In this document: positions 1-64,000 of the stretch, one piece after another | Layout: each line of letters opens with the position of its first letter | Position numbering within the stretch: the first letter of the stretch is position 1 | Origin: Novosphingobium sp. IK01 | GTDB taxonomy: Bacteria > Pseudomonadota > Alphaproteobacteria > Sphingomonadales > Sphingomonadaceae | Direction of reading: 5' to 3' | Assembly: GCF_033242265.1 (NCBI RefSeq) | Contig: NZ_BTFW01000001.1 | Span: 62,001 to 126,000 of the forward strand | DNA: 64,000 bases | The notes under the pieces: model-generated | Databases searched by the model: none | Told to the model about the DNA's origin: nothing | Seen by the model: the letters and a program-made list of their open reading frames with translations, nothing else | Made by a program: the position numbers and the translations under genes

Positions 1-1041
1 GAGGCGCACGGTGCCGTTGACCTTGGCCTGGCTGGCGTCGATCGCGGCCTGGAGCATCTCGCGCTCGGGCGAGTACCAGAAGCCGTTGTAGATCAGCTCG
101 GCATACTTGGGCATCAGCTCGTCCTTGAGGTGGGCTGCGCCACGGTCGAGCGTGATCGATTCGATGCCGCGATGGGCGACGGCATAGATCGTGCCGCCCG
201 GCGTTTCGTACATGCCGCGGCTCTTCATGCCGACAAAGCGGTTCTCGACGAGGTCGAGGCGACCGATCCCGTGCTTGCGGCCCAGTTCGTTGAGCGCGGC
301 GAGCAGGGTGGCCGGGCTCATCGCTTCGCCGTTGAGGGCGATGCCGTCACCCTTTGCGAAGTCGATCGTGATATATTCGGGGGTGTCGGGCGCGTCCTCG
401 GGGTTGACCGTGCGCGAATAGACGTAGTCGGGCACTTCCTGCCACGGGTCTTCGAGAACCTTGCCTTCCGACGAGGTGTGCAGAAGGTTGGCATCGGTCG
501 AGAACGGGCTTTCGCCGCGCTTGTCCTTGGGCACCGGGATCTGGTGGGCTTCGGCCCAGGCGATCAGCGCGGTGCGGCTGGTCAGGTCCCATTCGCGCCA
601 CGGGGCAATGACCTTGATGCCCGGTTCGAGGGCATAGGCCGAGAGTTCGAAGCGGACCTGGTCGTTGCCCTTGCCGGTGGCGCCATGGGCCACGGCGTCG
701 GCGCCGGTTTCGCGGGCGATTTCGATCAGGCGCTTGGAGATCAGCGGGCGCGCGATCGAGGTGCCGAGCAGGTAGTCGCCTTCATAGCGGGCATTGGCGC
801 GCATCATCGGGAAGACGAAATCGCGCACGAATTCCTCGCGCAGGTCGTCGATGTAGATGTGCTCGGGCTTGACGCCCATCAGCTCGGCCTTGGCACGCGC
901 GGGTTCGAGTTCCTCGCCCTGGCCAAGGTCGGCGGTGAAGGTCACGACTTCGCAGCCGTATTCCACCTGAAGCCACTTGAGGATGACGGAAGTATCGAGC
1001 CCGCCCGAATAGGCCAGGACGACACGCTTGATCTCGGACAT
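1..1041 (-). CDS. argG: Argininosuccinate synthase (3' end cut by window edge)
   Basis: It joins citrulline and aspartate using ATP to form argininosuccinate, the penultimate step of arginine synthesis, in the cytoplasm. The N-terminal 347 residues are visible; family members are about 400, so some 55-60 C-terminal residues lie beyond base 1. The PP-loop ATP-binding motif AYSGGLDTS is at residues 10-18, and conserved blocks such as [10 protein letters not shown] and [11 protein letters not shown] follow. The ATG at 1041 has a GAGGAG ribosome-binding site about 9 nt upstream. A 12-bp direct repeat (CCGCGTCTTTTG, twice) lies just upstream. Its upstream neighbour on the same strand, bdhA, is followed by a hairpin, so argG is probably transcribed on its own. 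Identification is certain. Confidence 0.97.
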
Positions 1042-1121
1042 GGGCGGGCAACTCCTCAAAAGACGCGGCAACACAAAAGACGCGGGGCGCCTATCAGGGA
1101 GGGGGGCGGTCTGCAAGGCAA

Positions 1122-1144
1122 ACGGGGGCGTTTTGCGCCCCCGT
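1122..1144 (-). terminator. GC-rich hairpin in the argG upstream gap
   Basis: A 9-bp perfect stem (ACGGGGGCG / CGCCCCCGT) with a 5-nt loop. There is only a short T tract on the minus side, so it is either a weak terminator or a leader structure of argG. Confidence 0.4.
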
Positions 1145-1170
1145 GTCCGATTCCCTGGTGTTTGACTGGA

Positions 1171-1192
1171 AAATCGCCGAAAAGGCGAATTT
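1171..1192 (-). terminator. Terminator after bdhA
   Basis: Just past the bdhA stop the minus strand reads as a short CGCC/GGCG-centred hairpin followed by ATTTTCC. It is a modest rho-independent terminator candidate. Confidence 0.45.
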
Positions 1193-1199
1193 CAGGCCA

Positions 1200-1982
1200 T
1201 CAGTTCATGAACCATCCGTGGCTGGCCACCAGCGACTGGCCGGTCAGCGCATTGCTGGGGAAGGCCGCGAAAAACAGGGCCACTTCGGCGATGTCCTCGA
1301 CCGTGGTAAACTCGCCATCGACGGTCTGGCCGAGCATGACCTTCTTGACCACCTCGTCCTCGCTGATGCCCAGTTCCTTCGCCTGTTCGGGGATCTGCTT
1401 GTCGACCAGCGGGGTGCGCACGAAGCCGGGGCAGATCACGTTGGTGCGCACGCCCTTGGGGCCGCCTTCCTTGGCGATCGTGCGGGCCAGCCCCTCCAGC
1501 CCGTGCTTGGCGGTCACGTAGGCGCTCTTGAGCGGCGAGGCGAGCTTGGAGTGGACCGAGCCCATGAACAGGATCGCGCCCGCGCCCTTGGCGTACATGT
1601 GGGGCAGGACCGCCTTGCTGGTGAGGAAGGCGCCGTCGAGGTGGATGGCGAGCATCTTCTTCCAGTCGGCGAAGGCGAAGGCCTCGACCGGGTTGACGAT
1701 CTGGATACCGGCATTGGACACGAGGATGTCGACCCCGCCCCAGGTTTCGACGACCTTGGCGACGCCCGCGTTGACCTGTTCCTCGCTGGTCACGTCCATT
1801 TCCACGGCCAGCGCCTGTCCCGGATGGCTGGCGTTGATGGCATCGGCAGCGGCCTGCGCGGCGTCGAGCTTGAGATCGGCGATGGCGACTTTGGCGCCAG
1901 CGGCGGCATAGGTCTTGGCGATGGCCAGCCCGATGCCGCTGGCCGATCCGGTGACGATGGCGATCTTGTCGTTGAGATTCAT
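1200..1982 (-). CDS. bdhA: 3-hydroxybutyrate dehydrogenase (SDR family)
   Basis: This NAD-dependent cytoplasmic enzyme oxidises D-3-hydroxybutyrate to acetoacetate, a step in using polyhydroxybutyrate or ketone bodies. The 260 residues are the normal length. The classical short-chain dehydrogenase signature is intact: TGSASGIG at 11-18, NAG at 90-92, catalytic Ser142, Tyr155 and Lys159. The sequence around the active site ([15 protein letters not shown]) and the C-terminal [15 protein letters not shown] end match the 3-hydroxybutyrate dehydrogenase subgroup rather than generic reductases. It starts 18 nt after the patatin gene on the same strand, so the two are probably one operon, and a lipase next to this enzyme is a recurrent alphaproteobacterial pairing. 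The exact substrate is inferred from family resemblance. Confidence 0.88.
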
Positions 1983-2000
1983 GGGGTAGGCAACTCCAGT

Positions 2001-3143
2001 TCAGGCCAGATCGAGCGTGACGATGCCGCGCTCGGGGCACTTGCGGTTCTTCCAGCGCGGACTGGCGAACGAGCGTTCCACATCGCGGCGGCCGGTGTTC
2101 CAGTGGCCGGTGACCGTCATGCGGGAGAACTCGTAGTCCTTGCTCTGGGTTTCATAGTCCTCGCTGCGGTTGATCAGGTGCAGGATCGTGACCGGCCCGT
2201 CCTGGGCATGGGCGGTCAGCGTGGCGAGGTCTTCGTCGTCGGCGAATTCGGGGGGCAGCTTTTCGGCAAGCCGCGCGGCGGCGGCCTCCAGCGCCTCGAT
2301 CCGCTTCTGCATGTCGGTGTTGAGCCGGGTGCGGCTGGAATAGCGGATGTCCTTTTCGCGGTGGGCGCATTCGGCCAGACTGCGCGGCATCATCCCGTGC
2401 GCGCTGAACAGGTCGACCTGAAACACCAGCACCGGATCGCGTGCGGCCTGCGCGCGCGGGGAATCGTGGAGGTCAGCCTCGCGCGCGCGCTCGTCGAGCA
2501 CGAATTGCAGCGGCGTGTTGGAAACGATGCCGCCATCCCAATAAGGTTCGCCATCGACCATGACCGGGGGAAAACCGGGGGGCAGGGCGCCGCTTGCCAT
2601 GATGTGCTCGGGTTCGATCAGCCGGTCGCGGTTGTCGAAATAGGCGAAGTTTCCGGTCAGCACGTTGACCGCCCCCACGCTCAGCCGCACCCGCCCGCTG
2701 TTGATCAGGTCGAAATCGACCAGTTGGAGCAGGGTGTCGCGCAAGGGGCTGGTATCATAGAGGCAGATCGAATCGGGCGATCCGGGCAGGGCTGCCCACG
2801 AAGGGGTCATTCGCGGGGTGAAGAAACCGGGAATGCCCGTCAGCGCCACCGAGGTTGCCGCCCATTCGTTGAACAGCCGCCGCCCCCAGCCATCGACGAA
2901 GGGCGAAGGGAAGGGGATGCGCGAGGACGCCTGTTCCCAGAAGGCATGGAGCGCGCGAACGCGTCGTTCGGGCGGATTGCCGGCGATCAGCGCGGCGTTG
3001 ATGGCCCCGATCGAGATCCCGGCGACCCAGTCCGGGTTGTATCCGTTGGCGGCCAGCCCCTCGAACACGCCGGCCTGATAGGCGCCCAGCGCACCGCCGC
3101 CCTGAAGCACCAGGACACATCGTTCGCGTCTCTTGTCAGCCAT
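2001..3143 (-). CDS. Patatin-like phospholipase
   Basis: A probable lipid acyl hydrolase of 380 residues. The patatin core is visible: oxyanion-hole glycines QGGGALG at 14-20, nucleophile elbow GISIG at 42-46 with Ser44, and the catalytic Asp203 in WDGG. A C-terminal extension of about 120 residues after the patatin domain is of the kind annotated DUF3734. No signal peptide or membrane segment is seen, so it is probably cytoplasmic or peripheral. Its close coupling to bdhA suggests a role in polyhydroxyalkanoate or lipid turnover; that is inference, and the substrate is not known from sequence. Confidence 0.85.
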   Translation of the reverse strand: MADKRRERCVLVLQGGGALGAYQAGVFEGLAANGYNPDWVAGISIGAINAALIAGNPPERRVRALHAFWEQASSRIPFPSPFVDGWGRRLFNEWAATSVALTGIPGFFTPRMTPSWAALPGSPDSICLYDTSPLRDTLLQLVDFDLINSGRVRLSVGAVNVLTGNFAYFDNRDRLIEPEHIMASGALPPGFPPVMVDGEPYWDGGIVSNTPLQFVLDERAREADLHDSPRAQAARDPVLVFQVDLFSAHGMMPRSLAECAHREKDIRYSSRTRLNTDMQKRIEALEAAAARLAEKLPPEFADDEDLATLTAHAQDGPVTILHLINRSEDYETQSKDYEFSRMTVTGHWNTGRRDVERSFASPRWKNRKCPERGIVTLDLA

Positions 3144-3481
3144 GCGTCGGTGTCCTTCTTCCTGCGCGGATCACGCATTTCCAGTGGCCAGCTTCGTGGG
3201 GCGGTCCCCCATGGGCCAGCCAGCGGCAGATGGAGATATGCCCGTGCATGTTTGCTCCGGTCTGAACAGGTCCTGGTGGCCGTCGACAGGCCGGAGCGGG
3301 CACAAGCAAACCCGGATCGGCGGGACGTCCGCCGAGCAGGTGTGGTGCAGTCTGGTGGGGCAACGTGAAACTGGCAAGTCAGGTTCCACCATCGTGGTTC
3401 CGATTTGTGGGAAGACATTTGCAAAAACCGCATGAACGGGTGCTTTCCATGCGGGCGTTCCATCCCTACATGGACGAGACC
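3144..3481. other. Intergenic gap before smpB
   Basis: Divergent gap of 338 bp between the patatin gene and smpB. An in-frame ATG at 3449 could extend smpB by 11 residues. I see no further gene, hairpin or clear promoter in it. Confidence 0.5.
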
Positions 3482-3964
3482 ATGGCAAGACCGACCCCAC
3501 AGGCATTCGACAAGAAGAAGATCGTCGCGGAGAACCGCCGCGCGCGGTTCGACTATTTCATCGAGGACGTGTTCGAGGCGGGCATCGCGCTCACCGGGAC
3601 CGAAGTGAAATCGTTGCGTTTCGGCGAAGGGTCGATTGCCGAATCCTACGCCGAAGTGAAGGGCGGCGAAGTCTGGCTGGTCAATTCCAACGTGCCCGAG
3701 TTCAGCCACGGCAACCGTTTCAATCACGAGCCCAAGCGCCCGCGCAAGCTGCTCCTGAAAGAGCGCGAGATCGACAAGTTCCACGGCGCGGTCGAGCGCA
3801 AGGGCATGACGCTGGTGCCGCTCTCGATCTATTTCAACGGTCGCGGACGGGCCAAGGTCGAACTCGCGCTCGCCAAGGGCAAGAACGCGGCCGACAAGCG
3901 CGCCACGATCAAGGATCGCGACTGGAAGCGCGACAAGGCGCGCATCCTGCGCGAGCACGGCTGA
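3482..3964 (+). CDS. smpB: SsrA-binding protein SmpB
   Basis: It binds tmRNA and brings it to stalled ribosomes for trans-translation. The 160-residue length is typical. The start at 3482 gives the canonical beginning [19 protein letters not shown]; an upstream ATG at 3449 in frame would add residues with no family support. Conserved features are the GTEVKSLR block, the oligonucleotide-binding fold with [18 protein letters not shown], and the basic C-terminal tail ending in [14 protein letters not shown], which inserts into the ribosomal decoding centre. No tmRNA gene is recognisable in this window. The gene stands alone, with the next gene about 115 bp downstream. Confidence 0.97.
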
Positions 3965-4081
3965 CGTTTCATGGCCTGCATGGGCCGCGCCTGTATTTGA
4001 AGCTCCATCCTGTTCGCTTCATGCCTTGGCAAGCTGGGCGGGCTTACAGCGTGGTTTCGTGATCCGCGCTCAACCTTTTTG

Positions 4082-4675
4082 ATGAAGATTTCTCCGCACG
4101 CACCGCTCGAAGCGAAAGTTCAAGGTTCCATGCGCCAGCGAATTGCCACGATGGTCCGCGCGACGATGCCCACGCGCGAGCAGATGGAGCGCAATCGCTT
4201 CACCGGCCCGCTGGCCGCGCGTGCCGAACTGTGGCGCTTCAACCGGCGGTCGGTGCCGCGCGGGGTGGCCATCGGCCTGCTGGTGGGTATCTTTGCGATG
4301 ATACCGGGCGTCCAGATTGCCGGGGCTGCCGTGATGTGCCTGCCGTTCCGGGCCAATGTGCCGATTGCGGCGGGGATGACCTTCCTGTCCAATCCGGCGA
4401 CGACGCCGCTGTTCATCGCGGCCTCGCTGTCGGTAGGCAACCACTTTGGCTTTCATGCCGATGTGGCCACGTTCATGGCCCTGTTGCGGCAGGGGGCGAG
4501 CCTTGCGCAATGGAGCCACTGGCTGCTTTCGGATGCGGCCCCGGCGCTGGTTTTCGGGCTTTTCGTGATCGCGGCGGGCGCGGCGGTACTCGGCTATGTG
4601 ATTGCCACATTTGCCTGGCGGTGGTGGACGGTGCAAAAGCGTCGCAAGCGGCTGGCCTTGCGCCGGGCCCGGTGA
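4082..4675 (+). CDS. DUF2062 inner-membrane protein
   Basis: A 197-residue membrane protein of unknown function. Residues roughly 60-80 and 85-105 form two close hydrophobic stretches with the DUF2062 pattern (a GVAIGLLVGIFAMIPG helix, then a LPFRANVP...FLSNPATTPLF loop and helix), and a last membrane helix lies near residues 155-180, followed by a very basic tail (VQKRRKRLALRRAR). The ATG at 4082 is preferred over the TTG one codon upstream. It lies 31 nt before cckA on the same strand, so co-transcription is likely, although no functional link is established. Confidence 0.8.
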   Translation: MKISPHAPLEAKVQGSMRQRIATMVRATMPTREQMERNRFTGPLAARAELWRFNRRSVPRGVAIGLLVGIFAMIPGVQIAGAAVMCLPFRANVPIAAGMTFLSNPATTPLFIAASLSVGNHFGFHADVATFMALLRQGASLAQWSHWLLSDAAPALVFGLFVIAAGAAVLGYVIATFAWRWWTVQKRRKRLALRRAR

Positions 4676-4706
4676 AGCGTGTTTCGAAGGCAGGAAGGGG
4701 ACAGGC

Positions 4707-7181
4707 GTGCCGGCGCTAGCGGGCGACACATCGGGGCGTGAAAGCCGGTTGGACGGCGCGTTGGCGGAAATGAAGCAGGCGCGCGTCCCGGCTTGGCGCG
4801 ATGGCGCGCTGGGGCTGGCCGCCGTGCTGGGCAGCGCCGGGCTCCTGTGGCTGGTTTCGGGCGACGGGCTTCTGGCGCTGGCCTATGCGCTGGGGCTGGG
4901 GGTTCTCGTGCTGGCGCTGCGGATGGGCTTGCGGTTTCTTCCGCGTCAGGCCGAGGCGGAACTGGCTGCGCCCGATTGGTCGGTCACATTTGCCGCGATC
5001 GAGCGTCCTGACGAGGCCTTGGCCATCGTCGACCGTGCCGGACGGCTGGTCTGCGCCAACAGTCGCTTCACCCAGTGGTTCGGCCATGGCGCGCCGCCGC
5101 GCCTGCCGCTCGATGCCCCTCATGGCGAGGCGGTCGAGGCTGCGGCGCGGGCCGCATGGCGCGATGGGCAGGCTGGATTGCCGCAGGTTTCCTCGCCCAA
5201 GGGGCGCTGGTCGCTCACCATCGCACGGGCCGGGCGGGGCGAGGATCATCTGGTCTGGCGGCTGGTGCCGCTGGCACAGGCCGATCTTCTGGCCGACATG
5301 GCCGCCCATATCGGCGGAAAACTGGGCCGCGCCCTCTCGCGCGAGGGTGTGCAGGCCGCCGTTGTCTTGCCCGATGGCCATGTGCGGGTCGCCAATTCGG
5401 CCTTCGCTGCCCGTGCGGCGGGCGAGGGCGCGCAAGTCTCGGGCAGTGATTTCGTCTCGTGGTTCCGCGCCGACGAGGGCGAGCGCATTTTTTACGCGCG
5501 CGAAGGGGCCAAGGGCGTGCCCTTGCGCTTCGTTCACCTGCCGATTGCCGATCCCGATCTGGGCGGGGGGACCGACCCGGCGCAGACGCCTTCGCTATTC
5601 CTGATCCTCGACAACGAGGCCGCGCTGGGCGACACGCGGGCGGGGCTGCCCCAGATCGAGGCACTGCTCTCGCGCCTGCCGCTCGGGCTGGCGATGACCG
5701 ACCGCGACGGACGCTTCCTGTTCGCCAACCGGGCTTTCCTGCGCGCGGCGGGCCACGACGCGCCGGTGCCGCCGCCCTACCCGTCCGATCTGGTGATCCG
5801 CGAGGACAAGGGCGCGCTGGCCGATGCGGTGCGTCGCTATGCCCAAGGGGCGCCCACGGCAGGCGACGTGGCGGTGCGGCTGCACAGCGCGCCGCAGGAG
5901 CCGGTCTCGGTCAGTCTTGCGGGCGTGCGCGGGCTGGGCGAGGGGACGGTCCTGCTCAGCATCAAGGATTCGACCGAGGAAGCCCGCCTCAAGCGCGAGA
6001 TCGCCCAGGCCACCAAGATGCAGGCGGTGGGTCAGCTGGCGGGCGGTGTCGCCCACGATTTCAATAACGTGCTGACCGCGATCATCGGTTATTGCGACCT
6101 GATCCTGATGCGCCACACCCCCGGCGACAGCGATTACGACGACATCCAGCAGATCAAGGCCAATTCCAACCGCGCCGCCTCACTCACCCGGCAGTTGCTG
6201 GCCTTCTCGCGCCAGCAGACGCTGCGCCCCGAAGTGCTGCAACTGCCTGATGTCGTGGCCGAAGTTTCGACCCTGCTGAAGCGTCTGCTGGGCGAGAAGA
6301 TCCAGCTGGAAGTCACCCACGACCGCAATCTGGGCCTCGTGCGCGCCGATCCGATGCAGCTCGAACAGGTCCTGCTCAATCTGGCAGTCAATGCGCGCGA
6401 TGCGATGACCGCCAACGGCACCGACACGAAGGCGGGCGGCACCTTGCGGATCATGACCCGTCGGGTCAGCGCGGCGGACGTGCGCGCCATGCGCAGCGAA
6501 ATCCTGCCGATTGCCGACTATACCGCGCTCGTCGTCGAGGACACCGGCCACGGGATCAAGCCCTCGCAGATCGGCAAGATCTTCGAACCGTTCTTCACCA
6601 CCAAGGAAAAGGGCAAGGGCACGGGCCTCGGGCTTTCGACGGTCTATGGCATCGTCAAGCAGTCGGGCGGCTTCATCTTTGCCGACAGCGAAGTGGGCAA
6701 GGGCACGCGCTTCACGATCTACCTGCCCGTCCACGTTCCCGATCCGGCGGATCTGGCCGCCGAGGCGCCCAAGGCCAAGGGCGAGGCGCGGCGCACGGAA
6801 TGGACCGGGGGCGGGCGCGTGCTGCTGGTCGAGGACGAGGACACCGTGCGCGCGGTGGCCGAACGCGCGCTGGTTCGTCAGGGCTATGACGTGACGACGG
6901 CTGCTGATGGCGAGGATGGCCTCGAAGCCCTCTCGCGCCTGATCGGGCTGGGCGAGGACATCGATCTGGTCGTGTCGGACGTGGTGATGCCCTCGATGGA
7001 CGGCCCGGCCATGGCGCGCGAGATCCGCCGGATCAGGCCCGACCTGCCGGTGCTGTTCATGTCGGGCTATGCCGAGGAGCAGTTGCGCCGCGAGATCGAC
7101 ATTCCCAACATGCATTTCCTCGCCAAACCGTTCTCGGTCGCGCAGATCGTGGCGGCGGTGGAGCACGTACTGCGCGGTTGA
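4707..7181 (+). CDS. cckA: Cell-cycle hybrid histidine kinase CckA
   Basis: A membrane-bound hybrid kinase that, through the phosphotransferase ChpT, controls CtrA and CpdR in alphaproteobacteria. The GTG start at 4707 is chosen because AGGAAGGGG lies 6 nt upstream; an ATG at 4770 is an alternative. The 824 residues show two membrane helices (about 34-50 and 55-71), PAS-like sensing regions, a dimerisation/phosphoacceptor domain with His450 in GGVAHDFNN, an ATPase domain (N box near 562, DTGHGI near 612, GTGLGL near 638) and a C-terminal receiver with Asp758 in VVSDVVMP. The arrangement matches CckA. Its presumed downstream partner cpdR is also in this window, 11 kb away. The assignment is strong by architecture and H-box sequence. 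Confidence 0.9.
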   Translation: MPALAGDTSGRESRLDGALAEMKQARVPAWRDGALGLAAVLGSAGLLWLVSGDGLLALAYALGLGVLVLALRMGLRFLPRQAEAELAAPDWSVTFAAIERPDEALAIVDRAGRLVCANSRFTQWFGHGAPPRLPLDAPHGEAVEAAARAAWRDGQAGLPQVSSPKGRWSLTIARAGRGEDHLVWRLVPLAQADLLADMAAHIGGKLGRALSREGVQAAVVLPDGHVRVANSAFAARAAGEGAQVSGSDFVSWFRADEGERIFYAREGAKGVPLRFVHLPIADPDLGGGTDPAQTPSLFLILDNEAALGDTRAGLPQIEALLSRLPLGLAMTDRDGRFLFANRAFLRAAGHDAPVPPPYPSDLVIREDKGALADAVRRYAQGAPTAGDVAVRLHSAPQEPVSVSLAGVRGLGEGTVLLSIKDSTEEARLKREIAQATKMQAVGQLAGGVAHDFNNVLTAIIGYCDLILMRHTPGDSDYDDIQQIKANSNRAASLTRQLLAFSRQQTLRPEVLQLPDVVAEVSTLLKRLLGEKIQLEVTHDRNLGLVRADPMQLEQVLLNLAVNARDAMTANGTDTKAGGTLRIMTRRVSAADVRAMRSEILPIADYTALVVEDTGHGIKPSQIGKIFEPFFTTKEKGKGTGLGLSTVYGIVKQSGGFIFADSEVGKGTRFTIYLPVHVPDPADLAAEAPKAKGEARRTEWTGGGRVLLVEDEDTVRAVAERALVRQGYDVTTAADGEDGLEALSRLIGLGEDIDLVVSDVVMPSMDGPAMAREIRRIRPDLPVLFMSGYAEEQLRREIDIPNMHFLAKPFSVAQIVAAVEHVLRG

Positions 7182-7348
7182 GTCGGTGTGGGCAGGCCGG
7201 TTCCGCCAAGGTGGAAGCATTTTTTCCACCGCCTGCGCCAGCCTCTTCGGGCTGCGTTCCGGGGCATCTGCTGATTGGCGAAGGCTTGTAAAACGCCGTA
7301 TCGGCGGGTGTTTCCGATGATTTTCGGCCAGTGTGGAGGGAAATGATC

Positions 7349-7363
7349 GTTCCACTCTTGTTC
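7349..7363 (+). promoter_or_regulatory. SOS box (LexA operator) of recA
   Basis: GTTC, seven bases, GTTC: an exact match to the alphaproteobacterial LexA consensus GTTC-N7-GTTC, 77 nt before the recA start. The second GTTC continues into a near-palindrome, GTTCTTGAAGAAC (7360-7372). Confidence 0.85.
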
Positions 7364-7439
7364 TTGAAGAACAAAGTGGGTACGTGTGGGCTTGTGTTGA
7401 CGGTTCGTGTCACCCATCTCTAGGCAGGGAGAAGCAGCC

Positions 7440-8516
<1,077 letters not shown>

Positions 8517-8523
8517 TCACTCC

Positions 8524-8554
8524 CCGATCCTCCCCACACCGTGGAGAGGATCGG
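8524..8554 (+). terminator. Hairpin after recA
   Basis: A 14-bp stem with one mismatch (CCGATCCTCCCCAC / GTGGAGAGGATCGG) and a 3-nt loop, 8 nt past the recA stop. There is no T tract, so it may stabilise the 3' end rather than terminate by itself. Confidence 0.55.
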
Positions 8555-8580
8555 GTGCAGGTGCCCGCGGCCACACCTGG

Positions 8581-8661
8581 CATGGCCACCAGTGCAACGC
8601 CTGCCAAAGATAATGGGGTGAAGGGGGCCTTGCCCCCTTCGATATCCCTTGTTCTTCAAAG
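8581..8661 (+). repeat. REP-like palindromic repeat, copy 1
   Basis: About 80 bp shared with 12379-12463. At its core is a perfect palindrome GAAGGGGGC-CTT-GCCCCCTTC (8620-8640), preceded by GCCAAAGATAATGGGGT and followed by a pyrimidine-rich stretch. Confidence 0.75.
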
Positions 8662-8751
8662 TTTTTCCTTGAATCCCGAATTCGCGAAGCGACCGCAGCC
8701 CGTCCCGCGGCTTTGACTTGACCGGGGGTGCGGAGGGCGGGAAGAAGGACC

Positions 8752-9603
8752 ATGACCCAAGCAACGGATTGGCAGGGCGGCGTTGGCCGTGCCTGGTCGC
8801 AGGAATGGCAGCGCACCGACCTCTCGTTTTCGGGGCTGACACCGGCCCTGTTGGAGGCCATCGGGCGCGAACCGGGCACGCGGGTGCTCGATCTGGGCTG
8901 TGGCGCAGGTGAACTGACCCTGGCGCTTGCCCAGCGGCGCGCGGGCGCACAAATTCTGGGGATCGATCTGTCCGCTGATCTCGTCGCAGTGGCCCGGCAG
9001 CGGGCGCAGGCGCGGGAAGGGCAGGAGCTGGCAGGCCTGCGCTTTGCCCAGGCTGACGCCACGCTCTGGGCCGAGCCGGATTTTGTTCCCGACCTGCTGG
9101 TGTCGCGCCACGGGGTCATGTTCTTCGATGATCCGAAAGCCGCGTTTTCCCATCTGGCCCATGTCTCGGCGCCGGGCGCGCGGATGGTCTTTTCCTGTTT
9201 CCGGTCGCCTGCGCAGAACATCTGGGCCAGCGCTTTGGCTGGTTTGCTGCCGCCTTCGGGCGCGTCCGGCAACCCCCGTGCGCCGGGGCCTTTTGCCTTT
9301 GCCGATCCCGATCATGTTCGCCAGTGCCTGGCCGGCTGGGACAATGTCCATCTGTCCCCGCATGATTTTACCTATATCGCGGGGCGGGGGGCGGATGCGC
9401 CGGAGCAGGCGATGGCGCTGTTTCGCCGCATCGGCCCGGTGGCGAGCGCCATGCGCCAGGCCGCGCCGGAAGCGCGCCCGGCAATCGAGGCGGCCCTGCG
9501 CGCGCTGATTGCGGCCCATCACAGTCAGGGAGAAGTGGGTTTTGCCGCGGCCGCATGGATCGTGACCGCCACGAAAGCTGCGGACGATCACGGTAAACGA
9601 TGA
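8752..9603 (+). CDS. Class I SAM-dependent methyltransferase
   Basis: A 283-residue protein with the Rossmann methyltransferase motif [10 protein letters not shown] at 45-53, an acidic motif II region (GIDLSADLV), and the post-I pattern FAQADAT. The ribosome-binding site GAAGAAGGA precedes the ATG at 8752. The substrate cannot be told from sequence; it resembles the broad family annotated as UbiE/COQ5-like or generic type 11 methyltransferases. It lies between recA and alaS, 43 nt before alaS on the same strand, so it may share a transcript with alaS. Confidence 0.8.
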
Positions 9604-9646
9604 AACATGCTTGTTCAGAGAAGCGGCCTCGCCTAATCGGCCTTTC

Positions 9647-12307
9647 ATGACTTCGACGAACGAAATCCGCCGGTCCTTCCTGGAATACTTCGGCTCGCAT
9701 GGCCACGAAGTGGTGCAGTCTGCACCGCTCGTTCCCTACAACGACCCGACGCTGATGTTCACGAATGCGGGCATGGTCCCGTTCAAGAACGTCTTCACGG
9801 GTCTGGAAACGCGCAGCATCCCACGTGCGACATCGTCGCAGAAGTGTGTGCGCGCGGGCGGCAAGCACAACGACCTCGACAACGTGGGCTATACCGCGCG
9901 GCACCACACGTTCTTCGAAATGCTGGGGAATTTCTCCTTCGGCGACTATTTCAAGGAACAGGCGATCACCCACGCCTGGACCCTGCTGACCAAGGTTTGG
10001 GGCCTTCCGGCTGAAAAGCTGCTGGTCACTGTCTACCACACCGACGAGGAAGCCGCCCAGCTCTGGCGCAAGATCGCAGGCCTGCCTGACGAGAAGATCA
10101 TCCGCATCGCCACCAAGGACAACTTCTGGGCGATGGGCGACGATGGCCCGTGCGGTCCCTGCTCGGAAGTGTTCTACGACCATGGCGCGCACATTCCCGG
10201 TGGCCCTCCGGGCAGCCCGGACGAGGACGGTGACCGCTTCATCGAGATCTGGAACCTCGTGTTCATGCAGTTCGAGCAGACCGCAGGCGAGATCGTCGGC
10301 AATCTGCCCAAGCCCTCGATCGACACCGGCATGGGCCTCGAACGCATCGCGGCGGTGCTTCAGGGCGAGCACGACAACTACGACACCGACACGTTCCGCG
10401 CGCTGATCGCCGCTTCGGAAAGCCTGACCGGCGTGCGTGCGCAGGGCGAACACACCGCCAGCCACCGCGTGATCGCCGACCACTTGCGCTCGTCGAGCTT
10501 CCTTCTGGCCGATGGCGTGCTGCCCTCGAACGAAGGGCGCGGCTATGTCCTGCGCCGCATCATGCGCCGCGCGATGCGTCATGCGCATCTGCTGGGGGCG
10601 AAGGACCCCCTGATGCACCGTCTGGTCGGCTCGCTGGTCACCGAAATGGGGCAGGCTTTCCCCGAACTGGGCCGTGCGCAGCCCCTGATCGAGGAAGTGC
10701 TCGAACGCGAGGAAACGCGCTTCCGCCAGACACTCTCGAACGGCCTCAAGCTGCTCGACGAAGCCACGGTGGGCTTGGGCGAGGGCGACAAGCTCTCGGG
10801 CGAGACCGCGTTTCGTCTTTATGACACGTATGGCTTCCCTTACGACCTGACCGAAGACGCCCTGCGCGCCCGCGGCGTGACCGTCGACCGCGAAGGCTTC
10901 GATGCCGCCATGGCCCAGCAGAAGGCCGCCGCGCGCGCGGCATGGAAGGGCTCGGGCGACGCGGCTTCGAGCGAAGTGTGGTACGACATCGCCGAGCGCG
11001 AAGGCGCGACCGAGTTCACCGGCTACACCGCCACCAGCGGCGAGGGCGTGGTTGTCGCACTCGTCAAGGATGGCGCCGAAGTGACCGAGGCCAAGGCGGG
11101 CGAAACCGTCACCGTGCTGACCAACCAGACGCCGTTCTACGGCGAAAGCGGTGGCCAGATGGGCGACACCGGCACGATCTCGGGCGCCGATGGCCTCAGG
11201 ATCACGATCAGCGACACGACCAAGCCGCTTGGCCGTCTTCATGCCCATCAGGGCGTGATCGAGGCGGGCACGATCAAGCTGGGCGACGCGGTGCTGCTGG
11301 CGGTGGACGTGGTGCGCCGCGATGCGACCCGCGCCAACCACTCGGCCACGCACCTGCTGCATCAGGCGCTGCGCAACCGTCTGGGGGCGCATGTCACGCA
11401 GAAGGGCTCGCTCGTCGCGGCGGATCGCCTGCGTTTCGACTTCTCGCACCCCAGCGCGCTTTCGCCCGAGGACATCGCGGCGGTCGAGGCCGAAGTGAAC
11501 GCCGAAATCCGCGCCAACGAGCCGGTCTCCACGCGCCTGATGACGCCCGACGATGCCATTGCCGCCGGGGCCATGGCGCTGTTCGGTGAAAAGTATGGCG
11601 ACGAGGTTCGCGTGCTGTCGATGGGCCGTCGTGCGCCCAGTGATGTGGCGGACAAGGCCTATTCGGTCGAACTGTGCGGCGGCACCCATGTTCGCGCGCT
11701 GGGCGACATCGGCGTGTTCCGCATCGTGGGTGAAAGCGCGGTTTCTTCGGGCGTGCGCCGTATCGAGGCACTGACCGGCGAAGGCGCCCGCCAGTGGCTG
11801 GTCGGCCGCGAGGAAGCCCTCAAGCACACGGCCAGCCTGCTGCGCACCACGCCCGACGAAGTCGAGGCGCGTGTGGCCGTGCTGATCGACGAGCGCCGCA
11901 AGCTCGAACGCGAACTGGCCGAAGCGAAGAAGGCCCTCGCGCTCGGTGGCGGCGGCGCCAAGGCCGAAGCGGCGGATGAAACCATCAACGGCGTGACCTT
12001 TGCCGGGCAGGTCCTCGACGGGCTGGATCCCAAGGAACTGCGCGGGCTGCTCGATCAGGCCAAGCAGCGCCTTGGCTCGGGCGTGGCGGTGATCGTGGCG
12101 GTCAACGAAGGCCGGGCCTCGATCGCGGCGGCGGTGACCGAAGACCTCGCGGGCAAAGTCAGCGCGGTGGACCTCGTGCGTGCGGGTGTCGAGGCGCTGG
12201 GCGGCAAGGGCGGCGGTGGCCGTCCCGACATGGCGCAGGGCGGCGGTCCCGATGGCGACAAGGCCGCGCAGGCGCTTGAAGCGGTCAAGGCCGTTCTGGC
12301 CCGCTGA
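9647..12307 (+). CDS. alaS: Alanyl-tRNA synthetase
   Basis: It charges tRNA-Ala and edits mischarged serine or glycine. The 886 residues match the family length. The class II catalytic domain comes first (start [15 protein letters not shown], then [13 protein letters not shown]), followed by the tRNA-binding region and the editing domain with its zinc ligands His565, His569, Cys677 and His681 (HSATH and CGGTH). The C-terminal oligomerisation domain ends in [12 protein letters not shown]. The ATG at 9647 is supported by homology over an upstream extension. The order recA then alaS is a familiar alphaproteobacterial arrangement. Two inverted copies of a palindromic repeat follow the stop codon. 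Confidence 0.99.
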
Positions 12308-12309
12308 GG

Positions 12310-12360
12310 CAAAAAGAAAAGGGATGACGAAGGGGGCAGGGCCCCCTTCACCCCGGGAAC
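12310..12360 (-). repeat. REP-like palindromic repeat, inverted copy
   Basis: On the minus strand it carries the same GGGGTGAAGGGGGC...GCCCCCTTCG core (12329-12349, loop AGG) and a similar pyrimidine-rich flank. It lies head to head with the copy at 12379-12463, a BIME-like pair just after alaS. Confidence 0.7.
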
Positions 12361-12378
12361 TGGTGCTTGCTGGCTGAC

Positions 12379-12463
12379 GTGGCCTCGCCACCAGAGCGAC
12401 GCTCGCCAAAGCTAATGGGGTGAAGGGGGCCTTGCCCCCTTCGTTCCTCTTTCTGCTTCTTCA
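12379..12463 (+). repeat. REP-like palindromic repeat, copy 2
   Basis: Shares GCCAAAG-TAATGGGGT and the palindrome GAAGGGGGC-CTT-GCCCCCTTC (12422-12442) with copy 1. Between convergent alaS and kefB it may also stop transcription. Confidence 0.75.
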
Positions 12464-14227
12464 ATCCCGCAAGCGGGTGACCTTGAGGCGGGGGGGCACC
12501 GTCAGTTCGCCCTCGGCCATGATCTGCTGGCGGAACTGGTCGCGCTTCTCGTGGATCGAGGCGATCACCGGGCCCATGGCCACACCCAGATCGACCAGCA
12601 CGGCTTCAGAAAGCTGAAGCGAGCTTTCGAGTGTTTCGGGCACGGCGTGGCTGGCCCCGACGCGATAGAGTTGCGCGGCATGGTGCGGATCGCGGGCGCG
12701 CACGATGATCGGCAGGTCGGGCGCGAGCGCGCGCAGCTTGCGCACGATGCGCAGCGAGAGCACGGGCTCGTCCATGGTCACGATGACGGCGCTGGCCTGT
12801 TCGAGGTTGAGCCGGTCGATCACCGCCGCGCTGTCGATATTGCCGAACAGCACCGGCAGGCCCGAGGCCCGCGCGCCGCGGACCACGGCGGGCTCCGAAT
12901 CGATGGCGAGATAGGAGCGGTCGTGCTCGGCGAGCATTTCCCCGATCAGCCGACCCACGCGCCCGAAGCCCAGGATGATCGTGCGCTGGCCTTCGGGTTC
13001 CTCGACGCTCTCGCCCATGTCTTCGCCGCGATTGCGCAGGCGCCCGGCGCTCACGCGGCCCAGATGGGCGAGCAGCGGGGTGATGGTCAGGCCGATGGCG
13101 GTGACGATCTGCCAGAACTGGGCCGTGGCGGGCTGGATCAACTGGGCCTGCGCGGCGGTGCCGAGCACGATCAGCGTGGTTTCCGATGGGCTGGCCATCA
13201 GGATGCCCGTTTCCAGCGCGATGGCGCGGCCTTGGCCCCACAGGCGCAGGAGCAGCCCGGTGATCAGGGCTTTGGCCACGACGACCCCGAGGACGCCGAG
13301 GGCCAGTGGGCCGAAATTGGCCGCGACCACCCGCAAGTCGATCCCCATGCCCACCGTGATCAGGAAGACCCCGAGCGCGAGGCCCTTGAACGGCTTGGTG
13401 ATGGCCTCGACTTCGGTGTGGTATTCGGTTTCGGCGATCAGCAGGCCCGCCAGCAGCGCACCCATGATCGGCGAGAGCCCCGCCGCGCCCGTGGCCAGCG
13501 AGGCGGCGATCACCACCAGCAGGCTGGCCGCGAGGAACAGTTCGGGGCTCTTGGTCTTGGCGGCCTGGGCGAACAGGCGGGGCAGGCCCACGCGTCCGAA
13601 GACCAGCAGGGCGGCGATCACCAGCGCGCCCTTCCACAGGATGTCGACGAGGCTGGGTGCGCCTTCCGCTGCCACCGGGGCCAGCGCGCCGAGCAGGAAG
13701 ATGATCGGCACGAGGGCGATGTCCTCGAACAGCAGCATCGCCAGCGCGGCGCGGCCGACCGGGCCATGGGTGCCCGAAATCGGCAGGACCAGCGCGGTCG
13801 AGGACAGCGCCAGCGCCAGCCCCATGCCCATCGCGCCGTTCACGTGCTGCCCCATGCCCATCAGGACCAGCGCGACGAAAAGGGCCGAGCCAAACAGTTC
13901 CATCGCCCCCAACCCGAAGACCAGCCGCCGCATCGCCCACAGGCGGTTGAACGAGAGTTCGAGCCCGATTTCAAAGAGCAGCAGGATGATGCCGAATTCG
14001 GCGAATGGCTCGATCGCATGGGGGGTGGAGATCGTCACATATTGCAGCCACGGCACGTTCTTGACCAGCGAGCCGAGACCATAGGGGCCCACCAGAAGGC
14101 CCACGACGATAAAGCCGATGATCGGCGTGATGCGGAAGCGGGCAAAGGCCGGAATGACGATCCCCGCCGCGCCCAGGATCACCAGGGCATCGGACAGGGC
14201 GGAAGTGGGAGCGAGTTGGGCAGCCAT
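12461..14227 (-). CDS. CPA2 monovalent cation:proton antiporter, KefB type
   Basis: A 588-residue membrane antiporter. The N-terminal ~380 residues hold about a dozen hydrophobic segments of the Na+/H+ exchanger fold, including FAEFGIILLLFEIGLELSF and the VFLITVGMGIDL helix. A cytoplasmic RCK/TrkA-N domain follows from about residue 415, starting with the nucleotide-binding GFGRVGR. This is the KefB/KefC architecture of glutathione-gated potassium efflux, but the ion and gating are not fixed by sequence. The ATG at 14227 is the family start; a longer open frame upstream has no homology. No KefF/KefG-like partner is adjacent. It is transcribed toward alaS, with the repeat pair between them. 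Confidence 0.88.
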   Translation of the reverse strand: MAAQLAPTSALSDALVILGAAGIVIPAFARFRITPIIGFIVVGLLVGPYGLGSLVKNVPWLQYVTISTPHAIEPFAEFGIILLLFEIGLELSFNRLWAMRRLVFGLGAMELFGSALFVALVLMGMGQHVNGAMGMGLALALSSTALVLPISGTHGPVGRAALAMLLFEDIALVPIIFLLGALAPVAAEGAPSLVDILWKGALVIAALLVFGRVGLPRLFAQAAKTKSPELFLAASLLVVIAASLATGAAGLSPIMGALLAGLLIAETEYHTEVEAITKPFKGLALGVFLITVGMGIDLRVVAANFGPLALGVLGVVVAKALITGLLLRLWGQGRAIALETGILMASPSETTLIVLGTAAQAQLIQPATAQFWQIVTAIGLTITPLLAHLGRVSAGRLRNRGEDMGESVEEPEGQRTIILGFGRVGRLIGEMLAEHDRSYLAIDSEPAVVRGARASGLPVLFGNIDSAAVIDRLNLEQASAVIVTMDEPVLSLRIVRKLRALAPDLPIIVRARDPHHAAQLYRVGASHAVPETLESSLQLSEAVLVDLGVAMGPVIASIHEKRDQFRQQIMAEGELTVPPRLKVTRLRD

Positions 14228-14295
14228 GACAGGCAGGCTAGGGGCGCAAGGCCGGTTTGACCACCCGCAAGGTGACCACGTATGATCCGGGGCGT

Positions 14296-15939
14296 TCAGA
14301 TCGTGGCGACGATCAGCTCGGCGGTTTCGAAGGCCTGCGCGGCGAGGGCTTCGGGGCTGATCCAGAATTGCAGCACATGGTCGCCCAGATGGCGCCCCAG
14401 GGCCTCGTCGGCGGACAGTTCGAGCAGGAGGATCTGCTGGCGGGCGCGCTCTGACTGGTCGGTTTCGGTCTGGCTGGGGGCGGCGAGCAGGCGGTCCGGG
14501 ATGCGGGCATGAATGCGAGCGGCCGTGCGCACGGCCAAGGCGTGGCGATAGGCAAGGCGGGCGATGAGGTCTTGCGGGAACTGGTCGGCGCGGGCGGGCA
14601 GGGCGTGGAGCGTGGTCTCGACCGCCAGCGCGCAGCCGCGCGGGGCGATCAGCCGGGCAAGCGGGGCATATTGCGAGAACCATTCCCAGAAGGCGGCACG
14701 GACAGGGTCTGCCAGCGGGGCGAAAGCCCGCTTGGTGCGGGCAAGGCCATGCCATTCGCCGCATTCGGACGCGATCCGGGCGAGCAGTTCGCGGCGATCC
14801 TCGACAGGCAGATCGGGCCAGACGCTGCGGTCACTGGTGCGGGTAGCGCGGCCCGCTTCGCGCGCGAGCATCGCCGAGAGGGTCTGGATCGCCAGCCAGT
14901 CGTGCGGGAAGCCGGCCCAGGGGCGGTTCATCTGGCCATCGGCGCCCGGCGCGAAATCGTTGGGCGAAAGGGCATAGACGGCAACCGGGGAGCCCTGGGC
15001 TGCGAGCAGGGCATCGGCGGTGAGCGGGCCTTCGGGCCAGGTCAGGGGCTGTTCGCCCTGAGGATGGGCGAGGGTGATCAGGGTGGGGGTGAAAGGCCAG
15101 CGGGGCAGGATCTGCGGGGCGTCGCCCGCGTCGTCTTCGCCCATCACCCATGGCCATGCGGCGCTGGCTTCGTCCCGGTGCGCCGGGGGGAGGGTTTCGG
15201 GGGGCGCGACCTCGGCCCAGGGGCGGTTGTCGGTATCGGGAAGCCAGATCACCCGGCCAGCCAGGGCGCCGGGGGCCGGCCTGGACGCAAGATCGGCAAA
15301 GAACAACAGGGCGCCTGAGGCCGGAAGCAGGCCGTGCCGTGCCTCTGCGGGGAGGGCGGCGCAATCGACCTGCATCAGGAAGTGGAGGGGAAGGCCGCTG
15401 CCCGGATGGTCGGTGTGCGGGGCGCTGGGCCATTCGAACGCTGCGGGCACGCGCGGCACCCCGCCGTAGAAGCAGGGAACCGGGTCTGCCTCGGGGGGGA
15501 ACGACTGGCGAAAGACGATGGCCTGCGCGAGCACCCTGGCAATGGCTGGGGGAATCGCGGGTGTGGGGGCGATTGGCGGCAAGGGGCGGGCAAAGGGGGG
15601 CGTTGCCGCCGGGCCGGGATCTTGCGCGGGTGCCGTGGAACGGGCGGCGGTGACGAAGGCGGGAAGGTCGGTGTCGTCGTCGGTAGTGGCGGTGACCGCA
15701 AGGGGGGCGGGTGTTTCGCTGTCGGTCTGCGCTGTGGGGCCGAATTTGCGACGGCGGGAAGGCGTGGACCGGGGCGATGGCAGGGAGGCGCCATCCTCGC
15801 CGTCCTGCGAGGCGGAGCGGGCACGGCGGCGCATGAGCAACAGCACGAGCGCGACAATCGTCACGATCAGGGCCGCCACGATCAGGGCCAGCCCGATTTC
15901 CGCTGCCAGCGGAAACTCGATACCCGCGAGATCCTTCAT
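14296..15939 (-). CDS. DUF1963 (YwqG-like) membrane-anchored protein
   Basis: A 547-residue protein. One membrane helix lies near residues 12-36 (IGLALIVAALIVTIVALVLLL), followed by a basic patch, a low-complexity Pro/Ala/Thr-rich linker to about residue 125, and a large domain resembling DUF1963, with patterns such as CFYGGVPRVP, LPLHFLMQVDCA and LLFFADL. The ATG at 15939 has a strong AAGGAG ribosome-binding site, so residues upstream in frame are excluded. The family is of unknown function. It sits between the antiporter and icd on the same strand, with icd's terminator separating it from icd. Confidence 0.75.
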   Translation of the reverse strand: MKDLAGIEFPLAAEIGLALIVAALIVTIVALVLLLMRRRARSASQDGEDGASLPSPRSTPSRRRKFGPTAQTDSETPAPLAVTATTDDDTDLPAFVTAARSTAPAQDPGPAATPPFARPLPPIAPTPAIPPAIARVLAQAIVFRQSFPPEADPVPCFYGGVPRVPAAFEWPSAPHTDHPGSGLPLHFLMQVDCAALPAEARHGLLPASGALLFFADLASRPAPGALAGRVIWLPDTDNRPWAEVAPPETLPPAHRDEASAAWPWVMGEDDAGDAPQILPRWPFTPTLITLAHPQGEQPLTWPEGPLTADALLAAQGSPVAVYALSPNDFAPGADGQMNRPWAGFPHDWLAIQTLSAMLAREAGRATRTSDRSVWPDLPVEDRRELLARIASECGEWHGLARTKRAFAPLADPVRAAFWEWFSQYAPLARLIAPRGCALAVETTLHALPARADQFPQDLIARLAYRHALAVRTAARIHARIPDRLLAAPSQTETDQSERARQQILLLELSADEALGRHLGDHVLQFWISPEALAAQAFETAELIVATI

Positions 15940-16017
15940 GTTGCTCCTTCGATCACGCCCGTCCCTGCCCACGGCAGGCCCCTTTTCCGGTGCTAGCCCG
16001 GCAGGGGGGCAAAAGAA

Positions 16018-16048
16018 AAGGCCCCGGCGTGAACCGGGGCCTTTCTTT
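16018..16048 (-). terminator. Terminator of icd
   Basis: Stem GCCCCGG / CCGGGGC extended by A-T pairs, with T-rich sequence on both sides. It lies 24 nt past the icd stop and works best on the minus strand. Confidence 0.85.
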
Positions 16049-16071
16049 TTCGTGCGAAATGGCGGGGCTTA

Positions 16072-17295
16072 TCAGGCCCAGTTGGCCATTTCGGCTTCGA
16101 GGTTCTCGACGATGGCTTCGAAGAACTGCTCGGTGGTCATCCACGGCTGGTCGGGGCCGATCAGGATGGCGAGGTCCTTGGTCATCTTGCCGCTTTCGAC
16201 GGTCTTGATGCAGACGGCTTCGAGGGTTTCGGCAAAACGCACCACATCGGGGGTTTCGTCGAACTTGCCGCGATACATCAGGCCGCGCGTCCAGGCGAAG
16301 ATCGAGGCGATCGGGTTCGTGCTGGTCGCCTTGCCCTGCTGGTGCTGGCGGTAGTGGCGGGTCACGGTGCCGTGGGCGGCTTCAGCCTCGATGGTCTTGC
16401 CATCGGGGCTCATGAGGACCGAGGTCATCAGGCCGAGCGAACCGAAGCCCTGCGCGACGGTGTCGGACTGGACGTCACCGTCGTAGTTCTTGCAGGCCCA
16501 GACGAACTTGCCCGACCACTTGAGCGCCGAGGCGACCATGTCGTCGATCAGGCGGTGCTGGTACTCGATACCGGCAGCGGCGAACTTTTCCTTGAAGCCT
16601 TCGGTGTCGAACACTTCCTGGAACAGGTCCTTGAAGCGACCGTCATAGGCCTTGAGGATGGTGTTCTTGGTCGACAGGTAGACCGGCCAGCCCAGCGAGA
16701 GACCATAGTTGAAGCTGGCGCGGGCGAAGTCGCGGATCGAATCGTCGAGGTTGTACATCGCCATGGCGACACCCGCCGAGGGGAAGTCGAACACGTCGAG
16801 GTCGAGCGATTCGCCGTTCACGCCGTCGAACACCAGGCGCAGCTTGCCGGGGCCCGGAATGCGGGTGTCGGTGGCCTTGTACTGGTCGCCGAAGGCATGA
16901 CGGCCAACCACGATCGGGTCGGTCCAGCCCGGAACCAGACGGGGCACGTTCTGGATCACGATGGGTTCGCGGAACACCACGCCGCCCAGGATGTTGCGGA
17001 TCGTGCCGTTGGGCGACTTCCACATCTTGTGGAGGCCGAATTCCTCGACGCGGGCTTCGTCCGGGGTGATCGTGGCGCACTTCACGCCCACGCCATATTC
17101 CTTGATGGCGTTGGCCGAATCGATGGTGATCTGGTCGGCCGTTTCGTCGCGCTTCTGGACCGAGAGGTCGAAGTACTTCAACTCCAGGTCGAGGTAAGGG
17201 AGGATCAGACGTTCACGGATCCATTCCCAGATGATGCGGGTCATCTCATCGCCGTCAATCTCGACGATGGGGTTCTTCACCTTGATCTTCGCCAT
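16072..17295 (-). CDS. icd: NADP-dependent isocitrate dehydrogenase
   Basis: It converts isocitrate to 2-oxoglutarate with NADP in the TCA cycle. The 407-residue, eukaryote-like dimeric form (type II) typical of alphaproteobacteria is seen: start [20 protein letters not shown], substrate-binding SPNGTIRN, metal-binding YDGDVQSD and the NADP-binding GTVTRHYR. It is followed by a strong hairpin terminator. No TCA neighbours are adjacent. Identification is certain. Confidence 0.98.
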
Positions 17296-17398
17296 AGCGT
17301 TCTCTTGCCTTAGCCTGGGGAGTTGAACTGAACGCCCCTTAGCAGGTGAGAAACCGCGCGCAAGCGCACTTCCTGCGAATCTTTGCTATTGCGTCTCA

Positions 17399-17980
17399 TC
17401 AGACGATTTGGGGCGAAACAGGCCGTAAATCGCGAGGGGGATCGCAGCGGCGCAAATCGTAGATCGCCTCCCCCATGCGGACGCGATGACGGCGCGTGAT
17501 GTGCCAGCCGGCGCGCTCGATCAGGCGGGCAAAGGCCAGCGGGCCGTGGCGATGCAGCCAGATCACCCGCTTGCGGCGCATGCCCAGCGCCCAGAGCATA
17601 TCCTGAATCGAGGCGTGGTTGTAGGAGAGTACGACGCGGTCGAATTGCCGCAACTGGGTGAACAGGCGCGGCAGGTCGATCACATATTCGACCACCCCGA
17701 GCACGGCGGCGGTGCGGGTGGGAAGCGGGGGCAGGCAGTCCCGGTTGAGGTCGGTCAGGATCGTGCCGGGACCGCGATCGACGATGTCGACCGGAATGTA
17801 GCGGGTCGATTCGGGGAGATAATCACGCAGGGCCATCAGCCCGCAGCCGATGTCGGCCACGGCCGGTTCGTTCGAGAGCCATTGCGCGGCCTGGCGCGTG
17901 CGGCAATCCCACCGATCCTGTAGCGCAGCCCAGAGTTGGCGCTGGCAGGCCAGCGTTGCGTCGATGGCGGGTTCCTTCAT
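17399..17980 (-). CDS. Small methyltransferase-like protein
   Basis: A 193-residue soluble protein. VADIGCGLMALRDYL (41-55) followed by YIPVDIVDRG resembles motifs I and II of class I SAM-dependent methyltransferases, and GVVEYVIDLPRLF sits where motif IV would be. The C-terminal half is short and rich in Arg, so the fold may be minimal. No substrate can be assigned. It stands alone upstream of icd, about 100 bp from icd's start and on the same strand. Confidence 0.6.
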   Translation of the reverse strand: MKEPAIDATLACQRQLWAALQDRWDCRTRQAAQWLSNEPAVADIGCGLMALRDYLPESTRYIPVDIVDRGPGTILTDLNRDCLPPLPTRTAAVLGVVEYVIDLPRLFTQLRQFDRVVLSYNHASIQDMLWALGMRRKRVIWLHRHGPLAFARLIERAGWHITRRHRVRMGEAIYDLRRCDPPRDLRPVSPQIV

Positions 17981-18139
17981 GGGCTGAGGTGGCCCGCTTT
18001 GCCGGATCGGATCAAGTTCAGTTGGTTCGCAACTGGCGCAATCTCGGGGCTATTTTTTGCTGCGCAGCATGGAAGGGGGGGGCGGGGCAAAGACGAGCCG
18101 CAAAAGACCCGAAGCATGGCCAAGTAATGCGCAAAAGAA

Positions 18140-18164
18140 AAAACCCCGCCGAAGCGGGGTTTTC
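18140..18164 (-). terminator. Terminator after tRNA-Val
   Basis: Stem ACCCCGC-TTCG-GCGGGGT read on the minus strand, followed by TTTTTTC. It begins a few bases past the tRNA 3' end. Confidence 0.85.
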
Positions 18165-18168
18165 GCGA

Positions 18169-18243
18169 TGGTGGGCGTAGCAAGGATTGAACTTGCGACC
18201 CCTACGATGTCAACATAGTGCTCTACCACTGAGCTATACGCCC
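18169..18243 (-). tRNA. tRNA-Val (anticodon GAC)
   Basis: Read on the minus strand this gives a complete cloverleaf: acceptor GGGCGTA / TACGCCC, D arm GCTC-AGTGGTA-GAGC, anticodon arm CTATG-TTGACAT-CGTAG with GAC in the loop, and T arm GCAAG-TTCAATC-CTTGC. The discriminator is A and the CCA end is encoded (18169-18171). It decodes GUC and GUU. A terminator follows, so it is a single-gene unit. Confidence 0.97.
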
Positions 18244-18336
18244 GCACCATCGTGTTTTTTCCGTCAGCCTCTCAGCGTCGGGAGCTGCCAACTACTCGCG
18301 GGGATTCGCCTTGGCAAGAGGGAAAATGCATTTTTT

Positions 18337-18699
18337 TTAGGCCGCGTTCGCAAAAATGCGATCCACCTCCATCACGAGGTCGCGCAAGTGGAACGGCTTG
18401 GACAGCACGCGGGCCTGGGGTGCCTCGCGATTGGCCTTGAGCGTGACCGCAGCAAAGCCGGTGATGAACATGACCTTGGTGGCCGGGCTGATTTCGCTGC
18501 AACGCTGGGCCAGCTCGATTCCGTCCATTTCGGGCATGACGATGTCCGAGAGCAGCAGATCGAAATGTTCGCGTTCGAGCAGCGGCACGGCCGCCGTGCC
18601 GCGATCCACCGCCACGACGCCGTATCCGGCGTTCTCCAGTGCGCGGGAAAGATAGGTGCGCATGGCCTCTTCGTCTTCGGCGAGCAGGATACGGATCAT
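18337..18699 (-). CDS. cpdR: Cell-cycle response regulator CpdR
   Basis: A stand-alone receiver domain of 120 residues. In alphaproteobacteria, unphosphorylated CpdR targets ClpXP and triggers proteolysis of cell-cycle regulators, and CckA-ChpT phosphorylates it. The phosphoacceptor Asp52 lies in LLLSDIVMPEMDGIEL, and Lys101 in VLSKPFHLRDLV. The whole sequence follows Caulobacter CpdR closely (MFITGFAAVTL), rather than a generic CheY. No output domain is present. It is divergent from the N-formylglutamate amidohydrolase gene, with which it shares a ~200-bp upstream region. Its kinase cckA is in the same window. Confidence 0.92.
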   Translation of the reverse strand: MIRILLAEDEEAMRTYLSRALENAGYGVVAVDRGTAAVPLLEREHFDLLLSDIVMPEMDGIELAQRCSEISPATKVMFITGFAAVTLKANREAPQARVLSKPFHLRDLVMEVDRIFANAA

Positions 18700-18895
18700 G
18701 ATGCCCTTCTGATTGATATATCGTGTTGTCCGGCATTGCCGCTGGTCCGGCGCATGCCTGCCTGGCAGCTTTCGCTGTCAGGACACCGTGATAACGCCGG
18801 GCGGGTTAACAATCTTAGGTCTTTGGGCCTTTGCGTGACGGTATATCGAAGTGCGCGGTTTTGACAGGGGGCGCGAAGCGTTGCAGCCATGGAAG

Positions 18896-19954
18896 ATGGC
18901 AATTCATGATTCCCCGGATGGACGCGCGGCCCCGACTGATTCGTCCGACATGGCCTGGTCTGTTTCGGAAGGGGGGCGCATTCCCGGCAGTGACGGGGTC
19001 CCGGCCTTTGTCTGGCGTCGGAAGTGTCTGGGGCAGCGTCTGGAGCAGCACTCGGCGCCGATCCCGCTGATCATTGCGGTGCCCCATGCCGGGCGGCACT
19101 ATCCTGCCGGGCTGCTGGCCGCGATGCGCCAGCCCGAACTGGCGGCGCGGCGGCTGGAGGATCGTCTGGTCGATCTGATCGGACTGGAAGTGGCGCGGGC
19201 CACGGGGGCCACCTTGCTGGTGGCGCAGGCGCCGCGCGCGATGATCGATCTCAACCGCGCGCCCGACGATATCGACCGCGAGATGATCGTGCCTGACCCG
19301 ACGGTGCCGGTGGGGCGCCTGATGCCGCGCCGTGGTGGGGCGGGGGGCGGCATCGGGGGCAGGGCGCAGGGCGGGCTGGGGCTGGTGCCGCGCCGTCTGG
19401 CGGGGCTGGGCGAGGTTTGGCGTGGGCGCCTGCCGGCCGTCGAGCTTCAGGCGCGAATCGAGGATGTCCACGTGCCCTATCATGCGGCGCTGGCGGACGA
19501 GCATGTCGCCGTGGCGCGCGACTGGGGGGCGGCGCTGCTGCTGGACCTTCATTCGATGCCGCCTTTGCCGGTCCGGGCTGACGGCGAGCCGGGCGGTACG
19601 TTCGTGCTGGGAGATCGCTTCGGGGCTTCGTGCGCGACGCGGCTTTCGGGGGCGGCCTTTGCGCATCTGGCTTCGTGCGGGGTGCGGGTGGCGCACAACC
19701 GGCCTTATGCGGGGGGTTATGGGCTCGAACGGCATGGGCGCCGCGATTCGGGGCTTCATGCGATGCAGCTTGAAATCGACCGCAGCCTCTATCTCGATGC
19801 GGCGCTGGCCGAGCCGGGCGAGGGGATGGCTGGTGTGATCGAAATCGTGAGCGGTCTGGTGCGGCGTCTGGCCGGGGAAGTGGCGGCGCTGGGGCAGGTG
19901 GCCAGCGGGCGTGGCGCGCAGACGAATCAGGGATGGTCGCGCGCGGCAGAATGA
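18896..19954 (+). CDS. N-formylglutamate amidohydrolase family protein
   Basis: A probable zinc-dependent amidohydrolase. Recognisable family blocks are IAVPHAGRHYP, RAMIDLNRAPDDIDREM, LLLDLHSMPPLP and HNRPYAGGYGLERHG, with the conserved His and Asp residues in place. The start is unsure: ATG at 18896 gives 352 residues, GTG at 18851 or ATG at 18950 are also possible, and homology begins only near IPLIIAVPHAG. HutG itself acts in histidine degradation, but no hut genes are adjacent, so the true substrate may be different. A gene of this family beside cpdR is a recurrent alphaproteobacterial arrangement. Confidence 0.85.
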   Translation: MAIHDSPDGRAAPTDSSDMAWSVSEGGRIPGSDGVPAFVWRRKCLGQRLEQHSAPIPLIIAVPHAGRHYPAGLLAAMRQPELAARRLEDRLVDLIGLEVARATGATLLVAQAPRAMIDLNRAPDDIDREMIVPDPTVPVGRLMPRRGGAGGGIGGRAQGGLGLVPRRLAGLGEVWRGRLPAVELQARIEDVHVPYHAALADEHVAVARDWGAALLLDLHSMPPLPVRADGEPGGTFVLGDRFGASCATRLSGAAFAHLASCGVRVAHNRPYAGGYGLERHGRRDSGLHAMQLEIDRSLYLDAALAEPGEGMAGVIEIVSGLVRRLAGEVAALGQVASGRGAQTNQGWSRAAE

Positions 19955-19973
19955 GGGCGAAAAATGAGGGCAG

Positions 19974-20079
19974 AAAAAAACCACCTGGAGGCTAGCTCCA
20001 GGTGGCCAAGGTTCAGGGAGGAGGTGCACCGAAGTGCACCAATCGGATCGAGCCATGAGGGGAGCGCCGATCCGATGTG
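19974..20079 (-). ncRNA. Candidate small RNA, CCUCCUCCC-motif (Cuckoo/CcsR-like)
   Basis: A minus-strand transcript of about 100 nt is predicted. Its 5' end follows a promoter at 20083-20111. In order it has: a perfect 9-bp stem ATCGGATCG / CGATCCGAT (20068-20076 with 20042-20050); a 7-bp hairpin GGTGCAC-TTCG-GTGCACC with a UUCG tetraloop (20023-20040); the motif CCTCCTCCC (20016-20024) and a short unpaired stretch; and a 10-bp terminator hairpin (19981-20005) followed by seven T (19974-19980). No open frame with homology is present. The CCUCCUCCC motif, able to pair with ribosome-binding sites, is the hallmark of Cuckoo/CcsR RNAs known from Rhodobacter and rhizobia. Membership in that family is inferred; standalone transcription is well supported by the promoter and terminator. 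Confidence 0.7.
19981..20005 (-). terminator. Terminator of the candidate sRNA
   Basis: A 10-bp perfect stem, CCACCTGGAG / CTCCAGGTGG, with a 5-nt loop and seven T residues on the minus strand (19974-19980). Confidence 0.9.
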
Positions 20080-20082
20080 ATG

Positions 20083-20111
20083 AAGATAGGCAACACTCGC
20101 GCACATTGCAA
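20083..20111 (-). promoter_or_regulatory. Promoter of the candidate sRNA
   Basis: On the minus strand TTGCAA (-35, 20106-20111), a 17-nt spacer, and TATCTT (-10, 20083-20088). The predicted start falls at about 20076-20079, exactly at the first stem. Confidence 0.6.
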
Positions 20112-20356
20112 GAGGTGGCCTGAAGAAAATTATTGCATTTTCTGTGAATATTTGTTTCCTCAGCGCCCCTTTCCTGAATGGGGCGTAAACCATGCGTTCA
20201 GGCAGGGGGAGGAGGTCGCGCCGCAGGAGTGTATCGGGCCATTGGCTGACCGGCATGGCGGCGGTGGGCTCTGAACGTTTCAGGGCCGTGACGGATCCCG
20301 CGCGGCGGGTGAAAAACGGAAAAAAATGTGGCGGGCGCGGGATGGCCCATCAAAAA
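20112..20356. other. Rest of the sRNA-sapC gap
   Basis: No credible gene. It holds a second minus-strand CCTCCTCCC (20207-20215) and a 6-bp hairpin CGCCCC/GGGGCG (20164-20185) 22 nt further on, without a T tract. An AT-rich stretch lies at 20125-20160. Confidence 0.5.
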
Positions 20357-20384
20357 AGCCCCCTTCCGTTGCCGGAAGGAGGCT
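20357..20384 (-). terminator. Terminator of the SapC-family gene
   Basis: Stem AGCCTCCTTCCG / CGGAAGGGGGCT with one mismatch and a 4-nt loop, followed on the minus strand by a run of T. Confidence 0.85.
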
Positions 20385-20411
20385 CCTTTTTCAGTCGGTT
20401 GCGGCCTGCGC

Positions 20412-21191
20412 TCAGAGCGCGGGCACCGCCGGGACGGCAGCCGGCGCCTTGCCCTGCTGGGCCTGCATGCCGAAAATCGCGCTCATCAGGTCGAGCGAGA
20501 AGATGTGGGCATAGACCAGCGGGAGAAGGCCGCTCTGGGCCCAGCCGCGCAGCACGTCGCCGCGGATTTCGCGCAGCTTTTCCTGATTGACCATCTGGAA
20601 GCCGCGATAGACGAACGGCTGTTCGACGCCCGGCTGCTGGATGGCGACTTCGCCTTCCATGAGCAGGTTGTGCTTCTTGAGTTCGTCGACGAAAGCCTGC
20701 GTGCGCTGGCCGGCCTGCTCGAACTGTTCGCAGAACTGGAGCGCCTGCTTGGTGGCTTCGCTGGGCTCGCCATCGGTGAACAGGGCTTCGCCTTCCTCGA
20801 ATTCGCCGACCAGGCCGCTGGCGGGATCGAAGCACAGCGACAGGTCATCGCTCTGCGGGGTGAGCTTGGCGAGCATGAACGGATAGCGGCGCGCATAGGC
20901 GGGCAGGTAGATCGGCTGGTCGATCCGGCCTTCCTCGTTCACGAAGACGTTCACGCCTTCGTTGAGGCCCATCAGCGCGAGCGGAACGGGGTTGTCGCCC
21001 GAGGCGAAGATGATCGGGAAATGGCGGGCGGCCTGCGGAAATTCTTCGACCGTGAGGGGAATCGCATGCTGGCCGATCAGCCAGGGCGCCGTCTGGGCCC
21101 CGCGCACGCGCCACGTGGCGTGGTCGCGGGTGTTGAGCGGCATGAGATCCTTGTAGAACAGGGGCAGGTTGGCTTGCGGCGCGCTGGCCAT
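20412..21191 (-). CDS. SapC family protein
   Basis: A 259-residue protein of the SapC family, common in sphingomonads and Caulobacter relatives. Typical patterns are LPLFYKDLMPLNTRDHATWRV, FPIIFASGDNPVPLALMGL and PIYLPAYARRYPFMLA. In other genomes such genes lie near TonB receptors or halogenases; here it is single. The name comes from an S-layer protein secretion gene of Campylobacter, but the function in this group is not known. There is no signal peptide. The gene ends in a strong terminator next to the sRNA gap. Confidence 0.85.
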   Translation of the reverse strand: MASAPQANLPLFYKDLMPLNTRDHATWRVRGAQTAPWLIGQHAIPLTVEEFPQAARHFPIIFASGDNPVPLALMGLNEGVNVFVNEEGRIDQPIYLPAYARRYPFMLAKLTPQSDDLSLCFDPASGLVGEFEEGEALFTDGEPSEATKQALQFCEQFEQAGQRTQAFVDELKKHNLLMEGEVAIQQPGVEQPFVYRGFQMVNQEKLREIRGDVLRGWAQSGLLPLVYAHIFSLDLMSAIFGMQAQQGKAPAAVPAVPAL

Positions 21192-21366
21192 GTATTCTCT
21201 CCGAAAACGTTTGCGACGCCCGGCGCGCCGCGTTCGACATCGAACGCAACACGGGCGTAAAACCCGGCATAAGCGGTGCGCGGGAGGGTGACAAGCGCAG
21301 CGCTGTGCGAGTTCACGTCTTTATCGGGCCCGGATGGGGCCGGGCCGGGCGGGCCCGGCCGGTGTT

Positions 21367-22809
21367 TCAGACCAGCTTGCCCGGATTCATCAGGCCAAGC
21401 GGATCGAGCGCATGCTTGACCGCGCGCAGGATCGCGAGGGCGGCCGGATCGCCCAATCGGTCGAGTTCGTCGCGCTTGAGCTGGCCGATCCCGTGCTCGG
21501 CGGAAATCGAGCCGCCCCAGGCTGTTACCATGTCGTGGACCTGACGGCTGATCGCCTTGCCGTCGCCCGCTTCCCAGCTCGCGCGGTCGGCGCCGGGCGG
21601 GGCGATGACGTGGAAATGGATGTTGCCATCGCCCAGATGGCCAAAGCAGATCGCCTGCGTGCCGGGCCATTGCGTCTCGAACAGGGGCACGGCCTCCTCG
21701 ACGAAGGCGGGCATCTTTTCCACCGGCACGCTGATGTCGTGCTGCATGGCCGGGCCGATCGCGCGTTCGGCGGGCGAGATGGTTTCGCGCAGGGTCCAGA
21801 AGGCTTCGGCCTGGGTTTCGTTGGGGGCCATCGTCGCATCGGCGATCAGCCCGGTCTCGAAGGCCTCTTCGAGCAGGCGCTGGGCGAGGTCGGGCAGGCG
21901 CTCGGCGCCGTCGGCATCGGCGACCAGCTCGATCAGCACATGCCAGGCATGATCCTGTTCGAGCGGTGCGCGGGCGCCGGGCAGATAGGCGCGCACGGCA
22001 TCGAGGCTGTGCTGGGGCATGACCTCGAAGCCTTCGAGGGCAGGGCCGGTCAGGCGCTGCGCCAGCAAAAGCAGTTCGCGGGCCTTGAACAGGTCTTCGG
22101 TGCCCGCCCAGAGCACTTCGCGCGCGGCGATGGCCGGTTCGAGCTTGAGCGTGGCGGCTGTCACGATCCCCATCGTGCCTTCCGAGCCGATCAGCACCTG
22201 CTTGAGGTCGAAGCCGCGATTGTCCTTCTTGAGGGGGACGAGCTGGTCGAACACCTGCCCGTCGGGCAGGACCGCCTCAAGACCGAGCACGAGCGCGCGC
22301 ATCGAGCCATGGCGCAGGACTTGCGTGCCCCCGGCATTGGTGGAGATCAGCCCGCCCACCGTGGCCGAACCCTTGCCGCCCAGCGAGAGCGGAAAGCGCA
22401 GGCCCCTGGCGGCGGCGGCTTCGTGCAGGACCTGGAGGATCACCCCGGCTTCGCAGGTCGCGCTGCGGGTGGCGGTGTCGACCGCGCGGATGGCGTTCAT
22501 CCGGCGCAGCGACAGGATGATCGCGTGGCCGCTCTCGTCGGGCGTGGCCCCGCCCGACATGCCGCTGTTGCCGCCCTGGGGCACGATGGGAATGTGGTGG
22601 GCCGCGCACAGGCGCACGAGGGCGGCAACTTCCCCGGTATTGGCCGGCGCGGCCAGGGCAAGGGCCCGGCCCGTGAACCGGCCGCGCCAGTCGGTCAGCC
22701 AGGGGGCGACCGTTTCGGGATCGGTGATGAAGCCCTTGGGGCCCAGCAGGGCGGCGGCGGCTTCGAGAAAGGCGGCGCCATCGGCGCCCTGTGCAAGCGT
22801 TTCGACCAT
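21367..22809 (-). CDS. FAD-linked oxidase (D-2-hydroxyacid dehydrogenase type)
   Basis: A 480-residue flavoprotein of the GlcD/D-lactate dehydrogenase family. An N-terminal PCMH-type FAD domain carries PQGGNSGMSGGA (77-88) and LGGKGSATVGGLISTNAGG. The C-terminal cap carries GHLGDGNIHFHV, SAEHGIGQLKRDEL and DPLGLMNPGK. It probably oxidises a D-2-hydroxyacid such as D-2-hydroxyglutarate or D-lactate; the sequence resembles the D-2-hydroxyglutarate type, but the substrate is not proven. It is a single gene downstream of which sapC follows on the same strand after about 175 bp. Confidence 0.85.
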   Translation of the reverse strand: MVETLAQGADGAAFLEAAAALLGPKGFITDPETVAPWLTDWRGRFTGRALALAAPANTGEVAALVRLCAAHHIPIVPQGGNSGMSGGATPDESGHAIILSLRRMNAIRAVDTATRSATCEAGVILQVLHEAAAARGLRFPLSLGGKGSATVGGLISTNAGGTQVLRHGSMRALVLGLEAVLPDGQVFDQLVPLKKDNRGFDLKQVLIGSEGTMGIVTAATLKLEPAIAAREVLWAGTEDLFKARELLLLAQRLTGPALEGFEVMPQHSLDAVRAYLPGARAPLEQDHAWHVLIELVADADGAERLPDLAQRLLEEAFETGLIADATMAPNETQAEAFWTLRETISPAERAIGPAMQHDISVPVEKMPAFVEEAVPLFETQWPGTQAICFGHLGDGNIHFHVIAPPGADRASWEAGDGKAISRQVHDMVTAWGGSISAEHGIGQLKRDELDRLGDPAALAILRAVKHALDPLGLMNPGKLV

Positions 22810-23038
22810 GGTGCCCGGCTACGCCCGCGCGGGCAACGCGGCAATCGCTTTTTGGAAAGATAATTTCATTGGCAACTTCATCGGCAATTTGCGGGCAATT
22901 TGTCTGGCAGGGCGTGCAGGTTAAGCCCATGTTCAACCGCCGGCTGTGAGGAGACGGTGCATAAAAGTCCGCGTCATCTCCGGAATTGGGGGGTGGTGAC
23001 GGCGGACATGAGGGATCGTTAGTTTCGTTGCCGATGTG

Positions 23039-23602
23039 ATGATGTCTGGTCTTGTCCACCCTTTCGTGGCCACGACGGCGCTGGTTTGTGCTGTCGCAGG
23101 GTCTGTTGCGCTTGCACCAGCGCTGCGTGCTGCCGTGCCTGTTGGCGCGGCGGCGGTCGAGGTGCGCGCGCCTTCTGCGCAGCAGGCAGGGGTGCCGCTT
23201 GACGCGGCGCCCTGGCGACAGGTCAGGATCGAGCAGCGGCTGATCATCCGCATCACGCCCGGCTTTGGCCGGGACATGCCCCCTCCGCCCCCTCCGCAGA
23301 TGATGCCGCCGCCCCCGATGCAGGGGCGCCCGCCACACAAGCAGCACGCAGCCACCTGCCTGCCGCTTGGCACGATTGCCTCGATCCAGCCCTCGCGCAG
23401 CGACCGGCAGATCATGCTGATCCTGCGCGACCGGCGGCAGGTGCTGGCCGATCTGGAAAAGACCTGTAGCGCGCGCGACTTCTATGTCGGTTTCTACGTC
23501 GAGCGGACCGAGGACGGCATGCTGTGCACACGGCGCGATCCGATCCATTCGCGCGCCGGGGCGACCTGCATGATCACCCGTTTGCAGGAAGTCGGCCACT
23601 GA
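23039..23602 (+). CDS. Secreted protein of unknown function, proline-rich
   Basis: I do not recognise a family. The 187 residues begin with a hydrophobic segment (residues 9-32) that could be a signal peptide, followed by a polyproline/methionine stretch at about 81-95 (PPPPPP, then MMPPPPM). The C-terminal part is compact, with four cysteines (107, 143, 163, 177), consistent with two disulfides in the periplasm. It has a moderate basic charge. GTG at 23036 precedes ATG at 23039 in frame; ATG at 23039 is chosen. It stands alone between the FAD oxidase and the helicase. Confidence 0.6.
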   Translation: MMSGLVHPFVATTALVCAVAGSVALAPALRAAVPVGAAAVEVRAPSAQQAGVPLDAAPWRQVRIEQRLIIRITPGFGRDMPPPPPPQMMPPPPMQGRPPHKQHAATCLPLGTIASIQPSRSDRQIMLILRDRRQVLADLEKTCSARDFYVGFYVERTEDGMLCTRRDPIHSRAGATCMITRLQEVGH

Positions 23603-23799
23603 ATGGTGGCAACAGCCGATTCGTGGGCGCTGACGCGCGGCTTTTCTTGACTTTCCGGCAGTATTCGGCATAGCGGCGCCCTATGTATGTCGGGTCCGTC
23701 GATCCGACCGGGAGGGCGTGACGAACAGCTGTTGGCGGTTAGCGCCGCATCGCACAGGTTCAGGTACGTCTCTTTCCTCGTTTTCGGAACATTACCCGC
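23603..23799 (+). promoter_or_regulatory. Possible promoter/long leader of the helicase gene
   Basis: TTGACT (near 23648), a 17-nt spacer and ATAGCG. The start would leave an untranslated leader of about 120 nt. DEAD-box helicase genes often have such leaders. The -10 match is weak. Confidence 0.3.
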
Positions 23800-25347
23800 A
23801 TGAAGTTTGCCGATCTCGGCCTCTCTGATGAATTGCTAAAGTCGGTCACGGATGCCGGCTATGACGAGCCGACTCCGATCCAGGCACAAGCAATTCCCTC
23901 TGTCCTGATGATGCGCGACATCATCGGCATCGCCCAGACCGGTACCGGCAAGACCGCCAGTTTCGTTTTGCCGATGATCGACATTCTCGCCCATGGCCGC
24001 CGTCGCGCGCTCATGCCGCGTTCGCTGATCCTCGAACCGACCCGCGAACTGGCCGCCCAGGTGGCCGAAAACTTCGAGAAGTACGGCAAGAATCACGACC
24101 TCAAGATGGCCCTGCTGATCGGCGGGGTGCAGATGGGTGATCAGGTCAAGGCGCTGTCCGAAGGGGTCGACGTGCTGATCGCGACGCCGGGCCGCCTGAT
24201 GGACCTGTTCGAACGTGGCAAGATCCTGCTCACGGGCTGCGAACTGCTGGTCATCGACGAAGCGGACCGCATGCTCGACATGGGGTTCATCCCCGACATC
24301 GAATCGATTTGCGCCAAGCTGCCCGCCCAGCGCCAGACGCTGCTGTTCTCGGCCACGATGCCGCCGCCGATCAAGAAGCTGTCCGACCGGTTCCTGTCGA
24401 ACCCCAAGTCGATCGAGGTGGCGCGACCTGCCAGCACCAACATCAACATCGCCCAGTACAAGGTCAAAGTGTCGAGCCGCGCCAAGCGCGAGGCGCTGCG
24501 CCACCTGCTGCGCACCGACAACGTGTCGACCGCGATCGTCTTCTGCAATCGCAAGACGACCGTGCGCGATCTGGCCAAGAGCCTCAAGCGCCACGGTTTT
24601 GCCGCTGGCGAGATCCATGGCGACATGGACCAGCCCGCGCGCCTTGCCGAACTCCAGAAGTTCAAGGACGGCGTGATCAACATTCTCGTCGCCTCCGACG
24701 TGGCCGCACGCGGCCTCGACGTGAAGGGGGTGAGCCATGTGTTCAACTTCGACACGCCCTGGCACCCTGACGACTATGTCCACCGGATCGGCCGTACCGG
24801 TCGTGGCGGCGCAACGGGCCGTGCGTTCACGCTCATCAGCCCCGAAGATGCCGAAGCGATCGAGAACGTCGAGAAGCTCACCGGCAGCCCTATCCCCGTG
24901 ATGACGCTCGACATGGGCGAAGGCGAGGACAAGTCTGCTCCCGAGAAGGCCGGATCGGACAAGACCGGTCGCCGTGGCCGCGAAGAGGGCCGGAAGGAAG
25001 AAAGCCGGCGCGAGGACGGACGGCGGAGCCGTGGCGGCAAGTCGGACGGGAGCAGGTCGGATAGGGCCGACCGCAGCGACGCGCGCCGTCAGGAGGCCCC
25101 GCAGGATCAGGACGCCCGCGCCGAACGTGCGCCTGCCCGTCGTGAGGAATCCCGCCGTGAGGAGGCCCGTCGTGAGGAACCTCGCCGCGAAGAACAGCGT
25201 CGCGATGATTATCGCCGCGATGACCAGCGCCGCGATATGACGCGTCGCGAGGAACCGCGCCGCCGCGACTATCGGGCCGAGCCGCCCAGCGCGCCGGGCG
25301 AATGGAACGGGCCGATCCCCGGCTTCCTCCACGTTTCCGCACTCTGA
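23800..25347 (+). CDS. DEAD-box RNA helicase, RhlE-like
   Basis: An ATP-dependent RNA unwinding enzyme. The 515 residues hold all helicase motifs: Q motif near 23-30 (PTPIQAQ), Walker A AQTGTGKT at 45-52, DEAD near 153 (VIDEADRML), SAT, and HRIGRTGR near 328. The family usually acts in ribosome maturation or RNA decay. After residue ~370 there is a 140-residue low-complexity tail of Arg/Glu/Asp-rich repeats (EESRREEARREEPRREE-like), ending in NGPIPGFLHVSAL. The basic/acidic tail probably binds RNA or promotes condensate formation; this is inference. A bidirectional terminator follows. Confidence 0.92.
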   Translation: MKFADLGLSDELLKSVTDAGYDEPTPIQAQAIPSVLMMRDIIGIAQTGTGKTASFVLPMIDILAHGRRRALMPRSLILEPTRELAAQVAENFEKYGKNHDLKMALLIGGVQMGDQVKALSEGVDVLIATPGRLMDLFERGKILLTGCELLVIDEADRMLDMGFIPDIESICAKLPAQRQTLLFSATMPPPIKKLSDRFLSNPKSIEVARPASTNINIAQYKVKVSSRAKREALRHLLRTDNVSTAIVFCNRKTTVRDLAKSLKRHGFAAGEIHGDMDQPARLAELQKFKDGVINILVASDVAARGLDVKGVSHVFNFDTPWHPDDYVHRIGRTGRGGATGRAFTLISPEDAEAIENVEKLTGSPIPVMTLDMGEGEDKSAPEKAGSDKTGRRGREEGRKEESRREDGRRSRGGKSDGSRSDRADRSDARRQEAPQDQDARAERAPARREESRREEARREEPRREEQRRDDYRRDDQRRDMTRREEPRRRDYRAEPPSAPGEWNGPIPGFLHVSAL

Positions 25348-25378
25348 TCCGCCCTGAAAGGGGCGATCTGGCTGACGC

Positions 25379-25420
25379 AAAAAAGGGCGTCCGGGCTTTT
25401 GCCCCGGACGCCCTTTTTTG
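25379..25420. terminator. Bidirectional terminator
   Basis: An 11-bp stem GGGCGTCCGGG / CCCGGACGCCC with A tract before and T tract after, serving both the helicase (plus) and the ABC-F gene (minus). Confidence 0.9.
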
Positions 25421-25428
25421 GTTCCGTA

Positions 25429-27219
25429 TCAGGCGCCTTCGACCTGCTCGGCCAGTTCGAGCCAGCGCTCCTCGGCGCTTTCCTTGTCGGCGCGGGCCTT
25501 GGCCACGGCTTCGCTGAGCGCGGCGAACTTTTTCGGGTCGCGGGTGTAGAGCGCGGGATCGGCCAGCGCCGCCTCGTCGCGGGCGATGGCCGCGTCGAGG
25601 TCCTCGATCTTCTTGGGCAGAAGCTCGTAGTCGCGCTGGTCCTTGTAGGAGAGCTTGGCCTTGCGCGGCGGGGGCGGGGGGGCTGCCACCGGGGCGGTGG
25701 CCTTGGGCGCGCCTGCCTTGGGAACACCGGCCAGCCGCGCCTTGCGCTGCTTTTCCCAGTCGGCATAGCCGCCCACCACGATGTCGACCTTGCCCGAGCC
25801 GTCCATGCCCAGCGTCAGGTTGACCGTGCGGTCGAGGAAGTCGCGGTCGTGGCTGACGATCAGCACGGTGCCATCGTAGTCGGCGATCACTTCCTGCAAC
25901 AGGTCGAGCGTTTCGAGGTCGAGGTCGTTGGTCGGTTCGTCGAGGACCAGCAGGTTCGAGGGGCGGGCAAATTCGCGCGCGAGCAGCAGGCGCGAGCGCT
26001 CGCCGCCCGAAAGCGTGCCCACGCGCGCTTCCACGAGGCCGGGATCGAACAGGAAGTCCTTGAGATAGCCGTGGATGTGCTTGCGCACGCCGCGCACGTC
26101 GATCCAGTCGCCGCCTTCGGCCAGAACATCGCGCACGCGCTTGTCGGGGGCCATCAGGCTGCGCTGCTGGTCGATGGTGACGCCGTTGAGCGTCTGGGCG
26201 AGGGTGACGGTGCCTTCGTCGGGCTTGAGTTCACCGGTCAGGATTTTCAGCAGCGTGGTCTTGCCCGCGCCATTGGCGCCGACCAGACCGATGCGGTCGC
26301 GGCGCGAGATGCGCAGCGAGAAGTCCTTGATGATCGTGCGATCCCCGAACCGCTTGGTGACGTGTTCGGCCACGATCACCGACTTGGTCTTGGTGTCGTC
26401 GCTCGCCAGCGCCAGCTTGGCTGCGCCTTGCGGGCCCGACATCGCGGCGCGTTCGGCGCGCATTTCGTGCAGCTTTTCGAGGCGCCCCATGTTGCGCTTG
26501 CGCCGCGCGGTCACCCCGCGGTGGAGCCAGTGTTCCTCGATCTTGAGCTTGGCGTCGAGCTTGTCGGCGGCGCGCGCTTCCTCGGCGTGGACCTGTTCCA
26601 TCCACGCTTCATAGCCGCCAAAGCCGATTTCGCGGCGGCGCAGGCTGCCACGGTCGAGCCAGAGCGTCGCGCGGGTGAGGCGGGTGAGGAAGGTACGGTC
26701 GTGGCTGATCACCACGAAGGCCCCGGTATAGCGTTGCAGCCACTCTTCGAGCCAGTCGATCGCGGCAAGGTCGAGGTGGTTGGTCGGTTCGTCGAGCAGC
26801 AGCACGTCGGGTTCTTGCGCGAGGGCGCGGGCCAGTGCTGCGCGGCGGCGTTCGCCGCCCGAGGCGCTCTCGGCCTGACGCGAGAGGTCGATGCCCAACT
26901 GGTCGGCGATGGCTTCCACTTCGTGGGCCTCGGGCGCATCGGGGCCATGCAGCGCGAAATCGCGCAAGGTGGCAAAGCCCTTGAAGAACGGGTCCTGTTC
27001 GAGGGTGATCACGCGCGTGCCCGGCTGGACCGAACGCTTGCCCTTGTCGGCGTCGATCGTGCCCGCGATGAGCTTGAGCAGGGTGCTCTTGCCCGCGCCG
27101 TTGCGCCCGATCAGGGCCAGACGGTCACGCGGGGCGATTTGAATGTCGAGGTCCTGGAAAAGCCAGCCGGTGCCCTGATGCAGGCCCAGCCCTTCCCAGC
27201 TCAGGATTGGTGCTGCCAT
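25429..27219 (-). CDS. ABC-F family ATPase, Uup-like
   Basis: A soluble duplicated ATP-binding-cassette protein of 596 residues with no membrane domain. The first cassette has GRNGAGKST (38-46), the signature SGGERRR and LLLDEPTNHLDL; the second has GANGAGKTT near 326 and SGGERSR with VLDEPTNDLDLET. A C-terminal coiled coil (YKDQRDYELLPKKIEDLDAAI...) fits Uup or a related member. Such proteins act at the ribosome or on DNA transactions. The ATG at 27219 gives the proper N-terminus. It shares the terminator with the helicase gene. Confidence 0.9.
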   Translation of the reverse strand: MAAPILSWEGLGLHQGTGWLFQDLDIQIAPRDRLALIGRNGAGKSTLLKLIAGTIDADKGKRSVQPGTRVITLEQDPFFKGFATLRDFALHGPDAPEAHEVEAIADQLGIDLSRQAESASGGERRRAALARALAQEPDVLLLDEPTNHLDLAAIDWLEEWLQRYTGAFVVISHDRTFLTRLTRATLWLDRGSLRRREIGFGGYEAWMEQVHAEEARAADKLDAKLKIEEHWLHRGVTARRKRNMGRLEKLHEMRAERAAMSGPQGAAKLALASDDTKTKSVIVAEHVTKRFGDRTIIKDFSLRISRRDRIGLVGANGAGKTTLLKILTGELKPDEGTVTLAQTLNGVTIDQQRSLMAPDKRVRDVLAEGGDWIDVRGVRKHIHGYLKDFLFDPGLVEARVGTLSGGERSRLLLAREFARPSNLLVLDEPTNDLDLETLDLLQEVIADYDGTVLIVSHDRDFLDRTVNLTLGMDGSGKVDIVVGGYADWEKQRKARLAGVPKAGAPKATAPVAAPPPPPRKAKLSYKDQRDYELLPKKIEDLDAAIARDEAALADPALYTRDPKKFAALSEAVAKARADKESAEERWLELAEQVEGA

Positions 27220-27320
27220 GGGCCGCCGCTTAGCCGTCCGGCCGGGCAAGGTCCACATGAACCTGTTGGAACGGCCTATTCACAGCTTGTTCAATGGCCT
27301 TGTTATAGGCACAACCCATC

Positions 27321-27656
27321 ATGATGTTTCGACGCTCTCTTCTGACCGCCACGGGTGCGACGGCGCTGGCCTGCCTTGCCGGAACCTTTCTGGCCGGAAC
27401 CTTTCTTGCGGGAACCGCGCAGGCACAGGTCCGCAACGAGCAGGACCGCGTGCGCGAGGATCTGGCCGCCGGGCATGTCCGCTCGCTGCGCGAGATCGAG
27501 GCGCGCGTCCTGCCCTCGATGCGGGGGATGCAGTATCTGGGGCCGGAATACGATGCCCAGGCGCGGGCCTATCGTCTCAAGTTCATTCGCGAAGGGCGCG
27601 TGGTCTTTGTCGATGTGGATGCCCGCACCGGGCAGATCCTGAGCGACTCCCGTTAA
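27321..27656 (+). CDS. PepSY-domain periplasmic protein
   Basis: A 111-residue protein with a signal peptide (residues 1-36, cleavage after AQA) and a PepSY-like domain (YRLKFIREGRVVFVDVDARTGQIL). PepSY domains often act as inhibitors or sensors next to two-component systems, and here the response regulator and kinase genes follow. The signal peptide contains three in-frame copies of a 15-bp unit encoding AGTFL. Role as an accessory to the kinase is inferred from the neighbourhood. Confidence 0.8.
   Translation: MMFRRSLLTATGATALACLAGTFLAGTFLAGTAQAQVRNEQDRVREDLAAGHVRSLREIEARVLPSMRGMQYLGPEYDAQARAYRLKFIREGRVVFVDVDARTGQILSDSR
27375..27416 (+). repeat. 15-bp tandem repeat in signal peptide
   Basis: Units at 27375-27389, 27390-27404 and a partial third at 27405-27416; encodes the hydrophobic core of the PepSY signal peptide. 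Confidence 0.8.
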
Positions 27657-27690
27657 GAGCCCGACCCCAAAGTCTTTCGGGTCGGGCTCT
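27656..27690 (+). terminator. Hairpin after PepSY gene
   Basis: A 13-bp stem AGAGCCCGACCCC / (G)GGTCGGGCTCT, beginning at the stop codon; without a clear T tract. Confidence 0.6.
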
Positions 27691-27912
27691 AGGCGTTTGA
27701 AGGGGGCTCCGGGGCGCATTCCGGGCGGTTTTGCCCGGATTTTCGGGGCCGGGGCCACCCTGTCCGGCGATCTTGTCCGGCGATTGCGGGAACCGTTTCT
27801 TGACCGTTCAGGTTGAGAGGGCCATCTAGCCGGCATTGTTCATGTTCGCACTGCGGGCCGGTCAAGGCGGGGAGCCAAGGTACGGGGCAGTGTCGCAAAG
27901 GGGCCTATCACG

Positions 27913-28587
27913 ATGCGTATCCTGATCGTCGAGGACGAACCGACCCTCGGGCGTCAGCTCAAGTCCACGCTCGAACAGAACGGCTATGCGGTCGATCTTT
28001 CGACCGATGGCGAGGACGGCCATTTCCTAGGCTCGACCGAGGACTATGACGCCGTGATCCTCGACCTCGGCCTGCCCGAGATCGACGGGCTGACCGTGCT
28101 GGGCATGTGGCGCAAGGAAGGCCGCACGTTCCCGGTCCTCGTGCTGACCGCGCGCGACAGCTGGTCGGACAAGGTCGCCGGGCTCGACGCCGGCGCCGAC
28201 GACTATCTGGCCAAGCCGTTCCAGACCGAGGAACTGATCGCCCGCCTGCGCGCGCTGATCCGCCGTGCTTCGGGCAATTCCTCGTCGGAACTGATCGCGG
28301 GCGACGTGCGCCTCGATACCCGCTCGGGCCGGGTCACGCTCAATGGCGAGCCGGTCAAGCTGACCGCGCAGGAATACAAGCTCCTGTCCTACCTGCTCCA
28401 CCACAAGGGCAAGGTGGTGAGCCGCACCGAACTGATCGAACATATCTACGATCAGGATTTCGACCGCGATTCCAACACTATCGAAGTCTTCGTCACGCGT
28501 ATCCGCAAGAAGCTGGGGGCCGATGTGATCACCACCATCCGCGGGCTTGGCTACAGCCTCGACGACCCGGCGGCGACCCGCGGCTGA
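27913..28587 (+). CDS. OmpR-family response regulator
   Basis: A 224-residue two-component regulator. Its receiver has Asp51 in AVILDLGLPEIDG, Lys101 in DDYLAKPF, and a winged-helix DNA-binding domain from about 125 (VKLTAQEYKLLSYLLHHKGKVVSRTELIEHIY). It is followed 4 nt later by its kinase gene, and the PepSY gene lies upstream, an order seen for FeuP/PhoP-type systems in alphaproteobacteria. The signal sensed is unknown. Confidence 0.9.
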   Translation: MRILIVEDEPTLGRQLKSTLEQNGYAVDLSTDGEDGHFLGSTEDYDAVILDLGLPEIDGLTVLGMWRKEGRTFPVLVLTARDSWSDKVAGLDAGADDYLAKPFQTEELIARLRALIRRASGNSSSELIAGDVRLDTRSGRVTLNGEPVKLTAQEYKLLSYLLHHKGKVVSRTELIEHIYDQDFDRDSNTIEVFVTRIRKKLGADVITTIRGLGYSLDDPAATRG

Positions 28588-28591
28588 GGGC

Positions 28592-30022
28592 ATGAGCCGG
28601 GCCGCCCGTCTCCTGTTGCGGATGGGCTACGGACACCACCGCGCCGAAGTGGCCGCCGCCAGTGCCGGTGGCCGCCAGCATACCGGCTCGCTGTCGCGGC
28701 GCATGCTGTTGATCGCGTTTGCCTGGGTGTCGTTCCTGCTGGTGGGCGGCGGGCTGGCGCTCGACCATACGCTGACCGGCCTTGTTACCCGCAATTTCGA
28801 CGATCAGCTCGGCTACATGCTGACGGCCATGATCGCCTCGGCGGAAATCGGGCCCGATGGCGAGGTGTTCTTCAACCGCCCGCTGGGCGACCAGCGCTTC
28901 CTCGAACCCAATTCGGGCCTCTACTGGCAGATTTCGGGACAGGGGCACGATGACTTCCCCTCGCGCTCGCTGTGGGACCGCACGCTGCGCCTCAGGGGCG
29001 ACCATTTCGACAGCACGCCGCACATCTACGATTCCGACCAGTTCGGCACCAACGAAAAGCTGCGCATGATCGAACGCTCGGTGATCCTGCCGGGCAGCAA
29101 CACGCTCTGGCAGTTTTCGGTGGCGGCCAGCCGTGGGGAACTCGATGCCCAGATCGCACGGATTCGCTCGATCCTGATCTGGTCGTTCCTCGTTCTGGCG
29201 ATGGGCCTGTTCATCATGGCCGGGCTTCAGACCTATTACGGCCTTGGCCCCTTGCGCCGCGTGCGCCGCGCGATTGCCGCCATGCGCGAGGGCGGGGCCC
29301 CCCGCGTGGACGAACCGTTGCCGCTTGAGGTTCAGCCTTTGGTGCAGGAAATCAATGCATTGCTTGATCATTCTGACAAGCAGGCTGAAGAAGCGCGCAC
29401 CCACGCCGGGAACCTTGCCCATGCGCTGAAAACCCCGCTGACGGTCGTGATGAACGCCGCGACCGCGCAGGCGCCCGATCTGGCCGATACGGTGATCCGC
29501 GAGGCCGCCGTCATGCGCCGTCAGGTCGACCACCATCTCGCGCGCGCGCGCGCCGTGGGGCGCCGGGCGACTGGGCTGGCGCGTGCGACGGTCTGGGAGA
29601 GCGCCGATGCGGTCGTGAGGGCGGTCACCCGGCTCTATCCGCAAGTGCGCTTCGACCTCGATGGCAACGGCGAGGCGAGCGTGGCGATCGAGCGGCAGGA
29701 TCTCGACGAAATCCTCGGCAATCTGGTTGAGAACGCGGCCAAATATGGCGGCGGTTCGGTGTTCATCACCATCGACGCGGTGCCCGGTGACGCGAAATTC
29801 TGCGACATCTGGGTCGAGGACGATGGCATGGGCATCCCCGAAAACGAGCGCGAACGCATCTTCGACCGGGGCGCGCGGCTCGATACCGGCAAGCCGGGGA
29901 CCGGGCTGGGGCTGGCTATCGTGCGCGACGTGGCCGAGCTTTATGGCGGGGCGGTGGTGCTGGGCGAGAGCGAGGATCTGGGCGGGCTGCTCACCACCTT
30001 GCGTCTGCCCCGCGCGAAATAA
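28592..30022 (+). CDS. Sensor histidine kinase
   Basis: A 476-residue membrane kinase paired with the regulator just upstream. It has two membrane helices (about 38-56 and near 200), with about 140 periplasmic residues between, a HAMP-like linker, a phosphoacceptor His277 in NLAHALKTPL, and an ATPase domain with NLVENAAKYG, VEDDGMGIP and GTGLGLAIV. The H box resembles PhoQ/FeuQ kinases. The ATG at 28592 lies 4 nt past the regulator's stop. It converges on xerC, leaving only 6 bp between stops. Confidence 0.9.
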   Translation: MSRAARLLLRMGYGHHRAEVAAASAGGRQHTGSLSRRMLLIAFAWVSFLLVGGGLALDHTLTGLVTRNFDDQLGYMLTAMIASAEIGPDGEVFFNRPLGDQRFLEPNSGLYWQISGQGHDDFPSRSLWDRTLRLRGDHFDSTPHIYDSDQFGTNEKLRMIERSVILPGSNTLWQFSVAASRGELDAQIARIRSILIWSFLVLAMGLFIMAGLQTYYGLGPLRRVRRAIAAMREGGAPRVDEPLPLEVQPLVQEINALLDHSDKQAEEARTHAGNLAHALKTPLTVVMNAATAQAPDLADTVIREAAVMRRQVDHHLARARAVGRRATGLARATVWESADAVVRAVTRLYPQVRFDLDGNGEASVAIERQDLDEILGNLVENAAKYGGGSVFITIDAVPGDAKFCDIWVEDDGMGIPENERERIFDRGARLDTGKPGTGLGLAIVRDVAELYGGAVVLGESEDLGGLLTTLRLPRAK

Positions 30023-30028
30023 GGACGC

Positions 30029-30928
30029 TTAGGCGCCGCCCCGTTCGCGCGGATGGGCGTTGCGATAGGCATCGAGCAGGGTGGCCGCATCGACGCGGGT
30101 GTAGATTTGCGTCGAGGAGAGGCTGGCGTGGCCCAGCAGTTCCTGCAACGCCCGCAAATCGGCGCCCGCGCCCAGCAGGTGCGAGGCGAACGAGTGGCGC
30201 AGGGCATGGGGCGTGGCTGTGGCCGGAAGGCCGAGCGCGATGCGTGCGGCGGCCATGGCGCGCTGGACCATGCCGGGGGCCAGCGGCCCGCCCTTGGCAC
30301 CGCGAAACAGCGGTTCGTGGCGTTCGAGGGTCCAGGGCACTTGCGCGGCATAGTCGTCGAGCGCGGCGCGCACGATGGGCAGCAGGACGACCACGCGCTG
30401 GCGCCCGCCCTTGCCGGTCACGGTGATCTGTTCGCCCGCAGGCAGCACGCTGGCGGGCAGGGCCAGTGCCTCGGCAATGCGCAGGCCCGCGCCATAGAGC
30501 AGCAGCAGCACGGCCCGGTCGCGCGCGGCGATCCACGGTTCGGCCATGTCCGAGATCGTGTCGGCCAGCGCCAATGCGTCGTCGGTCGAGACCGGGCGGG
30601 GCAGGCCTTTCTTCACGCGCGGCCCGCGCAGGCGGGGGGCAAGGCTTTCGGGAAGGCCCGCCCGCGAGCGGGCAAAGGCGAGGAACGCGCGCAAGGCGGA
30701 AAGCTCGCGCGCGGCAGAGGTGTTGACGAGGCCCTGCTCGCGCCGGACGGCCAGATGCTGGCGCAGGCGCGCGGCGTCGAGCCGGGCGATGCTGGCCCAG
30801 TCCTGTCCGGGCGGGAGCGCCTCGATCAGGCGGCGCGCGGCAGTGTGATAGGCGCGCACGGTATGGGCCGAGCGGCGCAGGCCATGGGCCAGATGATCAT
30901 GCCACTGGGTGAGAAGATCGGCGCTCAT
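30029..30928 (-). CDS. xerC: Tyrosine recombinase XerC
   Basis: A chromosome-dimer-resolving recombinase of 299 residues. The N-terminal SAM-like domain is followed by the catalytic domain with all six active-site residues: Arg150, Lys173, His241, Arg244, His267 and nucleophile Tyr276. The length and shape fit XerC/XerD, not a phage integrase; XerC versus XerD is decided only loosely. Its ATG overlaps the hemW stop by 4 nt, so it is the last gene of the rph-rdgB-hemW-xerC operon. Confidence 0.85.
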   Translation of the reverse strand: MSADLLTQWHDHLAHGLRRSAHTVRAYHTAARRLIEALPPGQDWASIARLDAARLRQHLAVRREQGLVNTSAARELSALRAFLAFARSRAGLPESLAPRLRGPRVKKGLPRPVSTDDALALADTISDMAEPWIAARDRAVLLLLYGAGLRIAEALALPASVLPAGEQITVTGKGGRQRVVVLLPIVRAALDDYAAQVPWTLERHEPLFRGAKGGPLAPGMVQRAMAAARIALGLPATATPHALRHSFASHLLGAGADLRALQELLGHASLSSTQIYTRVDAATLLDAYRNAHPRERGGA

Positions 30929-32082
30929 GTCACGAGATCGGCAGGAACAAGTTCGGCCAGAAGCGCGTCGAGCAGGGGCATGCCTGCCTCGGTCACGATC
31001 AGGCGCGGGCCTTCCTCGCGCAGCAGGCCATTGCCGATGTGGAACGCCCGCTTGGCCGGGTCGATCAGCGCGGTTTCGGGGAAGCCGAAGCGCGCGCCAA
31101 GGGCGGCAAGGTCGATCCCTTCGCCGAGCCGGAGGCCCATCAGCAGGGCTTCGCTGGCCTGTTCGGCGCGGGGCAGGGCGCGCTCATCGGCAAGGCCATG
31201 GCCCTGTTCGGCCAGGGCGCGCAGGTAGTTTTCTGGCTTCTTGTGGCGGACGGTGGCCGTTTCGAGCCTGCGGCCATGGGCGCCCGGCCCGATCCCCGCA
31301 TAGTCGCCATAGCGCCAGTAGGTGAGGTTGTGGCGGCTTTCCTCGCCGGGGCGGGCGTGGTTGCTGATCTCGTAGGCGGGAAGGCCCGCCGCGCGGGTGC
31401 GCTCGCGGGTGAGCGCGAAGAGATCGCCCGCCGCATCGTCGTCGAGCGGGGTGAACCGGCCCTCGCGCACGAGGGTGGCAAAGCGCGTGCCGGGCTCAAT
31501 GGTGAGCTGGTAGAGCGAGAGGTGGCCGGTCCCCAGCGCCAGCGCGCGCGCCAGTTCGGCGTCCCAGCTTTCGGGCGTGTGGCCGGGGCGGGCATAAATG
31601 AGGTCGAAGCTGACCCGCGCGAAATGGCGCTGGGCGACATCGAGCGCGGCGAGGCCCTCGGCGGCATTGTGGAGACGGCCCAGAAAATGAAGCGTCTCGT
31701 CGTCGAGCGCCTGAAGGCCGAGCGAGACGCGGTTGATCCCCGCAGAAGCCAAGGCGGCGAAATTGGCCGCCTCGACCGACGAGGGATTGGCTTCGAGGGT
31801 GATCTCGATATCGGGCGCAAGCCGCCAGTGGCGGGATGCCTGCTCGATCAGCCCGGCGACCAGCGCGGGGGGCATCAGCGAGGGCGTGCCCCCGCCAAAG
31901 AAGATCGAGGTCAGCTCGCGCCCCGGCAGCAGGGCCGCCTCGTGCGCCATGTCGGCGAACAGGGCGGCCTGCCAGGCGGCGACATCGGTTTTCGCGCGGA
32001 CGTGGCTGTTGAAGTCGCAATAGGGGCACTTTGCGAGGCAGAACGGCCAGTGGATGTAGAGCGCGAGGGGCGGCATTGTCAT
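30925..32082 (-). CDS. hemW: Radical SAM heme chaperone HemW
   Basis: A 385-residue radical SAM protein formerly called oxygen-independent coproporphyrinogen oxidase, now taken as a heme chaperone. The cluster motif CLAKCPYC has Cys15, Cys19 and Cys22; GGGTPSL follows. A fourth cysteine of the HemN-type (CPYCxF...C) is not present after the motif, as in HemW. The start at 32082 is preferred over the TTG at 32103. It overlaps xerC by 4 nt and starts 10 nt downstream of rdgB. Confidence 0.9.
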   Translation of the reverse strand: MTMPPLALYIHWPFCLAKCPYCDFNSHVRAKTDVAAWQAALFADMAHEAALLPGRELTSIFFGGGTPSLMPPALVAGLIEQASRHWRLAPDIEITLEANPSSVEAANFAALASAGINRVSLGLQALDDETLHFLGRLHNAAEGLAALDVAQRHFARVSFDLIYARPGHTPESWDAELARALALGTGHLSLYQLTIEPGTRFATLVREGRFTPLDDDAAGDLFALTRERTRAAGLPAYEISNHARPGEESRHNLTYWRYGDYAGIGPGAHGRRLETATVRHKKPENYLRALAEQGHGLADERALPRAEQASEALLMGLRLGEGIDLAALGARFGFPETALIDPAKRAFHIGNGLLREEGPRLIVTEAGMPLLDALLAELVPADLVT

Positions 32083-32092
32083 GACAGCCGCT

Positions 32093-32737
32093 TTATCCGG
32101 CAAACTGCTCCGCCATCAACTTGGCAAAGGCGCGCGCACGGTGGCTGATCGCGTTCTTTTCCGCCGGGTCGAGCTGCGAAAACGTGCGCGTGTCGCCCTC
32201 GGGGATGAACACCGGGTCATAGCCAAAGCCGGTCGTGCCGCGCGGCGGCCAGGTCAGGCTGCCATCGATCTTGCCCTCGAACGTGACGGCCTCGCCATCG
32301 GGCCAGGCCAGCGCGAGGACGCTGTGGAACGCGGCATCGCGCGGCGCATCGGGGCCGAGCCGGGCGAGCTTGCCCTCGACTTTGCCCATCGCCATGTACC
32401 AGTCGCGCCCCGGACCGCCTTCGCGCGGGCCCTGTTCGGCCCAGTCGGCGGTATAGACCCCCGGCGCGCCGCCCAGCGCGGCGACCGAGAGGCCCGAATC
32501 GTCGGACAGCGCGGGAAGGCCGGTCGCCTGTGCGGCGGCATGGGCCTTGATCAGCGCGTTTTCGACAAAGGTCGTGCCGGTTTCTTCCGGTTCGGCCAGA
32601 CCCAGCTCGCCCGCCGACAGGCACTCCATGCCGAAGGGGGCGAGGAGATCCTGCATTTCCTTGAGCTTGCCCTTGTTGTGGGTGGCAATGACGAGCTTGC
32701 CCGGAGTGAGCTGTCGGCGTGCGAGCTTGCGGCTCAT
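32093..32737 (-). CDS. rdgB: dITP/XTP pyrophosphatase RdgB
   Basis: A 214-residue enzyme that hydrolyses non-canonical purine nucleoside triphosphates, keeping dITP and XTP out of DNA. Visible signature: ATHNKGK near 18-24, [15 protein letters not shown] and SHRARA. Its ATG overlaps the rph stop by 4 nt. Confidence 0.95.
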
Positions 32738-33450
32738 CGTGCGACGGCCATTTCCTGCGCGGCGAAGATTTCCGCGCAGCCCATGCGGGCGAGGCGCAGC
32801 AGGCGCAGCAGGGCTTCCTCGTCGTAAGTCGCGCCTTCGGCGGTGGCCTGGACTTCGGCGATGTGGCCGCCTTCGATCAGCACGAAGTTGGCGTCGGCAT
32901 CGGCCGAGCTGTCCTCGACATAGTCGAGATCGAGCACCGGCGTGCCCTTGACGATGCCGCACGAGATCGCGGCGACCTTGCGGGTCAGCGGGTCTTCGGT
33001 GATCGCGCCGGCATCCATCAGCTTCTGCACGGCGAGGCGCAGCGCCACCCAGGCGCCCGAGATCGAGGCGGTGCGGGTGCCGCCATCGGCCTGGATCACG
33101 TCGCAATCGAGCGTGATCTGGCGTTCACCCAGCTTCTTGAGATCGGTGACGGCGCGCAAGGAACGCCCGATAAGGCGCTGAATTTCCTGCGTGCGGCCCG
33201 ACTGCTTGCCCTTGGCGGCCTCGCGGCTGCCACGGGTGTGGGTGGCGCGCGGGAGCATCGAATATTCCGCCGTCACCCAGCCTTCGCCCTTGCCGCGCAG
33301 GAACGGGGGCACGCGTTCCTCGACCGAGGCGGTCACCAGCACCTTGGTATCGCCAAAGCTGATCAGCACCGAGCCTTCGGCGTGCTTGGTGAAGTTGGTC
33401 TCGATGGTGATTGCGCGCATTTGGTCAGCGGCGCGGCCGGAAGGACGCAT
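32734..33450 (-). CDS. rph: Ribonuclease PH
   Basis: A phosphorolytic 3'-5' exoribonuclease that trims tRNA 3' ends. It has 238 residues, with [25 protein letters not shown] and the catalytic [12 protein letters not shown]...GRSLRAV pattern. It is the first gene of the rph-rdgB-hemW-xerC operon, divergent from hrcA. Confidence 0.97.
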
Positions 33451-33615
33451 GGGTTCGGTTCCCTGAAGAGTGGCGGAAATGATTGGGCGGGGCCATGGCC
33501 CATTGCGCGGGACGCCGCAAGCAATTCCCGGTCGTTTCCCCCCGATCATGCCCCTGTCGATGAGGCGTGTCTTTTCCTTGGCCTTCTTTGGGGGGCGCCC
33601 TACATGGGAAGGATC

Positions 33616-34704
33616 ATGAAAGGCCCCACGCTCACCGAACTGTCGAACCGCGCCCGCGACATTTTTCGTCTGGTGGTCGAGGGCTATATCGCCTCGGGCC
33701 AGCCGGTCGGCTCGAAGACGCTGGCCGGGGCCGGGGGTGTGAACCTTTCGCCTGCCTCGATCCGCTCGGTGCTTCAGGAGTTGCAGGACGCGGGCTTGCT
33801 GGCTGCGCCCCATACCAGCGCCGGGCGCATGCCGACCGAGATCGGCCTGCGCCTGTTCGTCGACGGGATCATGCAGGTGGCCGAACCTTCGGCTGCCGAG
33901 CGCGCGCAGATCGAGCGGGGCCTTGAACGGGGCCGTGAACGCAGCCTTGCGGCAGGGGGCACGATCGAGGCCGCGCTGGCGGCGGCGACTTCGGCCCTTT
34001 CCGAGCTTTCCGCCGGGGCCGGGGTGATCATGGTGCCCCGGCGCGAGCCGCGGCTCGTCCAGCTTTCGTTCGTGCCGCTCTCGCCGGTGCGCGCGCTGGC
34101 GGTGCTGGTGGCCGAGGATGGCGGGGTCGAGAACCGGGTGATCGACTTGCCCGCGCCGCTCGCGCCTTTCATGCTCGAACAGGCGTCGAACTATCTGACC
34201 GCGCGGCTGGCCGGGCGCACGCTGGGCGAGGCTTTGGCCGTGATCCGCGCCGAGATCGACGGCGGGCGCAGCGCGCTCGACGCGGCGAGCGCCGATCTGG
34301 TCCAGCGGGGGCTTGCGATCTGGAGCATGGACGGGGCACAGCGCCCGGTGCTGGTCGTGCGCGGGCAGGCCAACCTGCTCGACGAGGCGGCGCTGGGCGA
34401 CCTCGAACGCGTGCGCCAGCTCCTCGACGAACTGGAAAATGCCGAGGCGATCGCGGGCGTTCTGGACGCCGCGCGCGAGGCAGAAGCCACGCGCATTTTC
34501 ATCGGCAGCGAGAACCGGCTGTTCTCGCTGTCCGGCTCTTCGGTGATCGCCTCGCCCTGGCGTGATGGCGAGGGCCGGGTGGTCGGCGTGGTGGGGGTGA
34601 TCGGGCCAACGCGGTTGAATTATGCGCGCGTCGTCCCCATGGTGGATTTCACGGCCCAATCCTTGGGCAAACTTATCGGACAAGACGGATTTTCACGGAA
34701 ATGA
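33616..34704 (+). CDS. hrcA: Heat-inducible transcription repressor HrcA
   Basis: A repressor that binds the CIRCE operator of groESL-type operons. The 362 residues start with a winged-helix domain ([42 protein letters not shown]) and end with the dimerisation region ([19 protein letters not shown]). The ATG at 33616 has GGGAAGG upstream. I found no CIRCE element in this window. hrcA-grpE overlap by 4 nt. Confidence 0.95.
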
Positions 34705-35264
34705 CGGACAACGAGACGCACGCGCAGGATCCCCAGGTCGAGGCCGAACTGGCTGGTGTGCCCGAGGACATGAAGGACAATGGTGCTGACAAGGGCGCCG
34801 AAGTGTCGACCCTTCGCGAATTGCTGGAGGCGGCCAAGCAGGACGTGCTCTATGCCAAGGCCGAGACGCAGAACGTGCGCCGCCGCCTTGAAAAGGACAT
34901 CGCCGACGCGCGCGCCTATGCCGCGACCGGCTTTGCCCGCGACATTCTTTCGGTGGCCGACAATCTGGCCCGTGCGCTTGAATCGATCCCCGCCGAACTG
35001 CGCGCGGACGAGAAGTTCAAGAATCTGGTGACCGGGCTTGAGGCGACCGGGCGCGAGATCGAGAAGGTCTTCGGCACCCACGGGATCACCCGCATCGCGG
35101 CCAAGGGCCTTCCGCTCGATCCGCACCAGCATCAGGCGATGATGGAAGTGCCTTCCGACGAACATGAGGCCGGCACTGTCGTGCAGGAGCTTCAGGCGGG
35201 CTACACGATCAAGGATCGCCTGCTGCGTCCGGCCATGGTGGTCGTCGCCAAGAAGCCGGACTGA
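34701..35264 (+). CDS. grpE: Nucleotide exchange factor GrpE
   Basis: The DnaK co-chaperone that releases ADP. It has 187 residues: an acidic N-terminus, a long coiled coil (about 35-70), then the beta domain with VFGTHGITRI and PLDPHQHQAMMEVPSDEHEAGTV. Its start overlaps hrcA's stop. Its partners dnaK and dnaJ lie about 2 kb downstream. Confidence 0.97.
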   Translation: MTDNETHAQDPQVEAELAGVPEDMKDNGADKGAEVSTLRELLEAAKQDVLYAKAETQNVRRRLEKDIADARAYAATGFARDILSVADNLARALESIPAELRADEKFKNLVTGLEATGREIEKVFGTHGITRIAAKGLPLDPHQHQAMMEVPSDEHEAGTVVQELQAGYTIKDRLLRPAMVVVAKKPD

Positions 35265-35362
35265 CCGGTTTACGGGACGTATTTTGTTTGCAGGAACAGG
35301 GAACCCGTGCGGGGGCTCCATCGTACCACCCGGTGATACGGGAGGCAGATGGAGATGATGAA

Positions 35363-35623
35363 ATGACCCGCAGGTTCCTTGTTCCCGCTTCTCTGGCCCT
35401 CGCCGCGTTCAGTCTGGCCGGTTGCGCCCGCAACTATGCCGGCGAGGGCGGTCTGGCAGGGGCTGGCGCTGGTGCGGTGATTTCCGGGGTGACCGGAGGC
35501 GATGTCGGCACGGGTGCGGCCATTGGCGGCGCCCTGGGTGCGGCGGTCGGTTCGCAGGTCAAGAAGCACAAGAGGGATTGCTGGCGCCGCGATGCTGACG
35601 GTCGCGGATATTACGTCTGCTGA
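35363..35623 (+). CDS. Glycine-zipper lipoprotein
   Basis: An 86-residue envelope protein. The lipobox SLAGC places the acylated cysteine at residue 21. The following GLAGAGAGAVISGV...GAAIGGALGAAVGSQV is a glycine-zipper membrane-spanning pattern, as in small osmotically induced lipoproteins. The ATG at 35363 is chosen because it gives a complete signal peptide. It overlaps the convergent metallopeptidase-like gene by 13 bp. Confidence 0.75.
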   Translation: MTRRFLVPASLALAAFSLAGCARNYAGEGGLAGAGAGAVISGVTGGDVGTGAAIGGALGAAVGSQVKKHKRDCWRRDADGRGYYVC

Positions 35624-36117
35624 GCCGGTCCAAACGGCAGCACGGCCCGATAGTCTGCCAGTGATGGCCTGTCGGGCCTGCCCGTTTTTTCGGAAAATTC
35701 GGACTCGGAAAATTCGGGTAAGGCCCCCCGTTCCAGCAGAAACGCATGGCGGACGATTTCGGCCTGTTGTTCGATCCCGTAGGCGGCAAAGGGCTTGCCC
35801 GGTTCGAACACATAGTCATAGCGGCAGAACGGATGGCGCCGCAGCGGCAGGAACAGGCCCTGCTGCCATTGCCAGACATGGCACAGTTCGTGGATCAGCA
35901 AGCCTTGCAGGGCCAGCGGCGCGCGTGAAAAATCCTCGTGCCAGAAATCGGCGCGGGGGTGGAAATGGATGTGCCCCATCGGCGCCATGACCACCCGGCG
36001 CGGCTGGAACGGCCACCAGCGCCGCCGCCGCACTTCCACCGCATCGAGGGCGAGCGCCTCGCCGAAGACGGAGCGGGCCATGGCCCGCTCGCCGGATGTG
36101 AGGGGGCGGGCGCTCAT
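35611..36117 (-). CDS. Putative zinc-binding protein (HELCH motif)
   Basis: A 168-residue protein of the kind called vgr-related in sphingomonads. The HELCH motif at 76-80 (HExxH) and a nearby run of aromatic residues suggest a metal-dependent protease-like fold (IHELCHVWQWQQG). There is no signal peptide. Function is unknown. Its 3' end overlaps the neighbouring lipoprotein gene and its start lies 7 bp after the copper chaperone stop on the same strand. Confidence 0.65.
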   Translation of the reverse strand: MSARPLTSGERAMARSVFGEALALDAVEVRRRRWWPFQPRRVVMAPMGHIHFHPRADFWHEDFSRAPLALQGLLIHELCHVWQWQQGLFLPLRRHPFCRYDYVFEPGKPFAAYGIEQQAEIVRHAFLLERGALPEFSESEFSEKTGRPDRPSLADYRAVLPFGPAQQT

Positions 36118-36124
36118 GCCGGCC

Positions 36125-36763
36125 TCACGGATGCTTCATGTGATCCATGTGGTCCATGTCCATGTCTTTATCCATGCCCTTCATGTCCATGTCGCCCATG
36201 CCTTCCCCGCCGCCTGCGACAGGTTCCCCGGCGCCCAGCACTTTGGCCTTGGCGCTGGCCTTGTCGCCATTGTCGAGGGTGATGGTCACTTCGGTCACGC
36301 TGCCTGCCTTGAGCGTGGGGGCCAGATCGAACAGCATGACATGGTTGCCGCCCGGCTTGAATTCGACGCTCTGCCCGGCGGCCAGCGGCAGGCTGGCCAG
36401 CGGGGCCATGCTCATCATGCCGTCCTTCATCGTGTTCTCGTGCATCTCGGCCTTGCCTGCCCCGTCGACATGGACGGCCACGAGGCTGCGCGCCGGGCCA
36501 CTGCCTTGCGAGAGCGTGAAATAGGCAACGCCGGGATGGCCGGGAACGGTGGGAAGCTGGACCACCGCGTTGGTGAGCGTGGTGCCCGGCGCGTTTTCCG
36601 GGGTGGCGTCGAGGCTGGCGAGAACCGCCGGGGCCGCGCTCGATGCCGCCGCCTCGGGGGCTTTCTTGCCACAGCCTGAAAGACCGGCCGCGAGGCCGAC
36701 AGACAGGCTGGCCGACAGGGCGAAAGCAGCCAGATTCCTGCCCGTGAGAACCCCGATGCGCAT
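36125..36763 (-). CDS. Copper chaperone PCu(A)C family lipoprotein
   Basis: A 212-residue periplasmic copper-binding protein that in relatives supplies copper to cytochrome oxidase. A lipobox LSGC places the acylated Cys at 31. The copper site is seen as MHENTMKDGMMSM followed by GGNHVMLFDL. A C-terminal tail of about 25 residues is extraordinarily rich in Met, His and Asp (GDMDMKGMDKDMDMDHMDHM), a probable extra metal-binding segment. The ATG at 36763 has AAAGGA 7 nt upstream. Confidence 0.85.
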   Translation of the reverse strand: MRIGVLTGRNLAAFALSASLSVGLAAGLSGCGKKAPEAAASSAAPAVLASLDATPENAPGTTLTNAVVQLPTVPGHPGVAYFTLSQGSGPARSLVAVHVDGAGKAEMHENTMKDGMMSMAPLASLPLAAGQSVEFKPGGNHVMLFDLAPTLKAGSVTEVTITLDNGDKASAKAKVLGAGEPVAGGGEGMGDMDMKGMDKDMDMDHMDHMKHP

Positions 36764-36824
36764 GACTATCATCCTTTACTGTCTGCCATGATGAAAATTG
36801 GCGGCTTTCATAGCATGGGCAGGC

Positions 36825-36852
36825 CTTGTGCCAAGCGCAAGCGCACCTATAT
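36825..36852 (+). promoter_or_regulatory. RpoH (heat-shock) promoter of dnaK
   Basis: CTTG at 36825-36828, a 17-nt spacer, and CCTATAT at 36846-36852: an exact match to the alphaproteobacterial RpoH consensus CTTG-N17-CyTATnT. It gives a leader of about 80 nt before dnaK. Confidence 0.75.
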
Positions 36853-36941
36853 CCCGCCCGTAACGAGCCGCCGGAGCGGCGCCTGCCCACAAGGGGGACG
36901 CCGGATGTTTGCGGTGTCAGCACGCAAGGAAATGGGGAAAC

Positions 36942-38849
<1,908 letters not shown>

Positions 38850-38946
38850 TCTGCAACATGACCCCCTCCCTTGCCCCATCGGGGGCGGGGGAAGGGGAGA
38901 GGTTCCAGGGGACCGCCAGACCGGCCTTCGCCGACCGGCATCTCAG

Positions 38947-38972
38947 GCCCTCTCCCCTCGCGGGGAGAGGGC
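38947..38972 (+). promoter_or_regulatory. Hairpin over the dnaJ ribosome-binding site
   Basis: A perfect 11-bp stem GCCCTCTCCCC / GGGGAGAGGGC with a 4-nt loop, ending 6 nt before the dnaJ ATG. The dnaJ Shine-Dalgarno GGGGAGAGG lies inside the 3' arm. Confidence 0.8.
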
Positions 38973-38978
38973 TTATCT

Positions 38979-40121
38979 ATGGCAGTTGAAGCCGACTATT
39001 ACGAATTGCTCGAAGTGGAGCGCACGGCCGATGACAAGATCATCAAGTCCGCGTTCCGCAAGCTGGCCATGCGCTATCACCCCGACAAGAATCCGGGTGA
39101 CCAGGAATCCGAGGCCAAGTTCAAGCAGATCAACGAGGCCTATGCCTGCCTGTCCGACCCGCAGAAGCGGGCGGCTTATGATCGCTATGGCCATGCCGCT
39201 TTCCAGCAGGGCGGTCCGGGTGGTCCGGGCGGCGGCGCCGGTTTCGGTGGTGGCGACTTTGGCGACATCGGCGATATTTTCGAGACGATCTTCGGCGGCG
39301 CCTTTGGCGGCGGCGGGGGCCGCCAGCAGAGCCGGCGCGGCGCCGACTTGCGCTATGACATGGAGATCACCCTCGAAGAGGCGTTCCATGGCAAGACCGC
39401 CGAAATCAATGTCGAGGTTTCGCAGGCCTGCGAGCCGTGCGGCGGGTCGGGCGCGACGCCCGGCACTTCGGTGCGCCGCTGCAACCTGTGTGGCGGACAT
39501 GGCAAGGTCCGTGCCCAGCAGGGCTTCTTCATGGTCGAGCGGGCGTGCCCCAATTGCCACGGGCGCGGCGAGGTCATCGAAAAGCCCTGCCGCAATTGCC
39601 GGGGCGAGGGCCGGGTCGATACCCCCCAGACGCTCTCGGTCGATGTTCCCGCAGGTGTCGATACCGGCACGCGCATCCGCCTTGCCGGCAAGGGCGAGGC
39701 AGGACCGGGCGGGGCCCCGGCGGGCGACCTCTACATCTTCCTCCACATTGCCCGGCACAAGGTGTTCGAGCGCGACGGCACCACCCTGCTGACCCGCGCC
39801 CCGATCAGCTTCACGACCGCCGCACTCGGTGGCGAGATCGAGATCCCCGGTCTCGACGGCAGCCGCCACACGATCGAGATTCCTGCCGGAATCCAGAGTG
39901 GCAAGCAGTTGCGCAAGCGCGGTGCGGGCATGCCCGTGTTGCAGGGGCGCGGCTCGGGCGATCTGGTCGTGGAAATCCAGGTCGAGACGCCGACCCGTCT
40001 CTCGGCCCGCCAGCGCGAACTGCTGCGCGAATTCCAGTCGACCGAAACCGGCGAGGAATGCCCGCAATCGAAGGGCTTTTTCGAGCGGATCAAGGATGCC
40101 TGGACCGATCTGACCGAATGA
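38979..40121 (+). CDS. dnaJ: Chaperone DnaJ (Hsp40)
   Basis: The DnaK co-chaperone, 380 residues: a J domain with HPD at 34-36, a Gly-rich linker (about 75-110), four zinc-binding CxxCxGxG repeats ([32 protein letters not shown]) and the C-terminal substrate-binding domains. The ATG at 38979 lies right after a hairpin that hides its ribosome-binding site. Confidence 0.99.
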
Positions 40122-40138
40122 CCGGATGATCGATGCCC

Positions 40139-40183
40139 CGAAGGCCCTGTCGCGCGTTCTTCTGACGCACGGCAGGGCCTTCG
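40139..40183. terminator. Terminator between dnaJ and patatin gene
   Basis: An 11-bp stem CGAAGGCCCTG / CAGGGCCTTCG with a long loop, between convergent genes. Confidence 0.6.
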
Positions 40184-40195
40184 TATATTGACGAC

Positions 40196-42583
40196 CTAGC
40201 GCCCCATTCGCTCCAGAACTTCGGCGCGCAAGGCGGGGACCAGCCCCGGATCGGCCTGAAGGCGGGCTTCTTCCTCGTCGAGGATGGCGAGGAAAGCGCG
40301 GCGCTTGAAGCTGCGCACCACGGTTTCGTCCAGGGCCATGTCGAGGGTCGAGCAGACCATGTCGATCAGCCGTTCGGCCCCGTTCAGCCGCCCCCACAGA
40401 TAGTCGTTCTCGCGCCAGGCCCGGCTGAAAAACGCGCCGAAGTGGGTGAACGCAATGCCCTTGAGGCAGGCGCGCGTGCCGCCGGGCCGGATCGCGGTGG
40501 CGTCCTCGGGCGAGATGCGGTCCACTTTCACCGAATCAAATTCGCCCAGGCCATCGCCCTGATAGAGCGGCAAAGTGGCCACGTCGTAGAACGGAAAGCC
40601 CAGATAGGCATGGAGGAACCGCCGCCGCAGCGGCTTGTCCATGGCCTCGATCGCGCGGACGAATAGCGCATCGACCTCGTCGTCGAGCCGGGCCAGATCG
40701 CGCCGCGCGGCAATCTGGGCGAGGACTGCGCCCGGATGGGTGGCAAACTGCGCCGCATGATCGGAAAAACCGGGGCCAAGCCCGGCAAGGCTGGCCTGTG
40801 CCTGATAGAGCGCCTGCGCCTGATAGACGACATCGCGCGCGGCCTCGCGCATGGCCGGCGCGATACCATCGGCCTCGTCCCAGTTGGAGGTGAGCCGCCG
40901 GGCGAGCAGCTTCAGGCGGCGAATGCGGAAATTGAGATCGTGGGCGCGGAAAAAGGCGATAGCCGCCTGGCTGGCCCCGCCGCTGCGTTCACTCAGGTGG
41001 TTGAGGCCGAGGCTTTCGAGATGGGCCCAAAGCCGTTCCTCGACCGGCGCGGCCCCGCGCCCGCTGTGCGGATCGGCGCCCAGTTCGGCGGCGAGCGGGG
41101 CGGGCAGGGCCTGGGCGATCAGGGCGGCCAGATCGGCGACGATCCCGGCCAGCTTGACTTGCGCATAGCTGTGAAAGGCAAAACCGGCCTGCTCGGCGGC
41201 GGCCTGCTGGGCGCGGGCGCGCCAGCTGATCAGGCGGGCATGGCTCGGGCGGTCGAAGAACAGGGTGTGGCCGAACAGGCGCACGACGGTGTCCTCGATC
41301 TCGGGCTTGAGGTTCTCGACAATGGCCCGCACCCGCTGGCGCTCGCGCGACTGGCGTTCGAGGGCTTCGAGGTTGTCGCGGATCGGCTGTTCGCGCGGGA
41401 TGGTCGAAAGCGCGCCGAAGATGGCCGAGAGGAAGCCGATCGGGGCGGGGGCCTGCGAAGCGGGGCTGGCGCCCGGATTGTGGGGGGCGGGATCGAGATA
41501 GACGAAGCGGCGGTCGACCTCGCGCCGCGAGGGGCGGCTGGTGAGGGCGGACATGGCCGGTCCGAACGGGCGGTTGGCCAGAACGGCGCCATCGACGAGG
41601 GCGGCCTGGTCGAGCGTGCCTTGTCGCCAGCGGTGCGGCATGATCCGGGCCACGAACGCCTCGCGCCCCGGCCAGCCCTGCCCCCGTTCGGCCATGAGTT
41701 GGTCGATCTCGGCCAGGGTGAGCGGGGGAAAGGCGCCCGGAAAGCTGGCCGTGGCGCGCGCGGCCAGCACGAGTTCGGGCAGTGCGGCCATCGGCCTGCC
41801 GTGCAGGGTTGCGATCTGGGCCTGGAACCCGATGGCCAGACGGTGCTCGTTTTCCTCGACCAGCGGGGGGCTGTTGAGGTGAAGCGGGGTGGGGTGGCCG
41901 GTAAAGTCCGTGGCGGTCACCAGCAGGTCGAGCGGGTGGCGCGGGGGCAGGAGCGGGGCGTCGGCCGGGCTGCGGGCCATGGCGTCGAGCGCTTCGGCCA
42001 GCAGGCGTGAGAAGCCGATCCCGCTGAACGGCGGGGCGAACCAGCGCGCGCGGATCAGCCGCGAGACCTTGCGCCGCACTTCGCCGCGCAACGCCGGGCC
42101 CAGTTGGCGGGCCAGATCATGCCCGCCGGGCTGGAGTCCGGGCCAGCGCAGGGCTGCCCAGACCAGCGGCTGGGCCCAGAACTTGGCAAGGCGGCCCCAG
42201 GGGCGGGCATCGGGATCGAGCAGGATGTCGCTGTCGGCGCGTTCGAGCCAGAGATGGGTGAGCGGTTCGAGGCTCTGTCCGGTGGCCAGCGCCTGGGCGA
42301 GGAAGACCGCGTTGATGCCCCCCGCGCTCGCGCCCGAGAGAATGTCGATCATCACCCGCAGCGACAGCCCCCGGTCCTGCGCGATGGTTTCGAACAGGGC
42401 GCGCCAGACCGCTTCGGTGCCCGATGGTTCTGCCGTGTCGGGCGCGGCATTGCGGGAGTGGGCATGGTGGGCCCTGCTCGCACGCAGGAGATGCCAGAGT
42501 TCCTTGGTAACCCCATGCATGTAGACGGCCAGGCTGATGCCGCCGGTGGAAACGAGAGCCAGTCGCAGTTCTTTCTGCCGCAT
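40196..42583 (-). CDS. Large patatin-related protein
   Basis: A 795-residue member of the patatin-related TIGR03607/DUF3376 type. The nucleophile elbow is GASAG at 84-88 (Ser86), and an LVDGAVLANRPF motif supplies the catalytic aspartate. The long C-terminal region (residues ~400-795) is helical and of unknown function. The ATG at 42583 is chosen since MRQKELRLALVSTGGIS fits the family. It is divergent from the sugar transferase gene (170 bp). Its role is unknown; membrane lipid turnover is plausible. Confidence 0.8.
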   Translation of the reverse strand: MRQKELRLALVSTGGISLAVYMHGVTKELWHLLRASRAHHAHSRNAAPDTAEPSGTEAVWRALFETIAQDRGLSLRVMIDILSGASAGGINAVFLAQALATGQSLEPLTHLWLERADSDILLDPDARPWGRLAKFWAQPLVWAALRWPGLQPGGHDLARQLGPALRGEVRRKVSRLIRARWFAPPFSGIGFSRLLAEALDAMARSPADAPLLPPRHPLDLLVTATDFTGHPTPLHLNSPPLVEENEHRLAIGFQAQIATLHGRPMAALPELVLAARATASFPGAFPPLTLAEIDQLMAERGQGWPGREAFVARIMPHRWRQGTLDQAALVDGAVLANRPFGPAMSALTSRPSRREVDRRFVYLDPAPHNPGASPASQAPAPIGFLSAIFGALSTIPREQPIRDNLEALERQSRERQRVRAIVENLKPEIEDTVVRLFGHTLFFDRPSHARLISWRARAQQAAAEQAGFAFHSYAQVKLAGIVADLAALIAQALPAPLAAELGADPHSGRGAAPVEERLWAHLESLGLNHLSERSGGASQAAIAFFRAHDLNFRIRRLKLLARRLTSNWDEADGIAPAMREAARDVVYQAQALYQAQASLAGLGPGFSDHAAQFATHPGAVLAQIAARRDLARLDDEVDALFVRAIEAMDKPLRRRFLHAYLGFPFYDVATLPLYQGDGLGEFDSVKVDRISPEDATAIRPGGTRACLKGIAFTHFGAFFSRAWRENDYLWGRLNGAERLIDMVCSTLDMALDETVVRSFKRRAFLAILDEEEARLQADPGLVPALRAEVLERMGR

Positions 42584-42753
42584 GCAATCACCATGGCAGG
42601 CTTTGCCCATGCCCGCCAGTAGGGCTACACTGATGTAAATCCTGCCGACAGCCACGGGGTGAAGATGTCAGATTCACCGACAATTTACGCACATCGGGCT
42701 AAGACCCTGTCCGTGGCGGCCCTATCCGGGCGAAACGGTAACTTTGGGGAACG

Positions 42754-44139
42754 ATGATCCGCCTGTTCAAACACTATATTCCCAAAGCGGTCTTTCTGCT
42801 GGGGGTCATCGATTTCTGGCTGCTGATCCTGGCGGGCGAGCTGGGCTGGAGGGTGCGTGCCTACCAGTTGTCCATCGACAGCGGGTCCATTGGCGACCGG
42901 CTGGTGCCCTTGCTGTTGTTCGCGGTGCTGGTGCAGACGGCGATGGTCTCGGTCGGGGTCTATGGCTCGGATGCGCTGCGTTCGATGCGCTATGCGACCG
43001 CGCGGTTGATGGTGGCGATCAGCCTGGGGATCATCGCGCTGTCGGTGGTCTATTTCCTGCTGCCGGGGCACACGCTGTGGCGCTCGAACCTGTTTTACGC
43101 GATGATGCTCTCGCTCGGTTTGCTGATCGGCGTGCGGGTTGCCCTCGGCGGCTTTCTGGGGACGGCGGCGTTCCGGCGGCGGGTTCTCGTGCTCGGCGCG
43201 GGGCAGCGGGCCGACCGGCTGCGCAAGCTGGGCGAGCGGCGCGAAGCGGGCTTCATGATCGTCGGCTTTGTCGCGATGAGCGCGCAAGAACCGGTCATCG
43301 AGGAGGCGATCAGCCGCGATGCCCTGCCCAATCTTACCCGGTTCGTCGAGAATCTCGGGGTCAGCGAGGTCGTTCTCGCGCTCGAGGAGCGGCGCAATGC
43401 CCTGCCGCTCAAGGATCTGCTGCGGATCAAGACCACCGGGGTCCATGTCAACGACTTCTCCACCTTCGTCGAGCGCGAGACGGGGCGGGTCGACCTCGAC
43501 ACCGTCAATCCGAGCTGGCTGATCTTCTCCGACGGGTTTGCTTCAGGGCGGATGCTCTCGGGCGCGGTCAAGCGGGCCTTCGACATTGCCGCGAGCCTGC
43601 TGCTGCTGGTGCTGACCGCGCCGGTCATCGCGGTCTTTGCCGTGCTGGTAAAGCTCGACAGCAAGGGCCCGGCGTTCTTCCGCCAGACCCGCGTGGGTCT
43701 TTATGGGCAGAGCTTCGACCTCATCAAGCTGCGGTCCATGCGCACCGACGCGGAAGCGGGGGGCGCGCAGTGGGCGGCCAAGAACGACCCGCGCGTGACC
43801 CGCATCGGTGGCCTGATCCGCAAGTTGCGCATCGACGAACTGCCGCAGACCTGGACCGTGCTGAAAGGCGAGATGAGCTTTGTCGGCCCGCGTCCCGAAC
43901 GCCCCGAATTCGTCACCGGGCTTGAGGAAGAACTGCCCTATTATGCCGAGCGCCACATGGTGAAGCCGGGGATCACCGGCTGGGCGCAGATCAACTATCC
44001 CTATGGCGCCTCGATCGAGGACGCGCGCAACAAGCTCGAATACGACCTCTACTATGCCAAGAACTATACCCCGTTCCTTGATCTCCTGATCCTGCTTCAG
44101 ACGCTGCGTGTCGTGCTCTGGCACGAAGGCGCGCGCTGA
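42754..44139 (+). CDS. Exopolysaccharide sugar transferase (PEP-CTERM-associated, TIGR03013-like)
   Basis: A 461-residue polyprenyl-phosphate sugar-1-phosphate transferase that would begin an exopolysaccharide repeat unit at the inner membrane. The N-terminus holds four or five membrane helices, and the C-terminal bacterial sugar transferase domain (from about 268) has KRAFDIAASLLLLVLTAP, KLRSMRTDAE, RKLRIDELPQ and SFVGPRPERPEF. The gene is followed by prsK and prsR, which identifies it as the EpsB-like member of the PEP-CTERM cluster. Confidence 0.88.
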   Translation: MIRLFKHYIPKAVFLLGVIDFWLLILAGELGWRVRAYQLSIDSGSIGDRLVPLLLFAVLVQTAMVSVGVYGSDALRSMRYATARLMVAISLGIIALSVVYFLLPGHTLWRSNLFYAMMLSLGLLIGVRVALGGFLGTAAFRRRVLVLGAGQRADRLRKLGERREAGFMIVGFVAMSAQEPVIEEAISRDALPNLTRFVENLGVSEVVLALEERRNALPLKDLLRIKTTGVHVNDFSTFVERETGRVDLDTVNPSWLIFSDGFASGRMLSGAVKRAFDIAASLLLLVLTAPVIAVFAVLVKLDSKGPAFFRQTRVGLYGQSFDLIKLRSMRTDAEAGGAQWAAKNDPRVTRIGGLIRKLRIDELPQTWTVLKGEMSFVGPRPERPEFVTGLEEELPYYAERHMVKPGITGWAQINYPYGASIEDARNKLEYDLYYAKNYTPFLDLLILLQTLRVVLWHEGAR

Positions 44140-44152
44140 GCGGGGAGGGGCC

Positions 44153-46357
44153 ATGCACGCGCCTTCAGAATGGACGGGGCTGTCAGGCTGGGGGGGGCTG
44201 GGCCAATGGGGCTTCGTGCTGGCGGCCTTTGCCGCGCTCGTGCTGGGGGGCTGGCAGATCGAGCGGTATCGGCGGGGGCATGACGCAGCGCGCGCGCGCG
44301 CGGTCAGGCTGGCTCCGATCGTGGCGGTGCTGGTCTGCGCGCTCTGGGCGCTGATCGAGGCGACATATGGTCCGGGCGACCCGGCGGCGCTGATCGCCGA
44401 TGTGGCGCGCAATCTGGCCTGCCTGGGGCTGGTCTATGCGCTGTTCGTCGACGACGGGCGGCACGAGACGGTCGCGCCGGTGCGTCCGGTGCTGGTCGTG
44501 CTGGCGGTCGTCGAGCTTCTGCAACCGGCCCTGCTGGTCTTGCGCCTGCGCCTTGGCATGGATGGTCTGCCAGATTCCCATGAACTGGTGATGATCTTCG
44601 AGATTTCGGTGATCCTGCGCCTGCTGGTGATCACCGGGGCGCTGGTGCTGGTCCACAATCTCTATGTCGGGGCCATGGGGCCCCAGCGTCAGGCTCTGCG
44701 CTGGACATGCGGGGCCCTCGCGCTGATCTGGGGTTATGACCTCAATTTCTACACGATGGTCTATCTCGTCAATGCGATGCCCGCCCAGTTGGTCGGCCTG
44801 CGCGCGCTGGTGGCCTTGCTGGGCATGGGCGTGCTGGGGATGGGGGCGATGCGCGAGCGGTCGCAGGCGCGGTTTTCGCCCTCGCGGGCCGTGGCGTTCC
44901 AGTCGCTCTCGCTGCTGGTCATCGGCGGGTACATGCTGCTCATGGTCGCCGTGGCGCAGTCGGTGGCCTGGCTGGGCGGCGGGGCGACGATGCTCACCCA
45001 GCTCGGCTTTGTCTTTGCCACGACCGTGCTGGTGCTGGTGCTGGTCCCCTCGCAGCGCCTGCGCGGCTGGCTCAATGTCATGGTGTCCAAGCACTTCTTC
45101 CAGCACCGCTACGACTATCGCGCCGAATGGCTGCGGTTCACCCGCACGATCGGGCAGGGGCATAGTGTGCAGGGGCTGGGCGGGCAGGAAACCGGCGACG
45201 CCACCTCGCTCCACGCCCGCGTGGTGCAGGCTCTGGCCGACATAACCGACAGCCCGCGCGGCGCCCTGCTGGTGCCTGCGGACAATGGCGATCTGGTTCT
45301 GGCCGCGCGCTGGCAATGGCCCACGCTCGACGTGCCGGCACAGGCCATGCCCGCGCACAGCGTGGCCTTTTTCGAGCAGAGCGGCTTCATCGTCGATCTC
45401 GACGAAGTGCGGCGCGGGGTCGATCATCGCGGCGAGGCGTGCGCCACGCCGGGCTGGATGGCGCAGGACGAGGCGATCTGGGCGCTCGTGCCGCTGGTGC
45501 ATTTCGACCGGCTGGTCGGGCTGGTCGCGCTGGGGCGCCCGCCGCTCGCGCGCAAGCTCGACTGGGAGGACTTCGACCTCCTGCGCGTGGCAGGACACCA
45601 GATTGCCAGCACGATTGCCGAGAACAACGGCCAGCTGGCCCTGCTGGAGGCCAGCCGTTTCGACGAGTTCAACCGCCGCATCGCCTTCGTGATGCACGAC
45701 ATCAAGAATCTGGCCAGCCAGCTCTCCTTGCTGGCCCGCAATGCCGAGCGTCACGCCGACAACCCCGAATTCCGCAAGGACATGCTGCTCACGCTCGGCA
45801 ATGCGGCCGACAAGCTCAATGCCCTGCTCGCGCGGCTCTCGCGCTATGGGACGGGCCATGGCGGCGAGCGGCTGGTCCCGGTCGATGCTGGTGCCCTGGC
45901 CCAGCGCCTTGTCGCGCGGTGGCAGGGGATGCCAGTCGAGGTCGTCATCGGCAGGGCCGATCCCTGTCTGGTCATGGTCAGTCCCGAGACGCTCGAACAA
46001 GTGCTCGTCCACCTCGTGCAGAATGCGCTCGATGCCAGCGGGCCGGGCATGCCTGTCCGCATCGAGGTGTCGGGCGAGGGGGAAACCGGCTCTGTCGCGG
46101 TGGTCGACAGCGGCTGCGGGATGAGCGCCGAATTCGTGCGCAACGGGCTGTTCAAGCCCTTCGTGTCGACCAAGCCGGGCGGCTTTGGCATCGGCGCGTT
46201 CGAGGCCCGCGAACTCGTGCGCGCGATGCGGGGCTCGCTCGATGTGGAAAGCCGGGAAGGGCTGGGCAGCCGCTTTGTCGTGCGCCTTCCACTTGCCGCC
46301 CAATCTCCGCCAGACCTTCCACCGTTTGATCTTGTGACAGAACAGAAAGTTGCCTGA
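44153..46357 (+). CDS. prsK: Histidine kinase PrsK (PEP-CTERM system)
   Basis: A 734-residue membrane kinase with about eight helices in the N-terminal half, a GAF-like middle, and a kinase core that ends in FVMHDIKNLASQLSLL (His in MHDIKN), VQNALDAS, VVDSGCGMS and KPGGFGIGAFEARELV. It belongs to the TIGR02916 type, found with exosortase/PEP-CTERM gene sets. A strong GGGGAGGGG ribosome-binding site precedes the ATG at 44153. The stop overlaps the prsR start by one base (TGATG), so they are tightly coupled. Confidence 0.9.
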   Translation: MHAPSEWTGLSGWGGLGQWGFVLAAFAALVLGGWQIERYRRGHDAARARAVRLAPIVAVLVCALWALIEATYGPGDPAALIADVARNLACLGLVYALFVDDGRHETVAPVRPVLVVLAVVELLQPALLVLRLRLGMDGLPDSHELVMIFEISVILRLLVITGALVLVHNLYVGAMGPQRQALRWTCGALALIWGYDLNFYTMVYLVNAMPAQLVGLRALVALLGMGVLGMGAMRERSQARFSPSRAVAFQSLSLLVIGGYMLLMVAVAQSVAWLGGGATMLTQLGFVFATTVLVLVLVPSQRLRGWLNVMVSKHFFQHRYDYRAEWLRFTRTIGQGHSVQGLGGQETGDATSLHARVVQALADITDSPRGALLVPADNGDLVLAARWQWPTLDVPAQAMPAHSVAFFEQSGFIVDLDEVRRGVDHRGEACATPGWMAQDEAIWALVPLVHFDRLVGLVALGRPPLARKLDWEDFDLLRVAGHQIASTIAENNGQLALLEASRFDEFNRRIAFVMHDIKNLASQLSLLARNAERHADNPEFRKDMLLTLGNAADKLNALLARLSRYGTGHGGERLVPVDAGALAQRLVARWQGMPVEVVIGRADPCLVMVSPETLEQVLVHLVQNALDASGPGMPVRIEVSGEGETGSVAVVDSGCGMSAEFVRNGLFKPFVSTKPGGFGIGAFEARELVRAMRGSLDVESREGLGSRFVVRLPLAAQSPPDLPPFDLVTEQKVA

Positions 46358-47772
46358 TGACCGAGCCGCACGCCAAGACGGCCTCCTCCCCCGTCCCGCC
46401 AAAGCCGGGGTCCAGGCTGCTGCCCAAGCTACTGATCGTGGAAGACGATCCGGGCCTTCAGGCCCAGCTCAAGTGGGCTTACGAGGATTTCGAGGTGCTC
46501 ATTGCGGGCGACCGGGCCAGCGCGCTCACCCTGCTGCGCGCCGAGGAACCGCCGGTGGTGACCCTCGATCTGGGCCTGCCGCCCGACCCGGACGGCACGA
46601 GCGAGGGTTTTGCCCTGCTCGATGCGATCATGAGCCTCAAGCCCGATACCAAGGTGATCGTTGCTTCGGGCCATGGCGCGCGTGAATCCGCGCTGCGGGC
46701 CGTGGCGCAGGGGGCCTATGATTTCTACGCCAAGCCGGTCGATATCGATGCGCTGGGGCTGATCGTGCGGCGCGCGTTCCACCTGCACCGGATCGAGGCC
46801 GAAAACCGCGCGCTGGCCGCTCGCGCGCCTGCCGATGCCCGCGTGCTGGGGGGGATGATCACCGCTGCGCCCGAGATGGTCAAAGTGGCGCGCACGATCG
46901 AGCGCGTGGCCAATACCGATGTCTCGGTCATGCTGCTGGGCGCGAGCGGGACGGGCAAGGAACTGCTCGCACGCGGGCTGCACGAGGCCAGCGTGCGCAG
47001 TGGGGCCGCCTTCGTGGCGATCAATTGCGCCGCGATCCCCGAAAACCTCCTCGAAAGCGAGCTGTTCGGCCACGAAAAGGGCGCGTTTACCGGCGCGGTC
47101 AAGACCACCGAGGGCAAGATCGAGCAGGCCAATGGCGGCACCCTGTTCCTCGACGAAGTGGGCGACATCCCGCTGCAATTGCAGGTCAAGCTGCTGCGCT
47201 TCCTGCAAGAGCGCACGATCGAACGGATCGGCGGGCGCCGGGCGATCCCGGTCGATACGCGGATCGTGTGCGCCACCCACCAGAACCTTGAGGCGATGAT
47301 CGCCGACGGGCGCTTCCGCGAGGACTTGTGGTATCGCCTTGCCGAGATCGTGATCAGGATCCCCTCGCTGGCGCAGCGGCCCGGCGACGCGATTTTGCTG
47401 GCCAAGGCTTTCCTGACCCGGTTTGCCGCAGCGATGAACCCGGCGGTCAAGGGCTTTGCCCCCGATGCGCTGGCGGCCATCGATGCCTGGGGCTGGCCGG
47501 GCAATGTTCGCGAACTGGAAAACCGCCTGAAGCGCGCGGTGATCATGGCCGATGGCAAGCTGGTCTGCGCCGCCGATCTCGACCTGCCGCTGGCCGATGC
47601 GGCCGATGACAGCCCGCTCAACCTCAAGGCCGCGCGCGAGGCTGCCGACCGCAAGGCCATCCGCCATGCGCTGGCCCGCAGCGAGGGCAATATCTCCAAC
47701 ACCGCGCGCCTGCTGGGGATCAGCCGGCCCACGCTTTATGATCTGCTCAAACAGTATGACATGCAGAACTGA
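46357..47772 (+). CDS. prsR: Sigma-54-type response regulator PrsR
   Basis: A 471-residue regulator of the TIGR02915 type. Receiver with Asp71 (VTLDLGLPPDPDG), AAA+ domain with Walker A GASGTGK at 195-201 and the sigma-54-contacting GAFTGA at 242-247, then a C-terminal Fis-like helix-turn-helix (SNTARLLGISRPTLYDLLKQY). In other genomes PrsK-PrsR switches on sigma-54 promoters of PEP-CTERM and exopolysaccharide genes. Its last bases overlap the TPR gene by 17 nt. Confidence 0.92.
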   Translation: MTEPHAKTASSPVPPKPGSRLLPKLLIVEDDPGLQAQLKWAYEDFEVLIAGDRASALTLLRAEEPPVVTLDLGLPPDPDGTSEGFALLDAIMSLKPDTKVIVASGHGARESALRAVAQGAYDFYAKPVDIDALGLIVRRAFHLHRIEAENRALAARAPADARVLGGMITAAPEMVKVARTIERVANTDVSVMLLGASGTGKELLARGLHEASVRSGAAFVAINCAAIPENLLESELFGHEKGAFTGAVKTTEGKIEQANGGTLFLDEVGDIPLQLQVKLLRFLQERTIERIGGRRAIPVDTRIVCATHQNLEAMIADGRFREDLWYRLAEIVIRIPSLAQRPGDAILLAKAFLTRFAAAMNPAVKGFAPDALAAIDAWGWPGNVRELENRLKRAVIMADGKLVCAADLDLPLADAADDSPLNLKAAREAADRKAIRHALARSEGNISNTARLLGISRPTLYDLLKQYDMQN

Positions 47773-49402
47773 GCGCAAAATTGAGCCGGGGGCCCGGTTC
47801 CGGGCGGGGCTGGGGCTCTGTGTGGCCGGGCTTTTGACCGGGCTTTGGCCGCTGTCCTCGCAGGCGGATGGGGGGATCGACGCCTTGCGCGCCCGTTCGC
47901 GCGCCGCGCTGGCCCGGCACGATCCGATTGCCGCCGAAGTGCCGCTGCGCGAGGCCTTGCGCAAGGGCGCCTCCGAAGATGCCCTGCGCGCCGATCTGGG
48001 TGCGGCCCTGCTGGCGCGGGACGACCGGGTCGAGGCGCACCGTATTCTGGACAAGGGTGATTTCACGCCCGACACGGCGGCGCTGGGCTGGCGCATGCGC
48101 GGCGAACTGGCGATGAGCGAAGGCCATCTGCCACAGGCCGGGCAGGATTTCGACCAGGCGCTCAAGGTGGCGCCGGGCGATGCCGACTTGTGGGTCTCCA
48201 TCGCCCGGCTGCGCTTTACCGGGGGCGAGGAAGCCCAGGCGCAGGAAGCCGCCGAACGGGCCGTGACACTGGCCCCGCGCAGCGCCCGTGCGCTGGCCAT
48301 GCGCGGGATGATGGTGCGCGCGCGCTTCGGCTTGCGCGCCGGGCTGCCCTGGTTCGAGCAGGGGCTGCGCTTCCATCCCGACGACGCGGGCCTGCTGGTC
48401 GAATATGCGGCCACGCTGGGCGACATGGGGCGCAACCGCGACATGCTGGCGGCGGTCCGGCGTCTGGCCCAGGCCGATCCGGGCGAGCCGCGCATCTTCT
48501 ATCTTCAGGCCGTGCTCGCCGCGCGTGCGGGACGTTCGGAACTGGCGCGCAGCCTGTTGCAACGCACGGGGACAGCCTTGCGCGACCTGCCCGGCGCGAT
48601 GCTGCTGGGCGGCGTGCTCGAATATCGGGCGGGCAATTATGCGGTTGCTGCCGGGCTGCTCGAACGGCTGGCCCGTCTTCAGCCCGGCAATCTGGAGGCC
48701 CAGCAGTTGCTGGCACGGGTCACGGCGCGGAGCGGCGACAACCGGCAGGTCGTCCTGCGCTGGGATGCGGTTGCGCGCCAGCCGTTTGCCTCTCCCTATC
48801 TCAAGGTGCTGGTGGCGCGCAGCTGGCTGGCCCTGGGGCAGAAGGCGCGCGGGCAGGCCATGCTCGCCAGCGCGGGCCTGAGCCGGGCAGGGGGCGGGGC
48901 GGCGGGTGAGGCTGGGGGCGGGAGAGGGCCCTTCGTATCCATTCCCCCCGATCAGCCGCTGGGTGCGCTCTCCTTGCGCTATCAGGATGCGCCCAATTTC
49001 GCCGGGGTGGCCGTGCCCTATGTGCGCGGGCTGCTGGCCGCGCGACGGGGCGATCAGGCCCGCGTGGTGGCCGACCGCTTGCGCGACGCCAATCCGGGGG
49101 CCTCGCAGGCCTGGCTGGTGGCGGGCGATGTGAGGATGCTGGGCGGCGATCCGCGCGGCGCCGTTGCGCAATACGAACAGGCCGCCACGATCCGGTTTGG
49201 CGAACCCGTCCTGCGGCGCCTCGACGCGGCCTTGCGGGCCAGTGGGCAGCCTCGGGCGGCTGATACGGTGACCGCACGCTATCTTGATGCGAACCCGCAA
49301 AGCCTTGCCGCCATGCGTCTTCTGCTGGCCGCGTGGCGCGAGGAAGGGCGCATGGCCGAAGCCGCCGCGATGGAGCGCGCCTTGCGAGCGCGCGGTGTCT
49401 GA
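47756..49402 (+). CDS. TPR-repeat secreted protein (PrsT-like)
   Basis: A 548-residue protein with an N-terminal signal peptide (cleavage likely after SSQA, about residue 37) and several tetratricopeptide repeats, such as ALGWRMRGELAMSEGHLPQAGQDFDQALKVAPGDADLW. It occupies the position of PrsT in Prs clusters but is shorter than the usual ~900 residues. The GTG/ATG choice is open: the ATG at 47756 overlaps prsR. It might help assemble exopolysaccharide or secreted protein complexes; this is inference. Confidence 0.7.
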   Translation: MTCRTERKIEPGARFRAGLGLCVAGLLTGLWPLSSQADGGIDALRARSRAALARHDPIAAEVPLREALRKGASEDALRADLGAALLARDDRVEAHRILDKGDFTPDTAALGWRMRGELAMSEGHLPQAGQDFDQALKVAPGDADLWVSIARLRFTGGEEAQAQEAAERAVTLAPRSARALAMRGMMVRARFGLRAGLPWFEQGLRFHPDDAGLLVEYAATLGDMGRNRDMLAAVRRLAQADPGEPRIFYLQAVLAARAGRSELARSLLQRTGTALRDLPGAMLLGGVLEYRAGNYAVAAGLLERLARLQPGNLEAQQLLARVTARSGDNRQVVLRWDAVARQPFASPYLKVLVARSWLALGQKARGQAMLASAGLSRAGGGAAGEAGGGRGPFVSIPPDQPLGALSLRYQDAPNFAGVAVPYVRGLLAARRGDQARVVADRLRDANPGASQAWLVAGDVRMLGGDPRGAVAQYEQAATIRFGEPVLRRLDAALRASGQPRAADTVTARYLDANPQSLAAMRLLLAAWREEGRMAEAAAMERALRARGV

Positions 49403-49423
49403 AAAAAGCGGGCAGGGAGGGGT

Positions 49424-49458
49424 GCGAAGGGGCCCCGAAAGCCCCTTCGCGCCGGTTT
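49424..49458. terminator. Terminator between TPR gene and leuA
   Basis: Stem GCGAAGGGGC / GCCCCTTCGC with a 7-nt loop, then GCCGGTTTT on the plus side; convergent genes. Confidence 0.75.
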
Positions 49459-49474
49459 TCTCCAGCGTTCGGCC

Positions 49475-51145
49475 TCAGCGTCCGGCGTTGGCTGCCGAAA
49501 GGATCGCGCGCACGCTGGCCGTGGCGACATCTTCGTCGATGCCCACGCCCCAGACCACGCGGCCATCGGCGAGCACGCATTCGACATAGGCCGCCGCACG
49601 GGCATTGGTGCCGCTGCCCATCGCGTGTTCGGAGTAGTCGCGCACTTCGAGGTTGACGCCGAAGTCGTCCTTGAGCGTGGCGACGACCGACGAGATCAGG
49701 CCATTGCCACGACCGCTGACCGACTGGACTTTGCCTTCGACCTCGATCTTGCCGGCAAAGACGCGGGTGCCGTCGGCGCTGCGCTGTTCGTCATAGTCGA
49801 CCAGCGCGAAGTGCTGGGGCGCATCGAGGCGGTAGGTCTTGCGGAACACGCCCCAGATGTCGCCAGCCTGAAGCTCGCGGCCCAGTTCGTCGGCCAGTTC
49901 CTGAACGTGGCGCGAGAAGTGCGCCTGCATCTTCTTGGGCAGCTTGAGGCCCTGATCCTGTTCCAGAACCCAGGCGAACCCGCCCTTGCCGCTCTGCGAG
50001 TTGACGCGGATCACCGCTTCATAGCTGCGGCCCAGATCGGCCGGGTCGATCGGCAGGTAGGGCACCGACCAGAGTTCGTCGTTGCGCTTTTCCTGCGCGG
50101 CGAAGCCCTTCTTGATGGCGTCCTGATGGCTGCCCGAGAAAGCGGTGAAGACCAGTTCGCCGCCATAGGGGTGGCGCGGGTGGACGGGCAGCTGGTTGCA
50201 GTATTCGACCGTCTGGATCACTTCGTCGATGTCCGAGAAGTCCAGTTCGGGATCGACGCCCTGCGTGTAGAGGTTCAGGCCCACGGTCACCAGACAGCAA
50301 TTGCCGGTGCGCTCGCCATTGCCGAACAGGCAGCCTTCGACGCGGTCGGCGCCCGCCATCAGGCCCAGTTCGGCAGCGGCCACGCCGGTGCCCCGGTCGT
50401 TGTGGGTGTGCAGGCTGATCACCGCACGGTCGCGACCGGGCAGGTTGCGGCAGAAATACTCGATCTGGTCGGCGTAGATATTGGCCGTGGAGGCCTCGAC
50501 CGTGGCGGGCAGGTTGAGGATGATCGGCTTTTCGACCGTCGGCTGGAGCACCTCCATCACCGCCTCGCAGCATTCGATGCTGAAATCGAGTTCGGCAGTC
50601 GAGAAGGTCTCGGGGCTATATTCGAAGTGCCAGTCGGTCTGCGGGAAGCGGGCGGCCTGATCGCGCAGCAGGGTCGCGCCGCGACGGGCGATTTCCTTGA
50701 CCTCGCTCTTTTCCATGCCGAACACCACCGAGCGCCACAGCGGCGAGACGGCGTTGTAGACGTGGACGATGGCCTGCTTGGCACCCGCCAGGCTTTCGAA
50801 CGAGGTCTTGATCAGATCCTCGCGCGACTGGGTCAGCACCTGAACCATCACGTCGTCGGGAATGCGGCCCTGATCGACCAGCCCCCGGATGAAATCATAT
50901 TCGGTCGCGCCCGCGCTGGGGAAGCCGACTTCGATTTCCTTGATGCCGACCTTGAGCAGCAGGTCGAAGAAACGGGCCTTCTTGTCGGCATCCATCGGGT
51001 CGATCAGCGACTGGTTGCCATCGCGCATGTCGGTCGAGAGCCAGCGCGGGGCCTTGGTGATCGTGCGCGAGGGCCACTGGCGGTCGGGCAGGTCGACTTG
51101 CGGGAACGGACGATACTTGATGCCGGGATTCTTCAGCATGGCCAT
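49475..51145 (-). CDS. leuA: 2-isopropylmalate synthase
   Basis: It condenses acetyl-CoA with 2-oxoisovalerate, the first committed step of leucine synthesis. At 556 residues it is the longer, type-2 form. The TIM barrel begins with the catalytic [14 protein letters not shown], then [13 protein letters not shown] and the [12 protein letters not shown] block; the C-terminal allosteric domain (leucine-binding) follows with [18 protein letters not shown]. Its translation start is embedded in a long leader structure that includes a leucine-rich leader peptide (51233-51283). It converges on the TPR gene. Confidence 0.97.
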
Positions 51146-51148
51146 GAG

Positions 51149-51272
51149 GCTGAACCTTGATTTTACGGTGATTTCGAAGACTGCGACAGGAACCCTTGGG
51201 CGCCGTGCGCGCCGCGAAACCGACGCGTCAGCTCACGCCCAAGGGCGCGTAAGTCGCAGGGTAAGGTTCAGC
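51149..51272 (-). promoter_or_regulatory. Nested leader structure of leuA
   Basis: Three segments of the leader ORF are complementary to three segments downstream, in nested order: GCTGAACCTT (51263-51272) with AAGGTTCAGC (51149-51158, holding the leuA Shine-Dalgarno); CTGCGAC (51253-51259) with GTCGCAG (51181-51187); and CGCCCTTGGGCG region (51236-51247) with CGCCCAAGGG (51193-51202). Confidence 0.75.
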
Positions 51273-51283
51273 AGGGCGATCAT
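51233..51283 (-). CDS. leuL: Leucine-rich leader peptide of leuA
   Basis: A 16-residue ORF (MIALLNLTLRLTRPWA) with five leucines, 87 nt upstream of the leuA start and on the same strand. Its length, position and leucine content identify it as a leader for attenuation. Its Leu codons overlap segments that pair with the leuA ribosome-binding site, which suggests translational control: a ribosome slowed at Leu codons would free the leuA start. Confidence 0.75.
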   Translation of the reverse strand: MIALLNLTLRLTRPWA

Positions 51284-51320
51284 GCGCCCGCCTATGGGGT
51301 GTCGCGCGCCGCTTGTCCAG

Positions 51321-51382
51321 AAAAAACCCTGATGGACCAGATCCCGGTCATGATCCCGGTCATGTGTGGGCCCGTCAGGGTT
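51321..51382 (-). terminator. Terminator of the I78 lipoprotein gene
   Basis: Arms GAACCCTGACGGGCCC and GGTCCATCAGGGTTTTTT, with a long loop that holds two copies of CATGACCGGGAT. The T tract lies at 51321-51326 on the minus strand. Confidence 0.65.
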
Positions 51383-51822
51383 CAGCCGCAGCGGGTGGCC
51401 ACGATCCGCCCGGTCTCGTCGAGGATCACGTTGAGGCGTCCGGGCTGGTAATCCATCGTGATGGCATCGCCCGGATGGACCCAGCGGACCGGATGATGCC
51501 CGACCGCAGCGTCGAGGGCCGCGCGATTCCGGGGCGATTCGGGCAAGCCGATGAAGGCCGTGCTGAGCGGCTTGTTGCAATCGTGTGCAGCAGGATCGTC
51601 GCTGGCAGGTGGCGCGATCGGGGCTGGAGTGATCGGGGCTGGGGTGATCGGGGCTGGGGTGATCGGGGCCGGAATAATCGGGGGCAGGGAGGGGCTCTGA
51701 TGGTCGGGCGGCATGTCCGGCCCGGAGGCGGAGGCCGAGTCGGACTGGGCCGGCGGCGCGCCACAGGCCGACAGCGCGCACAAGGCGGGTGCAAGAGTGA
51801 GAATCAGAAGCAGCGGGCGCAT
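51382..51822 (-). CDS. I78-family peptidase inhibitor lipoprotein
   Basis: A 146-residue lipoprotein. Lipobox LSAC places the acylated Cys at 20. After a disordered proline-rich linker with four ITPAP-type repeats comes an I78 inhibitor domain, with the signature CNKP...FIGLPES and GRLNVILDETGRIVATRCG. In other bacteria such proteins inhibit serine proteases. The ATG at 51822 starts the signal peptide; an upstream extension in frame is not homologous. It lies between ilvC and leuA on the same strand and ends in a terminator just ahead of leuL. Confidence 0.85.
   Translation of the reverse strand: MRPLLLILTLAPALCALSACGAPPAQSDSASASGPDMPPDHQSPSLPPIIPAPITPAPITPAPITPAPIAPPASDDPAAHDCNKPLSTAFIGLPESPRNRAALDAAVGHHPVRWVHPGDAITMDYQPGRLNVILDETGRIVATRCG
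51616..51675 (-). repeat. 15-bp tandem repeat (four units)
   Basis: GATCGGGGCTGGRGT units at 51616, 51631, 51646 and a diverged 51661 copy; encodes the ITPAP repeats of the I78 lipoprotein. Confidence 0.9.
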
Positions 51823-51966
51823 GGCGGCGGGCTTTACGCGATTTGGTCCAAAATGGTGTACATTTTGAACGCATGATTTTGCCATGCGGTTCGTCGAGGC
51901 TTGCGGGTTGTCCGTAGAAGTGGGCCGCAGGAAAGCGGGCTCGCCCAAGCCTGACTGCCCATGCAA

Positions 51967-51998
51967 AAGGCCGGCCTGCGGGTGCAGACCGGCCTTTT
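51967..51998 (-). terminator. Terminator of ilvC
   Basis: Stem AGGCCGGTCTGC / GCAGGCCGGCCT (one mismatch), loop ACCC; T-rich sequence on both sides. Confidence 0.8.
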
Positions 51999-52024
51999 TC
52001 GAGCCGAAGGCGCGAGACGCGCGA

Positions 52025-53107
<1,083 letters not shown>

Positions 53108-53187
53108 TTATCGGGGAAAATGGATCGCGGCGCAAGGCCGCGAAGGAGCGGGTTTCTGTTTATGAATTTGAAATAAAAAGAAAAAGC

Positions 53188-53706
53188 TTAGACTGCCTGA
53201 GTGCCGCGGATCATGCCCACGATGCCGGTCCGGCCGACTTCGACCAAGCCGAGTTCCTTCATCAGCGAGACGAAGGTGTCGATCTTCTCGGGCGCGCCGG
53301 TCAGCTCGAAGATGAAGCTCGACGTGGTGGTGTCGACCACCTGGGCGCGGAACACGTCGGCCAGGCGCAGCGCCTCGACGCGGTTCTCGCCCTTGCCCGA
53401 GACCTTGATCAGCGCGAGTTCGCGCGCGACGTAGGGCCCCACTTCGGTAAGGTCGGTCACCTTGTGGACGGGCACGAGCCGTTCGAGCTGGGCGTGGATC
53501 TGGTCGATCACCGCGGGCGGGCCGTGGGTGACGATGGTGATCCGGCTGACGTCGTGCTCGTCGGTGATGTCGGCCACGGTCAGGCTGTCGATGTTGTAGC
53601 CGCGCGCGGTGAACAGCCCGGCGATCTTGGCCAGAATGCCTGCCTCGTTGTCGACCGTGATGGTCAGCACATGGCGCTCTTGCGCCGGGATCTTGATCTT
53701 CATCAT
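53188..53706 (-). CDS. ilvN: Acetolactate synthase small (regulatory) subunit
   Basis: It gives valine feedback control to the catalytic subunit. The 172 residues hold an N-terminal ACT domain (RHVLTITVDNEAGILAKIAGLFTARGYNIDSLTV) and a C-terminal ALS-ss domain. It lies 29 nt downstream of ilvB. Confidence 0.97.
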   Translation of the reverse strand: MMKIKIPAQERHVLTITVDNEAGILAKIAGLFTARGYNIDSLTVADITDEHDVSRITIVTHGPPAVIDQIHAQLERLVPVHKVTDLTEVGPYVARELALIKVSGKGENRVEALRLADVFRAQVVDTTTSSFIFELTGAPEKIDTFVSLMKELGLVEVGRTGIVGMIRGTQAV

Positions 53707-53735
53707 GGGAAGCGTGTCTCGACTCTAAAATCTGT

Positions 53736-55487
53736 TCAGACCAGCGCCTTGGCTTCGTCGTCCATGGTCCCGGCGACCTGATCGCCATAGAGCAGCATGT
53801 CGGTGTGCGCCGCGCCCGAGGGGATCATCGGGAAGCAGTTGGCTTCCTTGGTCACGCGGCAATCGACGATCACCGGGCCGGGATGGTCGATCATGGCCTG
53901 GATGCCTGCGTCAAGCTCGTCGAGCGTGTCGATCTGGATGCCCTTCCAGCCATAGGCTTCTGCCAGTTTCACGAAATCGGGCAGCGCATCGGAGTACGAG
54001 CTGGAATAGCGGCTTTCATAGGTCAGTTCCTGCCACTGGCGGACCATGCCCATCCACTCGTTGTTGAGGATGAAGACCTTGACCGGCAGGCGGAACTGCG
54101 TGGCGGTGCCCAGTTCCTGGATGTTCATCTGGATCGAGGCATCGCCCGCGATGTCGATGACCAGCGAATCCGGGCAGCCGACCTGCGCGCCGATGGCGGC
54201 GGGCAGGCCATAGCCCATCGTGCCAAGACCACCCGAGGTCAGCCACTTGTTCGGGTCCTGGAAGTGGAAGTGCTGGGCGGCCCACATCTGGTGCTGGCCC
54301 ACTTCGGTGCTGATGACCGGGTTGCGGTCCTTGGTCAGCTCGTAGAGGCGCTCGATCGCCAGCTGGGGCATGATCTCGCCGTTGGTGCGCTTGGGATAGG
54401 CCAGGCTCTGGCGTGCGCGCCAGCCGTCGATCCGCTCGTGCCAGGCGGTCAGGTCCTGCGCGGTGTGCCCGGCTTCGAGCCAGCCCTCGATGATCTGGCG
54501 CAGCACGCGGGCGCAATCGCCGATCAGCGGCAGATCGACCTGAACGGTCTTGTTGATCGAGGCGCGGTCGATGTCGATGTGGATCTTGATGCTGTCGGGC
54601 GAGAACGCGTCGAGGCGCCCGGTCACGCGGTCGTCGAAGCGGGCGCCGATGCACACGACCAGATCGGCCTTGTTCATCGCCATGTTGGCTTCATACGTGC
54701 CGTGCATGCCCAGCATGCCCAGCCAGTCCTTGTGGGCAGCCGGGAAGGCCCCCAGACCCATCAGGGTCGAGGTGACGGGCGCGCCGGTCAGGGCCTGAAG
54801 CTCGCGCAGCAGGCGCGTGGCCTCGGGGCCCGAATTGATCACGCCGCCGCCGGTGTAGAATACCGGCGCCTTGGCCTTGGCGAGCAGGGCGACCGCTTCG
54901 GCGATGCCTTGCGCCGGGGCTTCGACTTGCGGGTTGTAGCGGTTGCGGGCCTGCGGGGCATGACCACTCCAGCGCGTGGAGGCGATCTGGACGTCCTTGG
55001 GAATGTCGACGACGACCGGGCCGGGGCGGCCTTCGGTGGCGATGCGGAACGCCTCGTCGATGGTGGCGGCCAGTTGCGCGGGGTCCTTCACCAGATAGTT
55101 GTGCTTGGTGCAGTGGCGCGTGATGCCGACGGTATCGGCTTCCTGGAACGCGTCCGAGCCGATCAGCGCGGTGGGCACCTGCCCGGTGATGACGACGAGC
55201 GGAATCGAATCGAGGAACGCATCGGCAATGCCGGTGACGGCATTGGTCGCCCCCGGACCCGAGGTGACGAGCACGACGCCCGGCTTGCCGGTCGCGCGGG
55301 CATAGCCCTCGGCGGCGTGGGCGGCGCCCGCTTCGTGGCGGACGAGGATGTGGCGGATGCGTTCATCGCCGAACAGCGCATCATAGATCGGAAGCACGGC
55401 GCCGCCGGGATAGCCGAACACATATTCGACGCCCTTGGCGACCAGGCTTTCGACCAGGATTTCAGCGCCGCTGCGCTCGCTTTTCAC
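53736..55487 (-). CDS. ilvB: Acetolactate synthase large subunit
   Basis: The thiamine-diphosphate enzyme that makes acetolactate or acetohydroxybutyrate. It has 583 residues: VFGYPGGAVLPIYDAL with the catalytic Glu in VRHEAGAAHAAEGYARATGKPGV, an FAD-binding middle, and the TPP-binding GDASIQMNIQELGTA. It starts with GTG at 55487, after an AAGGAAACAAGG ribosome-binding site. A long leader with two tandem terminator repeats and a palindromic promoter lies upstream. It is the first gene of ilvBN-ilvC. Confidence 0.98.
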   Translation of the reverse strand: MKSERSGAEILVESLVAKGVEYVFGYPGGAVLPIYDALFGDERIRHILVRHEAGAAHAAEGYARATGKPGVVLVTSGPGATNAVTGIADAFLDSIPLVVITGQVPTALIGSDAFQEADTVGITRHCTKHNYLVKDPAQLAATIDEAFRIATEGRPGPVVVDIPKDVQIASTRWSGHAPQARNRYNPQVEAPAQGIAEAVALLAKAKAPVFYTGGGVINSGPEATRLLRELQALTGAPVTSTLMGLGAFPAAHKDWLGMLGMHGTYEANMAMNKADLVVCIGARFDDRVTGRLDAFSPDSIKIHIDIDRASINKTVQVDLPLIGDCARVLRQIIEGWLEAGHTAQDLTAWHERIDGWRARQSLAYPKRTNGEIMPQLAIERLYELTKDRNPVISTEVGQHQMWAAQHFHFQDPNKWLTSGGLGTMGYGLPAAIGAQVGCPDSLVIDIAGDASIQMNIQELGTATQFRLPVKVFILNNEWMGMVRQWQELTYESRYSSSYSDALPDFVKLAEAYGWKGIQIDTLDELDAGIQAMIDHPGPVIVDCRVTKEANCFPMIPSGAAHTDMLLYGDQVAGTMDDEAKALV

Positions 55488-55566
55488 GACCTTGTTTCCT
55501 TGCTTTCAGGGGGCCCGCAAGAGCGCCCTTATTTCACAAAAACCGCAGACCGGTTACTCCGGCCTG

Positions 55567-55659
55567 AACCCTCAAAAACTGTGGCTGGCTACAGGGTACC
55601 TGTGCCGGCCCAAACCCTCAAAAACTGCGGCCCGGCTACAGGGTACCTGTGCCGGGCCG
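55567..55659 (-). repeat. Tandem attenuator-like repeats upstream of ilvB
   Basis: Two 46-nt-spaced copies (55567-55610 and 55613-55656) share AACCCTCAAAAACTG and GGCTACAGGGTACCTGTGCCGG. Each folds as a minus-strand terminator: stem CGGCCCGGC / GCCGGGCCG with CAGTTTTT for the first (55628-55659, T at 55620-55624), and GGCCGGC / GCCAGCC with CAGTTTTT for the second (55583-55610, T at 55574-55578). Confidence 0.8.
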
Positions 55660-55677
55660 TCTCTCCCTACTCGGGCA

Positions 55678-55693
55678 CCTGACAAATGTCAGG
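55678..55693. promoter_or_regulatory. Palindrome just past the ilvB start site
   Basis: CCTGACA-AA-TGTCAGG, perfect 7-bp arms with a 2-bp centre; an operator candidate. Confidence 0.55.
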
Positions 55694-55704
55694 CAATTGA
55701 CGGC

Positions 55705-55734
55705 TTGCTAATTGACACAAACGGTCGTGTCAAT
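55705..55734 (-). promoter_or_regulatory. Promoter and operator of ilvB
   Basis: On the minus strand TTGACA (55728-55733), a 17-nt spacer and TAGCAA (55705-55710). Overlapping the -35 and spacer is a perfect inverted repeat ATTGACAC-N8-GTGTCAAT (55711-55734). Confidence 0.6.
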
Positions 55735-55737
55735 CTG

Positions 55738-56739
55738 CTAGTTTTGAAATAATGCTGCTATATGCGGTGTGTCAAGGTAATTTTCGTTCGTGAATCGGGG
55801 CCAATCGACCGGAATCTGGTGACGGAGCCAGGTGAACTGCCGTTTGACATAGCGGCGCGTGGCTTGCTGGCCGGAGGATATCGCAGAGTCGGCGTCGAGG
55901 GTTCCGGCCAGAAACGCGGCGATCTCGGGCACGCCGATGGCCCGCATGACCGGCAGGTCAGGGTCGAGCCGGCGCGCGAGCAGGGCCTCGACTTCGGCGA
56001 GGGCACCGCCTTCCCACATCATGGCAAAGCGGCGGTCGCAGCGCGCGTAGACCCAGTCGCGTTCGGGGAGCAGGACAAGGGGGCGCAGGGCCACCGCATG
56101 GCCGATCCCGCCCTCGCGCCGGGCCTGCCAGTGGGCGAGGGGGTGACCGGTCGAGCGCACGACTTCGAGCGCGCGGGCGACGCGGGTGGTGTCGGCGGGG
56201 TGAAGCGCGGCGGCGCGCTCGGGGTCTTCGCGGGCGAGGGCTGCATGGGCAAGGTCCACGGGCAGGGCGCGGACGGCGGCGCGAATGTCGGGGTCTATGG
56301 CTGGGACGGGGGCGATCCCGTCGAGCAGGGTGCGGATATAGAGGCCGGTTCCGCCCACGAGGATGGGCAGGGCGCCCTGTTCGTGGGCCTGTTCGATTTC
56401 GGCACGGGCGGCCTGTGCCCAGTCGGCGGCGGAACAGGATGTGGCGCCGTCCCAGGCGCCGAACAGGCGGTGGGGCACGCCCTGCATCTCGGCCTCGCTC
56501 GGGCGGGCGCTCAGGACGGCAAGGTCAGCATAGACTTGCGCGCTGTCGGCATTGATCACCACGGCCTTGCGGCCCCGCGCCTGCTGCGCCAGCGCGAGAC
56601 GGACGGCAAGATCGCTCTTGCCGCTGGCGGTCGGCCCTGCAATGAGCGCCAGCGCCCGGTTCTGGTCGGCCCTTGCGAGGGGCAGGTTGGAATGTGAGGG
56701 GCCACGGCCAGAATGTGAAAGGGATTTCTCAGTGCTCAT
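55738..56739 (-). CDS. miaA: tRNA dimethylallyltransferase MiaA
   Basis: It adds the dimethylallyl group to A37 of tRNAs that read UNN codons. The 333 residues include the P-loop GPTASGKS at 35-42, [24 protein letters not shown] and the tail FTWLRHQ. The ATG at 56739 lies within 8 bp of the divergent serB start. The stop lies just before the ilvB promoter. Confidence 0.95.
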
Positions 56740-57628
56740 TGCCCGTCTGATAGCAGACCCGGAGACGCTTGGTGACAATCTTGCGCGCGCGATGGAACTG
56801 ATCGAGGACGCCGGTTTCGAGGTGGCGGGCGCCGGGATGCTCGACTTTTCCGATTCGGTCGTCGAAATCGAGGTGATCGACGGCGAACAACCGGCAGACA
56901 GGGCCAAAGTCCGCACGATCCTCGATCACTGCTTCCCGGCCTGCGACATGCTGATTTCCGACCGGATCATCGAGACACCGCGCCTGTTCGTCTCGGACAT
57001 GGACTCGACCATGATCGCGGCGGAATGCATCGACGAGCTGGCCGATTTCGCTGGCCTCAAGGCCCGGATCGCGGACATCACCGAACGCGCGATGCAGGGC
57101 GAACTCGATTTCGAATCCGCGCTGCGCGAGCGCGTGGGCCTTCTGGCCGGGCTTTCGCAAGGTGCGATCGACCAGTGCCTCGACGAGCGGATCGCAGCCA
57201 TGCCCGGCGCGCGCACCCTTGTTGCGACGCTCAAGTCGCGCGGGTGCCACACGGTGCTGGTGACCGGGGGCTTCCACTCGTTCGCCGATCCGGTGGCCGC
57301 CGAACTGGGCTTCGAGCGCGTGGTGGGCAACCGTCTGGAGATCGTTGATGGCAAGCTGACCGGCAAGCTCGAAGGCGGGATCGTCGATTCGGGGGTGAAG
57401 AAGGCCGTGCTGCTCGAAGAGACCGCGCGGCTCGGGCCCGCGACGGTGAGCCTGGCCACCGGTGATGGCGCCAACGACATCCCGATGATCGAGGCCGCCA
57501 CGTTCGGCATTGCCTATTACGCCAAGCCCAAGGCCCGTGCGGCGGCTGATGGCCGGATCGACCGGGGCGACCTGACCGCGATCCTCGAACTCTTCGGCAT
57601 TCCGCAAGAGGACTGGGTGATCGATTGA
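56732..57628 (+). CDS. serB: Phosphoserine phosphatase SerB
   Basis: Final step of serine synthesis, dephosphorylating phosphoserine. The 298 residues have a small N-terminal ACT-like region and the HAD domain: the nucleophile pair Asp89 and Asp91 in VSDMDSTMI, and the acidic GDGANDIPM motif. The GTG at 56732 is chosen because a longer frame would run deep into miaA; its start region is antisense to that of miaA. It overlaps coq4 by one base. Confidence 0.95.
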
Positions 57629-58416
57629 TGCCTGCGCGTCGGAGCGATTTTGCGGACCTGCCGCTGATTGATCCCGCGCGGGAAAAGCCGCGCCTGCGCC
57701 CGCTCAAGGCCTGGGGCCATTTCCGGCGGCTGATGCACAATACCGAAAACACCGCCGAAGTGTTCGGGATCTTCGCCGCCTTGCCGTGGCGGGGCGGGGG
57801 CAAGGCGGGAACGCGGTTTCTGGCGAGCGAGAAGGGCCATGCCCTTGCGCTCGCCGAGCCCTGGCTGCCCGTGATCCTCGACGATCATGCCGCCTTGCGC
57901 GCGATGGGGCCGGGCACGCTGGGCTGGGCCTATTGCGACTTCATGGAGAGCGAGGGGCTGACCGCACAGGGGCTCGTCGACGAGGCTGAGCGGTTTCTGG
58001 CCGGAAGGCCGCGCTACAACGACCGCTTCCAGTGGTACATGCACCGCTTGCGCGACGTGCACGACCTGCTGCACGTGCTCACCGGCTATGGCCGCGATGC
58101 GCTGGGCGAGGCTTGCGTGCTGGCGTTCACTTATCCCCAGCAGCCCGCGCCGGGGCATCTGTTCATCGCGTGGATGGCGGCCTTGCAGATGCGCTTGCGC
58201 CTCCGGAGCCGGGCGCCGGTCTTTGCCGCGGTGCGCGAGGCGAAGCGGCGCGGGGCGCGCTGCCCGCGCATGATGGAACAATCGATTCGCGCGCTGCTGC
58301 CGCTCGATCTGGACGAGGCGCGGCGTCGGCTGGGGATCGTGCCGGGCACGGCCTATGCGCGGGCCCATGCGGTCTGGCGCAGTGAAGGGGTCGATCCCGA
58401 CAGTTTGCTGCGCTGA
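57628..58416 (+). CDS. coq4: Ubiquinone biosynthesis protein COQ4-like
   Basis: A 262-residue protein of the COQ4 family, which has a structural and recently catalytic role in ubiquinone synthesis. The metal-binding signature HDxxH...E is visible as His145, Asp146, His149 and Glu161 (HDLLHVLTGYGRDALGE). It is translationally coupled to serB (TGATG overlap), and ends in a strong terminator. The functional link to serine is not evident. Confidence 0.85.
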   Translation: MPARRSDFADLPLIDPAREKPRLRPLKAWGHFRRLMHNTENTAEVFGIFAALPWRGGGKAGTRFLASEKGHALALAEPWLPVILDDHAALRAMGPGTLGWAYCDFMESEGLTAQGLVDEAERFLAGRPRYNDRFQWYMHRLRDVHDLLHVLTGYGRDALGEACVLAFTYPQQPAPGHLFIAWMAALQMRLRLRSRAPVFAAVREAKRRGARCPRMMEQSIRALLPLDLDEARRRLGIVPGTAYARAHAVWRSEGVDPDSLLR

Positions 58417-58451
58417 GGGGCTGGCCCCTCCGTCAGGCCTGCGGCCTGCCA

Positions 58452-58484
58452 CCTCCCCACGCTGTGGGGAGGATCTTTTTTTCT
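58452..58484 (+). terminator. Terminator after coq4
   Basis: A perfect 9-bp stem CCTCCCCAC / GTGGGGAGG with a 3-nt loop, then ATCTTTTTTTC. Confidence 0.95.
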
Positions 58485-58517
58485 TTTGGGACCGCGCGGA
58501 ACGCGTGGTGGAGGGGC

Positions 58518-60659
58518 TTAGCCCTCCATCCAGTCCCGGAAGAAGGCTTCGTTGGCTTCGCGCAGGGTGTCGAGGCTCACGCCCGCAACGCTGCTGCCGC
58601 CCGTCGTGCCAAGGCGCGTGGCGCCTTCGAGGGTGACATCCGCGCGGGTCGTGACGACATAGCGCGACTGGTCTTCGCCAAAGGCCTGTGCGGTGGTGAG
58701 CGGGGCGTCGAGCGTGACGCCGATCTTGCCCGCCAGCGCCATTTCGGTGAGCGCGACGAGGAGGCCACCGTCCGAAAGGTCGTGAACGGCGGTAACCTTG
58801 CCGTCGATGATCCATTCGCGCACGAGTTCGCCATTGCGGCGTTCGAGGGCGAGGTCGACGCTGGGGGCTTCGCCTTCCTCGCGGCCGAGTATTTCGCGCA
58901 AGTAGAGCGACTGGCCCAGATGGGTGCCCTGGGGCCCGAGCAGCCACACGGTTTCACCCTCGGCCTTGAAGGCGATGGTGGCCATCTTGTCGTGGTCGAG
59001 CATCAGGCCCACGCCGCCGATGGCCGGGGTCGGCAGGATCGCCGAGCCGCCGCCGGTGGCCTTGGATTCGTTGTAGAGCGAGACGTTGCCCGAGACGATC
59101 GGATAGTCGAGCGCGCGGCACGCATCGCCCATGCCTTCGAGGCAGCCCACGATCTGGCCCATGATTTCAGGGCGCTGCGGGTTGGCGAAGTTCAGGCAGT
59201 TGGTGATCGCGAGCGGGGTGGCGCCGACCGCGCAGATGTTGCGGAAGGTCTCGGCCACGGCCTGCTTGCCGCCTTCGTAGGGGTCGGCAAAGCAATAGCG
59301 CGGGGTGCAGTCGGTGCTGATCGCCAGCGCCTTGTCCGTCCCGTGGACGCGCACGACGGCAGCGTCTCCGCCCGACTTCTGGAGCGTATCGGCGCCGACC
59401 TGGCTGTCGTACTGCTCGAAGATCCAGCGGCGGTTGGCAAGATCGGGGCAGCCGATCAGCGTGACGAGATCGGCGGCGATGTCCGCGCTTTCCGGCAAGG
59501 CGCCCAGCGGGGCGGGCTTGGCGGGCTTGACGTGCGGACGATCATAGAGCGGGGCATCGTCGGCCAGCGGGTCGAGCGGAATGTCGCAGACCACTTCGCC
59601 GTTGAATTCGAGCACCATGTGGCCGGTGTCGGTCACTTCGCCGATCACCGCGAAGTCGAGTTCCCACTTGCGGAAGATGGCCTCGGCCATGCCTTCCTTG
59701 CCCGGCTGGAGAACCATGAGCATGCGCTCCTGGCTTTCCGATAGCATCATTTCGTAGGGCGTCATGCCCTCTTCACGGCACGGCACCTTGTTCATGTCGA
59801 GCCGGATGCCCGCGCCGCCCTTGCTGGCCATTTCGACCGACGAGGAGGTCAGGCCCGCCGCGCCCATGTCCTGGATGGCGACGATGGCGTCGGTGGCCAT
59901 GAGTTCGAGGCAGGCCTCGATCAGCAGCTTTTCGGTGAAGGGGTCGCCCACCTGCACGGTCGGGCGCTTTTCCTCGCTCTTTTCGTCGAAGTCGGCGCTG
60001 GCCATGGTCGCGCCGTGGATGCCGTCGCGCCCGGTCTTCGAGCCGACATAGACGATCGGATTGCCAAGGCCGGTGGCCGCCGAATAGAAGATCTTGTCGG
60101 TATCGGCCACGCCCACGGTCATCGCGTTGACCAGGATGTTGCCGTCGTAGGCCTTGTGGAAATTGGTTTCGCCGCCAACGGTGGGCACGCCCACGCAGTT
60201 GCCATAGCCGCCGATACCCGCGACGACGCCCTGGACGAGGTGCTTCATCTTGGGGTGGTCGGGGCGGCCAAAGCGCAGCGCGTTCATGTTGGCCACCGGG
60301 CGCGCGCCCATCGTGAAGACGTCGCGCAGGATGCCCCCGACGCCGGTTGCGGCGCCCTGATAGGGTTCGATGTAGCTGGGGTGGTTGTGGCTTTCCATCT
60401 TGAAGATGGCGGCCTGGCCATCGCCAATGTCGATCACGCCGGCGTTCTCGCCGGGGCCGCAGATGACCCAGGGGGCCGTGGTCGGCAGCTTCTTGAGATG
60501 AATACGGCTCGACTTGTACGAGCAGTGTTCGGACCACATGACCGAGAAGATGCCCAGCTCGACGAGGTTGGGCTCGCGGCCCAACGCGCCAAGCACGCGC
60601 GCATATTCTTCTTCCGACAGGCCGTGGGCGGCGACGATTTCAGCGGTGATCTGCGACAT
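58518..60659 (-). CDS. purL: Phosphoribosylformylglycinamidine synthase PurL
   Basis: The small type PurL of 713 residues that acts with PurQ and PurS in purine synthesis. N-terminal [17 protein letters not shown], the ATP-binding [23 protein letters not shown], and [13 protein letters not shown] are intact. No purQ or purS is seen in this window. It is divergent from xseB and ends near coq4's terminator. Confidence 0.97.
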
Positions 60660-60817
60660 GGAAAGCGCCCTTAGCCGCGTGCGCGCGTTTGCGCTAGGGG
60701 GAGAGAAGGGGGAGCGGGCAGTTCGGGGCAGGGCTTTTGATTATGCACGCGTTATGCGCGGGGGTACTGAATGTCGGCGCTTGACCGGTAGGCCGGGCCC
60801 GGCCATTGCTAGGGGCG

Positions 60818-61063
60818 ATGGCAAGCACACAAGACATCGCCGCGCTCAGCTTCGAGGATGCGCTCAAGGAGCTGGAAGTCGTGGTTCGCCGCCTCGAAAG
60901 CGGAGAGGCCCCTCTGGACGAATCCATCGACCTCTACGCGCGGGGCGAGGCTCTGCGCGGGGCCTGCCAGGCTCGGCTCGATGCCGCCCAGGCGCGGATC
61001 GAGGCCGTGGTGGCCGACCGCGAGGGCCGCGCTGCGGGCACGCGCCCGTTCGACGGCGCCTGA
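60818..61063 (+). CDS. xseB: Exodeoxyribonuclease VII small subunit
   Basis: An 81-residue helical protein with the family core SFEDALKELEVVVRRLESGEAPLDESIDLYARG. It joins XseA in a ssDNA exonuclease. It is followed 4 nt later by ispA, a frequent xseB-ispA pair. Confidence 0.93.
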   Translation: MASTQDIAALSFEDALKELEVVVRRLESGEAPLDESIDLYARGEALRGACQARLDAAQARIEAVVADREGRAAGTRPFDGA

Positions 61064-61067
61064 TCCC

Positions 61068-61976
61068 ATGGGGACCGCGACAGACGGTCAGGCCCTGCTG
61101 GGCCCCGCGCTCGCCGCGATCCAGGCCGAGGTAGACGCCTGTTTCGACGCGCTCCTGCCGATGGCGGCGGACCCGCGCGACCGGCTGGTCGAGGCGATGC
61201 GCTATGCGGCCATCGGTGGCGGCAAGCGGCTGCGCCCGCTGCTGGTCTGTGCGACCGCCGCGATGTTCGGGGTCGACCGCACGGCGGCGGTGCGGGTGGG
61301 CACCGCGCTGGAGGCTATCCACGCCTATTCGCTGATCCACGACGATCTTCCCTGCATGGACGACGACGCGCTGCGCCACGGAAAGCCCACCGTGCACAAG
61401 GCCTTTGACGAAGCGACGGCGGTTCTGGCGGGTGACGCGCTCCATGCGTTCGCCTTCGAACTGCTGAGCGATCCGGCCACGAGCGGCGATCCGTTCACGC
61501 GGATCGAACTCGTCCGCACGCTGGCCACGGCCAGCGGTCTTCACGGCATGTGCGGCGGGCAGATGATGGACATCGTGGCCGAGACGACGACGTTCGACCT
61601 GCCCACTGTCACCCGCCTCCAGCAGCTCAAGACCGGGGCCCTGCTGGGCGCGGCGGTCGAGATGGGGGCTGTTCTGGGCCGTCTGGCCCCCGAAGGGCGC
61701 ACGCACCTGCGTGGTTATGCCCGCGATATCGGCCTTGCCTTCCAGATCGCCGACGACCTGCTCGATGCCGAGGGTGACGAGGCGGCTGCCGGCAAGGCGC
61801 TGCGCAAGGATGCGGCGGCGGGCAAGGAAACCTTTCTCTCGCTGCTCGGCCCGGACCGCGCGCGCGAGCAGGCGCACCTGCTCGTCGAACAGGCGGTCGC
61901 CCATCTGGCCAGCCATGGCCCCGAGGCCGATCTTCTGCGCGCGCTGGCGCGCTTCATCGTGGAAAGAGATCGCTAA
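61068..61976 (+). CDS. ispA: Polyprenyl (farnesyl) diphosphate synthase
   Basis: A 302-residue prenyltransferase that joins isoprenyl units. The first Asp-rich motif is in IHDDLPCMDDDALRHG, and the second in FQIADDLLDAEG; GGKRLRP binds diphosphate. Chain length (farnesyl versus longer) is inferred from the xseB-ispA context. One base separates it from coaD. Confidence 0.93.
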   Translation: MGTATDGQALLGPALAAIQAEVDACFDALLPMAADPRDRLVEAMRYAAIGGGKRLRPLLVCATAAMFGVDRTAAVRVGTALEAIHAYSLIHDDLPCMDDDALRHGKPTVHKAFDEATAVLAGDALHAFAFELLSDPATSGDPFTRIELVRTLATASGLHGMCGGQMMDIVAETTTFDLPTVTRLQQLKTGALLGAAVEMGAVLGRLAPEGRTHLRGYARDIGLAFQIADDLLDAEGDEAAAGKALRKDAAAGKETFLSLLGPDRAREQAHLLVEQAVAHLASHGPEADLLRALARFIVERDR

Positions 61977-62489
61977 ATGGAGCCGAAAATCGGCATCTAT
62001 CCCGGCACGTTCGATCCGATTACGCTGGGCCATCTCGATATAATCCGCCGGGGCGCCAAACTGGTCGACCGGCTGATCGTCGGGGTCACCACCAACCCTT
62101 CGAAAGACCCCATGTTCACGCCCGAAGAGCGCATGGTCATGGTGGAACGCGAAATGGCCGATCAGGGCATCGACAACGTCGAGGTGGTCGGGTTCAACGC
62201 GCTCCTGATGAAATTTGCCGAGGCACAAGGGGCCAGCGTGATCGTGCGCGGGCTGCGCGCCGTTGCCGATTTCGAGTACGAATACCAGATGGCGGGCATG
62301 AACCAGCAGCTCAACGACCAGATCGAGACGGTCTTCCTGATGGCAGACGTGAGCCTTCAGCCCATCGCCTCCAAGCTGGTCAAGGAAATCGCGCTGTTCG
62401 GTGGCGATATTTCCCATTTCGTGACGCCGACCGTGCGCGACGAAGTGGTGGCGCGGGTTGCGCATCTGGGGCGCCGGGGAGACTATTGA
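61977..62489 (+). CDS. coaD: Phosphopantetheine adenylyltransferase CoaD
   Basis: The penultimate step of coenzyme A synthesis. The 170 residues show the nucleotidyltransferase motif GTFDPITLGHLDII, then VRGLRAVADFEYEYQMAGMN. Confidence 0.97.
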   Translation: MEPKIGIYPGTFDPITLGHLDIIRRGAKLVDRLIVGVTTNPSKDPMFTPEERMVMVEREMADQGIDNVEVVGFNALLMKFAEAQGASVIVRGLRAVADFEYEYQMAGMNQQLNDQIETVFLMADVSLQPIASKLVKEIALFGGDISHFVTPTVRDEVVARVAHLGRRGDY

Positions 62490-62631
62490 GGCTCCCGCAG
62501 GGAACCCTGGTGCTGGCAGTGTTGTGCTGGCCGGTGTTGCCAAACGTTCATTGCAGTGTCAGTGCCCCGGCCTTAATCGGCATTTCTCGTATTCGATCCG
62601 TTTCCCGTATTCCAGCAAGGTGTCAGGCTTG

Positions 62632-63351
62632 ATGATCGCCCGTTCGTTTTCCAAGGCCCTGATGGGCGCTGCTCTTGTCGCCAGCCTGGCGGTGTCGGGC
62701 CCGGCCATGGCGCAGAGCCAGGGGAACAAGGAGCCGGTCAAGCCCTTCAAGGTCGACAAGTTCGTGCCCCAGCACGAGATCACCTATGCCATCGACACGG
62801 ACCCCGCGCACGATCCCGAGAACGTACTCGTGCTCGACCTGTCGAACGGCGGGCGCGTGCTGATCCGGCTGATGCCAGAATGGGCGCCCCATCATATCGA
62901 GCGGATCAAGACCCTCGTGCGGCAGGGGTTCTATGACGGGATCATCTTCCACCGCGTGATCGAGGGCTTCATGGCCCAGACCGGCGACCCGACGGGCACC
63001 GGGCAGGGCGGCTCCAAGCTGCCCGACCTCCAGGCCGAATTCAACGATGCGCCGCACATGCGCGGGACGGTCTCGATGGCCCGCACCAACGATCCCAACT
63101 CGGCCAACAGCCAGTTCTTCATCGTGTTCTATCCGCGCTTTGCGCTCGATCACAAGTACACCAACTTTGGGCGCGTGATCAGCGGCATGGATGCGGTCGA
63201 CACGATCGTGCGGGGCGAACCGCCCAAGAACCCGACGAAAATCGTCCAGGCCTCGATCCTGGCCGATCACAAGCCGCGCCCGGCGCCTGCCGCGCCGGTC
63301 CAGAGCGGGGCGATCACGGCGGACATGCTCAGCAAGTCCGGCTCGAACTGA
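62632..63351 (+). CDS. ppiA: Periplasmic cyclophilin-type peptidyl-prolyl isomerase
   Basis: A 239-residue prolyl isomerase with a signal peptide (cleavage after AMA, about residue 27) and a cyclophilin core: FYDGIIFHRVIEGFMAQTGDPTGTG, MARTNDPNSANSQFFI, TNFGRVI. A Pro/Ala-rich C-terminal tail follows. The ATG at 62632 is chosen for the signal peptide. Confidence 0.92.
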   Translation: MIARSFSKALMGAALVASLAVSGPAMAQSQGNKEPVKPFKVDKFVPQHEITYAIDTDPAHDPENVLVLDLSNGGRVLIRLMPEWAPHHIERIKTLVRQGFYDGIIFHRVIEGFMAQTGDPTGTGQGGSKLPDLQAEFNDAPHMRGTVSMARTNDPNSANSQFFIVFYPRFALDHKYTNFGRVISGMDAVDTIVRGEPPKNPTKIVQASILADHKPRPAPAAPVQSGAITADMLSKSGSN

Positions 63352-63423
63352 TCGGGGCGGGCGCAGGCCGGAGGGGCGCCGGGGGCTTGCCCTTGCCGGG
63401 CCATGCGGCTAGCGCGCCAGCCC

Positions 63424-64000
63424 ATGCGCGTTGACCTGTTCGATTTCGACCTTCCCCCCGAGGCCATTGCCCTGCGCCCCGCGCGTCCGCGCGATGCGGC
63501 GCGGATGCTCCATGTGGCAGGAGGGGCCCCTCTGGCCGATCTGGGTGTGCGCGACCTGCCCTCGCTGCTGCGCGCGGGCGATGTGCTGGTGTTCAACGAT
63601 ACCCGCGTGATCCCGGCCCAGCTCGAAGGCCAGCGCGGCGAGGCGCGGATCGGCGCCACCTTGCACAAGCGGATCGACTTGCGCCGCTGGCAGGCCTTCG
63701 TGCGCAACGGCAAGCGCCTGCGCGAGGGCGACACCATCGCCTTTGGCGCGCAGGTGACCGCCATGGCCGAGGCCCGCCATGCGGACGGCAGCTGGACCCT
63801 GTTCTTCCCCGGCGAGGAGCCGGTCGAAGTCCTGCTCGAACGCGCCGGGCGAATGCCGCTGCCCCCCTACATCGCGGGCAAGCGCCCGACCGATGCGCAG
63901 GATCGCAGCGATTACCAGACGATGTTCGCCGACAAGGACGGTGCGGTTGCCGCGCCCACCGCGGCGCTCCATTTCACCCCCGAACTGATGGCCGCGCTGG
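63424..64000 (+). CDS. queA: S-adenosylmethionine:tRNA ribosyltransferase-isomerase QueA (cut by window edge)
   Basis: It transfers the ribosyl part of SAM to preQ1 in tRNA, forming epoxyqueuosine. The first 192 residues are visible: MRVDLFDFDLPPEAIALRP, DVLVFNDTRVIPA and LPLPPYIAGKRPTDAQDRSDYQT. The rest lies beyond the window. Confidence 0.97.
   Translation, partial: MRVDLFDFDLPPEAIALRPARPRDAARMLHVAGGAPLADLGVRDLPSLLRAGDVLVFNDTRVIPAQLEGQRGEARIGATLHKRIDLRRWQAFVRNGKRLREGDTIAFGAQVTAMAEARHADGSWTLFFPGEEPVEVLLERAGRMPLPPYIAGKRPTDAQDRSDYQTMFADKDGAVAAPTAALHFTPELMAAL

Follow-up and report, generated by a model that had tools for sequence, protein, structure and literature searches.

The 64,000-nucleotide stretch of DNA analysed here (the window) carries on its minus strand a gene that very likely encodes a trans-acting Sphingomonadaceae form of the small RNA αR8, at the usual locus of that RNA family, beside a gene of the N-formylglutamate amidohydrolase family (FGase). 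That the locus is a real small regulatory RNA (sRNA) gene, kept through much of the Sphingomonadaceae, is almost certain, and we regard the sRNA as probably orthologous to αR8 by locus and as strongly diverged from its relatives MmgR and SisA. It is named an αR8 ortholog by locus and core, not a member of Rfam suhB, since its score lies below the cut-off of 41 bits. The case for an sRNA rests on comparison, since the 9-mer motif CCTCCTCCC is unremarkable, a simple sigma-70 scan of positions 19000-21500 returned no promoter, and Rfam at gathering thresholds reported one tRNA and nothing else in the whole window.

Structure and conservation of the sRNA gene

Table 1. Features of the sRNA locus and its surroundings, in window coordinates
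Feature	Positions	Strand	Basis
tRNA-Val (GAC), beyond cpdR	18169..18243	-	Rfam/tRNA scan
cpdR, cell-cycle response regulator	18337..18699	-	NCBIfam NF046022, 197.7 bits (cut-off 180); Pfam Response_reg
FGase, N-formylglutamate amidohydrolase-family gene, convergent	18851..19954	+	Pfam PF05013, 208 bits; start codon provisional
Predicted sRNA transcript, ~105 nt	19974..20078	-	promoter-to-terminator extent and orthologs
Intrinsic terminator, 12-pair stem (two G-U) and seven T	19974..20007	-	terminator scan
Unpaired anti-Shine-Dalgarno linker UCCUCCCUGAACCUU, αR8-like core	20008..20022	-	fold and alignment
CCUCCUCCC, first two bases paired inside hairpin 2	20016..20024	-	sequence and fold
Hairpin 2, GGUGCAC-UUCG-GUGCACC	20023..20040	-	RNA fold
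Hairpin 1, 10+3 bp around bulge	20042..20076	-	RNA fold
Loop 1, CCCCUCAU	20055..20062	-	RNA fold
Promoter-like CTTGCA-N16-CCTATCT (= TTGCAA-N17-TATCTT)	20083..20112	-	sequence
Hairpin and T-run behind sapC, probable own terminator of sapC	20350..20387	-	by eye; not listed by terminator scan
sapC-family gene, upstream, same strand	20412..21191	-	Pfam PF07277, 238 bits

An earlier note on this DNA had proposed a standalone sRNA gene next to sapC, and this is borne out: the predicted fold beats its shuffles and the locus is kept across the genus. When positions 20080-19972 were folded as RNA, three hairpins were obtained at -52.1 kcal/mol (z = -7.0), and none of 200 shuffled sequences folded as well. 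Most parts of the gene are as the note described them, including the exact motif CCTCCTCCC at 20024-20016, the UUCG hairpin (hairpin 2 in Table 1) and the seven T, found at 19980-19974, 3' of the terminator stem. The anti-Shine-Dalgarno stretch is unpaired in the predicted fold. Two sizes were corrected: the first stem-loop, given as 9 bp, is present but measures 10+3 bp with a bulge, and the terminator stem, given as 10 bp, has 12 pairs including two G-U. The transcript region stops 19 bases before the stop codon of the convergent gene and overlaps mechanical ORFs only, which agrees with the statement that it runs antisense to nothing coding.

A DNA search recovered the element in its own genome and in 23 of 24 genomes of the same genus; 16 genomes from other genera gave no hit in this search. 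For the analysis of covariation an alignment of 25 Novosphingobium loci was used, two of which stem from a single genome that is 75% complete (G017). The alignment check for compensatory changes in the three stems, which the note had named, came out in its favour: the stems covary across these loci. With the structure set beforehand, 92.6% of the cells that make up the three stems are paired, a value reached by 0 of 500 shuffles; the same holds for the 76 double-changed cells in the stems and for the stem covariation score. Of 31 pairs, 13 have both partners changed in one sequence or more, and 3 of 500 shuffles reach this number. The 38 pair types counted are unremarkable, being reached by 132 of 500 shuffles. 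Pairing falls to 36-47% when the partners are slid out of place. Hairpin 2 and the terminator are paired in 100% of cells, with changes on both sides in 3 of 7 and 2 of 12 pairs respectively; hairpin 1, some rows of which lack the bulge and are hence out of register, is paired in 81% of cells, with changes on both sides in 8 of 12 pairs. An automatic consensus fold kept just the 3-bp top of hairpin 1.

Within the order the covariance model R1, built solely from the 25 Novosphingobium loci, has matches at E 0.01 in 213 of 296 genomes, spread over 62 of 79 genera; the remaining 83 genomes give none at that threshold. From the genomes with a match 35 loci of 28 other genera of the family were picked (hereafter family loci), all 35 of which thus match R1 by choice. 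The sequence CTCCCTGAACCTTGGCCACC was found in at least 120 stretches of named genomes, and the matches listed include Novosphingobium, Sphingomonas, Sphingobium, Erythrobacter, Qipengyuania and Rhizorhabdus. One record with CTCCCTGAACCTTGGCCACC (L309) is labelled Actinobacteria and is perhaps a mislabelled bin.

The 9-mer CCTCCTCCC by itself is weak evidence. It occurs three times in the window against 1.07 expected, a number reached by 6 of 100 shuffles, and it is exact in 20 of 25 Novosphingobium loci and 5 of the 35 family loci. The conserved unit is CCUCCCUGAACCU and not the 9-mer that the earlier note had put forward: both CCUCCCUGAACCU and CCTCCCTGAACCT are present in 25/25 genus and 29/35 family loci, and CCTCCCTGAACCTTG is invariant across the 25 aligned loci while the stems vary. 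Folded as single sequences, 19 of the 25 loci leave the core wholly unpaired (counted by eye). The CCUCAU of loop 1, present in 24/25 genus and 15/35 family loci, is open in 22 of the 25 folds, its last base being paired in some. Another copy of CCTCCTCCC lies at 20207-20215 (-), between sapC and the sRNA and outside the transcript, where chance is a plausible explanation.

Relationship to αR8 and to other sRNA families

The best Rfam family for the locus is RF00519 (suhB/MmgR), with 36.0 bits and E 8e-6 in a search of a 521-base stretch, under the cut-off of 41 bits. Out of 12 family-type loci searched with RF00519, six reach E 0.05 and none exceeds the cut-off (L001 was not listed, and L124 matched ar14 instead, with 32.8 bits against a cut-off of 58.8), whereas 3 of 3 canonical αR8 loci do. 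The window copy was absent among the 29 RF00519 matches in its own genome, for which 150 of 326 first-look candidates were scored. In the reverse direction R1 was tried on nine canonical αR8 loci of other families and finds all of them (L052, L041, L040, L027, L031, L030, L047, L053 and L028), overlapping the Rfam positions, with 38.8 to 25.6 bits and E-values of 5e-7 to 6e-4.

The locus and αR8 have the core UCCUCCCUGAAC in common, and a canonical core such as UUUCCUCCCUGAACUUGGGCCAC aligns without gaps to the window core CCUCCUCCCUGAACCUUGGCCAC. The 10-nt UUUCCUCCCU of αR8 is described as single-stranded and situated below a hairpin, and in most species a single αR8 copy is said to lie next to a gene for N-formylglutamate amidohydrolase (PMC12559287; this and the other papers given by PMC number are cited from excerpts). 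Eight of these ten letters recur in the window, among them an exact and unpaired UCCUCCCU; this is preceded by a paired CC, where the αR8 10-mer has UU. With αR8 (SisA-D of Caulobacter, MmgR of Sinorhizobium, RF00519) the Sphingomonadaceae form shares a hairpin, the unpaired UCCUCCCU(G/A)AAC linker, the terminator, the FGase neighbour and a cpdR gene that is often near. It differs in the CC at the start of the 10-mer, a longer hairpin 2, a 5' hairpin with a C-rich loop, the sapC neighbour and its score below the Rfam cut-off. Some outgroups (L028, L030, L036 and L052) also have a 5' hairpin containing a C-rich stretch, as judged from folds or by eye, so this hairpin may predate the family. A phylogeny of αR8, cited in PMC12559287, was reportedly presented by Lagares in 2016 and may already include sphingomonad copies. 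Excerpts of the literature on sphingomonad suhB/MmgR/SisA-type RNAs held no treatment of the RNA of this locus, and those of two papers on Zymomonas sRNAs (PMC6970203, PMC7064620) held nothing on the locus.

Among the neighbours FGase is a strong synteny link, and cpdR and tRNA-Val are supporting ones. A convergent FGase is found at 24 of 25 genus loci, the remaining one (L024) being at a contig end, and at 33 of 35 family loci; SapC is encoded upstream on the same strand at 25/25 and 33/35, and both genes occur together at 31/35 family loci. At canonical αR8 loci FGase is present in 25 of 29 across the class (the best-scoring ones, one with only 25% identity) and in 10 of 14 from other families of the order, with no FGase match at four loci of either set. 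Against the HutG equivalog the window FGase scores 81.5 bits, far below the cut-off of 278.75. A CpdR-like response regulator (at least 50% identity) lies at 32/35 family loci and at 5/14 order and 7/29 class canonical loci, the canonical counts being lower bounds as about 3 kb per locus were covered. Of eight family-type loci scanned, several of them chosen for a tRNA already seen, six carry tRNA-Val(GAC); of the other two, L147 has tRNA-Glu and L001 ends short. Of the order's canonical loci ten were scanned, and tRNA-Val(GAC) was detected in three (L040, L042 and L052). These three have no cpdR match, and the order's canonical loci with cpdR have no tRNA within about 3 kb; none of the canonical loci covered combines cpdR with tRNA-Val. 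In L133 and L147, both of genus g41, the sRNA stands beside sapC with no FGase or cpdR match, and with its tRNA-Glu nearby the L147 block seems rearranged.

Other sRNA families with anti-Shine-Dalgarno sequences were weighed against αR8. We give a small chance to an AbcR-like (αr15) RNA, which would repress transporter mRNAs. AbcR1/2 are described with three stem-loops, two unpaired C/U-rich anti-Shine-Dalgarno stretches and partial homology to suhB, and lie between SMc01226 and lsrB (PMC7143759). The three hairpins and two unpaired C-rich stretches of our sRNA fit this architecture, but its surroundings are cpdR, FGase and sapC instead of the lsrB locus, and no ar15 match was listed in 19900-20420, in a listing that would mask an overlapping, weaker match from the same clan.

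The earlier note had read the RNA as a member or analogue of the Cuckoo/CcsR family, and we take the rhizobial RNAs with loop-borne motifs to belong to Cuckoo. In these, three or four hairpin loops each carry CCUCCUCCC (PMC3927594), and in αr14 the motif is likewise found in hairpin loops (PMC7143759). CcsR1-4 are processed from a transcript shared with ccaF1, a DUF1127 gene, and are transcribed under the alternative sigma factors RpoE, RpoHI and RpoHII (PMC8307010). A sphingomonad member of Cuckoo/CcsR or of αr14 (NfeR1), turning CCUCCUCCC loops against ribosome-binding sites, has in its favour the anti-Shine-Dalgarno CCUCCUCCC itself, the three hairpins that αr14 also has, weak ar14 matches (22.5 bits with E 0.038 here, and that of L124), and the RpoH-like promoter seen in other genera, which recalls the sigma factors of CcsR1-4. 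The ar14 score is nevertheless far under the cut-off of 58.8 bits and Rfam prefers suhB; the locus is that of αR8; and the exact 9-mer is kept in just 20/25 genus and 5/35 family loci. Cuckoo/CcsR and αr14 carry the motif repeatedly and in loops, and CcsR is cotranscribed with ccaF1, whereas the transcript studied here holds one copy of CCUCCUCCC, as the note itself had observed, placed in the linker. Its remark that the gene is not downstream of DUF1127 is also sustained, the genome giving no match to PF06568 at E 0.01 among 86 candidates scored. Because the motif is single and in the linker and the genome is without a DUF1127 match, the sRNA is not filed under Cuckoo, membership in which has at best a slim chance. 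By analogy it would act in a manner similar to Cuckoo RNAs.

Promoter and independence from sapC

The promoter sequence claimed on the minus strand is present, with TTGCAA at 20111-20106, a 17-nt spacer and TATCTT at 20088-20083. Its description as vegetative-type is uncertain, the promoter being RpoH-like in other genera and ambiguous for Novosphingobium. In other genera of the family it mostly reads CTTGAA-N15/16-CC(T/C)ATNT. One promoter scan leans toward the consensus that it scores, and a plainer pattern was used for the counts: at the same distance this pattern occurs in 33 of 41 family loci (0.32 in shuffles), CTTGAA being present in 26 of these. In the genus it occurs in 15 of 35 loci (0.57 in shuffles), one of them with CTTGAA. 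The fifth base of the Novosphingobium -35 is C in 25 of 35 loci. Heat-shock genes of the genus were inspected alongside. The groES promoters (CTTGACG...CCCATAT) carry an inverted repeat, presumably CIRCE, and are for that reason not a clean RpoH standard. Hsp20 was taken as RpoH-dependent; CTTGAA, and not the CTTGCA of the window sRNA, was found in 14 of 16 Hsp20 loci inspected, with CATATCT, CATACAT or CACACAT downstream, and the strict pattern with an RpoH-like -10 in 8 of 30. In Sinorhizobium RpoH1 recognizes CTTGAA-N15-16-CCTATAT, to which the promoter of the other genera comes close, and RpoH2 CTTGCC-N15-16-CCTATCT, and Sphingomonadales have rpoH1 only (PMC4843759); RpoD promoters of the class can look similar, one RpoD example beginning with CTTGCA (PMC6180224). 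From promoter sequence we lean to an RpoH-type promoter in other genera, and consider the sigma factor in Novosphingobium ambiguous between RpoH and RpoD.

That the sRNA is a processed 3' fragment or read-through tail of the sapC mRNA is the least probable of the alternatives, and very improbable, since the usual position of sapC upstream on the same strand (25/25 genus and 33/35 family loci) is set against a separate hairpin with T-run at 20387-20350 (by eye, not listed by the terminator scan), the fixed-distance promoter pattern (33/41 family loci with 0.32 expected, 15/35 genus loci with 0.57 expected) and SapC matches within about 3 kb in 0 of 43 canonical αR8 loci outside the family. A sub-threshold ctRNA_p42d match (22.9 bits, cut-off 50) at 20352-20387 (-) coincides with the probable sapC terminator.

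Possible mode of action and meaning

SisA represses mRNAs through the 10-mer UUUCCUCCCU, which covers the ribosome-binding site upstream of start codons; it depends on Hfq, and the sponge CrfA counteracts it (PMC12559287). MmgR limits PHB granules (PMC7143759). A SisA-like action fits the sRNA since its linker is unpaired and invariant, and by this analogy it is probably an Hfq-assisted anti-Shine-Dalgarno repressor that covers ribosome-binding sites. The RNA would be transcribed from its own promoter and end at its own terminator, as its sequence suggests, and would be held by Hfq with the linker UCCUCCCUGAACCUU predicted to stay single-stranded. The linker would then pair with GGAGG-type ribosome-binding sites of several mRNAs, leading as in SisA to a block of translation or to mRNA decay. 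In its loop the 5' hairpin may expose another C-rich stretch, which reads CCCUCAUGG in Novosphingobium and often CCCCCCUUU elsewhere, as a likely second site for targets or for contact with Hfq. The RNA would be expected to repress genes for uptake, the outer membrane and carbon storage in line with the state of nutrients or stress.

A target search with AAGGTTCAGGGAGG at up to 3 mismatches gave 200 matches, not many above the 154 of the reversed control, and no target was found. A CrfA-like sponge with a near-exact complement was rejected, as AAGGTTCAGGGAGG at 0-1 mismatches matched the gene itself only; a sponge with a shorter complement may exist. Bipartite pairing, in which the two C-rich stretches would bind a single mRNA at its ribosome-binding site and start codon (CAUGAGGG), found no support: GGAGGN{3,12}ATGAGGG has six matches in five places of the genome (reversed control 0), and the four of six read by eye revealed no convincing gene start. 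At one bipartite match, C1:4453, the opposite strand looks coding.

The genome also has four RF00519 matches over the cut-off, at C1:2555278, 802676, 1181952 and 2886509 (L054, L057-L059), which have GCCUUUCAGGCAUCCUCUCCCAAA in common and form a different group from the window sRNA. None of the four loci has an FGase match, and similar loci exist elsewhere in the genus, e.g. L032, L033 and L037. Upstream of these sibling RNAs CGCA(C/T)TTGC occurs in 4/4 and TTGC-N7-GCAA in 3/4, and the shared boxes suggest that the siblings are under one regulator. SuhB of Sphingopyxis granuli TFA binds the thnR 5' UTR and lowers thnR translation with Hfq (PMC6563040). It shares with our sRNA the Rfam family name and a sphingomonad host, and differs in its length of 61 nt, the comparison resting on its published description. 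This SuhB could be the counterpart of the multi-copy suhB group of the present genome.

A tentative, rather doubtful extension is that αR8 was rebuilt in the Sphingomonadaceae as a two-seed RNA (the second, C-rich seed lying in the 5' hairpin and being CCCUCAUGG in Novosphingobium and often CCCCCCUUU elsewhere), and that an RpoH-type promoter in most other genera would shift it from control by nutrients to the response to heat and envelope stress, with the multi-copy suhB RNAs keeping the older role. αR8 is a central post-transcriptional regulator in Caulobacter and is linked to PHB storage in Sinorhizobium. What is known is thus the αR8 kind, and what is new is its diverged Sphingomonadaceae form below the annotation threshold. 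In this family, known for the breakdown of pollutants, the copy at the αR8 locus sits under the Rfam threshold; its recognition provides a named, testable regulator for many genera and corrects a tempting assignment to Cuckoo. As an experiment of nature, the locus could show how an sRNA may acquire a second seed and switch to another sigma factor.
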